In this document: positions 1 to 64,000 of the stretch, one piece after another
Position numbering within the stretch: the first letter of the stretch is position 1
Layout: every line of letters begins with the position of its first letter
NCBI GenBank assembly: GCA_029882975.1
Contig: JAOUJW010000001.1
Span: 124,001-188,000 of the forward strand
DNA from: Gammaproteobacteria bacterium
Lineage (GTDB): Bacteria; Pseudomonadota; Gammaproteobacteria; SZUA-152
Direction: 5' to 3'
Length of the DNA: 64,000 bases
The notes under the pieces: generated by a model
What the model was told of the DNA's origin: nothing
Databases searched by the model: none
The model's input: only the letters and a program-made list of their open reading frames with translations
Position numbers and translations under genes: made by a program

Positions 1-1
1 T

Positions 2-88
2 GAGCCGGAGGCCGGTGCATATGCCCATAGCCATAGCCATAGCCATAGCCATAGCCATAACCAGGAGCATACCCACGAGCATGAATAA
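2..88 (+). CDS. ureE: Urease accessory protein UreE, C-terminal end (partial)
   Basis: Only the last 28 codons lie in the window. The frame opening at base 2 reads into a tail of alternating His-Ser (five HS pairs), then Asn-Gln and further His residues, and stops at TAA 86-88. Histidine-rich C-terminal tails are typical of UreE, the nickel chaperone that hands Ni(II) to the urease activation complex, and the next genes are ureF and ureG. The stop overlaps the ureF start (ATG at 81), which suggests translational coupling. The tail is encoded by a hexanucleotide repeat, so its length may vary. The function call rests on the tail chemistry and the ureEFG order, since the UreE fold itself is outside the window. 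Confidence 0.85.
   Translation, partial: EPEAGAYAHSHSHSHSHSHNQEHTHEHE
26..58 (+). repeat. Hexanucleotide repeat coding the UreE His-Ser tail
   Basis: The 6-base unit CATAGC occurs five times in a row (26-55), followed by a CAT. In the ureE frame each unit is one His-Ser pair. Gain or loss of whole units keeps the frame, so slippage would only alter the number of nickel-binding histidines. Confidence 0.85.
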
Positions 89-797
89 ACCGCTGGCCAT
101 AGACTATCACCCGGAAGCCAATTTGCGCTTATGGCAACTGATCAGCCCCAGCCTGCCCATCGGCAGCTATGCCTATTCCCAGGGTTTGGAAAGCGCCTGT
201 GAAGCCGAATGGGTGCACGACCGTGACAGTGCCCACGCCTGGATCAGCGCCGTGTTGGAACAGAGCCTGTGCCGCTTGGATATACCGGTGTTACAGCGTT
301 GCTATGTCGCCTGGGGTCAAGTCGACGGCGAGCAGGCACAGCAATCGCTGCGCGCCTTACACTACTGGAATCAACAAATCCTGGCCCAGCGGGAAACATT
401 GGAAATAAAGAAAGAAGATTTGCAATTGGGTTACGCCCTGCGGCGTCTGTTGCTGGACTTGGGAGAACTGCCTTCCGAGCTGTGGCCGGAGCAGGAACCG
501 CTGAGCTATGTAACATTATTCGCTTACGCGGCTCAGCGCTGGAAAATACCGTTACAACAGGCCGCTCAGGGTTACTGTTGGTCCTGGTGTGAAAACCAAG
601 TAGCCGCCGCGATTAAATTGGTTCCCCTGGGACAAACCGACGGCCAACGCATACTGTCACAACTGCTTCGTCTCATACCGCAAGCTACGAGCATAGGGCT
701 CAGCCTGGAAGATGCAGACATTGGCGCCACCCTGCCCGGTCTGGCCATAGGCAGTGCGCAACATGAAACCCAGTACTCACGCTTGTTTCGCTCTTGA
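81..797 (+). CDS. ureF: Urease accessory protein UreF
   Basis: A protein of 238 residues that, with UreD/H and UreG, forms the complex loading nickel and CO2 into apo-urease in the cytoplasm. The N-terminus WQLISPSLPIGSYAYSQGLE is the UreF signature, and the helical middle and C-terminal GLSLEDADIGATLPGLAIGSAQHE also fit the family. The ATG at 81 is chosen because homology begins just after it; the open frame runs upstream to 15, but that part is only the ureE His-repeat read in another frame. It overlaps the ureE stop by 8 bases and is followed after 63 bases by ureG, in the usual E-F-G order. Confidence 0.95.
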   Translation: MNKPLAIDYHPEANLRLWQLISPSLPIGSYAYSQGLESACEAEWVHDRDSAHAWISAVLEQSLCRLDIPVLQRCYVAWGQVDGEQAQQSLRALHYWNQQILAQRETLEIKKEDLQLGYALRRLLLDLGELPSELWPEQEPLSYVTLFAYAAQRWKIPLQQAAQGYCWSWCENQVAAAIKLVPLGQTDGQRILSQLLRLIPQATSIGLSLEDADIGATLPGLAIGSAQHETQYSRLFRS

Positions 798-860
798 GCG
801 CACTTGAAAGAGCAAAGCACGACAATCCATTAGACCATTAGTAATTAGAAGGAACCCACT

Positions 861-1478
861 ATGACTCAAGCAACTTGTTTACGCGTCGGTATCGGCGGTC
901 CGGTCGGATCAGGCAAAACCGCTCTGGTAGAAGCCCTGTGCAAAGCATTACGCGATAAATACAACATCGCCGTGGTCACCAACGATATTTATACCCAGGA
1001 AGACGCCCAATTTCTCACTAGGGCCGAAGCCTTGGACGCCCAACGCATCATGGGCGTGGAAACCGGCGGCTGTCCCCACACCGCCATTCGCGAAGACGCC
1101 TCCATGAACCTAGCCGCCATCAGCGAGTTACAACAGCGCTTCGACCAGCTGGACGTGGTGTTCGTCGAAAGCGGCGGCGACAATCTCAGCGCCACCTTCA
1201 GCCCGGAACTGTCCGACCTCACCATCTACGTCATTGACGTCGCCGCCGGAGAAAAAATCCCCCGCAAAGGCGGCCCCGGCATTACCAAATCGGACTTACT
1301 GGTCATTAACAAAACCGACCTGGCCCCCCACGTAGGCGCATCCCTGGAAGTCATGGACCGCGACGCCCGCAAAATGCGCGGCACCCGCCCGTTTATTTTC
1401 AGCAATCTGAAAAAAAGCGAAGGCCTAGCGGATATTATTGGCTTTATTGAGCAGGAGGGGATGTTGCAAGCCTCTTAG
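861..1478 (+). CDS. ureG: Urease accessory GTPase UreG
   Basis: This 205-residue SIMIBI-class GTPase powers nickel insertion into urease. The Walker A motif GGPVGSGKT lies at residues 12-20, the nickel/zinc-binding Cys-Pro-His motif at 71-73, the [17 protein letters not shown] stretch follows, and the guanine-specificity motif NKTD lies near residue 150. Length matches the family. A GGAA ribosome-binding sequence sits about 8 bases upstream of the ATG. It is the last gene of the urease accessory run and a hairpin follows it. No missing residues were noticed. Confidence 0.97.
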
Positions 1479-1783
1479 TTCTTTCTGCTCACGCGATCTT
1501 AGCGGCCTCATGGCCGCTAGTTCTCCAATAATCTAAGCTCGCAGCTGTAACACAGCGACAATCCCCCCCTTAAAACCGTGCGAACAATTGGAGACCTCAT
1601 AACGGTTTGGACTGTTTTGTCCACCCCTGGAACTTACAGAAAACGTCACACACCTTGTGAAAACCGGCAATCAAACTCTGCGGAAGCTTTCAATTTGCTG
1701 TGTAATTGGCTATGGTATCGCAACTGCCGCTTTGCACTTTTATATTACACTTTAGACATTCACATTAACGAGAGACAACCCCC
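1479..1783. other. Intergenic region after ureG, no gene recognised
   Basis: About 300 bases between ureG and the rhodanese gene. It holds a hairpin at 1500-1519. The small frame at 1578-1787 has no recognisable product and an odd composition rich in Cys, Trp and Arg, so it is left out. The promoter of the rhodanese gene is presumably here, but no convincing consensus was seen. Confidence 0.5.
1500..1519 (+). terminator. Hairpin after ureG, possible terminator
   Basis: An eight-base-pair inverted repeat (TAGCGGCC / GGCCGCTA, loop TCAT) sits 22 bases past the ureG stop. There is no clear T tract after it, so it may be a weak or Rho-assisted terminator. Confidence 0.5.
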
Positions 1784-2191
1784 GTGAATCCCATTGAATT
1801 TTACGAAGCCAAGCTGCTATTTGAAACCGACTCTTGGGATTTATCCGAACTGTTAAAAACAGCAGACTCGGTGATTGTTGTCGATACCCGTTCGGCGCAA
1901 GCATATGCCGCCGAGCACATTCCCGGCGCTTTGAACATCCCCCATCGGACCATGTCCGCAGAAACCACCAAACACCTGGACAAATCCAAGCTCATCGTCA
2001 CCTATTGCGACGGCATAGGCTGCAATGCTTCCACCAAAGGCGCACTCAACATGAGCCGACTGGGCTTTACCGTAAAAGAACTGCTGGGGGGATTAGACTG
2101 GTGGAAACGCGACGGTTATGCCACTGACGCCGGCGTTGGAAAAGAAACTAAAGCAGGTTTCGAAAGCGACTCGGGACACTGTAGTTGCTAA
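1784..2191 (+). CDS. Rhodanese-like sulfurtransferase domain protein
   Basis: A single rhodanese domain of 135 residues, cytoplasmic (no signal peptide). The typical early block VIVVDTRSAQAYAAEHIPGA is at residues 30-49, and the active-site loop reads YCDGIGCNAS, with candidate catalytic Cys75 and a second Cys80. The loop is one residue shorter than classic thiosulfate sulfurtransferase loops and lacks the closing Arg, so the acceptor and donor are unknown. Translation begins at GTG 1784, since no in-frame ATG precedes the conserved part. It stands alone, 58 bases ahead of a methylase-like gene. Confidence 0.85.
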   Translation: MNPIEFYEAKLLFETDSWDLSELLKTADSVIVVDTRSAQAYAAEHIPGALNIPHRTMSAETTKHLDKSKLIVTYCDGIGCNASTKGALNMSRLGFTVKELLGGLDWWKRDGYATDAGVGKETKAGFESDSGHCSC

Positions 2192-2249
2192 TTGTCGCCT
2201 AGCCCTGGCTTGTTAACCCTGTACCATCGGACCACTGGAACACTATTGA

Positions 2250-3200
2250 ATGAATGATATTGCCTTACAGATCTCCCCCGAAGCCAAATCGGCTTACTAT
2301 GCGGACTATTTGTCCGTTGCCCAACAAGAGCTGACACAGGTACTGGGTGAAATACCGTTTCGGTATATGAAAACAGGGCCTTTGGAATTTATACAATTAG
2401 CCGAAAACGCTGCTGATCCGGAAACCCTGTTGAGCTTGTCCTTTGCCCAGGGACTGTACCGCGTTGAGGGGGATTTGTTACGCCCCTTGGAACTCACCAA
2501 TGAGTTTCACTTGCATGAAGATTTTGTTTTTGGCAGTAAATACCGCGGTAAAACCAACGAACGTTTAACGCAGATGCTAATCAACATTGGCTTGGCCGTT
2601 ATCGGCGCCAAAGCAAGTAACAACATCAAACTGTTGGACCCCATGTGTGGCCGCGCCACCACCTTGCTTTGGGCACTGCGTTATGGCCTGCAAGCCAAAG
2701 GTATAGAACAAGACGCCGCCGCGTTAACCGATATTCACCGCCATTTAAAAAAATGGACCAAACTGCACAAGCAAAAACACCAGTTATCCGAAGGTTTCAT
2801 CGGTGGCGGCAAAAAGAAAAACCTGGGCAAGTTTCTGGAATTCAGCACACCGATAAGCAATATGCGAATTATCAACGGCGATTCGCGCCTGGCGGACCAG
2901 TTGATTGTTAAAGAGAAGTTCGATTTACTGGTGTGTGACCTTCCTTACGGCGTACAACACCGTACCACAGATAAAACCCGCGACCCCTTAGCCGTCATAG
3001 AAGAAAGCATTGCCGCTTGGAAAAACTGCATGAAAAAGAAAAGTGCTATGGTGCTGGCATTTAACCGCAACAATCCCAAAAGGGACACGCTCATTGAAGC
3101 CTTTGCTGCGCAAGGGCTGCAAGCTCTACCCTTTAGTGCCCCACATCGAATGAGTGAATCCATTGTGCGTGATGTGGTGGTTTTTGTCCCAGGAAACTAA
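2250..3200 (+). CDS. TRM11/UPF0020-like methyltransferase
   Basis: A 316-residue protein with a Rossmann-type SAM-dependent methyltransferase fold. Motif I is seen as DPMCGRATTLLWALRYG (around residues 130-146), followed by the acidic ribose-binding region (GIEQD), and the catalytic motif IV reads CDLPYG near residue 229. That tetrad (D-L-P-Y) belongs to amino-methylating enzymes such as the tRNA guanine-N2 Trm11/UPF0020 group. No THUMP domain is evident, so the RNA (or DNA) target is not determined. It begins a closely spaced plus-strand run with the DUF1835, AlkC-like, thioesterase-like and Nudix genes. Confidence 0.75.
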   Translation: MNDIALQISPEAKSAYYADYLSVAQQELTQVLGEIPFRYMKTGPLEFIQLAENAADPETLLSLSFAQGLYRVEGDLLRPLELTNEFHLHEDFVFGSKYRGKTNERLTQMLINIGLAVIGAKASNNIKLLDPMCGRATTLLWALRYGLQAKGIEQDAAALTDIHRHLKKWTKLHKQKHQLSEGFIGGGKKKNLGKFLEFSTPISNMRIINGDSRLADQLIVKEKFDLLVCDLPYGVQHRTTDKTRDPLAVIEESIAAWKNCMKKKSAMVLAFNRNNPKRDTLIEAFAAQGLQALPFSAPHRMSESIVRDVVVFVPGN

Positions 3201-3236
3201 AGCACATATTACCAAATAAAAAATATAGCAAATATT

Positions 3237-4202
3237 ATGGAAAAAATATTTAACATCACCAATGGCGATAGCACCGTAACCATCATGCAGCAGGCCAAAA
3301 TACCCGGCGATTATTTTCCCTGGCGAGATATCCTGCATGAAGGCCCAGTTCCTGCCGGTTTGGATTTAAAGCAACTCTCAGGGGTGCGTGCCCAGTATAT
3401 TACCGAACGCGGCTGGGCTGAATTGGCTGAGGTGCAGCAATCTTTCAGCGAACGCGATGCGACGCTTACCGCACACGGTGATTATGATAAAGTCTTGTTG
3501 TGGTTTGAGCACGATTTGTATGACCAATTGCAACTGCTACAACTGCTGGATTGGTTCAGACAACATTTAGCCGAAGGGACACGTTTGTCGCTCATCTGCG
3601 TGGATCAATACTTAGGCACCTTAACACCACAGCAGATGACAACCCTGGCCCCGCTTGAACAAGCGGTGACACCGGAACAACTGGAGCTAGCGTCACAAAG
3701 CTGGGCAGCATTTCGGGAAAACACACCGATGGCGTTTACCGAAATGCTCAATAAAGACACCGAGGCGCTACCCTTTTTGCACGGCGCTATTCAGCGCATG
3801 CTGCAGGAATATCCTTCCTCGAGTAACGGCTTATCCCGCACCCAGCAACAGGCCTTAGGGGCCATAGCAGCAGGCGAATCGCGACCGGCAAGAGTCTTTG
3901 GTGACAATCAAAAACAGGAACAGCGCATGTTTATGGGCGACTCCAGTTTTTGGGACCTGCTACGACAAATGCTTTGTTCAAACCCGCCCTTGTTAACGCT
4001 GACAGGGAATGACAAACTGACCTTACCGGTGAGCCCGGAACAGCGCTTACACATAACCGCTGCGGGTAAAGCGGTACTGTCCGGGGAAAGCAGCTGGTTA
4101 GACTGCCATGTTCCAAATCATTGGTTTGGCGGTGTACACTTAACAGCGGAAAATCTTTGGCGCTGGAACGACATCACATCAACCATGGAAACCACAAACT
4201 AA
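3237..4202 (+). CDS. DUF1835 domain-containing protein
   Basis: A 321-residue soluble protein. The N-terminus (NITNGDSTV, then IPGDYFPWRDILHEGPVP, then LWFEHDLYDQLQLLQLLDWF around residue 85) matches the DUF1835 family, and the C-terminal half is compatible with the DUF3658-type partner domain. No enzymatic function is established for these families. It lies 36 bases after the methylase-like gene and is followed at once by the AlkC-like gene, so the three are probably cotranscribed. Confidence 0.8.
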   Translation: MEKIFNITNGDSTVTIMQQAKIPGDYFPWRDILHEGPVPAGLDLKQLSGVRAQYITERGWAELAEVQQSFSERDATLTAHGDYDKVLLWFEHDLYDQLQLLQLLDWFRQHLAEGTRLSLICVDQYLGTLTPQQMTTLAPLEQAVTPEQLELASQSWAAFRENTPMAFTEMLNKDTEALPFLHGAIQRMLQEYPSSSNGLSRTQQQALGAIAAGESRPARVFGDNQKQEQRMFMGDSSFWDLLRQMLCSNPPLLTLTGNDKLTLPVSPEQRLHITAAGKAVLSGESSWLDCHVPNHWFGGVHLTAENLWRWNDITSTMETTN

Positions 4203-4204
4203 CC

Positions 4205-5041
4205 ATGTTACGTATTCCTGACGCCCCCAAATCCATACAAAAAGGCGTTTCTTTAAAAGAGGTTCTGGACACTGAAGCCATCGATTGTCTGGCCCACAAT
4301 GTGACCACGGTTTACGCAAAATTCGATCAAGAACAATTTCGAACAGCGGCTCTGCATCAATTGGAACCTTTAAGCCTGATGGAACGCGGTGTACATATAG
4401 CCAAAGCCTTGCGCCCCTGTTTACCGCAGAAATACGACAAAGCCGTGAAGATACTGTTAAAGTCCTTGACGCCACCGAACAAAGAGACTGAAGGTTTAGG
4501 TCTTGCGGTGTTTTTTTACCATCCCCACAGCTGCTTCGTAGCCGAATACGGTTTGGATAAAAGCCACAACGACGATGAAGATCCGTTTGAGATTTCCATG
4601 CAGGCGCAATATGAACTCACCAAACGCAATACCTCCGAGTTCTCCATTCGTCCGTTTTTGATTCAAGATCAAAAACGGACCCTGGCGCGATTAAACCAAT
4701 GGACCTCGGACCCGGACCCGCATGTGCGCCGCCTCTGCTCCGAAGGCACCCGGCCGCGACTACCGTGGGCACCTCGTATTCCCGCTTTTGTTGCAGACCC
4801 AACACCGGTACTGCCCATATTGGAAGCCCTGAAGAATGACCCCAGCCTTTATGTGCGACGCAGCGTGGCCAATCATCTGGGGGATATTGGCAAAGATCAT
4901 CCCCACATGCTGTTTGAGATTTGCGAGCGTTGGTTAGCCAAGGCCGATAAGGACGTAAAATGGTTGATACGCCATGCCTTGCGACACCCGGCCAAAAAGG
5001 GTGATAAAACTGCGCTGGCACTTAGAAGTGCAGCGAAATAG
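4205..5041 (+). CDS. AlkC-like HEAT-repeat DNA alkylation repair protein
   Basis: A 278-residue all-helical protein. The C-terminal half has HEAT-like units such as DPDPHVRRLCSEGTRPRLPW and DPSLYVRRSVANHLGDIGKD, characteristic of the AlkC branch of bacterial alkylpurine DNA glycosylases, which excise N3/N7-alkylated purines. The ATG at 4205 is used because it sits 3 bases after the DUF1835 stop and family similarity begins there; the longer frame from 4121 overlaps the previous gene by 82 bases. The catalytic residue cannot be assigned by eye. A second alkylation glycosylase (tag) lies at 15.3 kb. Confidence 0.8.
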   Translation: MLRIPDAPKSIQKGVSLKEVLDTEAIDCLAHNVTTVYAKFDQEQFRTAALHQLEPLSLMERGVHIAKALRPCLPQKYDKAVKILLKSLTPPNKETEGLGLAVFFYHPHSCFVAEYGLDKSHNDDEDPFEISMQAQYELTKRNTSEFSIRPFLIQDQKRTLARLNQWTSDPDPHVRRLCSEGTRPRLPWAPRIPAFVADPTPVLPILEALKNDPSLYVRRSVANHLGDIGKDHPHMLFEICERWLAKADKDVKWLIRHALRHPAKKGDKTALALRSAAK

Positions 5042-5064
5042 CAATTATATCAACCGGAATTAAA

Positions 5065-5535
5065 ATGACTCCAGCATTGAAACCAAAACTGACACCACAA
5101 CAACTACAGGACTACCTGCACCTTCACATCCCCCTATCTAAAGCAATGGAGGTAAAAGTTGCCCATGCGGACATAGACAAGGTTACACTGACCGCACCTC
5201 TGGCACCGAACATTAATCACAAGGAAACGGTATTTGGGGGCAGCGCTGCAGCAGTGGCCATACTGTCCGCGTGGACGCTATTGCACTATCGATTAACACT
5301 GGAAAATCTACCTAGCCAAGTCGTCATTCAGCGTAACAGCATGGATTACGACAAACCCATAAGGACAGATTTTTCAGCGACCGCGTTACCTCCGGATATG
5401 AAGCAATGGGAAAAATTCTCTACCACCCTGAAACGACGTCATCGAGCCCGATTGTCAATCACCGCCATTCTTTATTGTGAAGAAGAACCGGTGGGGTCGT
5501 TAGAAGGTACTTTTGTAGCTCTACGACAGGGATAG
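5065..5535 (+). CDS. YiiD_C-type putative hotdog thioesterase
   Basis: A 156-residue protein with the hotdog-fold pattern of the YiiD C-terminal thioesterase family: HIPLSKAMEVKV, then PLAPNINHKETVFGGS, then a long helix (AAAVAILSAWTLLHY). In E. coli YiiD this domain is fused to an acetyltransferase; here it stands alone. The substrate is unknown, with acyl-CoA thioesters the family expectation. It lies 23 bases after the AlkC-like gene and 3 bases before the Nudix gene. Confidence 0.75.
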   Translation: MTPALKPKLTPQQLQDYLHLHIPLSKAMEVKVAHADIDKVTLTAPLAPNINHKETVFGGSAAAVAILSAWTLLHYRLTLENLPSQVVIQRNSMDYDKPIRTDFSATALPPDMKQWEKFSTTLKRRHRARLSITAILYCEEEPVGSLEGTFVALRQG

Positions 5536-5538
5536 CCT

Positions 5539-6021
5539 ATGAAATTTTGTCCGAAATGTGGCCATGAACTTTCCACAGAAATCATAGACAACGTCAACAG
5601 ACACGTTTGCACAAACCATGAATGCAAAAACATTTTGTGGAATAACCCAATTCCGGTGGTCGCCGCTCTGGTGGAATTGGACGGACACTACGTTATAGCC
5701 AGAAACAGAGCCTGGCCTGAGGGTATATTCTCCGTTATCACCGGGTATTTGGAACAATCGGAATGTCCGCAAGAGGCGGTGGTACGAGAGGTTAAGGAAG
5801 AGTTGGGCTTAGAAGGACGCGTCAAACGCTTAATCGGCAATTATATGTTTAAAGAAAAAAACCAAATTATTTTGTGTTATGAAGTAATCGCCACCGGTGC
5901 GATTGTTTTGAATCATGAGTTAGCTCAGAGCAAAACCTTATCGCCTGCGGAATTGGCAAGTTATGATTTTTCACCTTTGTATATTACGCAAAACATTATT
6001 GAAGATTGGAAGCGTGGGTGA
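5539..6021 (+). CDS. Nudix hydrolase with N-terminal zinc ribbon
   Basis: A 160-residue enzyme. An N-terminal zinc ribbon (CPKCG, then CTNHEC) is followed by a Nudix domain with the box GYLEQSECPQEAVVREVKEE, which matches GX5EX7REUXEEXGU and supplies the metal-binding glutamates. The zinc ribbon plus the tail resembles NudC-type and related ADP-sugar/NADH pyrophosphatases, but the exact nucleotide substrate is open. It is the last gene of the 2.2-6.0 kb run. Confidence 0.85.
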   Translation: MKFCPKCGHELSTEIIDNVNRHVCTNHECKNILWNNPIPVVAALVELDGHYVIARNRAWPEGIFSVITGYLEQSECPQEAVVREVKEELGLEGRVKRLIGNYMFKEKNQIILCYEVIATGAIVLNHELAQSKTLSPAELASYDFSPLYITQNIIEDWKRG

Positions 6022-6038
6022 ATATGCACGATTGTAGG

Positions 6039-6062
6039 TTGGATTAGTGCAACGTAATCCGA
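6039..6062. repeat. Dispersed palindromic repeat, copy 1
   Basis: An inverted repeat TTGGATTA-N8-TAATCCGA, set in a longer string beginning TGTAGG. A second copy with the same arms and the same 8-base loop length lies at 58295-58318. The form resembles the short palindromic intergenic elements widespread in gammaproteobacterial genomes. The following bases to about 6234 (ending in GCGTGCGCACCCTACAA) also look like repeat-derived filler. Confidence 0.6.
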
Positions 6063-6264
6063 CAGCACATCTCGCAGCATGAACCTTTGATAGATAATTA
6101 TTACGAAACAACATAACAGCGCAATCTTTCGCACGCGTGGGCGACGCAGGTGACATTGGGGACGCCATAAGACCTTTGTGGTGGATTTGCGTTTCGCCCG
6201 CGTGAGCACAAAAGGCGTGCGCACCCTACAATTGCGCACCAACTCAACGATGGTGGCTCAACAG

Positions 6265-7068
6265 TTAGAAAAACCCTTCCCGCAGGCGGCTCAATTGTTT
6301 CACTTGATCTTGTAAATGTGATACAAGCCGTTGGGCGATGTACTCGGCTAAGTCATCGACTTTGTTTGTCTGAATGGCTTGTATAGTCAGATTAACATAG
6401 CTGTCTTTATGAGACACAGGTATAACCATAGGAGGATATTGGTTTCTTAGCAACTCATAAAGCAGCAGCAAGCGAGCAATACGATGGTTGTAGCGGGCAA
6501 AGGGGGAAATGGCGATAAACTTACAGTGCAGCGAAACCGCTCTTATCAACGGATGTGCACTTTGCCCTCTTTTGTTTTTCGAACAGTCAGCAATTAACGT
6601 GCGTACGGCATCCGGCAGGCCCGCGACATCAAGTACACCCAGTTCCGGCCACTGACTCAGCAGTTCTTGTTTACGAAAGCCTGGTGCCCCCAGCTTGCCG
6701 GTTCCCTTGTTGAATATTTTAAACAAACCCAACACGGTTTTTTCACTCAGCGCGGCCGCTTTGCCGTTTCTTTTGCTGGGGTTTGCAGCGACAGGGTGAC
6801 CCAACTCCTGCTCCAGCAACAACAACGCCAGCTTATGGTTAACAACATCATTGACTTCCTGTAAGGGTTTTCCCCCTATCATTACCTGACTCATGGCTCT
6901 ATCGGTTTGACGCAAGTCCAGACTGTTGCCGGATAAGGCATTGCTGTTGTAAACCCATTCCAATATCCAATGTTCCCGTGCCGCACGGGCAATCGCAGCG
7001 GGAACGGGTTGCAGCGCCTTCCAGCGCTCTCCCAACTGATCCAATTGCAAGAGTAATTTTTTGTTCAT
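6265..7068 (-). CDS. Fic-fold protein with degenerate active site
   Basis: The 267-residue protein has a clear Fic N-terminal region (EWVYNSNALSGNSL, then IGGKPLQEVNDVVNH) and the long helix pair LHCKFIAISPF...RLLLLYELL. Fic enzymes transfer AMP or other phosphate-linked groups through HPFx(D/E)GNGR. Here the site reads SPFARYNHR (188-196): the catalytic His is Ser, the acidic residue is Arg, and both Gly are replaced. The self-inhibitory motif [ST]xxxE[GN] reads SNALSG (42-47), so its Glu is also lost. It is read as a catalytically dead but intact Fic-fold protein. It stands alone, convergent with the Nudix gene. Confidence 0.85.
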   Translation of the reverse strand: MNKKLLLQLDQLGERWKALQPVPAAIARAAREHWILEWVYNSNALSGNSLDLRQTDRAMSQVMIGGKPLQEVNDVVNHKLALLLLEQELGHPVAANPSKRNGKAAALSEKTVLGLFKIFNKGTGKLGAPGFRKQELLSQWPELGVLDVAGLPDAVRTLIADCSKNKRGQSAHPLIRAVSLHCKFIAISPFARYNHRIARLLLLYELLRNQYPPMVIPVSHKDSYVNLTIQAIQTNKVDDLAEYIAQRLVSHLQDQVKQLSRLREGFF

Positions 7069-7087
7069 CCGGCATCCAAGTCGTTAA

Positions 7088-7104
7088 TGCACCACTCCAG
7101 TGCA
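7088..7104. promoter_or_regulatory. NtrC-like binding site 1 (porin-urt)
   Basis: TGCACCACTCCAGTGCA has perfect 5+5 arms of the NtrC palindrome (TGCAC-N7-GTGCA). Its centre is about 158 bases upstream of the start point expected from the sigma-54 promoter at 7229-7242. Confidence 0.7.
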
Positions 7105-7134
7105 GCACCATTGCGAGGCATCGTTAAAAACCAC

Positions 7135-7151
7135 CGCACAAGCACAGTGCA
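7135..7151. promoter_or_regulatory. NtrC-like binding site 2 (porin-urt)
   Basis: CGCACAAGCACAGTGCA keeps 9 of the 10 arm bases of the NtrC palindrome. Its centre lies 47 bases from site 1 and about 111 bases upstream of the predicted start point. Confidence 0.6.
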
Positions 7152-7226
7152 ATATTACGCCTTAATCACTCTCACAACAACACTTAAAAAATGCATAAAA
7201 CACTGTATATATAGATTTTTATCGTG

Positions 7227-7244
7227 TTGGCACGCCCCATGCTC
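7227..7244 (+). promoter_or_regulatory. Sigma-54 promoter of the porin-urt block
   Basis: TTGGCACGCCCCATGCTC matches the -24/-12 consensus TGGCACG-N4-TTGC with one mismatch (ATGC for TTGC). The GG (7229-7230) and GC (7241-7242) are exactly 10 bases apart. With two NtrC-like sites upstream, this points to nitrogen-limitation control of the porin and probably the urt genes. The expected start point is near 7254, leaving a leader of about 130 bases. Confidence 0.8.
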
Positions 7245-7384
7245 TGTATAAACAAAGAACAAGACAAAATCTATCTCTTGCACCATGGCAAGTTGTTTAT
7301 AAAAGCACAACGGCACATGGCAAGCAGCAAAGCGTAGAAATATGAGCTTGTTCCATATTCATAACTTAAGTAGGGGAGAACCAA

Positions 7385-8062
7385 ATGAAAGTAGTACGTA
7401 AGTTAGCACCAGTCTGCGCCGCTGTCTCACTGGCCTTATCCGGAACCGTAGCACCACAACTGGCACAAGCGGAAGCCACTGCCAAGCTGGGGATAGCCAG
7501 CATGTATTTATGGCGTGGACAAAACGTCAGTCCCGATGGCGCTCAAGTCCATGGAACACTCCAATACGCCAGCAATGGATTTTATGGCGGCATGTGGACA
7601 TCCAGCGAAACCGGTGGGCACGAAACAGATCTGTATATCGGTTACAGCGGCAAAGCGGGAGAAGTATCCTATGACGTTTCCTACTGGAACTATCTCTACC
7701 CTGAGGAAGGCGGCAGCCTAAGTGAAACCGACGCGGCTGAGGTTGTGGGCACGGTGGGCTATGGCCCTGTTTCCGTTGGTCTGTACATCAATGTCGACAG
7801 CGATATTGATGACTACACCTACTTCACCCTAGGCGGCAGTTTCGACAAATACACGTTAACTTATGGAATGTGGTCACTGGATCAAGGCTCTATTGCCGGT
7901 ACTCAGGACGAATACTCTCACTTAACTTTGAGCTATGCAGCGACGGATGCACTGTCTTTTACTGTCAGTAAAGCGTTTTCCGATCTGGACAAAAACGATC
8001 CCGCTGCCGTCGAAGAAGACCCGCTGTTCCAAGTCGCTTACGGCTGGGACTTCAAACTGTAA
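7385..8062 (+). CDS. TorF-family putative outer-membrane porin
   Basis: A protein of 225 residues with a Sec signal peptide (MKVVRKLAPVCAAVSLALSG..., likely cut after AQA near residue 29) and a beta-barrel-like body of alternating aromatic/polar strands (for example ASMYLWRGQNVSPDGAQVHG and ETDLYIGYSGKAGEVSYDVS) ending in an aromatic-hydrophobic strand, AYGWDFKL. The N-terminal ASMYLWRGQ stretch and the length fit TorF-type porins. RBS GGGGAGA precedes the ATG. It sits between a nitrogen-regulated promoter and the urea transporter genes, so a role as outer-membrane entry for urea or amides is inferred, not shown. Confidence 0.8.
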   Translation: MKVVRKLAPVCAAVSLALSGTVAPQLAQAEATAKLGIASMYLWRGQNVSPDGAQVHGTLQYASNGFYGGMWTSSETGGHETDLYIGYSGKAGEVSYDVSYWNYLYPEEGGSLSETDAAEVVGTVGYGPVSVGLYINVDSDIDDYTYFTLGGSFDKYTLTYGMWSLDQGSIAGTQDEYSHLTLSYAATDALSFTVSKAFSDLDKNDPAAVEEDPLFQVAYGWDFKL

Positions 8063-8098
8063 CTATTTTTAACCAGAGCAACACCTCTCCATAGTGAA

Positions 8099-8127
8099 CC
8101 GGCAAGTTTTTACTTGCCGGATTTTTT
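8099..8127 (+). terminator. Strong intrinsic terminator after the porin gene
   Basis: A perfect 9-bp stem CCGGCAAGT / ACTTGCCGG with a TTTT loop, followed by ATTTTTT. It lies between the porin and urtA, so it should reduce read-through into the transporter genes unless urtA has its own promoter. Confidence 0.9.
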
Positions 8128-8199
8128 AAACACACACACGGACGAGGCTTAGCAACATCCTAACTTAAAAGTTGCATCTCGTTACGGAGGCATAAACCA

Positions 8200-9477
8200 A
8201 TGAAACTAAAATTGTCACTATTGATGCTGGCAGTACTGTTATTCAGTGTGGGCGAAGCGTTTGCCGGAAAAACCATTAAAGTGGGAGTTCTGCATTCCTT
8301 GTCCGGAACCATGGCCATCAGTGAAACCACCTTGAAAGACACGGTGCTCATGATGATTGATGAACAAAACAAGAAGGGTGGCTTATTAGGGAAAAAGCTG
8401 GAAGCTGTGGTGGTAGACCCCGCCTCCAACTGGCCCTTGTTTGCGGAAAAAACCCGAGAGCTGATTCAAAAACATAAAGTGGATGTGATTTTCGGTTGCT
8501 GGACCTCAGTTTCACGTAAATCCGTTTTACCCGTCATTGAAGAACTTAATGGCCTGCTATTCTACCCGGTACAGTATGAAGGCGAGGAGTCTTCCAAAAA
8601 CGTTTTCTACACCGGCGCCGCTCCTAACCAGCAAGCCATTCCGGCAGTGGATTATTTGATGAACGAAATCGGCGCCAAACGCTGGGTTCTGGCGGGTACG
8701 GACTATGTTTATCCTCGAACCACTAATAAAATCCTCGAAGCTTATTTAAAAGCCAAAGGCGTAAAAGAATCGGACATTTTGATCAACTATACCCCCTTTG
8801 GTCATTCTGATTGGCAAAGCATTGTATCCGACATTAAAAAATTTGGAACCGCCGGCAAAAAAACAGCCGTTGTGTCCACCATCAACGGTGATGCTAATGT
8901 GCCCTTCTATAAAGAACTGGGTAACCAGGGCATCTCAGCTGAAGATATTCCCGTCGTTGCCTTCTCTGTTGGCGAAGAAGAACTTTCCGGCATTGACACC
9001 AAACCGCTGGTGGGCCATCTGGCGGCGTGGAACTATTTCCAAAGCGTGGAAGACGGCAGCAACAGCGCTTTTGTGAAGAAATGGAAAAATTTCATCAAAA
9101 ATAAAAAGCGCGTAACAAATGATCCTATGGAGGCCACCTATATCGGTTTTAATATGTGGGTCAAAGCTGTAGAAAAAGCCAAAACCACCAATGTGGATAA
9201 GGTAGAGCAAGCCATGATTGGCATTGAAGTTCCTAATCTCACAGGCGGTAAAGCCAAGATGCTGGCCAACCATCACCTGACCAAGCCGGTGCTCATCGGT
9301 GAAATCCAGGAAAACGGCCAGTTTCAAGTGGTATGGAACACAGACTCCACTGTCCCCGGTGATGCCTGGTCGGATTTTTTGCCTGGCAGCAAAGATATAA
9401 TTTCCGACTGGACAGCACCTATTAAGTGCGGCAATTACAACACCAAGTCAAAAACATGCAGCGGTCAAAAATTCTAA
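8200..9477 (+). CDS. urtA: Urea ABC transporter substrate-binding protein UrtA
   Basis: A 425-residue periplasmic binding protein of the branched-chain-amino-acid type. The signal peptide MKLKLSLLMLAVLLFSVGEA is cut near AFA-GK. The mature part begins TIKVGVLHSLSGTMAISETT, and the blocks LLFYPVQYEGEE and VFYTGAAPNQQAIPAVDYLM are typical of UrtA rather than LivK. It captures urea and delivers it to UrtBC in the inner membrane. RBS GGAGG precedes the ATG. It is the first gene of urtABCDE and has a 132-base gap to urtB. Downstream use of the urea fits the urease genes at the left edge. Confidence 0.95.
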   Translation: MKLKLSLLMLAVLLFSVGEAFAGKTIKVGVLHSLSGTMAISETTLKDTVLMMIDEQNKKGGLLGKKLEAVVVDPASNWPLFAEKTRELIQKHKVDVIFGCWTSVSRKSVLPVIEELNGLLFYPVQYEGEESSKNVFYTGAAPNQQAIPAVDYLMNEIGAKRWVLAGTDYVYPRTTNKILEAYLKAKGVKESDILINYTPFGHSDWQSIVSDIKKFGTAGKKTAVVSTINGDANVPFYKELGNQGISAEDIPVVAFSVGEEELSGIDTKPLVGHLAAWNYFQSVEDGSNSAFVKKWKNFIKNKKRVTNDPMEATYIGFNMWVKAVEKAKTTNVDKVEQAMIGIEVPNLTGGKAKMLANHHLTKPVLIGEIQENGQFQVVWNTDSTVPGDAWSDFLPGSKDIISDWTAPIKCGNYNTKSKTCSGQKF

Positions 9478-9609
9478 TCGCTGCGAAAAAAGTAATACCG
9501 GCGCAGGTGCACATGATGCCCTGCGCCAATACTAAAAACGACAGAGCAACGGCAACAAACACAAATAACCAGCGCTATCTATAGCAACGACCATTACGCT
9601 CCAGCACAC

Positions 9610-11346
9610 ATGGATCACTTATTGGGGGAAACGGTGAACACTCAGTTACCGATACAGTTACGTATACAATTACCGACAAAAAGGTTACGCCATTTATTCG
9701 CCCTGGCACTTACAATTACCGCGTTCATCCCGACTGGGGCACTGGCTACCGACATTTCCCCATCGAACCCAAGCGAAGCACAAAACGCAACTACGCTGGA
9801 ACAATTGATTCCGCAATTGAGTGACAAAAGTTTCAAAACCAAAAAGAACGCCATTCGGCAGCTGGAAAACATTGACTCTCCTCGCGTCTTACCCATTTTA
9901 CAAACGTTTCTGGATGGCGATTTGTACTATCTAAAATCCGACGGCACGGTTGTCATTGCCAAAGCGGAATCGGACAAACAGCGGTTTACTCTGTATCAGG
10001 CCCTGGACAACAAAAATCTGGGCTTATACCCAAAAACGGACATTAAAAAAATCCCCACTAATAACTCCTTGCGCAAACTGCTGCGCACCATTATCGCCGG
10101 CAAACAGCTCAACGATTCGGATGCGGAAGTCCGCTATCAGGCTGTAAAGCAAATCCTTAAAGGTATCTCCAGCGATGATGAACCTCCATTGCGTCGGGCG
10201 TTGATAAAGGAAAAAGATGCCGTAGTTAAGAGTCTGCTGGAAACGGCATTGGCGCTCATCGAATCCGACAGTGATGACCCCACAATCATGATTAAATCAA
10301 TTAACACCTTGGGTGAAAGCTTGGAAACCGTTGCCCAAAGCCGCCTGAAACGGTTTTTGGAAAAAAACAGTGATGGTACATTTGTGGAACCCAGTAAAGA
10401 AGTTGTCAGTGCGGCTCGCTCCGCCCTAAATCGCATCAATACCCGCATGGATAGCTATAAGCTGGTGGAAACGGTTTTCTTTGGCCTAAGCTTGGGCTCC
10501 GTTTTATTACTTGCTGCCATCGGTTTAGCCATTACTTTCGGGGTTATGGGCGTCATCAACATGGCCCATGGCGAGTTGATTATGCTGGGAGCCTATACCA
10601 CTTACACTATACAACAACTCTTACCCAACTACATTGGCCTGGCGCTGATACTGTCTATTCCGGCGGCATTTATAGTTTCCGGCCTATTTGGTATTGCCAT
10701 AGAACGCAGCGTCATTCGCCATTTGTACGGACGCCCATTGGAAACTCTTTTGGCTACCTTTGGCATTAGTTTGATTTTGCAGCAACTGGTGCGCTCTATC
10801 TATTCCCCGTTGAATCGTTCGGTGGAAAGTCCCAGTTGGATGAGTGGCGTATGGGAAATCAATTCTGCTCTATCTCTAACCTTCAATAGGCTCTATATCA
10901 TTGTGTTCAGCCTCCTGGTGTTTGCCGGACTGATATTGGTTCTGAAGAAAACCGCATTGGGACTGCAAGTACGCGCCGTTTCTCAAAATCGAAATATGGC
11001 CAAAGCGCTGGGTGTGCGTTCCGACTGGGTGGATGCCCTGACCTTTGGCTTGGGAGCCGGTATCGCCGGGGTGGCAGGAGTGGCTCTAAGCCAACTTACC
11101 AATGTGGGCCCCAATATGGGACAAGCCTATATCATCGATTCCTTTATGGTGGTGGTTTTCGGCGGAGTGGGAAATCTTTGGGGAACCCTCGTGGGAGCTC
11201 TATCACTCGGTGTCGTGAACAAGTTTCTGGAACCCTATTCGGGTGCAGTTCTGGCAAAAATTCTGGTATTAGTTTTTATCATTCTCTTTATCCAAAAACG
11301 TCCTAAAGGTCTGTTTCCACAAAAAGGCCGGGCAGCGGAACACTAA
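9610..11346 (+). CDS. urtB: Urea ABC transporter permease UrtB
   Basis: A 578-residue inner-membrane permease. The N-terminus carries a signal-like hydrophobic segment (LFALALTITAFIPTGALA), then about 250 residues of an exported domain with HEAT-like helical segments (DKSFKTKKNAIRQLENIDSP), then the LivH-like permease from about residue 290 (VFFGLSLGSVLLLAAIGLAI; GVMGVINMAHGELIMLGAYT). The long N-terminal domain is usual for proteobacterial UrtB. A GTG at 9634 has a better ribosome-binding sequence (TTGGGGGAAACG) than the ATG at 9610 and may be the true start, giving 570 residues. Confidence 0.94.
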   Translation: MDHLLGETVNTQLPIQLRIQLPTKRLRHLFALALTITAFIPTGALATDISPSNPSEAQNATTLEQLIPQLSDKSFKTKKNAIRQLENIDSPRVLPILQTFLDGDLYYLKSDGTVVIAKAESDKQRFTLYQALDNKNLGLYPKTDIKKIPTNNSLRKLLRTIIAGKQLNDSDAEVRYQAVKQILKGISSDDEPPLRRALIKEKDAVVKSLLETALALIESDSDDPTIMIKSINTLGESLETVAQSRLKRFLEKNSDGTFVEPSKEVVSAARSALNRINTRMDSYKLVETVFFGLSLGSVLLLAAIGLAITFGVMGVINMAHGELIMLGAYTTYTIQQLLPNYIGLALILSIPAAFIVSGLFGIAIERSVIRHLYGRPLETLLATFGISLILQQLVRSIYSPLNRSVESPSWMSGVWEINSALSLTFNRLYIIVFSLLVFAGLILVLKKTALGLQVRAVSQNRNMAKALGVRSDWVDALTFGLGAGIAGVAGVALSQLTNVGPNMGQAYIIDSFMVVVFGGVGNLWGTLVGALSLGVVNKFLEPYSGAVLAKILVLVFIILFIQKRPKGLFPQKGRAAEH

Positions 11347-11348
11347 AC

Positions 11349-12518
11349 ATGACAACAAATCCAAACAATGCGCGGCACGGCCTCTTACTGAACCTGTTGC
11401 TTCACGATAAAGGCGGCAACATACTCATAGCCATAATGCTGTTACTGGCTGTGTTTGTCCCCTTGTTGAACCTGGCAGTGCCGGAAAATTCGGCTTTCCA
11501 TGTTTCCACATACACGGTGACGTTATTGGGTAAATACTTGAGCTTTGCCCTATTGGCCCTTGCCTTGGATCTGGTCTGGGGTTATTGCGGCATATTGAGT
11601 TTGGGACATGGCGCTTTTTTTGCCTTGGGCGGCTACGCCATGGGCATGTATATGATGCGTCAGATTGGTGATCGGGGCGTCTATGGTCACGCGGAATTAC
11701 CGGACTTTATGGTATTCCTCAACTGGCAGGAACTGCCTTGGTACTGGTACGGTTTCGATATGTTTTGGTTCGCAGCCATAATGGTCATGGTGATTCCGGG
11801 GCTGCTGGCTTTTGGTTTTGGATGGTTGGCCTTTCGCTCCCGAGTCACCGGGGTGTACTTGTCTATCATGACACAAGCCTTAACTTATGCACTTATGCTG
11901 GCCTTCTTTCGCAACGAAATGGGTTTTGGCGGCAATAACGGTTTAACCGATTTCAAAGACATCCTGGGATTCAGTTTACAGGATGACGCCACCCGCATCG
12001 GCTTGTTTGTGGTCTCCGCCTTGCTGCTGATTGTTGCCTATTGGGCCTGTCGCCGAGTTATCAATTCCAAAACCGGCCGGGTGGTGGTTGCCATACGCGA
12101 TGCGGAAGACAGGGCCCGATTTATTGGCTATAAAACAGAAAGCTATAAATTGTGGATATTTGTCTTTTCAGCCGTACTGGCCGGCATTGCCGGTGCCCTG
12201 TATGTACCCCAGGTTGGTATTATTAACCCCGGCGAGTTTTCGCCTTTGAACTCTATTGAGTTAGTCGTGTGGGTTGCGGTAGGCGGCCGTGGTACTTTAT
12301 ACGGTGCGGTTTTGGGCGCCTTTGTCGTCAACTATGCCAAAACCTATTTTACTGCAGCATTACCGGAAGTTTGGCTTTACGCACTCGGCGCTCTGTTTGT
12401 GGTTGTGACTATTTACCTACCCAATGGCTTGGTGGGACTGGTCAAGCAACTAAAGGATAAACGTCACAAAAAGCCTGCCACAAACTACACAACCGCTCGA
12501 CAGGAGACCGGAACATGA
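11349..12518 (+). CDS. urtC: Urea ABC transporter permease UrtC
   Basis: A 389-residue LivM-like inner-membrane permease with about eight to ten hydrophobic segments. Family blocks include LALDLVWGYCGILSLGHGAF, RSRVTGVYLSIMTQALTYAL and VAIRDAEDRARFIGY (the ATPase-contacting EAA-like loop). It pairs with UrtB to form the channel. It begins 2 bases after the urtB stop and overlaps urtD by 4 bases, so the operon is translationally coupled. Confidence 0.95.
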   Translation: MTTNPNNARHGLLLNLLLHDKGGNILIAIMLLLAVFVPLLNLAVPENSAFHVSTYTVTLLGKYLSFALLALALDLVWGYCGILSLGHGAFFALGGYAMGMYMMRQIGDRGVYGHAELPDFMVFLNWQELPWYWYGFDMFWFAAIMVMVIPGLLAFGFGWLAFRSRVTGVYLSIMTQALTYALMLAFFRNEMGFGGNNGLTDFKDILGFSLQDDATRIGLFVVSALLLIVAYWACRRVINSKTGRVVVAIRDAEDRARFIGYKTESYKLWIFVFSAVLAGIAGALYVPQVGIINPGEFSPLNSIELVVWVAVGGRGTLYGAVLGAFVVNYAKTYFTAALPEVWLYALGALFVVVTIYLPNGLVGLVKQLKDKRHKKPATNYTTARQETGT

Positions 12519-13393
12519 ACCTTCACGCAATACAAAGCCGCCTGGATACTGTGCGGGAAGTGATGCGACGGGACCGGGTGTTTGATTTTATCGCCGAGCG
12601 CGAATACGCAGCGCAAGGTCGCCGCCCGGTGACACCCGGTAAAGTGGATGTGGCCCACGGACCTATATTGTACCTGGAAAAAGTCAACGTAAGCTTTGAC
12701 GGTTTCAAAGCCATCAACGATCTGACTTTGTATATTAACGACGGTGAACTGCGTTGCATTATCGGACCCAATGGCGCCGGTAAAACCACCATGATGGACA
12801 TCATCACCGGTAAAACACGACCCGATTCCGGCCTGGTGTACTTTGGACAGACCATGAACCTGCTGCGTATGAACGAATACGAAATTGCTGCAGCCGGTAT
12901 TGGGCGTAAGTTTCAAAAACCCACCGTATTCCCTCAGCACACGGTATATGAAAATCTGGAATTGGCTTTAGCCACCAACAAAAACGTCTGGCATTGTTTA
13001 GGCGCTTCACTCAGTGGAGAGCAAAAAGATCGTATTGACGAGGGACTGGAATGGATCGGCCTGACTTCACAACGGTTTACCCCGGCCGCATTGCTCTCCC
13101 ACGGCCAGACTCAATGGTTGGAGATCGGTATGTTGCTCATGCAAAACCCACGGGTGTTATTAGTGGACGAACCGGTAGCCGGTATGACCCACCAGGAAAT
13201 TGACAAAACGGCGGAATTATTAACTAACTTAGCCGGGAAACATTCGGTGGTTGTGGTAGAACACGATATGGATTTTGTGCGCTCCATTGCCCGTACAGTG
13301 ACAGTGCTACACGAAGGCAGCGTTTTGGCAGAAGGCAGTATGGATGAGATTCAAAACGATGCCAAAGTCCGAGAAGTGTATCTAGGCAGCTAA
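12515..13393 (+). CDS. urtD: Urea ABC transporter ATPase UrtD
   Basis: A 292-residue cytoplasmic ATPase. Walker A GPNGAGKTT is near residues 87-95, the Q-loop follows at GIGRKFQKPTVFPQHTVYEN, and Walker B VLLVDEPVAGM and the H-loop VVEHDMDFV come later. The signature region is unusual: it reads LLSHGQTQWLEIG rather than LSGG, a variation known in UrtD. About 45 residues precede the ABC domain. With UrtE it forms the LivG/LivF-like ATPase pair. Confidence 0.95.
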   Translation: MNLHAIQSRLDTVREVMRRDRVFDFIAEREYAAQGRRPVTPGKVDVAHGPILYLEKVNVSFDGFKAINDLTLYINDGELRCIIGPNGAGKTTMMDIITGKTRPDSGLVYFGQTMNLLRMNEYEIAAAGIGRKFQKPTVFPQHTVYENLELALATNKNVWHCLGASLSGEQKDRIDEGLEWIGLTSQRFTPAALLSHGQTQWLEIGMLLMQNPRVLLVDEPVAGMTHQEIDKTAELLTNLAGKHSVVVVEHDMDFVRSIARTVTVLHEGSVLAEGSMDEIQNDAKVREVYLGS

Positions 13394-13409
13394 ACAATAC
13401 GGAATCCCT

Positions 13410-14105
13410 ATGTTACAAATAAACACGTTAAACCAATACTACGGCGAAAGTCATACACTATGGGACATCGACCTGGAGATAAAACAAGGTTCCTGTACCT
13501 GCCTTATGGGGCGTAACGGCATGGGTAAAACCACCTTGCTGAAAACGATCATGGGATTGGTTGCATCACAATCGGGCAGCATCCGGTTTAACAACTCGGA
13601 CCTGTCGAAGCTTTCAACGGAAGCACGGGCTAAATTAGGAATTGGCTACGTGCCCCAGGGACGGGACATATTCTCACAACTCACGGTAGAGGAAAACCTG
13701 CAAGTTGCGCTTAGCGCGCGAACCGACAAAGCGCGTCGCATACCGGAACGCATTTTCGAACTGTTTCCCGTACTTAAAGAAATGTTGCAACGTCGTGGCG
13801 GGGATCTATCCGGAGGCCAACAACAACAATTGGCCATTGGCCGCGCCTTGACCCTACAACCGTCCCTGCTCATATTGGATGAACCCTGCGAAGGCATACA
13901 ACCTAATATTGTGCAGCAAATCGGCGATGTCATCAGCCGTCTTAATCAAGAGGAAAACTTGACTGTTTTACTCGTAGAACAAAAGCTTCCCTTTGCCCGA
14001 CGCGTTGGCCAGTATTTCAACATCTTAGACAAAGGCCGTATGGTTGCCAAAGGCGACATGGATGACCTTTCCAAAGAGTTGATCCAAAAGCATTTAACCG
14101 TCTAG
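13410..14105 (+). CDS. urtE: Urea ABC transporter ATPase UrtE
   Basis: A 231-residue LivF-like ATPase. Walker A GRNGMGKTT is at residues 34-42, the signature is DLSGGQQQQLAIGRAL, Walker B is LLILDEPCEGIQP, and the switch region VLLVEQKLPFA has Gln after Glu where other ABC proteins have His, as usual in UrtE. It starts 16 bases after urtD and is the last gene of the transporter. Confidence 0.95.
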   Translation: MLQINTLNQYYGESHTLWDIDLEIKQGSCTCLMGRNGMGKTTLLKTIMGLVASQSGSIRFNNSDLSKLSTEARAKLGIGYVPQGRDIFSQLTVEENLQVALSARTDKARRIPERIFELFPVLKEMLQRRGGDLSGGQQQQLAIGRALTLQPSLLILDEPCEGIQPNIVQQIGDVISRLNQEENLTVLLVEQKLPFARRVGQYFNILDKGRMVAKGDMDDLSKELIQKHLTV

Positions 14106-14218
14106 GCAAGATTCACTTCAAAAGTTTCAGTGGACTATTCATCCTGTATTCATGTCCGCTGTTTATAATACACCACATCAATGCAGTGATTCTATCGCGT
14201 TGATTTTGTTTAGTATTT

Positions 14219-15025
14219 TTGCGTGGTGACGTTGTGGAAGTTGTAGTGAACCGGGATAGCAATTCCCATTACCTGTCTCAGGAAAAAATTGCTTGTAAAA
14301 TGTGCGCCTTGGCCAACCTGTGCTTACCCAAAGGCATCAGCGACGACGAGCTCGAGCAACTCAATAGCGTTATCCAACAGCGCGAGCCAAAAAAACGCGG
14401 CAGTCACTGGTTTCATAGCGGTGAAAAATTTCGCTCCATTTATGCGGTACGTTCCGGATGCATCAAGACCTATCGTATTTCCGATTCAGGCGAAGAACAA
14501 ATCAGCGGCTTCTATCTTCCTGGGGATATAATCGGCCTGGACGCAATAGAAAGCGGTTACTATTCTTGTTCCGCTAAAGTGTTACAAACCAGCTCGGTTT
14601 GTGAAATTCCTTTTACGAAGCTGGAACAACTGTGCGAAGAAACACCACATCTTTACCGTCGTTTCATTAATATCTTAAGTCGTGAAATCCTCAACGAGCA
14701 GTGGTTGATCACCATTCTGGGCCGAACCACAGCAGAATCCCGTGTCGCCGCTCTGCTTTGCAATATTTCTGAGCGATTTGCGCAACGAGGTTATTCGGCG
14801 TTCAGTTTTATACTGGGCATGCCGCGTAGTGACATTGGCAATTATTTGGGTTTGGCCGTAGAAACCGTGTCGCGAGTATTTTCCCGTTTTCACAACGACC
14901 AGCTGATCGATGCCAAAGGCAAGCAAATCCGTATCCAGGATCTCGATAGACTGCGTCAAGTGGCAGGACTTCACCGAGCCCTTGCAGAAGACAACAACAA
15001 AATTGCTGCAGCTCACTATGGCTGA
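14219..15025 (+). CDS. FNR/ANR-type oxygen-sensing transcription regulator
   Basis: A Crp/Fnr-family DNA-binding protein of about 268 residues. Three Cys at 26, 29 and 35 (CKMCALANLC) plus Cys128 (SSVCEIPF) match the four [4Fe-4S] ligands of E. coli FNR, so it should dimerise and bind DNA when oxygen is low. The HTH recognition helix contains VETVSR, which in FNR reads the TTGAT half-site. No in-frame ATG exists upstream of the cysteines; TTG at 14219 or GTG at 14234 or 14246 may be used. It lies 113 bases after urtE and ends 238 bases before a bidirectional terminator. Confidence 0.9.
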   Translation: MRGDVVEVVVNRDSNSHYLSQEKIACKMCALANLCLPKGISDDELEQLNSVIQQREPKKRGSHWFHSGEKFRSIYAVRSGCIKTYRISDSGEEQISGFYLPGDIIGLDAIESGYYSCSAKVLQTSSVCEIPFTKLEQLCEETPHLYRRFINILSREILNEQWLITILGRTTAESRVAALLCNISERFAQRGYSAFSFILGMPRSDIGNYLGLAVETVSRVFSRFHNDQLIDAKGKQIRIQDLDRLRQVAGLHRALAEDNNKIAAAHYG

Positions 15026-15262
15026 TGGCTCACCATGGCCGGAGGCTCACTGCGGGTTGATTCAGATCAAAAACGCCAGGCTATAGATAGCTATAGTTTT
15101 AGCAAGAGGAAAGTTAACGGGAGAAGCATAGATATCTCTTGATACTGCGCTTAAAACTGCGGATCCCCCCCCGGGATGCTTTCCAAGCACCCCATGCTCG
15201 AAGCCTGTAGTATATAGGAAGCCAGAAGTCACAGCACTTGAGTAGGCAGAGAGCAAAAACTA

Positions 15263-15285
15263 CGCGGGGCCTTTCAGGCCCCGCG
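15263..15285. terminator. Bidirectional terminator between fnr-like gene and tag
   Basis: A perfect 9-bp GC-rich stem CGCGGGGCC / GGCCCCGCG with loop TTTCA. On the minus strand it is followed by TAGTTTTT, and on the plus strand by GTTGTTTC, so it can serve both converging genes. Confidence 0.85.
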
Positions 15286-15295
15286 GTTGTTTCGA

Positions 15296-15904
15296 TCATT
15301 TAGGGGGCTTGAATGTGCTGCGCGCCTCTTCCACTTTTAATCTGACATCGCATTTCGGCACATGATCGTTGATCAAACCCATCGCTTGCATAAACGCATA
15401 CACGGTTGTTGGCCCTACAAATTTCCAACCGCGTTTTTTCAGATCTTTGGAAAGTCGGATTGACGCGTCGGAAGTGGACGCACTTTGAGGTTTTCCCAGG
15501 GTTTTGGGGTCCGGCTCAAAGCGCCAAATGTATGCCGCAAAAGAGCCATCGCTTTTAACCAATTCGCGAGCGCACTTGGCATTATTAATGACCGCTTCGA
15601 TCTTACCGCGATGGCGCACAATCCCCTCGTTCTGCAGCAAACACTCTACATCGCGCAAAGTAAAACGAGCGACTTTGTTAAAATCAAAATGATGGAACGC
15701 CTGGCGGAAGTTCTCCCGCTTAGCCAGTATGGTTCGCCAACTCAGCCCGGACTGAAACCCTTCCAGGCAGATTTTTTCAAATAAACGAAAATCATCTTTA
15801 ACCGGAAAGCCCCACTCGGTATCATGGTAGTGAAAAAACTCCGGCGCCGCTTCGCACCAGCGGCATCGCGGTTTACCGTCCGGCCCTTTTACTGTATCGT
15901 TCAT
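15296..15904 (-). CDS. tag: DNA-3-methyladenine glycosylase I
   Basis: A 202-residue HhH-type glycosylase that removes 3-methyladenine from alkylated DNA. Family blocks seen are RCRWCEAAPEFFHYHDTEWG, with its zinc-binding Cys near the start, then FQSGLSWRTILAKRENFRQA and FVGPTTVYAFMQAMGLINDH near the C-terminus. It lies 12 bases downstream of the yciI-like gene and probably belongs to a tetR-yciI-tag transcript. Confidence 0.95.
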   Translation of the reverse strand: MNDTVKGPDGKPRCRWCEAAPEFFHYHDTEWGFPVKDDFRLFEKICLEGFQSGLSWRTILAKRENFRQAFHHFDFNKVARFTLRDVECLLQNEGIVRHRGKIEAVINNAKCARELVKSDGSFAAYIWRFEPDPKTLGKPQSASTSDASIRLSKDLKKRGWKFVGPTTVYAFMQAMGLINDHVPKCDVRLKVEEARSTFKPPK

Positions 15905-15916
15905 TACCCTACCCCG

Positions 15917-16204
15917 CTAGGCAAGCAGAAACTGTAATTTGGAATCCACTTTTGATGGTGAAATTTCCAATATTTCCACACTAACAACATCATTGGCTAC
16001 AAACGGGTCCTCATTAACCCGAGCTCGGAGCTCTTCTGGAGTCGTATTGCAGGCGATCAAAGCACCACCTAAGCCGACTTGCAAACTCCCCGCCAAAACA
16101 AAAACACCATCGTCAAAACCGCGCTGCAACCATTGATTATGTGCTTCCATAAACCGGCCTGCCTCATCTCTATTTTGAGCAAACTTTAGTAACACCACAT
16201 ACAC
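15917..16204 (-). CDS. YciI-like protein
   Basis: A 95-residue ferredoxin-like-fold protein. The start YVVLLKFAQNRDEAGRFMEA, a conserved His (AHNQWL), the glycine-rich LAGSLQVGLGGALI, and the EDPF-like NEDPFVANDVV fit the YciI/YCII family, whose His-Asp pair is thought to be catalytic in some members. The function here is unknown. It lies between tetR and tag on the same strand with short gaps (26 and 12 bases). Confidence 0.8.
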   Translation of the reverse strand: MYVVLLKFAQNRDEAGRFMEAHNQWLQRGFDDGVFVLAGSLQVGLGGALIACNTTPEELRARVNEDPFVANDVVSVEILEISPSKVDSKLQFLLA

Positions 16205-16230
16205 AATTTATCTCCTTATTGCTATTTCTC

Positions 16231-16833
16231 TCATATCTGCGTTTTAGTTCCTGCGATGATGTTTCGCAGCCAATCTATCATTTCATTGACTTCTCGACGA
16301 ATGAATGTCTCATCATGCAGTGCGTTGGCCAGTGTAGCCACCCCCTGACTGCGCGCTAACAAATGCATTGCCAACCTATCCGAGTCTTTTTTCAGACCCA
16401 ACAAACCAAACTGACGCCGCAACCAAACCCGAAACAAAGTATAAAGTTCAGTGGCATCATCAAGTGCAGCGTGACTCAGTTTTGCCAACTCAGCACACAG
16501 ACTACCAACCGGGCACCCATAATTCTGAATTTTGCCTTTATTGACAATCAATATCTTGATAAAGCTGCCGATGCGTTCCTCAGGCGTAGCACCAGCGATC
16601 TCCCATTCTTTAAGCATCTGACGGGTATTGGCCAAGCGTTGTGTTATTACCGCATCCAGAATGTCATCTTTTGATTTGAAATGGTAATAGAAGTTACCAC
16701 GGGATATATTTACGGTTTCTGCGATATCCGCAAAAGAGGTTTTTTCAAACCCTTTTTCATAAAACAAACGATCCGCAGCTTTTACGATTTTGTCCCGCGT
16801 ACTTGTATCCCGCGTAATTTGTTCCCGCTCCAC
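16231..16833 (-). CDS. TetR-family transcription regulator
   Basis: A protein of about 200 residues with an N-terminal TetR helix-turn-helix (ADRLFYEKGFEKTSFADIAE, then VNISRGNFYYHFKSKDDIL) and a divergent ligand-binding domain. GTG at 16833 is preferred: a GGGGTG stretch lies about 7 bases upstream, whereas the TTG at 16845 that opens the frame abuts the operator. Two matching palindromes lie directly upstream (16847-16862 and 16878-16893), so autorepression of a tetR-yciI-tag transcript is likely. The inducer is unknown. Confidence 0.85.
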   Translation of the reverse strand: MEREQITRDTSTRDKIVKAADRLFYEKGFEKTSFADIAETVNISRGNFYYHFKSKDDILDAVITQRLANTRQMLKEWEIAGATPEERIGSFIKILIVNKGKIQNYGCPVGSLCAELAKLSHAALDDATELYTLFRVWLRRQFGLLGLKKDSDRLAMHLLARSQGVATLANALHDETFIRREVNEMIDWLRNIIAGTKTQI

Positions 16834-16846
16834 AACGCACCCCAAT

Positions 16847-16862
16847 TAGGACAACCATCCTA
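16847..16862. promoter_or_regulatory. TetR operator, proximal
   Basis: TAGGACAACCATCCTA, a 16-base palindrome with arms TAGGA / TCCTA, just upstream of the tetR start. It repeats the sequence at 16878-16893 with centre-to-centre spacing of 31 bases, about three helical turns. Confidence 0.7.
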
Positions 16863-16877
16863 TTTAAACTCTGAGAT

Positions 16878-16893
16878 TAGGACAATCGTCCTA
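16878..16893. promoter_or_regulatory. TetR operator, distal
   Basis: TAGGACAATCGTCCTA, with perfect 6-base arms TAGGAC / GTCCTA. It is the better of the two copies and so the best guess at the consensus bound by the adjacent regulator. Confidence 0.72.
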
Positions 16894-16923
16894 TTTTGTC
16901 AATGCCTGCGGAAAGGGGGCGGA

Positions 16924-17454
16924 TCAGGAAATTTTGTAAACCAATTCGTTCAGAACTCGACCGGACAGGCTTTGTATTTGAGATTCTCTAAACACAACAC
17001 CATCCAAAGACTCGGCGATCTTCCGACTGGCAATATTGTCTCTATCACAGGGGTAGACCATGTCTTTTATAGCCAACTGGTCTTTGCCCCACCGTACCAA
17101 GCGTTGTATGGCTTCGCGCCCATAGCGGTGGCCATGTGCGCTTTTTTTCAGCCAAATTCCGAGTGCCGGCGCATCAGGAGAACACAGGCCATGCAAACCG
17201 CACACACCCAGAAACTCGCGTTGGAATTTTTCTAAAATCACAAACGTGACTTCCGATTTTGCCTCCATGTTGTGTAGGCTGGATTCGATAAAAATCTCCA
17301 CATCATATATACAGCCCGGTGTTGCCGGAAACATATAGCGTGTAATCTCATCGGTAAATTCCTGGAATATGACTTGCGCATAGCTGTGAGACACAGGCTC
17401 CAAAACCAAACGATCACTTTCGATCAACAGTTCTTTGAAATTCATTTTTTCCAT
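16924..17454 (-). CDS. GNAT-family N-acetyltransferase (RimJ/RimL type)
   Basis: A 176-residue acetyltransferase. The start (LLIESDRLVLEPVSHSYA), the central GVCGLHG strand, and the acetyl-CoA pyrophosphate loop region KKSAHGHRYGREAIQRLVRW are typical of RimJ/RimL-like GNATs. The loop is imperfect (usual Q/RxxGxG/A), but the fold is clear. The substrate is unknown. A second in-frame ATG lies three codons in. It is upstream of tetR on the same strand, but the operators between them suggest separate transcription. Confidence 0.8.
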   Translation of the reverse strand: MEKMNFKELLIESDRLVLEPVSHSYAQVIFQEFTDEITRYMFPATPGCIYDVEIFIESSLHNMEAKSEVTFVILEKFQREFLGVCGLHGLCSPDAPALGIWLKKSAHGHRYGREAIQRLVRWGKDQLAIKDMVYPCDRDNIASRKIAESLDGVVFRESQIQSLSGRVLNELVYKIS

Positions 17455-17624
17455 GCCCGGCTCACTCTCCGCTCACTTAAGAATCAGACTCTGAAGTTCC
17501 ACTGCGGGATCATAACCAATCAGCACGACCCTAGGTAGTAGCTAACCTTAAACTGAACCCCCTTACCCGTTACGCAAGAGGGTCCAGCGTATTGGTTTCA
17601 CTTAAAGGCGGAACGAGTAATGCA

Positions 17625-17930
17625 TCAAACCGCTTCAGCTAAAGCAGCATTACTCCATTTCGCATCTTGAAGCGCCGCATCCAAGTCGGTGCCCATCACT
17701 CGGTTGGCAAACACTGCAATGAGTTTATTGGGCATCATCATGATAATATCCAGCACATGTCGTCGAGTGTAGCCCGCGTTGAGAAACCGGTGCAGTTCAT
17801 TATTACTAACTTCGCAACCGCTGCGGGCAAGTTGGACCGTGAACTTTTGTAAGACATCCAGTTTTGCATCGCTGATGGCTTGGTTCTCGCGCCTGCAACA
17901 CATCCTCCAGAAACAAAAAAGCCGCGCCGG
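17625..17930 (-). pseudogene. Truncated AhpD/carboxymuconolactone-decarboxylase remnant
   Basis: The last 85 or so codons resemble the C-terminal half of AhpD-like peroxidase-related proteins: AISDAKLDVLQKFT, then the conserved-type FLNAGYTRRHVLDIIM and FANRVMGTDLDAAL. The N-terminal part with the catalytic CxxC is absent; upstream sequence is occupied by the terminator of the peroxidase gene. A continuation (FLFLEDVLQARE) is seen in a different frame just upstream, so at least one frameshift joins the truncation. A decayed gene is the best reading; the open frame from 17960 is not a functional protein. Confidence 0.7.
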
Positions 17931-17945
17931 ATATTCCGGCACGGC
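17915..17945 (-). terminator. Intrinsic terminator of the large di-heme peroxidase gene
   Basis: On the minus strand GCCGTGCCGG-AATAT-CCGGCGCGGC (one T.G-type imperfection) is followed by TTTTTT. It lies 24 bases beyond the stop of the peroxidase gene. Confidence 0.9.
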
Positions 17946-17968
17946 TTGGATACAACTCAACAGCTGAT

Positions 17969-20098
17969 TTACTGACCCAGGAAAGTGCCAATATCTGCAC
18001 CACCTTGTGAACCCACTGCCGGGATAACGATCACGTCGTCCACCGCTTTACCGGTACCATCATCCGTGGTGTTAAACTCATCCCCAGGGTGCCCATTGGG
18101 AACCACCAACTCCGGATGATCAAACGGCGCTGCGTCAACACGAACGCGAGGATCGGTGGTAGCCTTAATAAACGCCACCAAGTCGGCCTGCTGTTGCGGA
18201 CTTAAACCCAGCGGGTTGATATCCGGCGGTAAATTGGTGCACACGTCATCGAAACCACTGGTGTCGCCGACTCCGTTAATATTACCCACACCGGTGCAAG
18301 GCAAGTCTCTGGCATTGCCACCCCGGTTGTAAAATTCAACCAACGAAGCCAAATCCGCATAACCCCCATTGTGGAAATATGGTCCGGTGAGCTCTGCATT
18401 ACGAATGGTAGGCACCTTAAACGCACCGTCCACATCTACGCGCTCACCCGGCACAATGGGACCCGGCACTTCAAACAAAGCAGGATCAAAATTGATTACA
18501 TCAATCTGATTTCCCGTGACCACCTGGCGAGAAAACGAAATGGGGAACCCGGCCAGATCGGCCCCAATTCCCAAATCGTTTAATGTGGGCGTAACACCGA
18601 TATTATAGAAACCAATATCATATACTGCTGCCGCTGCAGCCAGTTCGGCCGCCGTGGGATTCGCCGGATCTACTGCATTGAGGATGTCCCGCATAGCCAT
18701 CCGTTCAATGGCGATACCGGCGGGCGCCGGTGGTACACCGGGAACCACTTCCGCACGTAGCGTTGCCGCCGTAAACTCAGGCCCAATGTGACAGTTGATG
18801 CACAGACCGGGCCCCACAAACACATCCAGTCCGGCGCGTTCCTGCTCACCAAAACCGGGAACGGGAACGAAAGTCGTGGCATTGGCTTCCATCCACACAT
18901 CAAAGGGAGAACGATCCGAGACCAGTGTGGCCTCATACATTTGGATAGCCAGCCCCCAGAACAAGGAGAAGTTCACTTCCATTTGGTTATATGTGGGTGT
19001 ACCGGCAGGAGTCGCACTGGTGACCGGCTCACCATCAGCGGTAAACATTAAACCGCTTCTGTATGAACGCCAGTACTGAGGTTGAAACGCCTGACGAATC
19101 AAACCGGAATAGCTTACCCGCAGACCCGGCCCACGCCTGGCACGTAACCCGCCCAGAACGCTGTCACGACGATGCACCCGCTGAAAACGTAAGGGGGTAC
19201 GGTTGACCATTTTTTTACCTAAATCAGCAAACAGTCGGCCCGCGCAACTCATTTCAAAATCGGATAATGGCGGACCGACCGCTTGTGATGCCAAACTGGC
19301 GTTGTCAATCTCCACCGCTACAGTGGATACGGTACCATCTGCGTTGGTGACTAACACGCCGGGATTTGGATCGGCAAGCGATGGCAGATTGCCGCGAAGA
19401 CCCAAGGGGTTTAAACCATTAAATATATTATTGGCACGACCATCCCAGAAGTTTCGATGATTGAACACGGCATTAATGGTGGTAGGCGTGTTACGCGGCT
19501 CCACTTTACGCGTGGCAATACCACCGGAGTGGAATAGGGTCGCATCCGCCGGCCCGCACACATCGCTGGGTGAATCCCGTCGCCCGGTTAATACTTCGCC
19601 AAATTGCCCCGCGAATGTACCCTGCGAGGATACCGTATCATTTGTGGTAAACAATATGGCAGAGTTTCTATCCAAGGGGTTTTCCAAACGATGCGTGGGG
19701 AAGTCCGCCGGAGTCAACGTACCGTTAGGGCCTTTCACCTCAAACGCAAAATCAGGGTTAGGCGCACGAGTCGGATCCACCACACGAGTTAAACCGGGGT
19801 TCACCTGATTCTTGGCGCGACGATCAGCACCGGCATGAAAGTGGCAGCTGGCGCAGGCCTGACCGTCACTGCCCACCTGCATATCCCAAAACAACGCCTT
19901 GCCCAAAGCAATCGCTGCGTTTTTATCGACAACAAAATCCCCCAAATTGGTTGGTTCAGGTACGGCAACCGTGGCCAGAGAATCCAACCCAAACGCTCTG
20001 GCCTCCGCCGGAGTGTCAATGGCAAACACATTGGCGTTTGCCATTATCATAGTGACCGCTGTCGCCAAAGTCACACCGCCTTTTTTAAGTATTTTCAC
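17969..20098 (-). CDS. Large di-heme cytochrome c peroxidase/MauG-family protein
   Basis: A 709-residue periplasmic protein with signal peptide (KKGGVTLATAVTMIMANANVFA). Two c-type haem sites are visible: CASCH at 82-86 and CINCH near residue 430. The closing block FKVPTIRNAELTGPYFHNGG with LASLVEFYNRGGN is the standard C-terminus of bacterial cytochrome c peroxidases. Typical members have about 330-400 residues; here some 250 extra residues lie between the haem domains and in the tail. It starts at GTG 20098 with GGAG upstream. H2O2 reduction or protein-radical chemistry is the family expectation; the actual substrate is unknown. Confidence 0.85.
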   Translation of the reverse strand: MKILKKGGVTLATAVTMIMANANVFAIDTPAEARAFGLDSLATVAVPEPTNLGDFVVDKNAAIALGKALFWDMQVGSDGQACASCHFHAGADRRAKNQVNPGLTRVVDPTRAPNPDFAFEVKGPNGTLTPADFPTHRLENPLDRNSAILFTTNDTVSSQGTFAGQFGEVLTGRRDSPSDVCGPADATLFHSGGIATRKVEPRNTPTTINAVFNHRNFWDGRANNIFNGLNPLGLRGNLPSLADPNPGVLVTNADGTVSTVAVEIDNASLASQAVGPPLSDFEMSCAGRLFADLGKKMVNRTPLRFQRVHRRDSVLGGLRARRGPGLRVSYSGLIRQAFQPQYWRSYRSGLMFTADGEPVTSATPAGTPTYNQMEVNFSLFWGLAIQMYEATLVSDRSPFDVWMEANATTFVPVPGFGEQERAGLDVFVGPGLCINCHIGPEFTAATLRAEVVPGVPPAPAGIAIERMAMRDILNAVDPANPTAAELAAAAAVYDIGFYNIGVTPTLNDLGIGADLAGFPISFSRQVVTGNQIDVINFDPALFEVPGPIVPGERVDVDGAFKVPTIRNAELTGPYFHNGGYADLASLVEFYNRGGNARDLPCTGVGNINGVGDTSGFDDVCTNLPPDINPLGLSPQQQADLVAFIKATTDPRVRVDAAPFDHPELVVPNGHPGDEFNTTDDGTGKAVDDVIVIPAVGSQGGADIGTFLGQ

Positions 20099-20580
20099 GT
20101 ATCGTACTCCTTAAGTTTTTCTAAGTTGTGCTCATTTTATTAGTGGTACCCGCATAAGAATCCTTTAACGGGTTAATTCTTTTAATCCAAAGCCTTAGAA
20201 TTTCGGTTTAGATTAAGTACAACTCGCAGTCCGAATCTACAATAGGAGATTTAAGTTACGCAACCAATAAATACTTAAATGTGTTACGGTTTGAACAAAA
20301 CCATACTTAAGAGAAATCTAAGTACTACTAAAGTCTAGCAACACCTCGACTAAGCTGTGATTCACAAGTAAACAGCAGATCTGGCTACTTATATGTTTTG
20401 TTACTTTGTTTAGTATTTCTTAACCCGGTATGTCACTGGATTATTGGGAACCATTTCCCAAACAGAGAGAAGATAAACAATCAAAGACTATGCTAAGCTA
20501 TTGCAATACTCACGGGAGCGGAGCCACAATACAGCTCGCAACAAAAAACTATCGCAATCGCGTCTATGGAGGACCAGGCA
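20099..20580. other. AT-rich divergent intergenic region
   Basis: About 480 bases between the divergent peroxidase and phosphoesterase genes. ACTTAA / TTAAGT-type words recur (for example near 20111, 20252, 20272, 20305 and 20317), but no clear promoter or operator consensus was found. Confidence 0.4.
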
Positions 20581-22191
20581 ATGTTTGAGCTTGCTAAAAC
20601 ACTTAGCAAAGCCTTACCCCTTTCCCTTAATACCATCGAGAAACAAGTTGGAGCAAACGACCTAATTATTGAACCTCTGGAGCATGATCGAGGTAATCGC
20701 CTCTGTGTAACCCTCAGCGATATCCACCTCACCGATGGTAGTGTGGGCATTCAGAACCTGCCCGATGATGCTTGGAAAGAATTTTTTACCGAGCTGCTGG
20801 AAGATTGTCAAAAATATGACGCCCATGAACTCATATTAATACTTGATGGAGACGTGGTCGACTTGATCCGCAGTGGTGCCTGGTACGAAAACGGCGTGTA
20901 CCCCTGGGAAAGAAAACGTCCGGAATTTGCGCAAACCGTGGATCAGATTATTCGCAATATCGTCCAAACCCACGCCTATTTTTTCAGTTTACTGCGTAAC
21001 ATGGAAACGCGCTTCAAGCAGCATTGCCCCAATCTTAATCATTGTGAAACACTAATACTGTTAGGTAACCACGACAAAGAACTACTGGCTGTCGATCAAA
21101 GTTTGGCGTTCTTTTATGAGCACGCATTGGGAAAAACACCTGCAGACTTTTCCGAACGCGAACGCAAAATCATAGGCCGTATGTACGGCGATGAAGCAAA
21201 GTTTTTGGATAAAAACACAGTACCCTATTTCCGTTTCTATTACGGCGACGCAGGCTTTCGCTTCTTTACCACGCACGGGCAATGGCGTGACAGCGAAAAC
21301 TCTTTCGCCGTCAAAGCCAACACCGGCACACCGGGCTGGTCCGCCGGCGACGGTTGGCGACCGGATATTTGGGAAAAGTTAGGCTATTCGCCTTTCCTGG
21401 AACCTTGTTTCGGTGATACCGTCGCTGCCGGTGTGTTATCCAGCTTTATTATGTCCTGTAAAAAACAGTTACAAGAGGCCGCTTGCGCCACTCCGCGGTT
21501 GACTCGCATGCTGGATGAGCTGGACCTATACCGCCCCTCTTACCTGGCCCCTCAACGTATTTTGCAGGAAACCCGTTTACTGCGGCAACAAGCCAAGCAT
21601 GAGCCTGCCGAAATCATCGAAACCACGCTGATTTACTGCATCAACCAATGGCTCAGTTGGGATTTCACTTACCAAAGTGCCTCAAAGAAACTGTGGTTCA
21701 TATTACACATAGCACGGCCAGTTATGGCTGTAATGAAACTCTTCGGCAGAAACCTGCATCTTAAAGTGATTACCGGAGTATTAAAGGTGTTAAATTTTTT
21801 CAGTCATCACGCCAAAGAAGGCGTACCGTTTTCTGATTTAGTAACCTTCCCACCGTTTCTGCCGCAAAATCGTCATTTGAATTTGCAGATTCATGGCGAA
21901 GGCCACACCCATAAACCTTTACAAGAGGAACTCCGGCTCAAAGACTCCGTCACCAATTTCACTTACATCAATTTCGGCACCTGGCGTGACCGCATAGTGG
22001 CTCGCAAAAAGAACGGCTATCGCCGCCGAGGAGTGTTGCGCTATTTCACCATACTGGATCTGGTATCATCACAAGACCCCAATGCGCGACGATTTGGTTA
22101 TTTCACCAAAGATGTAATCAAGTGGAGTGATGAGCTCGATAAAATGGATAACAAAGTCACTGCTGCCAAACACGTAGCATCGTCGGTATAG
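20581..22191 (+). CDS. Calcineurin-like metallophosphoesterase
   Basis: A soluble protein of about 536 residues. All five metallophosphoesterase blocks are visible: SDIHLTDG, LDGDVVDLI, LLGNHDKE, a lone THG in FFTTHGQWRD, and HGEGHTHKP (GHxH). It is longer than usual, with a helical insertion of about 200 residues between the GNHD and GHTH blocks. The ATG at 20581 is chosen for the GGAGG 9 bases upstream, over the ATG at 20566. The substrate is unknown. It is transcribed alone, divergent from the peroxidase gene. Confidence 0.85.
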   Translation: MFELAKTLSKALPLSLNTIEKQVGANDLIIEPLEHDRGNRLCVTLSDIHLTDGSVGIQNLPDDAWKEFFTELLEDCQKYDAHELILILDGDVVDLIRSGAWYENGVYPWERKRPEFAQTVDQIIRNIVQTHAYFFSLLRNMETRFKQHCPNLNHCETLILLGNHDKELLAVDQSLAFFYEHALGKTPADFSERERKIIGRMYGDEAKFLDKNTVPYFRFYYGDAGFRFFTTHGQWRDSENSFAVKANTGTPGWSAGDGWRPDIWEKLGYSPFLEPCFGDTVAAGVLSSFIMSCKKQLQEAACATPRLTRMLDELDLYRPSYLAPQRILQETRLLRQQAKHEPAEIIETTLIYCINQWLSWDFTYQSASKKLWFILHIARPVMAVMKLFGRNLHLKVITGVLKVLNFFSHHAKEGVPFSDLVTFPPFLPQNRHLNLQIHGEGHTHKPLQEELRLKDSVTNFTYINFGTWRDRIVARKKNGYRRRGVLRYFTILDLVSSQDPNARRFGYFTKDVIKWSDELDKMDNKVTAAKHVASSV

Positions 22192-22202
22192 ACCGGAAAC
22201 GA

Positions 22203-22616
22203 CTATTTGCCGCTAATACCTTGAGGCAAACTGAGTAACTCGGCGAGCTCATTGACCCAGGCAAACTGACTCTCGCACCAAAAATTCACTTGGGGCGATA
22301 TTTCCTGTCGAGCAACCAGCGTCCCCAGATAGATCATGCATAAACCGGGATAGTGGTCATTAGTATTGTATAAAGGCGTTCCACAAGTACCGCAAAAATG
22401 CTTATTGGCGGAATCCACGCAATAATGCCTGATCAATTCCTGACCCTGAGTGATTTCCAAGCCATTCAGCTTGGTGACTACATAGGTTGTAAACGCTGCG
22501 CCGCTGTGGCTTTTACACACTTTGCAGTGACAGTTCACCACATTCAACACATCTGAACCGGACTGATAATTTACCGCACCGCAAGCACAAGAACCCGTTA
22601 ATAGAGACATATTCAT
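22203..22616 (-). CDS. GFA-family (CENP-V/formaldehyde-activating-like) protein
   Basis: A 137-residue zinc-binding protein. The Cys patterns CACGAV, CHCKVCKSHSG, and CGTCGTPLY match the GFA/CENP-V fold, which binds two zinc ions. Members have been linked to glutathione-S-hydroxymethyl formation, but most are uncharacterised, so no reaction is assigned. A second ATG two codons in is possible. It converges on the phosphoesterase gene, 11 bases away. Confidence 0.85.
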   Translation of the reverse strand: MNMSLLTGSCACGAVNYQSGSDVLNVVNCHCKVCKSHSGAAFTTYVVTKLNGLEITQGQELIRHYCVDSANKHFCGTCGTPLYNTNDHYPGLCMIYLGTLVARQEISPQVNFWCESQFAWVNELAELLSLPQGISGK

Positions 22617-22723
22617 AGATCCATCAACTTAACCGATTAACCCCATCGGCACAATAGGGTGTTGACAAAACTTGGGTATATTCTATTCACCTCTTCCTCT
22701 TTATGTTCTCGTGTTTGGAACAC

Positions 22724-23080
22724 CTAAATATTCAACTCAACCGAAATATCTAAACCGTTTACCTTTTTTACAGTTATCCACCCTGCAGATGCCCAACGCG
22801 CAAAAAGAGTTTCATAATCGGCACAAGAAGGCACCACTTCACTTTTATCATGCCCAATCCTTACCATTTTAAGCCCTCTACTATCAGCATTAATAATTTC
22901 AATGCCCAATTTTATAACTACCTGAATTGCTTGAGAGGATAACAAGGTGGGTAAATCGTACTCGCAAATATCCAAATCTATGAGGTTTTCAAATACAAAC
23001 TTCTCAATACAGAAATCTGGGAGATCGTATTCCTTCCATTCATGCTCTAGTTTTTTAGCTGAGTCAGATAAGCGCATCAC
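22724..23080 (-). CDS. Putative immunity protein of the displaced Rhs toxin cassette
   Basis: An acidic 118-residue soluble protein that I do not recognise. It starts with GTG (23078-23080) immediately followed by ATG, inside the toxin-fragment stop region (ATGTGATG), so translation is coupled to the preceding frame. Small size, acidic composition and position directly after a toxin-like C-terminus are the features expected of Rhs/CDI immunity proteins. The function is inferred from position only. Local base composition is richer in A and T than neighbouring core genes. Confidence 0.55.
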   Translation of the reverse strand: MMRLSDSAKKLEHEWKEYDLPDFCIEKFVFENLIDLDICEYDLPTLLSSQAIQVVIKLGIEIINADSRGLKMVRIGHDKSEVVPSCADYETLFARWASAGWITVKKVNGLDISVELNI

Positions 23081-23676
23081 ATTCCCTCACTTATTATCAT
23101 TCGGCCAATTAATCGATCCGCTGAATTTACCGCGCCAACGTGCAAGTCATCGATATAACTATTTACCTGCGTTGGCGTAAGCAGTTCTCTAGACAATTTG
23201 CTATTTAGCCCTTGGAGCTCAAAGTATTCATGATGGAAAATAGCAGTACTTGCTCTATCACTGGAAAGGAGGCTTTCCCTAAGCCTTACGATTGGCACAT
23301 CCCCATTTGGGTAATAATCATTCCAACCCGCTCTAAAATCCTCTCTAAACTGTCGACCTGGACTGTAGCTAGCAAATTTATTACCAAAATGTTTGTCAAA
23401 AACTGAGTCTTCAACCACTTGGTATCGAAGTTTAACCCCACCACCAAATTCTAGCTCAACGGAATTTCCAGAGATAACTCTGTATTCTACTAGGTTACCT
23501 CTAAACGCCCCTCTATCATCAACAAAGTTAAGCATATCTTCTAGACTTCTAGGACCTGAAGAATTTTGCTTAAATAAGCCTTCCGTGAGCTGAGGGATTT
23601 CCCCTCTCTCTGCATAAACAAAACGTCTTGACGCTCCTCCAAAAACATTAACACTGTCTGGAACAAATAATCGAAC
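23077..23676 (-). CDS. Displaced Rhs/CDI-type toxin C-terminal fragment
   Basis: A 199-codon open stretch with no good start codon before Met at 23535. The full stretch begins VRLFVPDSVNVFGGASRR and contains LEDMLNFVDDRGAFRG, GRQFREDFRAGWNDYYPNGD and FHHEYFELQG. It reads as the C-terminal tip of a polymorphic toxin separated from its delivery protein. It lies downstream of the Rhs gene on the same strand, with a 58-base untranslated gap to the Rhs stop, and overlaps the immunity-like gene. I do not know the toxin family; the HHE-containing motif may be part of an active site. It could be an unexpressed reservoir cassette, or expressed as a 152-residue protein from 23535. Confidence 0.55.
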   Translation of the reverse strand, partial: VRLFVPDSVNVFGGASRRFVYAERGEIPQLTEGLFKQNSSGPRSLEDMLNFVDDRGAFRGNLVEYRVISGNSVELEFGGGVKLRYQVVEDSVFDKHFGNKFASYSPGRQFREDFRAGWNDYYPNGDVPIVRLRESLLSSDRASTAIFHHEYFELQGLNSKLSRELLTPTQVNSYIDDLHVGAVNSADRLIGRMIISEGM

Positions 23677-23734
23677 TCACGTCCGAAACGATTTTACCGC
23701 CCCGCACCTCCCTCAGGAGACAATCAGGGTTTCT

Positions 23735-26700
23735 TCAGTTTATTTGTCTCAACCAAGCTCTGATTCTGTAGAAATGGGCATAAGGTTTACCCAGGGCTTG
23801 CTTTAAGGACCAACGCCATATTTGAAACATGGTGTTTTTGTCAGAACCACCGCGAAACACCGCTGCTGGTTTGACAGGGTTTGGAAGGGGTACGGCGGAT
23901 TGCCCGTCGGGCCGGGGTATGTTGTAAACGAAAGGAAGGGGCTCTGTCACATCTCGGCAGGAAAGTCCCAGAGGATCCACCCAACGCAGGGGATTGGGAG
24001 CATATTGGTAGCTGTTTTCGCCACCGAGCAAACCAACCGGATCCTGGTTGGTAAAGCGCCCTAACTCAGGATGATAGTATCGATTGCGGTTATAATGCAA
24101 TCCGGTTTCCGAATCCATGTACTGACCTTGAAAGCGGATGGGGTTATCAACAAAGTCATTCTTATATTTGGCAATACCGCCTTGAACCCGATATAAGGCA
24201 TCCCATACCACCACGCCATTCTTGTCGGTCATGAGCTGTGGGGTTCCCATGTGGTCGTTGTGGTAGTAATAAATGCGTTTGTCGCGAATCTGGCATAAGG
24301 GAATAAAGGTACCGGGCTCGTGTACATACGTAACATTAAATCGGTTTCTCTGTTCAGCCAGCAATACATCACCGTCCCACAGATATTCGGTTTCACCGAA
24401 GGCGTCCTTTTTCTTTATACGGCGACCAAAAGCATCGTAAAAATATTCGAATACCTGGTCCTGCACCACTGCTTTCGACATAAGGTTTTGATCGTTATAA
24501 GAGTAACGTGCGCTTTGTTCACCGTGTTGTTGTATCAAGTTACCCACATCATCGTAATCAAAACGTGAGCCACCCAGCGTCCGAACCTGATACCCTTTGA
24601 CGGGCGTGGAGCGCCCGGAAACCACCGGAACCATTGCATCGGTTTCCTCCCCCGGCTTATCCACTATATTGCCTGCCGGATCGAAGAAAAACTGCTGCAT
24701 GGCGAAGCCCATCACCAAGCGAAGTCGGTCTTGAGCGTCATAACGATATTGCGTGGTCCCTCGCTGCGAGTCGTCCAGCCGGGTGAGATTACCGGCTTTG
24801 TTGTAACGATAGGCTCGCAAATACAGAGGCTGGTAATCCACCGATAGTTTTTGGCGCACCAGACGCCCCATGGGATCATAAGCAAACCAGGCGCTGGAAT
24901 TTTTACCCACCTGACGTTTGGTTTCCTTGCCTAAGCCGTTGCGTACCACTTTGGCGATGGTTTTCGCCTTGTAGGCGCCGAGCCGGCTCATATAACTGGC
25001 GCAGGTATAGTGACCCGCCGCATCATAGACAAAATAAATCACTTGACCGTCAGGCAACACCATGTGAGTCCTATTTCCAACGGTGTCGTACCGATACTGT
25101 ATGCGCCGACCATTTTGCATTTCATCGCGGATGCGGCCATAAGCATCATAGCTAATACGCACTTCACTATCGTTGTTCAGTGCACGGCAAATCCGCCCCA
25201 TCACATCATAGTCCACTTCGGTCCAGCTTCCACTGGACGATTCCATTCGCAACAATCTCCCCAGTGCGTCCCGATCAAATTCAATATAACGGTAACTGCC
25301 ATCAGTATGGCTAAGCGGGTAACCGGCTTTGTTGTATTGATACTTTTGTACACGACCGTCAAAGCCGATTTCCATCACCAAGCGTTGATCGGCATCGTAA
25401 CGCAATTCATAGCGGTCATTATTCTGGTTGAGCAGTGCGATAAGATTGCGTTCCGGGTCGTAGATGTAGCGTAAACGCAAGCCATTGGGGTCAATTCGTT
25501 CCGCCGGCTGGCTCAGGCCGTCATAACGAAACCGGGTAGTGCGCCCCAAAGGGTCTATATAATGGGTCAGATACCCTTCTGCGGTATACAACATCTGACA
25601 ATTACTGCCATCCGGCTGGATAATAAAAACCACATTCCCGGCCGCATCGTATTTGTATTGGGTAGCGCGGTTTTTGTCCTGCACCACTCGAATCACACGA
25701 CCTAATTCATCATAAGTATATTCTGTACAACGCCCCTGCGGATCATACTGACATGCCAGCTCAGAACGTTTATTCCATTCGTAAGTGGTTTCATTACCGC
25801 GGGCATCAATAACAGACAGAATATTACCGCTATTGTCATAGCGGTAACGGGTCGCATTACCGTCAGGACCAATTTCAGCGATGAGATTGGACTGTAAATC
25901 GTATTCGCGACGCCAATGGCAGCCATCCGGCGTTGTGGTGCAAAGCAACAAACCATTGTCATCGTATTCATAACGGGTGATATGCCCCAAGGCATCTACT
26001 TCACACACCAATCTACCCTGGTCGTCATACTCATAACGACTCACCGCGCCTTCCGGGTCAGTCTCGGACAATAGGCGGGCGCAATCATCATATTCCCAGC
26101 TGGTCGTCGCGCCCAGAGGCGATATTTCTTTGGTCACCAACCCCAGTTCGTTGTAATGATACTCTGTGGTGTAGCCTCTCCCGTCTGTGCAACGACTGAC
26201 ACATTGCTCCACATCATAGGTAAACTCGTAAGCATAGATATTGCGATCACCCCAGTTGCGTACGCACTTACCGTGAATGCTGTATTCATCCCACTCGAAA
26301 TAATAATTGAAACCATCTTTCGTGGTACGTTGGACCAGCAAGTGATCCTGATATTTATACTCTTGATTGTTTCCGGCTGCATCAATCACCATTACCAAAT
26401 CGGATTGATTGCTATAGCGATATTGCACCAATGGCTGACCTTGCGTTTCACCTTCAGCATTTACCAGATGAACTAAGCGCAAATGACCGTTAATATTGTA
26501 TTCCAGACGCAAGCGCCGACCAACGCTGTCTTTGATGCTACTGAGTCTATTCGTATCACTGTAGTTCAAGCGGATATAAAAACCGTTTCCATTGGAAACT
26601 TGCTCCAAACGCTTGCGTTTTTTTGCACCGGCGAATCGACTGGATTCTCCGGCTTCATTCACCAGTCGATATTCCGTGCCTTCATGATAAAGAGTTAAAG

Positions 26701-27196
26701 ACTCCAAAGTGTGTCGGCATCCGGAACCGTTTTGCGGCCGCGTAAACGTTATTTCTCGCCCTTCCCCACTATGGAAGATGACGCGATCTTGTTCTTCTAT
26801 AAGATAAGCGAACCAGGGACTGCTCCATCCCACTCCCAAACCCACATCACGATCATTACTGCTACGGTAAGTCCGCTGCCAGTTTAAGGCGAGAGGCCCG
26901 GGCAGTTGAAAATCCGACTGCGTCAACAATTCTTCCCCACTGACCACGCTGATGGGACAACCGCGAGTCACGGTGCGATGATTGGCTAAGGCAACAAAGC
27001 CGTTGCGCAGCTGGGCTGGTGCCGATGAAGTTAATAAGAATTTTTGCTGCGGCCGGTCTAAGACTTTTTGGGCCGAATCCGAAAAATAATCAGCAGCGGC
27101 TTCCGCCGGCTTATTGAGTAAGCGGGAAACATAGTCCGGCAGGACCTCTTGGTCTTGCGTCATAAGCTTTTTTTTGGAATCCGGTAACTGTTCCAT
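23735..27196 (-). CDS. Rhs repeat protein with YD-repeat shell
   Basis: A 1153-residue Rhs protein. After about 70 variable residues comes a DUF6531-like entry domain (ANHRTVTRGCPISVVSGEEL), then over 40 YD-type repeats (Y-RYD-GN patterns) that build the hollow cocoon, then the RHS-associated core (YYHNDHMGTPQLMTDKNGVV ... YNRNRYYHPELGRFTNQDPV) and the self-cleavage boundary WVDPLGLSC. Only about 75 residues follow the boundary, short for a toxin. No PAAR domain or signal peptide is seen, so delivery would need a separate VgrG/PAAR or adaptor. The gene stands alone with an AT-rich upstream region. Confidence 0.92.
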   Translation of the reverse strand: MEQLPDSKKKLMTQDQEVLPDYVSRLLNKPAEAAADYFSDSAQKVLDRPQQKFLLTSSAPAQLRNGFVALANHRTVTRGCPISVVSGEELLTQSDFQLPGPLALNWQRTYRSSNDRDVGLGVGWSSPWFAYLIEEQDRVIFHSGEGREITFTRPQNGSGCRHTLESLTLYHEGTEYRLVNEAGESSRFAGAKKRKRLEQVSNGNGFYIRLNYSDTNRLSSIKDSVGRRLRLEYNINGHLRLVHLVNAEGETQGQPLVQYRYSNQSDLVMVIDAAGNNQEYKYQDHLLVQRTTKDGFNYYFEWDEYSIHGKCVRNWGDRNIYAYEFTYDVEQCVSRCTDGRGYTTEYHYNELGLVTKEISPLGATTSWEYDDCARLLSETDPEGAVSRYEYDDQGRLVCEVDALGHITRYEYDDNGLLLCTTTPDGCHWRREYDLQSNLIAEIGPDGNATRYRYDNSGNILSVIDARGNETTYEWNKRSELACQYDPQGRCTEYTYDELGRVIRVVQDKNRATQYKYDAAGNVVFIIQPDGSNCQMLYTAEGYLTHYIDPLGRTTRFRYDGLSQPAERIDPNGLRLRYIYDPERNLIALLNQNNDRYELRYDADQRLVMEIGFDGRVQKYQYNKAGYPLSHTDGSYRYIEFDRDALGRLLRMESSSGSWTEVDYDVMGRICRALNNDSEVRISYDAYGRIRDEMQNGRRIQYRYDTVGNRTHMVLPDGQVIYFVYDAAGHYTCASYMSRLGAYKAKTIAKVVRNGLGKETKRQVGKNSSAWFAYDPMGRLVRQKLSVDYQPLYLRAYRYNKAGNLTRLDDSQRGTTQYRYDAQDRLRLVMGFAMQQFFFDPAGNIVDKPGEETDAMVPVVSGRSTPVKGYQVRTLGGSRFDYDDVGNLIQQHGEQSARYSYNDQNLMSKAVVQDQVFEYFYDAFGRRIKKKDAFGETEYLWDGDVLLAEQRNRFNVTYVHEPGTFIPLCQIRDKRIYYYHNDHMGTPQLMTDKNGVVVWDALYRVQGGIAKYKNDFVDNPIRFQGQYMDSETGLHYNRNRYYHPELGRFTNQDPVGLLGGENSYQYAPNPLRWVDPLGLSCRDVTEPLPFVYNIPRPDGQSAVPLPNPVKPAAVFRGGSDKNTMFQIWRWSLKQALGKPYAHFYRIRAWLRQIN

Positions 27197-27599
27197 ACTT
27201 TTTATTCAATTGGACTGATGCCCTGTCGCCTCGCCGTACTTGTTTAACCCGTTAAATTAGGGTTGCGGTCTTGTTGTACTGTTATTGTACTTTTGCATTG
27301 TACTATTTGCGTGTAACAGTTTGTGTGTAACAGTCATAACACTCGGCGCTGCTCAGATTTCGATCAGTGGTGAATATAGGTGACTCCCCTCGGACATATT
27401 AATATACAACAAAATCCTCTGGACTGAATGTAAATATTAACATTTATGCAACGCTTGCATTTCTATATTGTCAAACTGGAACAGTTTTAGATATAAAATC
27501 GTTTTTTTATCTTTTTTATTTATATACAAACAAACCCAAAGTCATTTTTTGCTATAGTTTGAGGATTTGGGTTTAAAAACATCACTTCGGGATACTGAT
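27197..27599. other. AT-rich upstream region of rhs and cytochrome c genes, with short iterated words
   Basis: Divergent 400-base region. TTGTACT occurs at 27274, 27285 and 27298 (spacing 11 and 13), and GTGTAACAGT at 27311 and 27325. The region is strikingly AT-rich from 27420 to 27560. It presumably holds the promoters of both flanking genes; the iterated words could be regulator sites. Confidence 0.45.
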
Positions 27600-28166
27600 A
27601 TGAAAAATGTACTAATTGGGGCTGGGTATTTGTTTCTATTTGCTGCACTAACCGCATGCGATAAACCCAAACAAAACATGCCTGCAACAGATTCGCAATC
27701 CGGGACAGCTACGCAAGCACCGACAACAACCGGCAACGACTCCATGACGGACGAGGCAGCAGATCCACCCACAACGACTGAAACGACAGACAGCGCAACC
27801 ACAACACCGGCATCGGCACCGGAAACCAGCACGACAACAGAAACAAAGACGACGACAGCAGCTACCCCCGCGCCCACAACAACAAATCAAAACTCAGATG
27901 ATGATATCTTATCCTTGGCGCGGCGCAGCGGCTGTATGGCCTGCCATAAAGTGGAAGTTAAAGTCGTCGGCCCCGCCTGGAAAGATGTCGCGGCACGCTA
28001 TGCCGGAGTCGCCACAGCGAAACAAACCTTAACCAACAAAATCAAAATGGGCGGTAAAGGAAATTGGACTCAAGTAACGGGCGGTATTGCCATGCCCCCC
28101 TATTCCCCTCGCGTCAGCGATAGCAATATCACCATATTAGTGGATTTTATTTTGTCTTTGAAATGA
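27600..28166 (+). CDS. Lipoprotein c-type cytochrome with Thr/Pro-rich linker
   Basis: A 188-residue protein. An N-terminal lipoprotein signal (lipobox ALTAC, Cys20) is followed by a linker of about 70 residues made almost wholly of Thr, Ala, Pro and acidic residues, then a class I cytochrome c domain with haem site CMACH (112-116) and the likely axial Met in GGIAMPPYSP. It resembles c551/c552 electron carriers tethered to a membrane by a flexible arm. The ATG at 27600 is used because the lipoprotein signal begins there; the frame opens at 27567. Partner enzymes are unknown; two di-heme peroxidases in the window are possible electron acceptors. Confidence 0.85.
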   Translation: MKNVLIGAGYLFLFAALTACDKPKQNMPATDSQSGTATQAPTTTGNDSMTDEAADPPTTTETTDSATTTPASAPETSTTTETKTTTAATPAPTTTNQNSDDDILSLARRSGCMACHKVEVKVVGPAWKDVAARYAGVATAKQTLTNKIKMGGKGNWTQVTGGIAMPPYSPRVSDSNITILVDFILSLK

Positions 28167-28201
28167 GTAGAGCCTATCTCAGCCCGGAGAATTTTTTCGG
28201 C

Positions 28202-29722
28202 TCAAGCGGGTAACGGTACAGCCACGGCCCGGTCCAAGCGCCGGTAGCCGATGGCTTCGTTTAAGTGAACCGATTGAATACTATCGCTATCACTTAAATC
28301 GGCAATGGTTCGAGCCACCTTGAGAATCCGATGGTAAGCTCGGGCCGACAAACCCAATTGATCGATCGCCTGTTCCAACCTGAGACTGTCCTGCTCCTGC
28401 AACACACAGACCTGTTCTACCTGTCGATTATTCAATAGCGCATTGTGTATACCGCTACGCTGTAACTGGCGCTCACGACAGGCTTGAACACGATCACGCA
28501 CCATGGCACTGGTCTCGTTATTGGCCTGCTGCTGTTGCATAATTTGGCGCGGCAGACTGGGCACTTCAATATGCATGTCGATACGATCCAGCAAGGGACC
28601 GGAAATTTTGTTGCGATAGCGCTGTACTTGCTCTACCGAGCAATGACAACGGCCATTGGAATGGCCCAAGTATCCGCAAGGACACGGGTTCATGGCAGTG
28701 ATCAATTGAAACCGTGCCGGAAACTCTGCCTGATGAGCCGCCCGAGATATGGTGATACAACCGGATTCCAAGGGTTCACGCAGCACTTCCAACACCCGCC
28801 GGTCAAACTCCGGCAATTCATCCAGAAACAATACGCCATTATGGGCCAGTGAAATTTCACCGGGACGGGGCGAACTGCCTCCACCAACCAAAGCCACACC
28901 CGATGCTGTGTGGTGCGGCGCCCGAAAACTGCGCTTGCGCCATTGTGATGTTCTAAATCCGTGATCGCTGATGGAAGCAATGGCAGCCGATTGCAGCGCT
29001 TCGGCCTCAGTCATCTCCGGTAAAATGCCCGGCATACGACTGGCCAACATGGTTTTCCCCGTCCCCGGTGGACCTATCATTAACAGACTATGTCCGCCGC
29101 AGGCGGCGATTTCCAGGGCTCTACGTGCATACTGCTGCCCCCGAATGTCCTGCATGTCCATAGACAGATCTGCATCGGATTTAAACAACGCCGGGGCATG
29201 CGCAGGGATTGCTTTGTGACCATCCAGATGAGCACATACATCCAGTAGATGCGCCGCTCCGAATACAGTGGCACGACTTACCAAAGCCGCTTCGGAGGCA
29301 TTGTCTCCGGCCACTATCAACTTGCGTTCCTGCTCACTGGCCGCCATGGAAGCAGGTAAAACACCTTTCACACCACGAAGATCTCCACTTAAGGCGAGCT
29401 CTCCCAAGAATTCATAATGACCGATAGGCCCGGAAATCTGTTCCGATGCGGCCAAAATACCAATGGCAATGGGCAAATCAAAGCGACCGCCTTCCTTAGG
29501 TAAATCTGCCGGAGCCAGGTTAACCGTGATCCGTTGTGCCGGAAACTCAAACTGGGAATTAATGATGGCACCACGAACACGGTCCTTGCTCTCTTTTACC
29601 GCAGCCTCAGGCAACCCCACTATGGACATACCGGGAAGGCCGTTGGATAAATGCACCTCCACTGTGACCAGCGGAGCATTAATGCCGGATTGCGCCCGGC
29701 TATATACCGTGGCTAAGGCCAT
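28202..29722 (-). CDS. comM: ComM/YifB-family AAA+ ATPase
   Basis: A 506-residue protein of the Mg-chelatase-like YifB family; ComM is a hexameric helicase promoting branch migration during natural transformation. Visible are the N-terminal Lon-like domain start (ATVYSRAQSGINAPLVTVEV), Walker A MIGPPGTGKTMLA, Walker B VLFLDELPEF, FRAPHHTASG, and the Cys cluster CPCGYLGHSNGRCHC. Length is normal. It follows ubiK on the same strand after 55 bases, a common gammaproteobacterial neighbour pair. Confidence 0.95.
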   Translation of the reverse strand: MALATVYSRAQSGINAPLVTVEVHLSNGLPGMSIVGLPEAAVKESKDRVRGAIINSQFEFPAQRITVNLAPADLPKEGGRFDLPIAIGILAASEQISGPIGHYEFLGELALSGDLRGVKGVLPASMAASEQERKLIVAGDNASEAALVSRATVFGAAHLLDVCAHLDGHKAIPAHAPALFKSDADLSMDMQDIRGQQYARRALEIAACGGHSLLMIGPPGTGKTMLASRMPGILPEMTEAEALQSAAIASISDHGFRTSQWRKRSFRAPHHTASGVALVGGGSSPRPGEISLAHNGVLFLDELPEFDRRVLEVLREPLESGCITISRAAHQAEFPARFQLITAMNPCPCGYLGHSNGRCHCSVEQVQRYRNKISGPLLDRIDMHIEVPSLPRQIMQQQQANNETSAMVRDRVQACRERQLQRSGIHNALLNNRQVEQVCVLQEQDSLRLEQAIDQLGLSARAYHRILKVARTIADLSDSDSIQSVHLNEAIGYRRLDRAVAVPLPA

Positions 29723-29777
29723 AGATCACACTCCTTGTACATAAACAACACACCCACTGTAACCGGACTTACTACAT

Positions 29778-30828
<1,051 letters not shown>

Positions 30829-30852
30829 CTGTAGAATTAGGAGGAATTTGCC

Positions 30853-32094
30853 GTGGAAGCAATACCTGAAATTAAATATATCCTTAACACCTTCTGGTTT
30901 GTCCTCGCCGGTGCTCTGGTTATGTGGATGGCCGCCGGCTTTGCCATGTTGGAAGCCGGCTTGGTGCGAAGTAAAAATACAACTGAGATCCTGACGAAAA
31001 ACGTGGCACTGTATTCCATTGCCTGCATCATGTACCTGCTAGTGGGTTATAACCTGATGTATGGCAGCGGTAACAGCTTTATCGGTGGTGGTGCACTTTT
31101 AAGCGGAATTGCCGGCCCTGACGGCAAATCCATGTTAGTGGACAATGTCATCCATCACTCTATGCTCTCCGACTTTTTCTTCCAGGTGGTGTTTGTGGCA
31201 ACCGCCATGTCCATCGTCTCCGGAGCTGTCGCGGAACGCATGAAGCTGTGGGCATTTCTCGCTTTTGCCGTCATCATGACCGGATTCATCTACCCCATCC
31301 AAGGCCATTGGAGTTGGGGCGGAGGATTCTTAAGTGAGCTGGGTTACAGTGATTACGCCGGTTCCGGCATAGTACATCTTGCCGGTGCTGCAGCAGCTTT
31401 GGCTGGTGTGCTGGTTCTAGGACCTCGCAAAGGGAAATACGGTCCTAATGGCGAGATCCACCCTATCCCGGGTGCCAATATGCCATTAGCCACCTTGGGT
31501 ACTTTTATTCTGTGGTTGGGTTGGTTTGGCTTCAATGGCGGTTCGGAATTGGCCATGGACAGCAAAGATGCCATAGACAATATCGCTTCGGTTTTTGTCA
31601 ACACCAATACCGCTGCAGCCGGTGGTCTGGTTGCTGCCCTGATCACGGCCCGCTTACTGTTCGGCAAGTCTGATCTCACCATGGCTTTGAACGGCGCCCT
31701 CGCCGGCCTGGTTGCCATTACTGCCGGTCCTGCGACACCTAGTCCCTTGCTGGCCACAATGATTGGAGCCATTGGCGGTGTGTTGGTGGTGTTCTCCATT
31801 ATTACTCTGGACAAACTGAAAATCGATGACCCGGTTGGTGCCATTTCGGTACACGGTGTTGTGGGTATCTGGGGTGTCTTGGCGGTGTTGCTATCCTCCA
31901 GTGATGCTACCCTGATCGGACAAATGGCCGGTATCGGTGCAATTTTTGGCTTTGTATTCGGTCTCAGTCTGCTTATTTGGATGGCCTTCAAAGCGATTAT
32001 CGGCATCCGTGTTTCGGATGAAGAAGAATATCAAGGAATGGACCTGGTGGATTGCGGAATCGAAGCCTATCCGGAGTTTACCAGCGGTAAATAA
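30853..32094 (+). CDS. amtB: Ammonium transporter AmtB
   Basis: A 413-residue inner-membrane channel with eleven hydrophobic segments. Signatures include MWMAAGFAMLEAGLVRSKN near the start, the first pore His in VHLAGAAAALAGVLVLGPR, and the second in ISVHGVVGIWGVLAVLL. It starts at GTG 30853 with AGGAGG upstream and has no long cleavable signal. It is cotranscribed with glnK, which plugs it. An intrinsic terminator follows 22 bases after the stop. Confidence 0.96.
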   Translation: MEAIPEIKYILNTFWFVLAGALVMWMAAGFAMLEAGLVRSKNTTEILTKNVALYSIACIMYLLVGYNLMYGSGNSFIGGGALLSGIAGPDGKSMLVDNVIHHSMLSDFFFQVVFVATAMSIVSGAVAERMKLWAFLAFAVIMTGFIYPIQGHWSWGGGFLSELGYSDYAGSGIVHLAGAAAALAGVLVLGPRKGKYGPNGEIHPIPGANMPLATLGTFILWLGWFGFNGGSELAMDSKDAIDNIASVFVNTNTAAAGGLVAALITARLLFGKSDLTMALNGALAGLVAITAGPATPSPLLATMIGAIGGVLVVFSIITLDKLKIDDPVGAISVHGVVGIWGVLAVLLSSSDATLIGQMAGIGAIFGFVFGLSLLIWMAFKAIIGIRVSDEEEYQGMDLVDCGIEAYPEFTSGK

Positions 32095-32115
32095 TCCCAA
32101 GTGGGTTTCATTAAA

Positions 32116-32140
32116 GCGGGTACCTGTACCCGCTTTTTTT
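32116..32140 (+). terminator. Terminator of glnK-amtB
   Basis: Seven-base-pair stem GCGGGTA / TACCCGC, loop CCTG, followed by seven T residues. Confidence 0.95.
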
Positions 32141-32254
32141 ATGTGGCTAATACCCAAAAAACGCCAAACCAATTCAAAACTCAGCTTATTTTCTAAAGAG
32201 TTTGTGGACTCATCCGACTATAGTTATAGATACCTGTTCGAAAAGGCCGGTCCC

Positions 32255-32704
32255 ATGAAATTACGAAACCTCATAAGCTCTTGCCTGATCGCATGCCTGT
32301 TTTGCGCGCCCGCCATGGCAGTGACTGTATATAAATGGGTTGATGAAAATGGCGTGGTACACTACAGCCAGCGCCCGGTTAACAAAGCGGCGAAGTCCAT
32401 GAAACTCAAGGTACAACGCCCCAGCGCTGATTCCGACTCGGCCGCCAACTCAGAACTCCAGGAACAAGCCCCAGCTTCCGAAGATAAAAAGAGTAAGAAA
32501 CCTAAAGATGAAGTGGCTTGGGAAAAACAACAAGCGGAAATGAAGAAAAAGAACTGTGAAACAGCCACCCAACACCATGCCTCACTGGCCGCCGGTGGTC
32601 GTCTCTATGAAATGAAGGACGGCGAACGCCACTATCTGGATGATTCTGCCCGCCAAGCGAAATTGGCCGTCGCTCGTGAAAACATGAATAAATGGTGTAA
32701 CTAG
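32255..32704 (+). CDS. DUF4124 domain exported protein
   Basis: A 149-residue protein with a signal peptide (LISSCLIACLFCAPAMA) followed at once by the DUF4124 block VTVYKWVDENGVVHYSQRPV. The rest is charged and helical, ending in a short conserved-looking NCETATQHHASLAAGGRLYE region. Such proteins are periplasmic and of unknown function. The ATG at 32255 is used because the signal peptide begins there. It is 160 bases after amtB, past the terminator, so probably transcribed independently; it converges with speE, 8 bases apart. Confidence 0.85.
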   Translation: MKLRNLISSCLIACLFCAPAMAVTVYKWVDENGVVHYSQRPVNKAAKSMKLKVQRPSADSDSAANSELQEQAPASEDKKSKKPKDEVAWEKQQAEMKKKNCETATQHHASLAAGGRLYEMKDGERHYLDDSARQAKLAVARENMNKWCN

Positions 32705-32712
32705 CGATACCG

Positions 32713-33603
32713 CTATTCAGCCGCGATTCCGGCTAACGCCCTCCGTACAAACTCCGGCAATGCGAATGCGGCCTTGTGTATGGCCGTATTGTAATACTCC
32801 GTTTCAAAACTTTTTGCAGCCGCGTCTGCCTCCCGAAACCGGGGAACATCCTGACCTGTTTGACCCGTTGTCCGGGGAGTTTTCCAAGCCATGGTGGCGG
32901 ACCACCATCCGCTGGGATAAACACTTTGGGGATAGTTTAAGGTTGTCATTGAATGCAATCCGCCTTGAGCCATTTGCTCGTACATGGCTTTGAGAATATG
33001 CAAATGCAACAACGGCGATTCACTCTGCTGTACCAAAATGCCGTCCGGTTTAAGAATGCGGGCACATTGCTGGAAAAACGGTGCTGAAAACAAACCCTCA
33101 GCAGGGCCTATGGGGTCGGTACTGTCCACAATGATAATGTCCAGGCTATTGTCCGCACAGCGTCGGACCCACTCGATACCATCGGTAAACAGCAATTCCG
33201 CCCGCTCGTCATTATTGGACTCACACAACTCTGGAAAATGCTGCTCTGCCAATCGTGTCACGCGCTCATCAATCTCCACCTGCCAGACTTTTTTGACGCT
33301 GCTATGTCGCAATACTTCGCGTAATGTGCCACAATCCCCGCCGCCAATAATGAGGACTCTCTGTGGATCCGGGTGCGTATATAACACTGGGTGGGACATC
33401 ATTTCGTGGTACAGAAAATTGTCCCTGCCGGATAGCATGACAAACCCATCGATGACCATCAAATTACCATAGGCCATGGTCTCGAAAATCTCGATTTTCT
33501 GGTATGGCGTTTGCTCTTCGTGCAGTTTCTTATTGATTTTTAAGGAATAAGCGGAACCAGCCCGAGCTTCGATCTCAGTGAACCAATCTTCATTCAATGC
33601 CAT
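32713..33603 (-). CDS. speE: Polyamine aminopropyltransferase (spermidine synthase)
   Basis: A protein of about 296 residues that transfers the aminopropyl group of decarboxylated SAM to putrescine. The N-terminal beta-domain (EEQTPYQKIEIFETMAYGNL) is followed by the SAM-like fold with VLIIGGGDCGTLREVLRH, the acidic QVEIDERV, and the catalytic-site IIVDSTDPIGPAEGLFS. ATG at 33603 has GAAGG upstream and is preferred to TTG 33609. It is divergent from speA, which makes agmatine for putrescine, so the two belong to one pathway. Confidence 0.95.
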   Translation of the reverse strand: MALNEDWFTEIEARAGSAYSLKINKKLHEEQTPYQKIEIFETMAYGNLMVIDGFVMLSGRDNFLYHEMMSHPVLYTHPDPQRVLIIGGGDCGTLREVLRHSSVKKVWQVEIDERVTRLAEQHFPELCESNNDERAELLFTDGIEWVRRCADNSLDIIIVDSTDPIGPAEGLFSAPFFQQCARILKPDGILVQQSESPLLHLHILKAMYEQMAQGGLHSMTTLNYPQSVYPSGWWSATMAWKTPRTTGQTGQDVPRFREADAAAKSFETEYYNTAIHKAAFALPEFVRRALAGIAAE

Positions 33604-33760
33604 GAGCAAACCTTCGATGCTTTATTGGAAAAAGTGCGCATAATAAAAGATAGTAGCGGGAGTCTTCAAGGACTAATTCATGACAACTTGTATTAACAAC
33701 AGCTCCAACCGGGTAAAAGCGGTTGGTCTGAATACGCACCAACGAATAGGAACAAGATAA

Positions 33761-35647
33761 TTGCGATCTAAACCACCGATATGGTCCACCCAGCAAGCCC
33801 AAAAAACCTACAATGTGGAACACTGGGGCGAAGGATACTTTGATATCAATGACAAGGGTCACATGGTTGCGCGTTTGGCACCACATGTAGACGTAGACCT
33901 GTATGAATTGGTGGAACAACTGCACCAAAAAAATCTAACCTTACCCGTACTGGCACGATTTACCGATTTGCTGACTCAACGAATTTCCCGATTAAACCAA
34001 GCGTTTGAACAAGCCATCCAAAGCCAAGCTTATAACGCCGGATATACTGCCGTGTACCCCATCAAGGTTAACCAACAGGCCAGCATCGTCGAGGCCATTG
34101 TCAACAATGGTCAATATACGGTGGGGCTTGAAGCCGGCAGTAAAACCGAACTCATGATTGTTTTGGCTAAAACCGAGCAGGACGGTGGCATTATTGTTTG
34201 CAACGGTTATAAAGACCGAGAATATATTCGTCTGGCACTGATTGGCCGTCGCTTGGGCCACCGAATTTTTATAGTAATAGAAAAACAATCAGAGCTGGAC
34301 CTGGTATTGCGCGAAAGCGAAACCATGGGTATTCAACCCTTGCTGGGCATACGTGCTCGCATGTCCATCGCCGGCTCCAGTAAGTGGCAAAATACCGGCG
34401 GCGATAAATCCAAGTTTGGCTTTACCTCCGCAAAACTTCTGAGCATTATTGAACAGATCCAACGCGCCGGACAATTGCCCAATCTGAAATTGTTGCATTT
34501 TCACCTGGGCTCACAGATCGCCAATCTTACCGATATCGAACAAGGTGCTACGGAGTGTTCGCGTACCTTTACCGAATTGTCCAACCTCGGTGTGGCGCTG
34601 GAATATCTGGACATTGGCGGTGGCTTGAGTGTTGACTATGATGGCACCCAGTCGCGTAATTACTTCTCCATGAACTACACCATGGAAGAGTACGCTGAAC
34701 GCGTTGTTACCATTGTCAAATCACACTGCGATCAGGCCGGCCTGGCCCACCCTCACCTTATTACCGAATCCGGTCGTGCCATGACCGCGCACCATGCGGT
34801 ACTGATCACCAATGTCTTGGACGTGGAGTCCACAGCGGAGCAATCTGAACCGCAAACCGGGCAAATCAACGAATATACCCAAAAACTGCATGATTTTATC
34901 AAGCAGGCGCAATCCGGCGAGGGAAAGTTGGTGGAAATACACAACCGCGCCAAACACCATATAGAATTTGTTCACCAATCTTTCCTTTACGGTACAGCAG
35001 ACCTGGAGACAAAAGCTTTGTGTGAGCAGCTCTACAATGCCCTCTGCCAATCGATCAAAGAGCAGCTCAATCCCACTTCCAGAACCCACCGCGAAGTGTT
35101 GGACATTCTCAACGAAAAACTGGCTGACAAATACTTTTGCAATATGTCTGTATTCCAATCACTGCCGGATGTGTGGGCCATCAACCAGGTGTTCCCCATT
35201 GCACCACTTCAGCGTCTGGATGAAAAGCCCACTCGCAGGGGAACCTTGCACGATATCACCTGCGACTCTGATGGACGTATTGATCATTATGTGGATTTTG
35301 ATGGTGTGGAGTCGAGTCTGCCTTTGCATGAACACAACGGCGAGCCCTATTATCTAGGGATCTTTCTTGTGGGTGCTTATCAGGAAATTCTGGGCGACAT
35401 GCATAATCTGTTTGGGGACACCCACTCCATTAACGTGACCGCTGAAGGTGACCACTATCGCTTGCATGAAGCCGTTCTGGGAGACTCCACATCTTATATA
35501 TTGAATCACATTCATTTCAATCCGGATGATTTGCTGCAAATCTATACCGAAAAAGTAAAACACTGCATCACTGACGTTAAGCTGCAAAACAATTATCTAA
35601 AAGAGCTGGAAAACGGTTTGCGCGGTTACAGCTACCTGGAAGACTGA
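33761..35647 (+). CDS. speA: Biosynthetic arginine decarboxylase
   Basis: A 628-residue fold-III PLP enzyme converting arginine to agmatine. The PLP-lysine block VYPIKVNQQ, the HFHLGSQIANL loop, ITESGRAMTAHHAVL, and the C-terminal TCDSDGRIDHYVD (with the active-site Cys) are all present. Length is normal. An in-frame stop (TAA) immediately precedes TTG 33761, and the only ATG in frame is 28 codons in, so TTG is the start, with AGGAAC upstream. A terminator hairpin follows. Confidence 0.96.
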   Translation: MRSKPPIWSTQQAQKTYNVEHWGEGYFDINDKGHMVARLAPHVDVDLYELVEQLHQKNLTLPVLARFTDLLTQRISRLNQAFEQAIQSQAYNAGYTAVYPIKVNQQASIVEAIVNNGQYTVGLEAGSKTELMIVLAKTEQDGGIIVCNGYKDREYIRLALIGRRLGHRIFIVIEKQSELDLVLRESETMGIQPLLGIRARMSIAGSSKWQNTGGDKSKFGFTSAKLLSIIEQIQRAGQLPNLKLLHFHLGSQIANLTDIEQGATECSRTFTELSNLGVALEYLDIGGGLSVDYDGTQSRNYFSMNYTMEEYAERVVTIVKSHCDQAGLAHPHLITESGRAMTAHHAVLITNVLDVESTAEQSEPQTGQINEYTQKLHDFIKQAQSGEGKLVEIHNRAKHHIEFVHQSFLYGTADLETKALCEQLYNALCQSIKEQLNPTSRTHREVLDILNEKLADKYFCNMSVFQSLPDVWAINQVFPIAPLQRLDEKPTRRGTLHDITCDSDGRIDHYVDFDGVESSLPLHEHNGEPYYLGIFLVGAYQEILGDMHNLFGDTHSINVTAEGDHYRLHEAVLGDSTSYILNHIHFNPDDLLQIYTEKVKHCITDVKLQNNYLKELENGLRGYSYLED

Positions 35648-35654
35648 AAAGAAT

Positions 35655-35674
35655 ACGGCCCCGCCAGGGGCCGT
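35655..35674. terminator. Hairpin terminator between convergent speA and the 35.7 kb gene
   Basis: Perfect 8-bp stem ACGGCCCC / GGGGCCGT with loop GCCA. On the minus strand it is followed by ATTCTTTTC; the plus side lacks a T tract. Confidence 0.7.
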
Positions 35675-35718
35675 TGACAAATAATAGTGGTAAATAGCAG
35701 TCTACGGCTGCGCCGGAT

Positions 35719-36468
35719 CTATTCCTGGGACCACTGATTTCTAATGAGATCGGCAGGGTTTCTTTTTGCGGAACTGACAATAGCCTGATCCCGTTCACGA
35801 CGCATACGCACCATGGCTTCTCTTTGCTTTTGACGACGCATTTCAACGCGTTCCTCAATACCCAAAACGGGTTCATGTTTGGCTTTTGCCGGGTTCGGTA
35901 TCTTCACAACAGCCTGAACGCTACCTGAGGTGGGGGCCACGGCCGTTTTATCGCCTGACATCGGCAAAGCAACAGTGGACTGAATCGCTTCCGCCGGAAG
36001 ATAGTTTTTCAGTGCTCCCAAAGTTTTGCTTTTTTGCCAGTCATCCAAAGAAACAAAGAATCCGAAAATGGATGCCAAACATAGCAAAACCACAACCGCC
36101 ATGTATTTGAATGTGCGCCCTGTCAATATGCGCCAGCCCCGCATTCGAGCCACAACATCGGTGACGTCCTGAGTAGAGACGTGTGGATTGGGTTCGCGAG
36201 CTGAAAATTCCGCCGGACGATTATAGTTGGTCGGTTGAGTACTGGGCTGTTTGTAAGACTCTTTTAACGCTCTAGCCAACTCGTCGTCACTGGGAACATC
36301 ATCCCAGCCTGAATCAAACTCATCAGCCTGCATAATGACCTCTTCAACATCACCGCCCAATGCGGAGTCGCGCTGTCCCAGCGTCATTTCCCACATCGCC
36401 TGGTCTGAGAGCCAGGTTTCTTGCTGTTGGTTAGCTTTACTCACATTTAAACCCTCTATATCCGTCAC
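35719..36468 (-). CDS. Single-pass membrane protein of unknown function
   Basis: A protein of 249 residues that I do not recognise. The N-terminal 110 residues are acidic and soluble, one transmembrane segment is at about 121-140 (KYMAVVVLLCLASIFGFFVS), and the remainder is low-complexity then strongly basic (VEMRRQKQREAMVRMRRERD). The topology suggests an inner-membrane anchor with one charged domain on each side. It lies 133 bases downstream of the cNMP/rhodanese/coiled-coil gene on the same strand, so it may act with that protein. Confidence 0.7.
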   Translation of the reverse strand: MTDIEGLNVSKANQQQETWLSDQAMWEMTLGQRDSALGGDVEEVIMQADEFDSGWDDVPSDDELARALKESYKQPSTQPTNYNRPAEFSAREPNPHVSTQDVTDVVARMRGWRILTGRTFKYMAVVVLLCLASIFGFFVSLDDWQKSKTLGALKNYLPAEAIQSTVALPMSGDKTAVAPTSGSVQAVVKIPNPAKAKHEPVLGIEERVEMRRQKQREAMVRMRRERDQAIVSSAKRNPADLIRNQWSQE

Positions 36469-36601
36469 GGGACTATCGGCAGCCCCTATCGCCCTGATTT
36501 AACTTTATGTCAGATATCGACCCCGCAACTGAGGCCTGCATCACACTTTTGCGTTTTCCATCGGTATGGAGAACAACAAGCAATTCTCACTTAGTCCTGT
36601 C

Positions 36602-39184
36602 TCATTTCTTGCGTATCAATCGGGTACGGGCCCTGGCCTCCAGTTCCGCTCTTAGAAAACGTTCCTTGGCATCAGAATCCCTTTGTCGCGCTTCCTCTTC
36701 ACGCCTTCTCTGCGCGGTCTCTGCTTTGAGACGGCGTCGTTCCTGTTCTAACTTTTGACTTTCCGCTTCTCCGCGCTTACGGATCTGTTCTGCTTCTGAC
36801 TTCATTTGTAACTCCAAGTCACGCCGATGAGCATCCACTTCGGCTTGCAGTTTCTGCTGCATTTCCTGCTGCAATTTGGCTTTGAGTCGCAGGACTTCCT
36901 GCTCTGTTGCTTTACGGCTTTGCTCCCGCAACTGCTCCTGAATTAACTGCATTCGTTCCGCCATGCTTTTACGCTCTGACGCGGCTTTCTCAATGTCCGC
37001 CAGCAATTGTGCCTGAGCTTGCTGAGTAACTTGCTTAACCTCTTGTTTTAAACGTTCAATTTCCTGTTCGGCTCGAACGCGAGCTTGCTCAGCCTCACGG
37101 GCATATTTGGCTTCCGCTGCGGCTTTACGGGCAATTTCACTCAGTTCCTTTTGCATCGCTGCCAAGGTTTTTTGTTCAACGTTCTTACCACCTTGCTTTA
37201 AGGCCATCACCTCGTGCCGCAATCGGGCAATTTCCGTTTCAGCGTGTTGCCGGGATTGCTCCGCGTATCGGGCACGCTCGGCCTCCTGTCGGGCGATTTT
37301 CATAGCATCTTCGATTTCTGCTTGCTTGTTTGCCAATTCGACAGCCCGCGCTCTAGCCGCTTCGTGCTCAAAATCAGAACGGGCAGCCATCGATTCGAAG
37401 GACGGTTTATCGCCTGTAAGTGCCATTACTTGCCCATTATGCTGAGCCGCTGCCGATTTGGCCGCCTCCACTTCACGTTTGAGCCGTTCTATTTCCGCCT
37501 GCGCCGCTTCGTGGGCTTGTTCTGCTTCACGAGCACGTTGAGCTTCTTTCTCTGCTATTCGCGCGATTTGTTCATTTTGTTTTTTTGCTTCAACAGCAGC
37601 GAAGCGTTGGATGGCCTTGGCGGTTTTACTGGCCTCATCACGCGCTTGCTGCAATGCCAACTGCATTTGCCGCTTCATATTGTCTATTTCTTGCTCTGCC
37701 AGTTTCAGGGCTTCATTCGCCTCTGTGGCTCGCTTGGCCTCATATTGCGCTTGGCGTATTGCCTGCTCCATCTCAGCCTGCTTGTAACCCAACTCCAGTT
37801 CACTGATACGAGCGGCCTCACGCACCGTTGGCAATACCTGAGGAGATTCCTCTGCTGCGAACTCCGCTTGACGCCTGGCTTCCACAGCCTCTTGTCGCGC
37901 TTGCTCGGCTTCACGTTTGAGGCGAACCACTTCCTGCTCCGCTACGCGCCTGGCCCGCTCCGCTTCGCCCAATCGTGCAGCGTGATCAGTGACCCGCGTC
38001 TTGGCTTTGCGAAACAACTCCCTCACTTTCGGATCTTGCATCGCTTCGCGCGTGGAATCATTGATAGGTGTAAGCGTTGGAATAGCGTGCTTGGATACGA
38101 CTTTTTTTACCGATCGGGTTTTCTGGGTTTCGCCGTTACCGCGTTTGACTGAATCCGGTAGATTTTCCAGGCCATAACGCAATACCACGGCATCCAGACC
38201 TTGTTGACACAGCAGAAAGGCTGCGGCAGCTGCTCGACTTCCCGTATTACTGCAGACCACATAGCGCTTGTTTGCATCCAGCTTTTTCAGCTTACCCCGA
38301 AGCTCACTCAACATCGCAAATAGGCTGCCGTTTATACCGTCACGAATATAGTCGTCGTAGTAACGCACATCCATAAAAATCGTGTTATCCTGATAGGCGA
38401 CCTCATCGTATCCCACATGAGCAATTAATGGTTCGACCAGTAATTCGCTAAAATCATCTCTGGACAAAACCATTAATTGTCCGTCTTCCATCATCGTAAT
38501 AGTAGCGCCGCGACGGTTGTGGGTAATGATGGACTCTTCTCCGAAGCCGGATCCGGGCCCCAAAACGGCCAATTCCACTTCATTGTCTTGCGGTGAGTGC
38601 TTACGTACGACGCGACAACGACCGCTTTTGATAATGTAGTAGTTTCCATCGTCATCGCCTTGGCGAATAATGACCTCGTTGGCGTTGACCTTTCGTTCCT
38701 TTAACCGCATCATTAATGCCTGGATGTTGGTCGCAGGCAGTTTCACGAAAATGCTGGACTGCAGAAAGGCATTCATCCAATCCTGCTCGTTCAATTCCAA
38801 CTCTCCGACCTCATAGCCGTCGCGGTATCCCATATTGATCACTTCTTCAAATATGGACATATCGATGCTAAGCACACTAACCTTGCCCCGCGCAATGGCT
38901 GTCGCTTTACGCGGCTGTACCGGAGTCAACGCATAACGGGACTCCTTGCTGTCTGCCTGAATCCATTTTACATTGCCCTTGGCGTACATCAGTTTGACCT
39001 GGCCGGACAGAAGGTAATATGCCTTGTTATCAGTAGTGCCTTTCTTAAATATTTGTTTCCCGGATGCAAAAGTTTCAATACTGTACCGATTGTGTAATTC
39101 CTTCAGTTGCGCATCATCCAGGTCACCGAACGGCACCAATGTTCGCAGCAGATTTTCATCCAGTAGGTCTTTTACGGCTGTCAT
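36602..39184 (-). CDS. Double cNMP-binding / rhodanese / long coiled-coil protein
   Basis: An 860-residue cytoplasmic protein. Two cyclic-nucleotide-binding folds are seen at about 15-118 and 140-250; the second is the better, with GDDDGNYYIIKSGRCRVVR and GPGSGFGEESI. A rhodanese domain follows (255-345) with active-site loop CSNTGSR (Cys311). From about 385 to the end it is nearly pure Ala/Glu/Arg/Lys coiled coil (EAERARRVAEQEVVRLKREA and similar). The start at 39184 is chosen as conserved sequence begins there; the frame opens at 39280. It has no DNA-binding domain. A scaffold that responds to a ligand is inferred. Confidence 0.85.
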   Translation of the reverse strand: MTAVKDLLDENLLRTLVPFGDLDDAQLKELHNRYSIETFASGKQIFKKGTTDNKAYYLLSGQVKLMYAKGNVKWIQADSKESRYALTPVQPRKATAIARGKVSVLSIDMSIFEEVINMGYRDGYEVGELELNEQDWMNAFLQSSIFVKLPATNIQALMMRLKERKVNANEVIIRQGDDDGNYYIIKSGRCRVVRKHSPQDNEVELAVLGPGSGFGEESIITHNRRGATITMMEDGQLMVLSRDDFSELLVEPLIAHVGYDEVAYQDNTIFMDVRYYDDYIRDGINGSLFAMLSELRGKLKKLDANKRYVVCSNTGSRAAAAAFLLCQQGLDAVVLRYGLENLPDSVKRGNGETQKTRSVKKVVSKHAIPTLTPINDSTREAMQDPKVRELFRKAKTRVTDHAARLGEAERARRVAEQEVVRLKREAEQARQEAVEARRQAEFAAEESPQVLPTVREAARISELELGYKQAEMEQAIRQAQYEAKRATEANEALKLAEQEIDNMKRQMQLALQQARDEASKTAKAIQRFAAVEAKKQNEQIARIAEKEAQRAREAEQAHEAAQAEIERLKREVEAAKSAAAQHNGQVMALTGDKPSFESMAARSDFEHEAARARAVELANKQAEIEDAMKIARQEAERARYAEQSRQHAETEIARLRHEVMALKQGGKNVEQKTLAAMQKELSEIARKAAAEAKYAREAEQARVRAEQEIERLKQEVKQVTQQAQAQLLADIEKAASERKSMAERMQLIQEQLREQSRKATEQEVLRLKAKLQQEMQQKLQAEVDAHRRDLELQMKSEAEQIRKRGEAESQKLEQERRRLKAETAQRRREEEARQRDSDAKERFLRAELEARARTRLIRKK

Positions 39185-39397
39185 AGGAGTTGCTCTGTGT
39201 GTTGACGGGTAATGGTTAATTGAAATTCCAAACTTTCTTACTCGCACATAGCGGCTTGGGTCGCACTCCACACAGAGCACTACCTCACAAAACGATAGAG
39301 GGTAAAATGGTGCTTGAATATCTTGTGATTGTGGTCACAGCCGGAGCGTACAAAATACCTGTTTTACGCGGTAATTTTGCTCTACCTTGCCGTTACC

Positions 39398-40204
39398 TCA
39401 AGACTTAACCTTAACGGTAATGGAGGAAATGTTGTTGGACTTTAGCAAGGAACGTACTCTACCCATTTTTTCCACGTCAGCAAATGGGCCCACCCGCACT
39501 CGATGCCAAACACCTCGACGCTTCAGGTCTACGCTCACAATCGAAGATTTAATGCCCATCAATGCCAGATTGGCCTTGCGCCGATCCGCCAGCTTAATGT
39601 CCTTAAACGCACCGGCTTGAATAAAATAACTGTGAATCCTGTCACTCTTTGCTGATAATAAATTGGAACCGGGTTTGACCGGTGCTAGTACTCTATCACG
39701 CTCCATTGATATGTCGGGGTTCGGAGAGTTCAAGGTATTTTCTGTTTTATCAACGGCTACGGTAGTTGAAGCGTTTTCCGAAGCTGTTGGTTTTACGGGT
39801 CTGATTCTCAAAGGCAGCAAATCCGACTCCGGAACCACTACCTCCATTTCCGGTAACAGACTGTAAAAATCAAAGGTCTGTTTTGCCCCCTTGGTTTCCG
39901 TCGGTTGTTTCTTTTCCGGTGGTCCTTGCTCAGCGCGAACAATTGGAGTCTGCTTGGTCTCCGGTGCTTTAGCAGTTTTGTCCTGGGATACCTTTGGATC
40001 CAGTTTGATAGAGCCCACCTGCTCAATTAACTTTTTCACATCAATACTTTTGGTTTCAGTGAGCTGGCCCTTTTCATACTGATCCATATAGATTATCAGG
40101 GCTGAAAACCCACTCAAGGCAAGCAGTGCAAAAAGCCAAATGCCTAACGATACAGGCTTGGCATAACCTCGGTTCATTTGCATCGGTTTCATCGTTCGGT
40201 TCAC
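39398..40204 (-). CDS. SPOR-domain inner-membrane protein (FtsN-like)
   Basis: A 268-residue protein with a short cytoplasmic N-terminus, one transmembrane helix (about 19-40), a periplasmic low-complexity stretch, and a C-terminal SPOR domain (from about 190; YFIQAGAFKDIKLADRRKAN and WHRVRVGPFADVEKM) that binds denuded septal peptidoglycan. Topology, length and the position two genes after priA match FtsN-like division proteins in many gammaproteobacteria. Whether it is the essential FtsN cannot be told from sequence. It overlaps the ArgRS-like gene by 4 bases, so the two are cotranslated. Confidence 0.85.
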   Translation of the reverse strand: MNRTMKPMQMNRGYAKPVSLGIWLFALLALSGFSALIIYMDQYEKGQLTETKSIDVKKLIEQVGSIKLDPKVSQDKTAKAPETKQTPIVRAEQGPPEKKQPTETKGAKQTFDFYSLLPEMEVVVPESDLLPLRIRPVKPTASENASTTVAVDKTENTLNSPNPDISMERDRVLAPVKPGSNLLSAKSDRIHSYFIQAGAFKDIKLADRRKANLALMGIKSSIVSVDLKRRGVWHRVRVGPFADVEKMGRVRSLLKSNNISSITVKVKS

Positions 40205-41535
40205 TCCGGGGATTGAATCCCCATCACAGCCATCCCTTGTTGGATTTGCTCACGGGATTGTTGTAAAAGCCCTGTCAACAACCCTTGGACCGGCTCCGGC
40301 AACTGGGCATTGTAATGAGTCTCTGTAAATTTAGCCAATCTGCACAAATGCGCCATCCAAATACCGGGATCCCACTGTTCCAGAGCCAAGTTTAGCTGTT
40401 GTGGGCTGACACGGAGCAAATCCTGCCACTCATGAAAAATGGATTCAATATTTATTCCAATCCCCTCAGTCGGTGCAAAATCTCGATGTTGCCTTGTATG
40501 TAGCATGTGAATGGCCGGAGCCGCATGATCTGTAGCAATCTGTAGCGAGCTTTCCAGCCTTTCGGACAACAACTCTGCCTTTACCAAGCCATCGCGACGT
40601 AATAGCAACAACTCACGCAAAGTGATCCCATCCTCAGCCGCAATATCGGCTTGCAAAAGCTCCGTCCCAGCAGTGAGATGAAGCTGTCCGGGGTAACCGA
40701 TTTTGATGTGAACCTGCCCCGAGGCTGGAACCATACCCGCGACAACACGGTGCAAACAGTCGGCTTGTTGCGGGGTATCTGCCAAAAACCAAAAATGCGT
40801 ATAACCATTACGAAAAACCATATAACAAACTACGATAAAGACTGCTAACTGACTCAGCTGCCCGGCACTTTGAAAAGGGATTTCCTCCTCACCCACCACC
40901 AACCAGGTATCCCCGCTACGGTACTGTAGCAAACCCAGCTCCCGTAGAGCCACCACCGCTGCGGATTCCGGCCCACCCTGGATTTGTTGAGCCTCAACGT
41001 CACTGCGATAAAACCATAGCGTTGGTTCATTACCGATTTCGCCCAAATGTTTTTGAATGTCCGCAAGTACCGCATCGCGGCCGATGCCGGCTATGACATC
41101 CAATTCATCTCCCATCAGTTGCCGCACCTGTGCAGTCAACGCCGCAGCACTGAGAGTAGACCAGCTTGCATCCCAGGTTCGGTGAAACCTATGGCCGTGA
41201 CACCTGTGCACTGTGGCAGCAAAGTCAAAAACATAGTCCCCGTGGTACATATCATCCGACAACTCTACGGATTCACCGCACAATTCCAAATAGCGCAGCC
41301 AGATACTGATGCTAAAAATATCCATGGCAGAACCACAGTCATCCACCAGGAAAGCGGTATCGCAATGCCAGCCCCTGGCCTGCACCATATTCTGGATGGC
41401 GTCCATATGCACCTTGAGCCGCCCCGATTGCACACTTAATGGCCCCTGCGCTGAGAGCGATGACAACAGTAAAAACCGGGGGCTCCTATTTTGTTTAGGC
41501 TCGGGCGGCGGGCTCTTTTTTTTCCGGGGGCCCAT
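40201..41535 (-). CDS. Degenerate arginyl-tRNA synthetase homologue
   Basis: A 444-residue intact protein related to ArgRS. Shared stretches: DIFSISIWLRYLELCGESV (72-90) and HGDYVFDFAATVHRCHG (98-114), AVLADIQKHLGEIG, GITLRELLLL (303-312), and a C-terminal anticodon-domain-like block ending AVMGIQSPE. The HIGH signature (family GPLHVGHGRG) reads GPLSVQSGRL: both His are lost. The KMSK region (just before TLREL) reads LLQADIAAEDG, lacking Lys/Ser. The N-terminal additional domain (about 120 residues) is absent. It occupies the place of argS between priA and the SPOR gene, overlapping both. It cannot be a normal synthetase; a regulatory role or a slowly decaying paralogue are the alternatives. 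Confidence 0.75.
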   Translation of the reverse strand: MGPRKKKSPPPEPKQNRSPRFLLLSSLSAQGPLSVQSGRLKVHMDAIQNMVQARGWHCDTAFLVDDCGSAMDIFSISIWLRYLELCGESVELSDDMYHGDYVFDFAATVHRCHGHRFHRTWDASWSTLSAAALTAQVRQLMGDELDVIAGIGRDAVLADIQKHLGEIGNEPTLWFYRSDVEAQQIQGGPESAAVVALRELGLLQYRSGDTWLVVGEEEIPFQSAGQLSQLAVFIVVCYMVFRNGYTHFWFLADTPQQADCLHRVVAGMVPASGQVHIKIGYPGQLHLTAGTELLQADIAAEDGITLRELLLLRRDGLVKAELLSERLESSLQIATDHAAPAIHMLHTRQHRDFAPTEGIGINIESIFHEWQDLLRVSPQQLNLALEQWDPGIWMAHLCRLAKFTETHYNAQLPEPVQGLLTGLLQQSREQIQQGMAVMGIQSPE

Positions 41536-43790
41536 CAGTACATTTCCTGTGGGTCTACGTCAATGGACCAACGGACTTTGCGCCCTGACGCCAGCCCCTC
41601 CAAAGCCGCAGCCCAAGGCAGTAACAAGCGATGCAGGGCTTGGCGATTATTACACTGTAATAGCAATTGAGCCCGATAACGGCCGGCCCTCCGCTCCATA
41701 GGGGCCGCCACGGGGTCACTGATAAAAATCTCACCCCCGGTAAATAGGCGTGCCTGTTCCGCTGCTTGCGTTAAGAACTCAAAGGGCGGTTCCAGCTTTA
41801 CGGCTTCGGCACGAAGCAACACCAAGTGGCTGAAAGGAGGTAAACCCGCCGCCTGGCGTTCTTGCAGGGCCAGGGTGGCAAAAGCCTTGTAGCCTTGCGT
41901 GATGAGAGTTTGTAACAAAGGATGATCCGGATGATGCGTTTGAATCAACACGCGCCCGGCTTTGTCTCCACGCCCTGAACGACCGGCCACTTGTACCACC
42001 AATTGAGCCATACGCTCTGAAGCACGAAAGTCGGCACTGAACAAGCCCTGATCCACATCCATAATGCCCACCAGAGTTACATTAGGAAAATGATGCCCCT
42101 TGGCCAGCATTTGTGTACCAATTAATATCCGGCTCTTCCCTTGAGTGATATCTTCCAGCTTTTGTTGCAAACTGCCTTTGCGTCGGGTGCTGTCGCGGTC
42201 AACACGATTGAGTTCAACCCCCGGAAAGTGACTTTGTAGACACTGCTCCAAACGCTCTGTACCCTGTCCCAGAGGAATCATGTCCTCGTGCGCACACTCC
42301 GGACAGTGAGTTTGCGCCGGACGTTGCGCACCGCAATGATGGCAACGCAACATTTTATGGGATTGGTACAAAGTCATATGACTGTCACAACGCTTGCAAC
42401 CCGCCACCCAACCGCAAGCATGACACATAAGCACAGGGGCGAAACCGCGTCGATTCAGGAACAACAGAACCTGCTCCCCTTTTTGCAGACACTCTTGAAT
42501 TGCGCCCAGCATGGCCACGGAAAAACCATCCGGCAGTGGCTGATTGCGCACATCCAATAGTTGAATTTTCGGATTCAGTGCAGTACCGGCCCGCTGCGGC
42601 AATTCCAAATGGCGATAACGTTGACTGTACACATTGTGCAAACTTTCCAAAGAAGGAGTGGCCGATCCCAAGAGAACCGGTACATCCAACTGTTGCGCCC
42701 GCCGCACCGCAATATCCCGGGCATGGTAACGGAAACCGTCCTGTTGTTTAAACGACAGGTCATGCTCCTCGTCCACCACAATGAAACCCAGGTTTTTAAA
42801 CGGGGCGAATACAGCGGAACGGGTCCCGATCAACACGGAGGCGCCGGCCTCTGCCACCTGCGTCCACGCCAGCATTCGCTGTCCGGCACTTAAACCGGAA
42901 TGCATCACTGCCACCCTGTCCTCACCCATTGCCGTTCGAAAACGGGTCAACAGTTGCGGTGTCAACCCAATTTCAGGAACCAGAATCAAAACCTGATAAC
43001 CTTGTCGCAGGACTTGATGGGTAATGCGCAAATACACTTCGGTTTTACCGCTTCCGGTGATCCCTTCCAATAAAAATACCTGAAACCGGCCCAATGCCTG
43101 GGTCACGCTGTCCACAGCATTGCGCTGGGAGTCATTTAGACATAGAGAGTTTGCGTCCGTGCTATCCTGAATTTCCAAGTGCGCACTTTCTGCACGTTCA
43201 CCTATGCCGGGCTGCCCGAGCGACACCACACGTGTATGCACTTGCACCCACCCTTTCCCCAGCAAAGCTTTCATGGGGACACGCCAGGACTCCAGCAATT
43301 CATTAAGCTGTTGCGCATCAAGTCCATCGGGGTGCTCTTGCAGCAATTGGATTAGTAAAGACTGTTTCGCACCACGCACCGACGTGGGTATATTTGCAGG
43401 GATCAATTGAAACACGTCAGCACCAGCCTGAGGCATGGCTTTGGCCTTTCTCAGGTTCAAAGGTAAGGCACTATGAAGTACTTCCCCCAAAGGGTGGGCA
43501 TAGTAGCGACTGGCCCAGAGCAACAACTGCAGAACATCATGGGATAAGCAAGGCTGTTCATCCAACACTTGTAAAATCGGTTTCAGTCGTCCAATTTCCA
43601 CCCCCGCCTGTTGAACTGTTTCTATCAACACACCCACCTGGACCGTGCGACCAAAAGGAACTTCAATACGAACACCCGGCTCTAAAGCTTTGGCCCCACC
43701 GGACTGGGTACCCAGATAATCAAAGCATCGACGCAAAGGCGATGGCACGGCAATACGTAGTATCACTTGGTTAGATTCGGTTTTGGACAT
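41535..43790 (-). CDS. priA: Primosomal protein N' (replication restart helicase PriA)
   Basis: A 751-residue 3'-5' superfamily-2 helicase that reloads the replisome at stalled forks. After the N-terminal 3'-DNA-binding domain come Walker A EGITGSGKTEVYLRI, the DEEH box VVDEEHDLSFKQQDG, and the zinc-binding Cys pairs (CHACGWVAGCKRC, then CHHCGAQRPAQTHCPEC), followed by the helicase lobe (QMLAKGHHFPNVTLVGI, VAGRSGRG). The stop overlaps the start of the ArgRS-like gene (TGATG). The upstream region carries DnaA boxes. Confidence 0.96.
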   Translation of the reverse strand: MSKTESNQVILRIAVPSPLRRCFDYLGTQSGGAKALEPGVRIEVPFGRTVQVGVLIETVQQAGVEIGRLKPILQVLDEQPCLSHDVLQLLLWASRYYAHPLGEVLHSALPLNLRKAKAMPQAGADVFQLIPANIPTSVRGAKQSLLIQLLQEHPDGLDAQQLNELLESWRVPMKALLGKGWVQVHTRVVSLGQPGIGERAESAHLEIQDSTDANSLCLNDSQRNAVDSVTQALGRFQVFLLEGITGSGKTEVYLRITHQVLRQGYQVLILVPEIGLTPQLLTRFRTAMGEDRVAVMHSGLSAGQRMLAWTQVAEAGASVLIGTRSAVFAPFKNLGFIVVDEEHDLSFKQQDGFRYHARDIAVRRAQQLDVPVLLGSATPSLESLHNVYSQRYRHLELPQRAGTALNPKIQLLDVRNQPLPDGFSVAMLGAIQECLQKGEQVLLFLNRRGFAPVLMCHACGWVAGCKRCDSHMTLYQSHKMLRCHHCGAQRPAQTHCPECAHEDMIPLGQGTERLEQCLQSHFPGVELNRVDRDSTRRKGSLQQKLEDITQGKSRILIGTQMLAKGHHFPNVTLVGIMDVDQGLFSADFRASERMAQLVVQVAGRSGRGDKAGRVLIQTHHPDHPLLQTLITQGYKAFATLALQERQAAGLPPFSHLVLLRAEAVKLEPPFEFLTQAAEQARLFTGGEIFISDPVAAPMERRAGRYRAQLLLQCNNRQALHRLLLPWAAALEGLASGRKVRWSIDVDPQEMY

Positions 43791-43939
43791 AAGCGCACAT
43801 TATCACTTATTTCCAAGCGTTTGCCCCCATTTACCCTCCCACCATTCCTTTGCTTCCAAAAAGCAATCTTAGCGCAATGTTATTAACAACTAAGATTCAG
43901 TTATACGCTTAACGTATTGACTGGCTGTCTTTTTTTTTG

Positions 43940-43962
43940 TTATCCACATTTTCTGTGGATAA
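43940..43962. promoter_or_regulatory. Pair of inverted consensus DnaA boxes
   Basis: TTATCCACA at 43940-43948 and TGTGGATAA at 43954-43962, both perfect consensus R-boxes in opposite orientation with 5 bases between them. A further near-match TGTGGAAAA follows at about 43966. Confidence 0.7.
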
Positions 43963-44244
43963 CTTTGTGGAAAAGTTGGTGGGAACGAGTTGCAACAGCG
44001 GAAAACAAGCCCTGCGTGTCAAAATGTTTACGTTTTAAACAATTGTTAAATGTCATATATTACAATTAGTTACAGATGATTTTAAGCGAGCATCCCAATT
44101 TATTGACAGCGGCGTCAGAAAAATCCGAACTTGTCGCTGCTATGTGAATAACCTGTAGCGGCATTTTCCATGGCCTATCAGAATTGACTATGGGAAGCAA
44201 TATGAAGCGCTAAAATCAAACGTTACGATTATTTTAAACCTCGC

Positions 44245-44265
44245 TGTGGATAAGTGTGTGGACAA
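44245..44265. promoter_or_regulatory. Tandem DnaA boxes
   Basis: TGTGGATAA at 44245-44253 (perfect) and TGTGGACAA at 44257-44265 (one substitution), same orientation, 3 bases apart. They lie about 300 bases from the first pair. Confidence 0.65.
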
Positions 44266-44570
44266 TCTGGTAGAAACCCGTAGAAAAAAATAAACAGTCT
44301 ACTACCGAGATTATTCTTCATCGCAATGCGTATGAATATACTATATAAATAACAGACACTTATACATTTCTTTAGAGCGCATTCCAGACCATAGACTGAG
44401 ATTGCCAACGATTTGACGCCGACATTTCTTACATGTGAATAATCCTCTCACCTGGCTCACGCCTAGACGACATATTGCCTCTAAGGCCGGGGTATGGCTG
44501 AGAGAGGCTAATCGTTGCCATCAGCTTCGTTTCTGTCAAAATAGCAATTTTGCACAAGACAGAATCAGTA

Positions 44571-45206
44571 ATGAATCCAACTATCCGTGCCGAAATATTC
44601 GCACGCTTACAAAAACAAAACCCGGCTCCTACCACCGAACTCAACTATTCATCGCCTTTTGAGTTACTTGTGGCTGTGGCTTTATCCGCACAAGCCACCG
44701 ACAAAAGTGTCAACAAAGCCACAGACAAATTGTTCAAAACGGCCAACACCCCCGAAAAAATCCTGCAACTTGGGGAATCGGGCTTGAAGTCCTACATAAA
44801 AACCATAGGCCTGTTTAACTCAAAAGCGAAACACATCATCAAAACCTGCGACATGCTCATCAAACAACACAAGAGCCAAGTACCCACCACACGAACAGAA
44901 CTGGAAGCACTGCCCGGAGTAGGACGAAAAACTGCAAACGTGATCTTAAACACCGCCTTTGGTGAACCCACCATTGCGGTGGATACTCATATTTTCCGAG
45001 TTTCCAATCGCACTCGTCTGGCACCGGGAAATACCGTATTGGAAGTGGAAAAAAAATTACTGAAAGTGGTGCCGCCGGTGTACAAAAGAGATGCGCACCA
45101 TTGGCTGATACTGCATGGGCGATACACCTGCGTTGCCCGCAAACCCCGCTGCGGCGCCTGTATCATAGAGGATTTATGCGAATATAAACAAAAAACCGAT
45201 GACTAA
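44571..45206 (+). CDS. nth: Endonuclease III
   Basis: A 211-residue bifunctional glycosylase/AP-lyase for oxidised pyrimidines. The HhH motif LPGVGRKTANVIL carries the catalytic Lys, AVDTHIFRVSNR carries the catalytic Asp, and the C-terminal CVARKPRCGACIIEDLC binds a [4Fe-4S] cluster (Cx6Cx2Cx5C). ATG at 44571 begins the conserved MNPTIRAEIFARLQ; the frame opens at a TTG at 44550. It is followed after 63 bases by the DUF1841 gene, a usual neighbour. Confidence 0.97.
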   Translation: MNPTIRAEIFARLQKQNPAPTTELNYSSPFELLVAVALSAQATDKSVNKATDKLFKTANTPEKILQLGESGLKSYIKTIGLFNSKAKHIIKTCDMLIKQHKSQVPTTRTELEALPGVGRKTANVILNTAFGEPTIAVDTHIFRVSNRTRLAPGNTVLEVEKKLLKVVPPVYKRDAHHWLILHGRYTCVARKPRCGACIIEDLCEYKQKTDD

Positions 45207-45269
45207 GGTAAGTTTAAAGTTCTGGCCAATGACGGCATAATAGTCTTCAGATAAGCGCAAGGTATCAAC

Positions 45270-45692
45270 GTGTACGGACAAGACAGAAATCAGATTCGCC
45301 AGGTGTATTTAGACGCCTGGAAAAAACACCGTTCAGGGCAGGCCCTGGATTCCATGCAACAAATTATTGTGGGGATCATACAAAACCATCCTGAATACCA
45401 CGCCGAATTGGAATCCGGTGTGGCCTTGGAAAAGGACTACACTCCGGAAATGGGGCAAAGTAACCCCTTCCTGCACATGGGTTTGCATATTGCCATACAG
45501 GAACAACTAAGTACCGGACAGCCCAGAGGCATTGTCGCAGTGTATCAGCAGCTACAATTGAAATTTCAGGACAGCCACCGGGTGGAACATATGATGATGG
45601 ATTGTTTGGCGCAATTGATCTGGGAGGCCCAATCTCAAGGACGACAACCTGATCAACAAGCCTATGTAGAAAACCTACGCAAGCTCTTGTGA
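45270..45692 (+). CDS. DUF1841 family protein
   Basis: A 140-residue soluble protein. MYGQDRNQIRQVYLDAWKKH, then FLHMGLHIAIQEQLSTGQP and VEHMMMDCLAQLIWEAQ are the blocks of DUF1841, a proteobacterial family of unknown function with conserved His and Glu. Start codon is GTG. The family is often near nth, as here. Confidence 0.88.
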   Translation: MYGQDRNQIRQVYLDAWKKHRSGQALDSMQQIIVGIIQNHPEYHAELESGVALEKDYTPEMGQSNPFLHMGLHIAIQEQLSTGQPRGIVAVYQQLQLKFQDSHRVEHMMMDCLAQLIWEAQSQGRQPDQQAYVENLRKLL

Positions 45693-45958
45693 GCGCAAGC
45701 CCTTGCCCAAAATCATCCTCGCATTCCCTTTTGTTTTTTTATGTTTGATCAAATACATAGCCACATTTGTGCCTGAGAACGAAGTTGTCACCAACGCAAT
45801 AGAATCCTGGCCTTGGAGATTTTGCAGCACGAAACTTGCTTTACCCCTGGTCTGTTGCCAACGTTTGACCCAAAATCTAATACCCTTGAAAACTTTTGGA
45901 TACCGCGCCGGTCATTTATAACCATTAACTAACCGCCTTTTGTAAATATTTGGAATGT

Positions 45959-47338
45959 ATGGCTCACCGTTTTTCAAACAACCAGGAAACAGATAAAGCA
46001 TTAAACCATTCGATTCGTGACGGCGTGGCATACTCCGTTATGGCCGGAGCAGGAGAAACTTATCTGTCTGCCTTCGCTTTGTTTTTCAAAGCCAACACGG
46101 CTCAAATCGGTTTACTGGCATCCTTACCGGCATTGGTTTCCTCACTTGCACAGTTGTTTTCCGCCTGGCTCAGTCACAAGGGTCCTTCAAGACGCCAGGT
46201 GATTTTGGTTGGAGCATCACTGCAAGCACTGGTCTGGATACCGCTGATTATGCTCCCGGTGTTCAGCCCCGAGTTCGCCGTCCCTGCAATTATTCTTTGT
46301 GTGATTTTGTATCACGCCTGCGGTAGTGTGGTGGTACCCCAATGGAGTAGTCTCATGGGTGACTTGGTTCCGGAACGCAAACGCGGTCGCTATTTTGCCC
46401 TACGCACACGCTACACTTCCGTTGCCTCCTTTTTGGCCCTGATAACGGCCGGCATAGTACTGGATAGATTTGAGGCTCAGGAAGCGACACTGTATGGCTT
46501 TATCGCGATATTTACCATCGCGGCCATCGCCCGTGTCGTTTCGGTATACCACTTACTCTATCTCGTTGAACCCGAGCACACTTCAATTAAGCTGGAAACG
46601 CCTTTTTCACAATCGCAACGCTGGTGGGTGCGACTGGCTCAATCCCGTTTTGTACAATTTTCTCTTTTCTTTGCCAGTATGCAAACAGTGGTTGCTATGG
46701 CTTCACCATTCTTTGCTGTATATATGTTGCGTGATCTGCAATTCACCTATGTTGAGTTTATGGCCACGTCAGCGGCCACCATTTTTATGCAGTTTCTCGC
46801 CCTTAATACCTGGGGACGAATCAGCGATACTTTCGGCAATCGCTTGATTCTGTTGGTCACGGGGTTTGCCATCCCAACGATTCCCATCCTGTGGTTGTTT
46901 TCCCACAATCTTTTCTACCTCTGCATTGTGCAAATGTTAAGTGGGCTGGTTTGGGCCGGATTCAATCTGAGCGCAACCAATTTCCTCTATGACCTCATTC
47001 CCTCTCACCGGCGCTCGGCGTTTCTGGCTTTCCATAATGTCGCGGCAAATATCGGGGTGTTTTGTGGTGCCATGCTAGGTGGTTACTTGGGCACGGTATT
47101 ACCCAAAAACATTTCCTGGGGCGATACGACATTGACATGGCACAGTGCTTTATTGGGGGTGTTTCTTATCTCGGCGCTGGCGAGATTGACCATTGCATTG
47201 ATCTTTCTACCCAGATTAAGGGAGGTTCGGGAGGTTCGCCCCATAACCGTAACCGCCTTGATCGTTCGAGCAACCCGGTTTAGTGCGCTATCCGGCTTAA
47301 TCTATGACATCATCAGCGGTACGAAACGTCCGAAGTAG
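45959..47338 (+). CDS. MFS transporter
   Basis: A protein of 459 residues with about twelve transmembrane segments of the major facilitator superfamily. The loop between helices 2 and 3 reads WLSHKGPSRRQVIL, in the usual charged motif A position. A basic loop VPERKRGRYFALRTRYT and a helix-8/9 loop DTFGNRLILLV are also seen. The substrate is not recognisable. ATG at 45959 is used, the frame opening at TTG 45950. The preceding 260 bases hold only a small frame (45703-45921) that is not credible. Confidence 0.8.
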   Translation: MAHRFSNNQETDKALNHSIRDGVAYSVMAGAGETYLSAFALFFKANTAQIGLLASLPALVSSLAQLFSAWLSHKGPSRRQVILVGASLQALVWIPLIMLPVFSPEFAVPAIILCVILYHACGSVVVPQWSSLMGDLVPERKRGRYFALRTRYTSVASFLALITAGIVLDRFEAQEATLYGFIAIFTIAAIARVVSVYHLLYLVEPEHTSIKLETPFSQSQRWWVRLAQSRFVQFSLFFASMQTVVAMASPFFAVYMLRDLQFTYVEFMATSAATIFMQFLALNTWGRISDTFGNRLILLVTGFAIPTIPILWLFSHNLFYLCIVQMLSGLVWAGFNLSATNFLYDLIPSHRRSAFLAFHNVAANIGVFCGAMLGGYLGTVLPKNISWGDTTLTWHSALLGVFLISALARLTIALIFLPRLREVREVRPITVTALIVRATRFSALSGLIYDIISGTKRPK

Positions 47339-47354
47339 CCATTCCAAAACAAAC

Positions 47355-47384
47355 GGGGCGAACACGGATAACCGTGATCGCCCC
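47355..47384. terminator. Strong hairpin after the MFS gene
   Basis: A 12-bp stem in two blocks (GGGGCGA / TCGCCCC and CACGG / CCGTG with one A-A mismatch), loop ATAA. Plus strand has no T tract; on the minus strand GTTTGTTTTGG follows. Confidence 0.65.
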
Positions 47385-47414
47385 AAGCAAGCGGCCAACA
47401 AACCGTCTTGCAGT

Positions 47415-47534
47415 TTATGGGGTGTAACCATCCGTCAGCGTCAGCAGAAACGTAACAATCGCATCTTCTTCTGCATGAGCAAGGTTTAAATCAACAAGAC
47501 TGAAGATATACGAAAATTGCCATCTATCCCTGAG
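47415..47534 (-). pseudogene. C-terminal remnant of a di-heme cytochrome c peroxidase-like gene
   Basis: On the minus strand a short frame ends VDLNLAHAEEDAIVTFLLTL then TDGYTP-stop. This is the C-terminal signature of cytochrome c peroxidase/MauG proteins; the intact gene at 58775-59965 has LSTEEEADLVAFLKTLTDGY at the same position. Nothing upstream of about 47534 continues it (a stop interrupts), no haem motif and no start are present. Only 30-odd codons survive. It is a fossil of a third peroxidase gene. Confidence 0.65.
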
Positions 47535-47611
47535 TTATTTGGGGCTTTAAAATACAGGGGCTTCACTGAGGCTTCAGAATACCAGGGTTTCAGAGCAGCG
47601 ATAATTCCGAC

Positions 47612-47998
47612 TTAGGCTTTACGGCCAATCAATTCAATGGCATATCCATCCGGATCTTCCACAAAAGATATGATGGTAGTACCGGCGTTCATAGGACCGG
47701 CTTCACGAAGAATTTTACCGCCTTGGCTTTTTATCTCGGCCGTAGCTTTGTATACGTCATCCACTTCCAGGGCGATATGACCAAAACCGCTACCCAGTTC
47801 GTAATGGTCCGTACCCCAATTATAGGTCAGTTCGATAACACTGTTTTCTGCCTCGTTACCATACCCCAAAAAAGCCAAGGTAAACTCACCATCGGGATAA
47901 TCCTTTTGACGCAGCAATTGCATACCCAATACTTCGGTATAAAATTTAATGGAACGCTCCAGGTTTCCCACTCTGAGCATGGTGTGAAGTATTCTCAT
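47612..47998 (-). CDS. gloA: Lactoylglutathione lyase (glyoxalase I)
   Basis: A 128-residue metalloenzyme that isomerises the methylglyoxal-glutathione adduct. The metal ligands are visible as His5 ([11 protein letters not shown]), Glu in VIELTYNWG, His in [11 protein letters not shown] and Glu in [10 protein letters not shown]. Length matches the bacterial Ni-type enzyme. It lies 32 bases downstream of the PAS-GGDEF-EAL gene but is a stand-alone household function. Confidence 0.97.
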
Positions 47999-48030
47999 GA
48001 CACATTCCTTAACGGCTGATTTCGCATTAG

Positions 48031-50463
48031 CTACGCAATGATGGCTTCATCGACCACGGTGGGCCACATGGGACGGGGTTTTCCAATTTGAAAACCCTGC
48101 ACATGATCGACTCCGATTTGCATTAAATGTTGCAAAGCTTCTTCCGACTCCACAAACTCGGCAATGGTCTCTATTCCCATCATGTGACCGATTTGATTGA
48201 TGGAATCCACCATCGCCCGATCCACGGGATCATCAGCCAAATCGCGAACAAAACAACCGTCGATTTTCAAATAATCCAAATGCAGATTTTTCAAATAGGC
48301 ATAGGATGAAAAACCGCGCCCAAAATCATCCAAGGAGAACCGGCAACCCATACCCCGTAGTATGGCCATATAGCGAGTGGCCACCATCAAATTGGATATA
48401 GCCGTTGATTCAGTAATTTCAAAACAAATGCACTCTGCAGGCACATCGGATTGGTCCAATTGATCAATCACAAAATTCAGAAAGTTTTCATCCTCCAGGG
48501 ATTGCGCAGACAGATTAATGGAAAACACACCCAACTGATCGGTACGCCCCAAGCGTTCATGCAAAAGATTCAATGTTGTGCGCACCACCCAGCGATCGAT
48601 GGAAGGCATAAGATTGTATTTCTCAGCAATACCAATAAAACTGGCGGGCTTGTAAACCTCACCGTTTTCATCGATTAAGCGCAGCAAAATTTCATGATGC
48701 ATCACTTGCTTGTCCTTTTTGGGGGACAAGGGCACGATACTTTGGCAAAACAAACGAAAATGATCCTGATCCAAGGCTCGACGTATTTTATGTATCCAAC
48801 GGAGTTGATCCCCTTTGTCGGACAAAGCAATGTCGCTGGCTTTGTAGGCATGCCATTTATTGTTGCCTTTGTTTTTAGCCACGTAGCAAGCCGCATCGGC
48901 TATACGCATAACATCCCCCAAACCACCACAGGTGGACGTAATGGGGACCAAACCAATACTCACTCGCATAGGGATGGTTTGCTCGCGCCATATGAAACGG
49001 GTATGATGAATGGATTGTCTCAATTCGCGGGCAAATTTCTTGGCGTTATCCAAAGAACATTTACGCAACAGCACACCGAATTCATCCCCCCCAATTCGCC
49101 CGATGTAGTCAGTGTCCTTGACACTGGAGCTGAGCAATGAAGCAGTATACTTTAACAGCTCATCACCGGCCTGTTCTCCATAGTGTTTATTAATGGATCG
49201 AAATCCGCCCATGTCGATATAGCACAGCGCATGATGATGACCATCGTACTTGGCACTGGAAATGGCTTTGGTAAGGCGAGTTTCAAATTCCGTTCGATTG
49301 ATCAATGTGGTCAATGCATCGTAACGGGATTCGGCATTCATCCAGCGTTCCAGGCTGGTCATATCCCCCACATCCTTAAACACTACAAAGCCACCGATAA
49401 TAACCCCCTGGTGATCACGAATTGCAGATACAGTTTCCTCAATATTGTATTCCATGCCATCACGACGAAGTAGCACTGCCCTGGGCTGATGTGCATCCAG
49501 ATCTATTTCGCGGGCACGCCGTAATACGGTATTAACAATGGGCTTACGGGTATGTTCATCCACCAATTGAAACACATCGCTTAACAACAACTGCCTGGCA
49601 TCGCTGCGGTTCCAGCCCGTCATACGTTCCGCAGTGGGATTTAAATATTCCACGATGCCTTTTTGATCAAAGACAATAATACCATCCGATACTTGCTCAA
49701 ACACTTTTCGCGACAGTATCTGCTCGGGAAACAACACCGTCGATGCCTGATCCTGCTCGGATATATCCGTGCCGGAACATATAACGCCTTGAAAGGCTTT
49801 TGCCTTGTCGTATAAGGGGGTCACACCCCAGGCGATGGTTCTCACCATGCCGTCTTTGGTTTTGACGCGGTTTGTCAGAGTTTGCTGGCGAATAAGCGAG
49901 CTGTTTTCCTGTAAATTCAGTTGGATTTTGCTGGGCAAGACAGAGTGTAACCGGGCACCAAACACTTTTTTCGCTGCTGAATTGGCAAAAATAATGCGGC
50001 CGTCTACCGCAATCTTGATTAAGAACACACACGAGGATTCCAACAATTCGCGATAGTCCACACCAATTTTGCACACACGGGACTCTTTGAAAACATAGAG
50101 CTTGCCCACCATACGCCCACCCTCATACATGGGAAGCGCAATATAAGAAATAGGCAGGGTTTCTCCGTCTTTCTTATTGAGCATGGCCGCCATTTGCAAA
50201 TGAGAGCAGGAAACACTGTGTAAAGCTGCGCACTTGGATGAGCCTATGGTGGCGGATGCATCCATTTTGAATTTCAGTCGTTGGAAAAAATTATGGCCTT
50301 GAAGCTCATCCGAGTTCCAACCCAGAATTTGCTCTGCTTCATGATTCATGAAAACCAGTTCACCACTGGTATCCAATGCAAAAATACCTTCACCGGGAAC
50401 GGTTTTAAGATGAGTTAGTTCGCCCTTATTGATACCCTTAACAATGTTAAGTTGAGTATACAC
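48031..50463 (-). CDS. PAS-GGDEF-EAL cyclic-di-GMP signalling protein
   Basis: An 810-residue cytoplasmic protein without membrane segments. Three PAS-like sensor regions (about 20-125, 130-245, 255-375) precede a GGDEF domain with intact [11 protein letters not shown] and a C-terminal EAL domain. The EAL signature is HEILLRLI (E-I-L) yet other catalytic blocks are kept: [34 protein letters not shown], and the final IAEFVESEE. So it may both make and break c-di-GMP. A Cys pair in the first PAS ([12 protein letters not shown]) could bind a cofactor, but this is only a guess. No partner was identified. Confidence 0.9.
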
Positions 50464-50787
50464 TCAGTCACCTATGCATAAATGATTTGCCCCGAAGCTG
50501 CCAGCAGCATCCCAACCTCACACTACACCCAGAATGCCGACTCACGATACGCACAAACACATACGGAAACTTCTTAAGTTATCGGCTGTAATACCAACAG
50601 CGTTGACCAGGATGCCATTTACCCCCATCAAATCGAACTGCAAAATAATTAATCGCAGCGATAACCTAAAGTACAGCAATATGAATACAGCCAGGAATCT
50701 CTGCTAATGGATCGAAAGAACCGCGTACAGCGCCCTTTCGCAGCACCACTCCATGCTTAGCAGAGGTTCCCCACTATTTAAAAACAA
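50464..50787. other. Intergenic region between the GGDEF-EAL gene and argG
   Basis: About 320 bases. It contains the 77-base palindromic element at 50694-50770; no frame is credible. The promoter of the GGDEF-EAL gene should lie here. Confidence 0.5.
50694..50770. repeat. 77-base imperfect palindrome downstream of argG
   Basis: Arms pair as GGAA/TTCC (50694/50767), CTCTGCTAA/TTAGCAGAG (50699/50757), TGGA/TCCA (50708/50750) and an inner CGAAAG/CTTTCG (50713/50735) with GCG/CGC. This gives a long, bulged hairpin in RNA from either strand. It lies 18 bases beyond the argG stop. No T tract. It could be a structured 3' UTR, a small mobile palindrome or a processed RNA. Confidence 0.6.
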
Positions 50788-51999
50788 TTAGCGCTTGGAT
50801 GCAATACGCAATCGTAAGGCGTTAAGCTTTATAAAACCTTCAGCATCTTTCTGGTTATAGGCACCGGCATCGTCTTCAAAAGTAGCGATATTGGCATCAA
50901 ACAGACTATCCGATGTGGACTCTCGCCCAGTGACAATGACATTACCTTTGTACAAGCTCAATCGTACCCTGCCGTTCACATGTTGTTGCGATTGATCGAT
51001 TAAAGTTTGGAGCATATTACGCTCGGGACTCCACCAGTAGCCATTGTAGATAAGGCTGGCGTATTTAGGCATGAGATCGTCTTTTAAGTGGGCCGCTTCC
51101 CGATCTAATGTGATGGACTCAATAGCGCGATGCGCTTTGAGCATAACTGTCCCAGCGGGAGTTTCGTAGCAACCCCTGGACTTCATACCGACGTAACGGT
51201 TTTCGACAATATCGGCCCGACCAATACCATTGGCGCCGGCAACTTTATTTAAGTATTCCATAACTTCTGCCGGTGTCATGGACTTGTCGTTTATGGCAAC
51301 AATATCACCGTGTCGATAACTTAATACCAGTTCTGTGGCTTGATCCGGCGCCTCTTGTGGTGATACTGTCCAGCGCCACATGCTTTCTTCCGGGGCATTC
51401 CAGGTGTTTTCCAGGATATCCCCTTCGTAAGAAATATGCAGTAAATTGGCATCCATAGAATACGGGGATTTGGTGCCGCGCTTTTTCTCGATGGGAATAC
51501 CGTGTTTTTCCGCATAATCCAGTAACTTCTGGCGAGAGTTTAAATCCCACTCACGCCAAGGCGCAATTACATGCACATCGGGCTTAAGCGCATAATAACC
51601 CAGTTCGAAACGCACTTGATCATTACCTTTGCCGGTGGCGCCGTGAGAAACCGCATCCGCACCGGTTTCATTGGCGATTTCAATTTGACGCTTGGAAATT
51701 AAAGGCCGGGCAATGGAGGTGCCCAACAAATATTCACCTTCGTAGATGGCATTGGCCCGAAACATGGGAAAAACAAAGTCACGAGCAAATTCTTCTTTTA
51801 AATCATCAATATAAATTTCCTTCACGCCCGCTGCTTGAGCCTTGGCGCGAGCCGGTTCCACTTCCTCACCCTGGCCGATATCGGCGGTAAATGTAACCAC
51901 TTCGCAGCCGTATTCTTCCTGTAACCAACGTAAAATAATGGAAGTATCCAAACCACCGGAATAGGCCAAAACCACTTTGCTGATCTTCTGCTTCACCAT
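50788..51999 (-). CDS. argG: Argininosuccinate synthase
   Basis: A 403-residue enzyme joining citrulline and aspartate with ATP. The P-loop [18 protein letters not shown] is at the start, followed by [37 protein letters not shown] and the DMN-free type-1 blocks [20 protein letters not shown]. Length is standard for the type-1 enzyme of proteobacteria. Start ATG at 51999. Arginine made here feeds protein synthesis and SpeA. Confidence 0.97.
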
Positions 52000-52203
52000 G
52001 ACTACTCTCTATCTCGCTCAAGGCTTTTTGTTCACTGAAGGCTCCTCCTCCATTGAAGGCTTATCCCTCTAAAACAAAAAAATAAACAACAAAAATTGAA
52101 GCGGCAACTTTACACCGAATTGGACTTGAACGCCATCGACGTTGAGACGTGCCGGAACGGGTTGGCGTGCAAGGGGTGGAAAAAAAACCGATGAAACAGG
52201 GGC

Positions 52204-52710
52204 TTATATGTAGTCCGCCAGAATACCGGTAGTCTGACGCAGGCGCAGGCTGATTAAACGGGCGACTTTGCGAATCATTTTAATCGCCAAGGCCGGATGG
52301 TCCTCAGTAAAAGATTCAAAATTCCGCCGCGTTATCAGTATCACTGTGGTTTTTTCGACAGCGCAGGCAGTCGCTGAAAAAGGCATGTCATCCAATAAGG
52401 ACATTTCCCCAATGGTTTGTCCGGGACGAACCGTAGTGATGGTTTTTCGTTCACGTAGATGAGACTCTTTGATAACATCAATTTTCCCGCTCACCAAAAA
52501 ACACATAAAACCGCCTTTTTCACCTTCTAAAAACAGGGTTTTACCGCTTTCCGCTTCAAAAGCCTGAACATAACCGGACAAAATCTCTACTTCGGGCCGC
52601 GTAAGGTCGCGGAACATGGGCATTTGTTCCAACATACTGCAAAGTTCGTCACAAAAGGCAGAGCCCTGGCCGAGAAGCTCCAGGTTATTGAGTGCGGCAT
52701 CCGTTTGCAT
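52204..52710 (-). CDS. Cyclic-nucleotide-binding domain protein
   Basis: A 168-residue protein made of one cNMP-binding fold (about 25-145): GKTLFLEGEKGGFMCFLVSG and PGQTIGEMSLLDDMPFSATA are the phosphate-binding-cassette type blocks, though the usual Arg is replaced (SLLDDMPFSATA). No DNA-binding domain follows; the tail is only a short helix (ISLRLRQTTGI). It is the last gene after pdhA-pdhB-E2E3 on the same strand, 108 bases on and beyond a hairpin, so it may be only partly cotranscribed. A link to control of the dehydrogenase complex is speculative. Confidence 0.8.
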   Translation of the reverse strand: MQTDAALNNLELLGQGSAFCDELCSMLEQMPMFRDLTRPEVEILSGYVQAFEAESGKTLFLEGEKGGFMCFLVSGKIDVIKESHLRERKTITTVRPGQTIGEMSLLDDMPFSATACAVEKTTVILITRRNFESFTEDHPALAIKMIRKVARLISLRLRQTTGILADYI

Positions 52711-52782
52711 AGCGTATCCCTTTCTGATGTTGGGGTTGACTATGCATAATCCGGCCCAAGGGGATGGGACCGTGAGAACTGC

Positions 52783-52810
52783 ACCTCTGATTCACGCAGG
52801 AATCAGAGGT
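52783..52810 (-). terminator. Hairpin after the E2-E3 gene
   Basis: Perfect 11-bp stem ACCTCTGATTC / GAATCAGAGGT with loop ACGCAG, 8 bases past the stop of the E2-E3 gene. No T tract follows on the minus strand, so termination may be partial. Confidence 0.6.
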
Positions 52811-52818
52811 CGCTTGGA

Positions 52819-55800
52819 CTATTTCTTCTTACTGCGTCTTAACCGCGACAACAAGCGTCGCGCCATTTCCCCAAACATTTCCGTTTGAGTGGGGTGCGGA
52901 TGAATGGCTTCAGCCACTTGATCCAAAGTCATCTCACCACTGACCATCATCACACCTTCACCAATCAAGGTGTCCGCATGATCCGCAAGAAAATGCACCC
53001 CGATGACACGACGATTCTTCTTATCCGCCACGATTTTGATCATGCCGTGAAGCTCATTGGTAATCATGGCCTTGGCATCAATATTCATGGGCATTTTTAC
53101 TTCTACCGCATCAATACCTTTCGCTTTAGCCTGATCCACAGACAGCCCCACAAACGCCGCTTCAGGGCGGGTAAAAATAACACCACTATCTTTATCTTGA
53201 TCGTAGCGCATACTCTCACCGAGAATCGTTGCAGCAGCCACCCGACCTTGTTGACCGGCTGTATGTGCCAACATCAAACCGCCAATCACATCCCCCACCG
53301 CAAAAATATGCGGTATCGAAGTACGACAGTAAGCATCAGCAGTGATCACGCCGCGGTCCGTTTGCACCCCGGCATTTTGCAGTTTCAGGGGCTCCAATAC
53401 CGGACGTTTACCGGTAGCCATGATGATATAGTCACAGGCGTAACGCTGATCCTTACCTTCCGCATCCTGATAAACGATTTGAGCCTTACGATTTCCAGCT
53501 TTAGGCTTGATTTCAGTGACCTTCACTGACGTGTGTATAGTGAGATTGGGATCCTCATTCAATACCGCCGTGAGGTTTTTGGCAATTTCCGGTTCCACTT
53601 CGGCCAGTATGCGATCCTGACCTTCGAACAGAACCACTTCACTGCCAAAATCCTGAAAGATCTGCGCCATTTCCAGACCGATGGCTCCACCACCGATAAC
53701 CCCCAGCTTTTTGGGCACTTCCGATAATTGCCACACTGTATCCGACGTCAATACCTGGCCCGCTTCCATCGCCAAATCGACACCGGGGATAGGGGGAACA
53801 AAGGGCGGCGCACCCGTAGCAATGACGGCAACACCAAAAGTGATATGCTCACCCTGAGAGCCATCCCCCAAGGGAGCTCGTCGGTGCGGATCATCGCTGT
53901 TGCCGGAAGTATCCACAAACAAGCGGTGCTCAGTTTCAAAAGAAGCAAATCCCTGAATAACTTTGATCTTGACGCCCATATCGGTTTTCAAAGCCATTTG
54001 GCCCCGAGTTTCCAATACGGATCGTCGAGTGGCTTCCAGCTTGGACCAATTCAGTTTGGCCTTAGTCGTACCTTCAACCCCCAAATGCTCATCATGGGCT
54101 CGATCGCGCATACGATCTGCCGCCGCACGCCAAGCTTTTGAAGGTATGCAACCGCGCCACAAACACTCGCCACCCGGGAAAGGTGCGTCGTTAATCATGG
54201 CCACTTTCAAGCCGTGAGAAGCAATATCTCTGGCACAATCTTCACCGCCGGGACCACCGCCGATGACAACCACATCGTAATCCCAGTCGCCGTCAGGTAT
54301 CGCCGGACCCAGGGAGCCCATCCAGGTTTCCGGGTGTTCGATGTTGTTTTTCAACGTATTTAAATACTGCGCCACTTCCGCCCCATTAACCACTCGATGG
54401 TCAGCGGTGACGGTTAAGGGCATACCCTTATCACCGGCCGAGGATATAGCCAGAATGGCTGCTGTACCCGGTGTCGGGATAGCATCAAAATAGGACACGC
54501 CCAACATACCCATATTGGATACCATAAAAGTGGGATTGGCGTATTCTTCCGGGGCCAAACGACGTTTTCTGGCACGCTCCACCAAGCTACCCCAAGACTC
54601 ATTGAGCTCTTCCAGTGAGCGCGACTCACAATGACGCAAAACCGGCACAACCAGACCACCGCCTTCGGCTGCCACCGCCATACCAATGTCCACTTGGTCC
54701 CGTTCCACCAACTTATCCACCGGCTGGTAACACCAGTTCATGGTGGGATGTTTCTTCATAGCCAAGGCACAAGCTTTGGCAATAGCAACCGTAACCGATA
54801 TACCTTTTTTCTTGGACGCTTTAATGAGCGCATCGGGCTTGGCATCCACCGTCACATGAAAGGTGGGCATAGTCAGTGACGCCGTCATGGAATGACTTAC
54901 TGCCCGCTCCATAGCGGTCATGGCGCGACCGTGTCCCGGTACTTGTACTTCCGGCATAATATGCGCCGGTGTTTGTCTGGCAATCTCGCTGGGCCGTTCC
55001 AACGGTTGGGCTTTGCGTACATCTTCAGCCCGAATCACACCACCTGGGCCGCTGCCTTTTAAAGTATTGAGATTCACATGCAGTGCCGCCGCCAGTTTGC
55101 GAGCATAAGGCGTTGCATATTTGTTGTCCGGACGAGGTGCCGGGTGTATTCCGGAAAGATCCTGCTGTCGCGCCGGCGCTTTATGCCCGGGAGCCGGATG
55201 TGCCGCAGCGATTTGATGCCTGGGCTCCTGATCCGAGGGACTGGTCACATCGCCCGATGCCGCTTTGCCGGTAACCGTGGCTACTGCGCCTTCTTTCAGC
55301 ACTTGCTCAGGTTTATCCACCAAGTAGGCCATAGCCTCACCTACCGGCAGGATACTGTCTACCTCGGCGATGGGGCCGGACAAATAACCGTCACGGAACA
55401 CTTCCACATCCATGATCGCCTTGTCCGTTTCCACGGTGGCAACAACATCGCCGCGTTCAATCTTGTCCCCCAGTTGTTTTTCCCAACTCACCACCACCCC
55501 TTCGGTCATGGTATCGGATAACTGTGGCATTTTAATCACATGGCTGGCGCCTTCCGGTTTCGCCGCTGCAAGCAGGGCCGGAGCATCAACAACAGCGGGA
55601 GCAGCCGCAACCGGTGCAGCATCGCCGACTTGTTTAATCTCTTCTTTGGACTCCACTAAATAAGCGATGGCTTCGCCCACGGCTACCACACTGTCCACCT
55701 CAGCCAGAGGACCGGACAAATAACCCTCACGAAACACTTCCACGTCCATAATGGCTTTATCGGTTTCCACCGTGGCAACGATGTCACCCCGCACCACCTT

Positions 55801-55890
55801 ATCGCCGATGTTTTTCTCCCAACTGACCACCACGCCTTCTGTCATGGTGTCGGACAACTGGGGCATTTTTATCACATATGATTCAGACAT
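52819..55890 (-). CDS. Fused dihydrolipoyl acyltransferase (E2) and dihydrolipoyl dehydrogenase (E3)
   Basis: A single chain of 1023 residues. Two lipoyl domains carry ETDKAIMDVEVF with lipoyl-lysines Lys45 and Lys157; a peripheral-subunit-binding domain follows (KYATPYARKLAAAL, about 257-295); the acyltransferase core is at about 310-520 with active-site DHRVVNG (His498). From about 537 a full flavoprotein E3 follows: FAD fold GGGPGG (544-549), redox disulfide Cys576/Cys581 (GGECLWRGCIPSK), NAD fold GVIGGGAIGLEMA and the dimer-interface His999-Glu1004 (HPHPTQTE). E2 and E3 are normally separate. It lies in an operon with E1 alpha and beta. Confidence 0.93.
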   Translation of the reverse strand: MSESYVIKMPQLSDTMTEGVVVSWEKNIGDKVVRGDIVATVETDKAIMDVEVFREGYLSGPLAEVDSVVAVGEAIAYLVESKEEIKQVGDAAPVAAAPAVVDAPALLAAAKPEGASHVIKMPQLSDTMTEGVVVSWEKQLGDKIERGDVVATVETDKAIMDVEVFRDGYLSGPIAEVDSILPVGEAMAYLVDKPEQVLKEGAVATVTGKAASGDVTSPSDQEPRHQIAAAHPAPGHKAPARQQDLSGIHPAPRPDNKYATPYARKLAAALHVNLNTLKGSGPGGVIRAEDVRKAQPLERPSEIARQTPAHIMPEVQVPGHGRAMTAMERAVSHSMTASLTMPTFHVTVDAKPDALIKASKKKGISVTVAIAKACALAMKKHPTMNWCYQPVDKLVERDQVDIGMAVAAEGGGLVVPVLRHCESRSLEELNESWGSLVERARKRRLAPEEYANPTFMVSNMGMLGVSYFDAIPTPGTAAILAISSAGDKGMPLTVTADHRVVNGAEVAQYLNTLKNNIEHPETWMGSLGPAIPDGDWDYDVVVIGGGPGGEDCARDIASHGLKVAMINDAPFPGGECLWRGCIPSKAWRAAADRMRDRAHDEHLGVEGTTKAKLNWSKLEATRRSVLETRGQMALKTDMGVKIKVIQGFASFETEHRLFVDTSGNSDDPHRRAPLGDGSQGEHITFGVAVIATGAPPFVPPIPGVDLAMEAGQVLTSDTVWQLSEVPKKLGVIGGGAIGLEMAQIFQDFGSEVVLFEGQDRILAEVEPEIAKNLTAVLNEDPNLTIHTSVKVTEIKPKAGNRKAQIVYQDAEGKDQRYACDYIIMATGKRPVLEPLKLQNAGVQTDRGVITADAYCRTSIPHIFAVGDVIGGLMLAHTAGQQGRVAAATILGESMRYDQDKDSGVIFTRPEAAFVGLSVDQAKAKGIDAVEVKMPMNIDAKAMITNELHGMIKIVADKKNRRVIGVHFLADHADTLIGEGVMMVSGEMTLDQVAEAIHPHPTQTEMFGEMARRLLSRLRRSKKK

Positions 55891-55924
55891 AATTCGATTA
55901 ACTGACTCGTAGGATTATTATTGG

Positions 55925-55945
55925 CCGACAGCCGGAGGCTGTCGG
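55925..55945 (-). promoter_or_regulatory. Hairpin between pdhB and the E2-E3 gene
   Basis: Perfect 9-bp stem CCGACAGCC / GGCTGTCGG with a 3-base loop, in the 64-base gap inside the operon. No T tract. It may stabilise or separate the mRNA segments so that E1 and E2-E3 differ in dose. Confidence 0.5.
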
Positions 55946-55954
55946 TCACTTCAT

Positions 55955-56935
55955 TTATTTACCAAACACTTTAAGAACGGCAGCCAGCACATCCTGAGCG
56001 TTGGGGATACTGGCTTTTTCCAAGCCACGGTTAAACGGGATGGGCACATTAACAGCCGACACCCTTACCGGAGCAGCATCCAGTTCATAGAAGCATTCTT
56101 CATTAATGATAGCCATCACTTCTGAAGCCACACCAACGGCCGGCTCCGCTTCTTCTGCAATCACCACTTTATGAGTTTTGCTGACGGAAGCGACAATTCC
56201 GGCCCGGTCTATGGGGCTCAATGCATACAGATCCAGCACTTCGGCCTCTATGCCGTGCTGTTTGGATAATACTTCAGCCGCCTGTAAACACCAGTGTACG
56301 GAAATGTTGTACCCGATCAGGGTAATGTCTTTCCCTTCCCGAGTGACTTCGGACCCTTCCAGAGGATGAAAATATTCCTCGTCGGGCACATCACCCTTCA
56401 TGTTGTACATCAACTCATGTTCGTTGATGTATACGGGATCATTACAGCGCACAGCAGACTTCAGCAGACCATAAGCTTGTTTGGGATTGGACGGAGTGAC
56501 CACGCGCAATCCGGCTATGCCCATAAACACTTTTTCCATACGCGCCGAGTGTTGCGCACCCAGTTGGTGGGCAGTACCACCCGGAGAACGAATTACCACC
56601 GGCGCAGTCAATTGACCACCGGACATGTAGCGAACCTTAGCAGCCGAGTTGGCAATTTGATCCATGGCCAGCCAGGCAAAGTTCACGGACATAATTTCAA
56701 TAATGGGACGCACACCAATAAAAGAAGCACCAACACCTAAGCCGGTATAACCGTTTTCGGAAATAGGTGTATCGATAACCCGCTCGGGGCCGTATTTATC
56801 AAACAAACCTTGAGTGGCTTTGTAGGTACCACCGGCAACACCGATGTCCTCACCCATGCAGATCACCAAAGGATCGCGGGCCATTTCCTCATCGTGGGCA
56901 CGCCGAATGGCTTCCCAATACATTAATTCAGCCAT
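55955..56935 (-). CDS. pdhB: Pyruvate dehydrogenase-type E1 beta subunit
   Basis: A 326-residue protein forming the alpha2beta2 E1 heterotetramer. Visible are MGEDIGVAGGTYKATQGLFD, the TISENGY-like DTPISENGYTGLGVGAS, the RSPGGTAHQLGAQHS loop, and the C-terminal VSAVNVPIPFNRGLEKASIP. These are E1-beta features shared by PDH, acetoin and branched-chain complexes. It begins directly after the pdhA stop (0-base gap), so translation is coupled. Confidence 0.93.
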   Translation of the reverse strand: MAELMYWEAIRRAHDEEMARDPLVICMGEDIGVAGGTYKATQGLFDKYGPERVIDTPISENGYTGLGVGASFIGVRPIIEIMSVNFAWLAMDQIANSAAKVRYMSGGQLTAPVVIRSPGGTAHQLGAQHSARMEKVFMGIAGLRVVTPSNPKQAYGLLKSAVRCNDPVYINEHELMYNMKGDVPDEEYFHPLEGSEVTREGKDITLIGYNISVHWCLQAAEVLSKQHGIEAEVLDLYALSPIDRAGIVASVSKTHKVVIAEEAEPAVGVASEVMAIINEECFYELDAAPVRVSAVNVPIPFNRGLEKASIPNAQDVLAAVLKVFGK

Positions 56936-57925
56936 TTATTTGCCTCCCAATACATAAGGATCGTTGTCCGCCAACACATATTTCTCCAGTTCCTCGACTT
57001 TGGGTTCCGGCGACTCTTCGGCAAATTTTATCACTTCGTTTTCAATCTCATCGATAATGCCTTTATCCATCTGATTGTATTCGTCCATGCTGGTCTCACC
57101 GGCTTCAATCAGACGATCTCGAAGAATGTAAATAGGATCGCGTTTACTCCAATGCTCTTCCTCTTCTTTGGTGCGATACGCATTGGAATCGGACATGGAA
57201 TGTCCGCGGTAACGGTAGGTTTTCAGTTCCAAAAAGTAAGGCCCCTTACCGGAACGTACATGATCAACCGCTTTTTGCGCCGCTTCATATACCACTTCAA
57301 TATCCTGGCCGTCCACTTGTGCTGCTGGCATATCGTAACCGCTCACACGTTTGTACTGATCAATTACCGCTGTGGAGCGATCAATTCGCGTACCGATACC
57401 GTACAAATTGTTTTCACAGACAAACAATACCGGCAGTTGCCAAACTTTAGCCATATTCAAGGATTCGTGAAATGAACCTTGATTGTTAGCCGCATCGCCC
57501 AGGAAACAAATGGAAATCTCGTCACCGCCTTTGAGTTTAATGCCTTTGGCAATGCCGGCCGCCAAGGGGAAAGGTCCGCCCACCAGGGCATATCCACCCA
57601 TAAAGTGATGCTCCACATCGAAGATGTGCATGGAACCGCCGCGACCTTTACTGGAACCGGTTTCCTTACCGTACAACTCGGCCATGACTTCTTTAGGATC
57701 GGCACCACACAAGATGGCGTGCACGTGATCCCGGTAACCGGTTATAACATAGTCATGACCCGGTCTGGCCGCTTCCATAACACCATGAGCACAAGCTTCC
57801 TGTCCGGGATATAGATGTAGGAAACCACCTATTTTTCTTTCTACGTACGCTTCATAGCAACGTTCTTCAAATCGGCGCGCATATAACATGCTGCGTAATA
57901 GCCGCTTTTTATCAGCCATATTCAT
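56936..57925 (-). CDS. pdhA: Pyruvate dehydrogenase-type E1 alpha subunit
   Basis: A 329-residue thiamine-diphosphate subunit. MLYARRFEERCYEAYVERKI and GFLHLYPGQEACAHGVMEAA open it; the ThDP motif runs from GDAANNQGSFHESLNMAKVW (GD...NN); the ERGIGT-like NLYGIGTRIDRSTA and the loop RYRGHSMSDSNAYRT follow. Best match by eye is pyruvate dehydrogenase E1 alpha; an acetoin dehydrogenase is less likely but not excluded. GGTGACAG precedes the ATG. It is the first gene of the operon. Confidence 0.93.
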   Translation of the reverse strand: MNMADKKRLLRSMLYARRFEERCYEAYVERKIGGFLHLYPGQEACAHGVMEAARPGHDYVITGYRDHVHAILCGADPKEVMAELYGKETGSSKGRGGSMHIFDVEHHFMGGYALVGGPFPLAAGIAKGIKLKGGDEISICFLGDAANNQGSFHESLNMAKVWQLPVLFVCENNLYGIGTRIDRSTAVIDQYKRVSGYDMPAAQVDGQDIEVVYEAAQKAVDHVRSGKGPYFLELKTYRYRGHSMSDSNAYRTKEEEEHWSKRDPIYILRDRLIEAGETSMDEYNQMDKGIIDEIENEVIKFAEESPEPKVEELEKYVLADNDPYVLGGK

Positions 57926-58023
57926 GGGGCTGTCACCTTAATAAACAAAAGTTAATAACCAAAATGGGAATTCAATCCGGCGACTATAACTCCTTCTCCG
58001 GGAGGTAGCCGCAAGAAACGCGC

Positions 58024-58053
58024 TATAATCGTTGTTTTGCCGTCCAAGGTCAA
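58024..58053 (-). promoter_or_regulatory. Possible sigma-70 promoter of the pdh operon
   Basis: On the minus strand TTGACC and ATTATA are 18 bases apart, about 100 bases upstream of the pdhA start. The -10 match is moderate, so this is a candidate only. Confidence 0.35.
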
Positions 58054-58294
58054 GTTTGATTACTGTGACCGTTTTCCAAAAAAGAATATATTTTACATAT
58101 ATTTCAACAAGTTGAAACCATTGCCTTGATAATATTCCGGCTCTACATATGGCATTTGTCAATAAAGAATGGGGATTTTGCCTTGATTTCAGAACGCACG
58201 CAGAGCTGTACCGAACACAAATATGGGCATTTATTAACCAACACCAATCGCTACGGAAGCTAAGCTACTACAAATACCACTAAAAGCACGATTG

Positions 58295-58318
58295 TTGGAT
58301 TAGTACCATCTAATCCGA
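58295..58318. repeat. Dispersed palindromic repeat, copy 2
   Basis: TTGGATTA-N8-TAATCCGA, the same arms and loop length as the copy at 6039-6062, although loop bases differ. Confidence 0.6.
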
Positions 58319-58774
58319 TATGACCAACTCTCAGCAAGAACCGTGGCTTGAACAAAGATGGCAATACGAAATGAGACTACAGCCCTTGCTCACCTAATGC
58401 TCGATCATAACCAAGCTTCACATCTATACTGGACTCCACTCCAACATCCAACTCTAGGAACCAGAACTAGTATTTTTACTTGGTCGCCCATGTCTAAAAA
58501 CAACCAAATTGACCACACACTAAACATATAGGGAAATTTTTCACTGGATAAAAATTTTCTTACAGCCGAACAGGCTGAGTTTGTTTACTATACCTTAACT
58601 TTCTTTGCTTGAACGACTTCTAGCTGAATCCTTAATCAAACTGAACATTTATAGTGCAGCCACTCTATAAGTTCAGACGCTCAACAAGAAAGGGACTAGC
58701 AGCCGCTGCATTTCTAACGTTTTACGAAGGATCTTATGGCAGTGGTTAATAAAAACTCAATATGGAGATTTGCT

Positions 58775-59965
58775 ATGAAAATAAAAAAAATATTATTTTC
58801 GGGGGCAGTGTTGTTTTGCGTAGGATATGCGAACAACACTCTGGCAGGCGCTGATAGCGGCCTGTCCGCAAAAGAGCAGTTGGGGCAACTGTTGTACTTT
58901 GATGAGAACCTGTCCATCAATAGAAATCAAGCCTGTGCCAGCTGTCATTTTCCACCGGCCTTTGTCGATCCGGCCAACACAACCGACCCGGCTAACAGCG
59001 TGGTCTCGCTGGGATCCGACACGTCATTAAACGGCGGTCGCAATACCCCCAGCGCAGGATACGCTGCATTCAGCCCCTTCTTTTTTTGGGAACCGGTGGA
59101 AGGATTATACATCGGCGGACAGTTTTGGGACGGTAGAGCCAACAGTCTCACCGAGCAAGCCAAAGGTCCTTTTCTAAACCCGGTGGAAATGGCCATGCCC
59201 AGTAAAGCATCCGTATTACAACGCATCGCCGAACGTGACAACCCCAATCGCGACGCCTATAAAGAGCTGTGGAAAAGCGTATATAAGGTTAAACTGAAAC
59301 AATTGCGCGACCCGGAAAGCGATGTGGAAACCGATGCACTATATGAGATGATGGCGGATGCCATTGCCGCTTTTGAAAAGACACGCGTGTTCAGCCCCTT
59401 CAATTCCAAGTTTGATTATTATTTGGCGGGCAAGGCGGAACTGTCAGAGCAGGAGCAACGCGGTCTGACGCTTTTTGAAGGCAAAGCACAGTGTAACGCG
59501 TGCCATCCCAGCGAGCCGCTCATTGCCCCTGACGGCAGCATGATGCCTCCCCTGTTTACCGATTTTACTTACGATAATATCGGCGTCCCTAAAAGCAACA
59601 ATGCCCTGATTGCCAACCAAGCCGTAGACCTTGGTCTGGGTGGGCGACCTGACATCGCCGCACGAGATCCGTCGGGTGCAGAATTGGGCAAACACAAGGT
59701 AATGAGCCTGCGTAATATTGCCGCTACAGCACCCTATGCCCACAACGGCTTTTTTGCCACCCTGGAGGAAATTGTTCATTTTTATAACACCCGCGATGTA
59801 GAACCTTGGCCGGCTCCCGAGGTAGCTGACAATGTCAACGCCGACGAACTGGGGGACTTGGGACTGAGTACAGAAGAAGAAGCCGATTTGGTTGCTTTTT
59901 TAAAGACCTTAACCGATGGTTACGGCCCCATCATTCACACCTTTGCATTCCCACCTATGCCTTAA
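58775..59965 (+). CDS. Di-heme cytochrome c peroxidase/MauG-family protein
   Basis: A 396-residue periplasmic protein with signal peptide (KILFSGAVLFCVGYANNTLA). Two c-type haem sites are visible, CASCH (54-58) and CNACH near residue 235, plus the inter-domain block FFFWEPVEGLYIGGQFWDGR and the closing KVMSLRNIAATAPYAHNGFF ... VHFYNTRD. Size is normal for the family. ATG 58775 follows GGAGA and starts the signal peptide. It is a separate paralogue from the large peroxidase at 18-20 kb; no sign of a common operon. Confidence 0.92.
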   Translation: MKIKKILFSGAVLFCVGYANNTLAGADSGLSAKEQLGQLLYFDENLSINRNQACASCHFPPAFVDPANTTDPANSVVSLGSDTSLNGGRNTPSAGYAAFSPFFFWEPVEGLYIGGQFWDGRANSLTEQAKGPFLNPVEMAMPSKASVLQRIAERDNPNRDAYKELWKSVYKVKLKQLRDPESDVETDALYEMMADAIAAFEKTRVFSPFNSKFDYYLAGKAELSEQEQRGLTLFEGKAQCNACHPSEPLIAPDGSMMPPLFTDFTYDNIGVPKSNNALIANQAVDLGLGGRPDIAARDPSGAELGKHKVMSLRNIAATAPYAHNGFFATLEEIVHFYNTRDVEPWPAPEVADNVNADELGDLGLSTEEEADLVAFLKTLTDGYGPIIHTFAFPPMP

Positions 59966-59975
59966 TTTTTGTCAA

Positions 59976-59997
59976 GCCCCGCCGCCGCCGGCGGGGC
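59976..59997 (+). terminator. GC-rich hairpin after the peroxidase gene
   Basis: Stem GCCCCGCC / GGCGGGGC with loop GCCGCC, 10 bases after the stop. The T tract is before the stem rather than after, so it is a moderate terminator candidate. Confidence 0.6.
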
Positions 59998-60153
59998 ATT
60001 CGTCAAATAAATGTCGCTTTCTACTCTCAATTTCCCTGGTCTTACAATCAAGTATTGTTGCGTCTATACTCTACGAATTAAACCGCTGTACAAGTGACAA
60101 ACGCTACATAAGGGCAACAACCCAACCAGCAAATTCAAAAAGGTGTACAGCTT

Positions 60154-62940
60154 GTGGAACATTTTGTCTTTTTGGAAACCGATAGGAACTTATCCGCCGC
60201 TCTGCCGGTAGACTACCATATCCCCCTGGTGCTGCTATCCATTGCTGTAGCAATTATCGCCTCTTACACCGCTTTCCTGGTAACGGAACGCATTGCCCAC
60301 GATCAACGCAAAGCCATGCATATGCTTTGGGCCGGTACCGGCAGTCTGTGCCTGGGCGGCGGTATCTGGAGTATGCATTTCATCGGCATGTTGGCAGCCG
60401 AGACCCAAGCCGCGGTGCAATATGACATTCTCATCACCTTGCTATCCCTGGTCCCCGCCTGTCTCGCCAGCCTGGTGGTTTTGTATAACGGCATAACACC
60501 AAGCAAGAAACATCAACTGTTACTACGCGGTGTGATTATGGGCGGCGGTATTGGCCTGATGCACTACATTGGCATGTCTGCTATGCGTATGGACGCCATT
60601 GCCCGATTCTCCCCTTCAATAGTGTTGGTATCGGTCATTGTGGCAGTATCACTGGCTTATGTTTCACTAAGAATTAAGACCTGGGTGGACCACAAAAAAA
60701 ATGCATTAACTGCATATTCACGCATTCTGGCGGCCTGTGCGATGGGGGGCGCCATCTCCACCATGCATTACACCGGCATGAGCGCGGTGTATTTTTTTCC
60801 GGGCGAAACCACCACTATTGATCAACCTTCTATGGCACCGGCTACCATTGCACAAATCATTTTTTTTACCGTTGCGCTGTGTTCCGCATTGTTAATCACT
60901 GCAGTAATTATCAGCCGACGCCTTGAACTCCTCACGCAATTAACCCTGAGTGAAACACGCATGCGCGGCATACTGGATAACGTAGCCGAGGCCATTGTCA
61001 CAATCAATAACAAAGGCAGGATAAAGGAGTTTAACAAAGCGGCGGAAACCATCTTCGGATACAGCACCGCTGAAGTCGTCAATAGAAACGTCAACATACT
61101 CATGCCGGAGCCTTATCACACAGAGCACGACCAATACCTGGTGAATTATTTGCAAACCGGTGTCGCTAAGGTCATGGGCAAGAATCGCGTCGTCCAAGGC
61201 AAAAGAAAAAACGGAGACCTATTAGCCATAGAATTCACATTGACAGAATTTGAGACCAACGGCCAAAAAATGTTTACCGGACTGCTGCGCGATGTGACTG
61301 AAAAAATGGCCGCCGATGCGGAGTTACATCGGCATAGAGAACATCTGGAAGAACTGGTACAGGAACGAACCCGGGAACTGACCGCAGCTCGCAACGCGGC
61401 TCTGGCTGCCAATACATCCAAAAGCCAATTCCTAGCCAACATGTCGCATGAGTTACGCACTCCCATGAATTCCATCATCGGCTTCACCGGCCGCGTCATA
61501 AAAAAAGCCGCGCAAAACCTCCCGGAGAAGCAGTTACGCAATCTGCAAATAGTCCAACGGAACGCGCACCACCTATTGGAACTCATCAACAGCCTTCTGG
61601 ACTTATCCAAAATTGAAGCCGGTAAGATGGAGGTATTTGCAGAAGAATTCTCTATCAATGAATTAGTCCGGGAGGTAACCGATTTGACCGGCAGTTTGGT
61701 CAAAGATAAAGGCCTCACCTGTAACGTGAAACTGCCACAACAGGAAGTGAAACTGTATTCCGACCGGATGAAGCTGAAACAAACGCTGATAAACCTCATA
61801 GGCAATAGCATTAAATTTACGGAAACCGGAAACATTGGTATCACAGTGGAAAAAATCAGCGGTAACGACCACGCCGGTTCAACATTTTATCAACCCTATT
61901 TGGAATATGTGCAAATCCAGATTGAGGACACAGGTATCGGCCTGAAAGCGGAAGAATTGCAACATATCTTTGAAGCGTTTCACCAGGCGGATGGCAGCTT
62001 GTCGCGTAGATCCGGCGGTACAGGCCTGGGGCTGGCCGTATCACAGCGTTTCATACAACTCATGCAAGGACAAATCCACGTCGCCAGCACAGCCGGTGAA
62101 GGCAGCACCTTCACCGTCGTTGTCCCGGTCAGCATCGCCGAAACGACTCAACCCCCTATGGAATTAGCGTCAACCCCTCAAACATCCTCCCCGCTGGTCT
62201 TGTGCATTGATGATGACCCGGAGTCTATCGAACTGCTGCTCAGTTATTTGGAAGACGAAGGTTTTGCCGCTAAAGGTGTTACCAATGGCCGCGAAGGGTT
62301 TGAACTGGCCAAACAACTCAATCCTACGGCGATTACGCTCGACGTCTATATGCCCAGGGAGGACGGATGGTCCATTTTGAAAGCCTTGAAACAAGAACCA
62401 AAAACCCGAAATATTCCCGTCATTATGGTCACCATGATTGACAATAAAGCCTTGGGTTATGAATTGGGAGCCATGGACTATTTACAAAAACCCATAGAGC
62501 CGGAAATTCTGATCCGTAGTATCAACGCACTATTCAAGCATCAAGTGAAACAAGTACTGGCGGTGGATGACGACCCGGAAGTTCGCGAATTAATTACCCA
62601 GGTGCTTGAGGATGAGAATATAGAGGTAACTGCTGTATCAGGGGGAGCCGAAGCTCTGGCGGTGTTACAGCACACCAAACCGGATGTAATCTTACTGGAC
62701 TTAATGATGCCGCGAATGAACGGCTTTGAATTAGCTCAATTGTTAAAAGAAAATCAAGCTTGGCGCAATATCCCCATCGTCGTGGTCACGGCAAAACAAC
62801 TCACCGAGAATGAACGCAACATGCTCGGCAAATGGGTACAGTCCATTATTGAAAAACAAGGTATGGATACCGCTCTATTGCTCAAGAGCATCAATAAAGC
62901 CCTACACTCAAACCAAGCAACAGCGGAGGTCATGTTGTGA
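60154..62940 (+). CDS. MHYT-PAS hybrid sensor histidine kinase with two receiver domains
   Basis: A 928-residue inner-membrane kinase. A seven-segment MHYT sensor (about 20-255) has three signatures MHFIGM, MHYIGM and MHYTGM, whose Met/His are proposed copper or gas ligands. A PAS domain follows (about 270-385), then a coiled coil, HisKA with phospho-His in FLANMSHELRTPMNSIIGF, HATPase (IEDTGIGL, GTGLGLAVS) and two receivers: VLCIDDDPES with Asp in TLDVYMP, and VLAVDDDPEV with Asp in LLDLMMP. The start is GTG 60154 with AAGG upstream. It overlaps the receiver gene (GTGA), so the signal is passed within one operon. Confidence 0.93.
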   Translation: MEHFVFLETDRNLSAALPVDYHIPLVLLSIAVAIIASYTAFLVTERIAHDQRKAMHMLWAGTGSLCLGGGIWSMHFIGMLAAETQAAVQYDILITLLSLVPACLASLVVLYNGITPSKKHQLLLRGVIMGGGIGLMHYIGMSAMRMDAIARFSPSIVLVSVIVAVSLAYVSLRIKTWVDHKKNALTAYSRILAACAMGGAISTMHYTGMSAVYFFPGETTTIDQPSMAPATIAQIIFFTVALCSALLITAVIISRRLELLTQLTLSETRMRGILDNVAEAIVTINNKGRIKEFNKAAETIFGYSTAEVVNRNVNILMPEPYHTEHDQYLVNYLQTGVAKVMGKNRVVQGKRKNGDLLAIEFTLTEFETNGQKMFTGLLRDVTEKMAADAELHRHREHLEELVQERTRELTAARNAALAANTSKSQFLANMSHELRTPMNSIIGFTGRVIKKAAQNLPEKQLRNLQIVQRNAHHLLELINSLLDLSKIEAGKMEVFAEEFSINELVREVTDLTGSLVKDKGLTCNVKLPQQEVKLYSDRMKLKQTLINLIGNSIKFTETGNIGITVEKISGNDHAGSTFYQPYLEYVQIQIEDTGIGLKAEELQHIFEAFHQADGSLSRRSGGTGLGLAVSQRFIQLMQGQIHVASTAGEGSTFTVVVPVSIAETTQPPMELASTPQTSSPLVLCIDDDPESIELLLSYLEDEGFAAKGVTNGREGFELAKQLNPTAITLDVYMPREDGWSILKALKQEPKTRNIPVIMVTMIDNKALGYELGAMDYLQKPIEPEILIRSINALFKHQVKQVLAVDDDPEVRELITQVLEDENIEVTAVSGGAEALAVLQHTKPDVILLDLMMPRMNGFELAQLLKENQAWRNIPIVVVTAKQLTENERNMLGKWVQSIIEKQGMDTALLLKSINKALHSNQATAEVML

Positions 62941-63299
62941 ACACCATATTAATCGTTGAGGATTACCCGGACAATATGGCTCTTATCGAAGAAATTCTCG
63001 AGGACGAAGGTTACCAGATCCTGAAAGCGGAGACGGCAGAAAAAGGCTTTGCCTTGCTGGAAACCGAAACCACTGATTTGATTTTGATGGACATCTCCCT
63101 ACCTCAGATGGATGGCTTGGAAGCGACCACATTAATCAAAGCCAACCCCAACACGTCTCACATCCCGATCATTGCTCTGACAGCACACGCCATGACAACA
63201 GACCGGGAAATGGCTCTATCGGCTGGGTGCGACGATTACATCACCAAACCGGTGGATGAATCCAAACTATTGTTCGCCATAAGCGAACTACTGCAATAG
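62937..63299 (+). CDS. Single-domain response regulator
   Basis: A 120-residue CheY-like receiver. MNTILIVEDYPDNMALIEEI holds the acidic pair, the phospho-acceptor Asp is in LILMDISLPQMDG, and the Thr/Lys switch residues are in ALTAHAM and YITKPVD. It starts at GTG in a 4-base overlap with the hybrid kinase and has no output domain, so it relays phosphate or acts by protein contact (DivK-like). The next kinase begins 10 bases after its stop. Confidence 0.93.
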   Translation: MNTILIVEDYPDNMALIEEILEDEGYQILKAETAEKGFALLETETTDLILMDISLPQMDGLEATTLIKANPNTSHIPIIALTAHAMTTDREMALSAGCDDYITKPVDESKLLFAISELLQ

Positions 63300-63309
63300 G
63301 CCTGAAACG

Positions 63310-64000
63310 ATGCATTTAATTGATCCCGATTCAAAACCCAAAGTTCTGATCATTGACGATACTCCGGATAATATCGATTTAGTGGAACAAGTTCTGGAAG
63401 ATCATTATCAAACTTTGTCGGCCCCCAATGGCCATGAGGGACTGAAAATCGCCCAAAAACAGGCTCCCGATTTAGTCTTGCTCGATGTTATGATGCCGGA
63501 TTTAGACGGTTACGAAGTTTTGCAACAACTGCAAAAAAGTGTCCTGACCCGTGATATCCCTGTTATTTTCCTCACCGCACGCTACAAAGACACTGATCGC
63601 ATTGTCAAAGGATTAAAATTGGGGGCCTTTGACTACATCACCAAGCCTTTTGAGGACGATATTCTATTGGCCCGTGTGGGTGTCGCCACACGTATCAAGA
63701 AAGCCGAAGATGAGATCCGCAAACAAAAAGAAGAATTGATCGCTGCCAATAAAGCAGTAACCGAAGCCACTAGGGCGAAATCTCGTTTCCTGGCAAATAT
63801 GAGCCACGAATTTCGAACCCCTTTGAACTCCATTATGGGTTTTCTTAGCATTGTTAAAGAAGGTATGGCAGGCCCTATCAATGACGAACAAAGTAAATCC
63901 CTGAACATTGCTTACGAAAGTTCAAAACATCTATTACAACTAATCAACGATATTCTTGACCTAGCCAAAATCGAGGCCAATAAAGTCACCGTTATTAAGG
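63310..64000 (+). CDS. Receiver-histidine kinase (partial, runs off the window)
   Basis: From ATG 63310 the frame is open to the window edge (230 codons). A receiver domain (VLIIDDTPDN, phospho-Asp in LVLLDVMMPDLDG, ITKPF) is followed by a coiled-coil linker and HisKA with SRFLANMSHEFRTPLNSIMG. The ATP-binding domain is presumably beyond the edge. It forms a three-gene phosphorelay with the MHYT kinase and the free receiver. Which partner its receiver accepts phosphate from is not known. Confidence 0.9.
   Translation, partial: MHLIDPDSKPKVLIIDDTPDNIDLVEQVLEDHYQTLSAPNGHEGLKIAQKQAPDLVLLDVMMPDLDGYEVLQQLQKSVLTRDIPVIFLTARYKDTDRIVKGLKLGAFDYITKPFEDDILLARVGVATRIKKAEDEIRKQKEELIAANKAVTEATRAKSRFLANMSHEFRTPLNSIMGFLSIVKEGMAGPINDEQSKSLNIAYESSKHLLQLINDILDLAKIEANKVTVIK

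Follow-up and report, generated by a model that had tools for sequence, protein, structure and literature searches.

An arginyl-tRNA synthetase-derived, apparently non-catalytic protein at the priA-SPOR locus of a gammaproteobacterial genus

What does an open gene that resembles arginyl-tRNA synthetase (ArgRS), and that has apparently lost the signatures of catalysis, encode between priA and a SPOR-domain gene of a gammaproteobacterium? The gene lies on the minus strand at positions 40201-41535 of the window, i.e. the whole stretch of 64,000 nucleotides analyzed, and its product (P0001, 444 aa) was characterized by sequence, profile and fold comparisons. It starts with ATG and is read over 444 codons with no stop or frameshift. 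The stop of the upstream neighbor, priA (41535-43790, minus strand), overlaps this ATG (TGATG), and the GTG start of the downstream SPOR-domain (FtsN-like) gene (39398-40204, minus strand; PF05036, 56 bits) overlaps the stop of P0001 (GTGA). An unbroken gene overlapping both neighbors, in a frequent place of argS between priA and an ftsN-like gene, was what the preliminary description had reported, and both points hold, the argS of relatives also adjoining a SPOR gene. On the same strand, positions 36602-39280 encode a protein of 892 aa whose start is cNMP-binding-like and which contains a charged coiled coil of great and highly variable length (the corresponding frame in the congener has 1499 codons).

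The overlaps with both neighbors, together with the lack of promoter-like sites above chance in the P0001 region, are in line with the main rival explanation, namely a translated spacer of little constrained sequence, kept open because it couples the expression of PriA and the SPOR protein or prevents Rho-dependent polarity. We regard this explanation as unlikely, though it is the strongest of the rivals. In the only other member of the genus compared (G001; the genus sample consists of this genome, G000, and that one, and the remnant is carried by these two species only), an intact ORF of 496 aa (P0002) also lies between priA and the SPOR gene, but it overlaps neither of them, being separated by 12 and 58 bp, respectively. 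Further evidence against a spacer comes from other displaced genomes and from the pattern of conservation described below.

Ancestry and lost catalytic features

Similarity to ArgRS, proposed earlier from the sequence, was recovered by phmmer, by profile-profile alignment and in the fold of the model. The sole match of P0001 to a protein of solved structure was ArgRS from Campylobacter jejuni (3fnr, E 1.6e-6), and a two-sequence profile of P0001 and P0002 aligned with one of ArgRS (416 columns, E 2.2e-45). The AlphaFold2 model of P0001 (pLDDT 78, pTM 0.76) had 3fnr as its top fold match (Foldseek E 7.5e-17; VIA Z 25.4), which gives partial support only, since ArgRS rows stood in the alignment used for the model. 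Pfam searches of P0001 returned no match, PF00750, PF03485 and PF05746 included, and the NCBIfam argS model (TIGR00456) gave 15.3 bits against a cut-off of 261.65. By sequence similarity, fold and gene position, P0001 is a homologue of arginyl-tRNA synthetase. Its evolutionary source is the Campylobacter/Pseudomonas-type bacterial ArgRS represented by 3fnr, with which it shares the predicted fold and the site beside the SPOR gene; unlike enzymes of this type, it lacks the N-terminal domain, as well as HIGH, the KMSKS-equivalent and the arginine-pocket motif.

These losses, also listed in the preliminary description (HIGH turned into SVQS, KMSK region and N-terminal domain gone), were borne out by alignment with ArgRS of the family. 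The former HIGH motif (residues 34-37; 41425-41436, minus strand) reads HVGH in family ArgRS, SVQS in P0001 and TVPE in P0002. At the KMSKS-loop equivalent (residues 296-301; 40633-40650, minus strand) the native enzymes of the family carry MSTRSG, with no literal KMSK, while P0001 has ADIAAE and P0002 TSPLDE. In the equivalent of the arginine/ATP pocket (residues 216-263; 40747-40890, minus strand) the motif residues are lost, the ArgRS region TYFAADIAYH...GADHHGY being replaced in P0001, and the N-terminal domain of ArgRS is absent. P0002 shares the losses of P0001 with different replacement residues. The helical C-terminal domain of P0001, derived from the DALR domain, is eroded (residues 338-437; 40225-40524, minus strand; Pfam and model). 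A DALR-like C-terminus, noted earlier for P0001, is recognized by Pfam in P0002, which passes PF05746 only (24.9 bits, cut-off 22.3), but not in P0001.

Both species also have replacements on the arginine side, at residues that general knowledge of ArgRS assigns to the pocket: E and N ahead of the HIGH motif, Y and D within TYFAADIAY, and GADHHGY. From these sequence replacements we infer that neither P0001 nor P0002 is able to activate arginine. An enzyme still aminoacylating or adenylating by means of unusual motifs, although compatible with the class I synthetase fold predicted overall, is hardly credible, given that HIGH, the KMSKS-equivalent, GADHHGY and the N-domain have been lost in both species with differing replacements, and that a complete argS occurs elsewhere in the genome. 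An arginine sensor or regulator with a retained amino-acid pocket, suggested by analogy with HisZ (PMC9437257), is very improbable as well, neither species having kept the arginine/ATP pocket sequence.

The complete argS and displacement of the native gene

The search proposed earlier for a true argS elsewhere in the genome was successful: PF00750 detected one full ArgRS, of the E. coli type (580 aa; G000:C10:91782-93521). The same was found in the congener, with an E. coli-type argS on contig C117. When 29 E. coli-type sequences were placed in a tree, the two genes came out as sisters (bootstrap 100%), and a single acquisition thus suffices to explain them; their gene neighborhoods do not match. 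The other family members that yielded argS have the native type, of about 590 aa and full-length unless the contig ends. A SPOR gene was found within the fetched flank of native argS in 12 family relatives, and priA lies directly upstream of argS in three (G002, G003 and G004, the last matching JAADGF010000064.1, a metagenome-assembled gammaproteobacterium). The presence of native argS at this locus in relatives, together with an E. coli-type argS elsewhere in the genome, indicates that P0001 is the displaced native gene and not a duplicate. Adjacency to the SPOR gene, the only pointer to a division role for P0001, is not telling in this respect, since it is inherited from the argS-SPOR order of the relatives.

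E. coli-type argS was detected in 29 of the 274 sampled genomes of the class, this one included. At least six other displaced genomes (G059, G088, G219, G139, G096 and G243) show priA followed directly by a SPOR-type gene, called by sequence features and not by profile search, with no remnant in between. This arrangement argues against the need for a translated spacer, although argS may have been absent from the priA-SPOR site all along in some of the remnant-free lineages. Two genomes, G074 and G184, have the E. coli-type argS directly after priA, an apparent replacement in place. In G181 an intact native argS follows priA and coexists with an intact argS of the E. coli type. In G024, which belongs to the same family as G181, the native argS is also intact, and pieces of an E. 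coli-type argS are present in two frames. Both genomes are plausible intermediates of redundancy, contamination being the alternative.

No further degenerate relatives were found among the matches listed from 369 genomes of the class, the best of which were full-length frames of ArgRS type, and nearly all of 80 named loci have HIGH, the exceptions being L071, a variant, and L106, whose ORF is split. A plasmid search gave distant matches only. Among the matches listed, retention of the dead form was seen in this genus only.

Conservation between the two remnants

Conventional dN/dS was abandoned because synonymous sites were saturated, even in priA: between the two species pS was 0.75 for the remnants, 0.84 for priA and 0.81 for the SPOR gene. 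The corresponding pN values were 0.59, 0.24 and 0.32, respectively, and the high divergence of most of P0001 is one more feature expected of a spacer. Divergence was not uniform, however. Within residues 75-148 pN between the remnants fell to 0.375, while residues 297-370 (pN 0.70, pS 0.64) were indistinguishable from neutral. The best conserved block, common to P0002, spans residues 79-111 (WLRYLELCGE...YHGDYVFDFAATVHR; 41203-41301, minus strand; alignment and model). Within GDYVFDFAATVHR, 12 of 13 residues are identical between P0001 and P0002, and 11 of the 12 corresponding codons differ synonymously. Forty of the 228 positions near-invariant in the ArgRS sample are kept by both remnants, and these doubly kept residues cluster at 79-128 (none of 20000 shuffles was as clustered). 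Conservation of the protein with synonymous turnover, concentrated in this manner, counts against a spacer.

The same data bear on the possibility that the gene is a decaying pseudogene, open by chance. Loss of the catalytic motifs, truncation of the N-terminus and very high divergence would all be expected of decay; nevertheless, two ORFs of 444 and 496 codons have stayed open at synonymous saturation, and no simulated neutral ORF out of 1000 was open at 0.2 or more substitutions per site. Both remnants show the codon-position base composition of the neighboring genes (for P0001, GC of 0.60/0.41/0.54 by codon position, resembling priA and the true argS) and retain second-position conservation. 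Simple decay is thus improbable, more so than a spacer.

In the model of P0001 the conserved block falls in two confidently predicted helices (residues 69-85 and 100-113), and charged residues R81, E84, E88, D100, D104, H110 and R111 are kept in both species, which suggests, as far as sequence and model can tell, that they form a functional surface. Within the block, WLRYLELCGE (41272-41301) has nine of ten codons identical between species despite saturation elsewhere. Its reading as a nucleotide element was set aside, as the same degree of codon identity is reached by 85 of 3486 pairs of ArgRS sharing this peptide, and it may be due to chance.

As conservation is weak outside residues 75-150, only part of P0001 is demonstrably constrained, and the constraint is perhaps not current in both lineages, since conservation of the block may partly predate the loss of the enzyme. 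Both remnants lie on very long branches, at the limit, in the family tree, where their placement is uninformative and their grouping may reflect long-branch attraction. The view of a single origin is therefore based on the sister relationship of the E. coli-type argS and the shared loss of the N-domain, and not on the remnant tree; given the very long branches, some small chance is left to independent decay after speciation.

Proposed origin and possible function

P0001 is probably a retained, non-catalytic ArgRS-derived protein: a true argS lies elsewhere, a second species has an intact counterpart, there is constraint at the level of the protein, and comparable genomes lack any remnant. Selection on the protein is indicated by the constrained block, the clustering of kept residues, the simulation and the codon composition. 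We propose that an ancestor of the genus acquired an E. coli-type argS at another locus, which would have taken over arginylation. The native argS would have stayed at the priA-argS-SPOR locus, losing the N-terminal domain as well as the sites for ATP and arginine, and would have been kept as an expressed, folded protein. P0001 would then act as a binding protein, without catalysis, through a surface formed by the helical insertion, which is still present, and by what is left of the anticodon-binding domain. As a whole, the reading that the displaced native argS became a new non-catalytic family of one genus, with the helical insertion as its functional surface, is somewhat better than an even bet. 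The original idea that a dead derivative of ArgRS has been kept for a job beyond aminoacylation is supported, while the proposed sensing of arginine is disfavored by the loss of the pocket.

Two known systems give an idea of what such a protein may bind. DALRD3 of vertebrates is related to ArgRS, has a DALR domain and no recognizable synthetase catalytic motif, and coexists with true ArgRS; it delivers tRNA-Arg to METTL2, and its authors suggest a possible origin from ArgRS through loss of catalysis (PMC7237682). DALRD3 is eukaryotic and possibly arose by duplication, whereas P0001 is bacterial and was left after displacement of the native gene. In P0001 it is the insertion region that is best kept, with an eroded DALR domain and no Pfam match to it, while P0002 does combine a DALR domain with the absence of catalytic motifs. 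Since P0002 keeps a recognizable DALR domain, RNA binding is possible, tRNA-Arg being a possible ligand of P0001. HisZ, a HisRS paralogue without adenylation activity and with a non-translational role, mediates the response to histidine and pairs with HisG (PMC9437257). P0001 resembles it in being derived from a synthetase and retained, apparently without catalysis, but HisZ is a relative of HisRS (class II), and P0001 has lost its pocket and has no biosynthetic partner gene adjacent. By these analogies, tRNA(Arg) or another RNA, bound in the mode of DALRD3, may tentatively be put forward as the ligand, and a protein partner, in the mode of HisZ, is a candidate only slightly behind it.

In a non-exhaustive literature search, neither a bacterial dead paralogue derived from ArgRS nor a joint treatment of argS/priA/ftsN was found. 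Synthetase-like proteins with new functions mostly belong to old, widespread families whose origins are hard to trace. Here the steps can be followed in one bacterial class: the ancestral argS in relatives, both types side by side in another lineage (G181), several genomes free of a remnant and, in this genus, a dead, fast-evolving form kept in situ. Displacement thus freed an essential enzyme, which has apparently found a new use, and the case can be traced.
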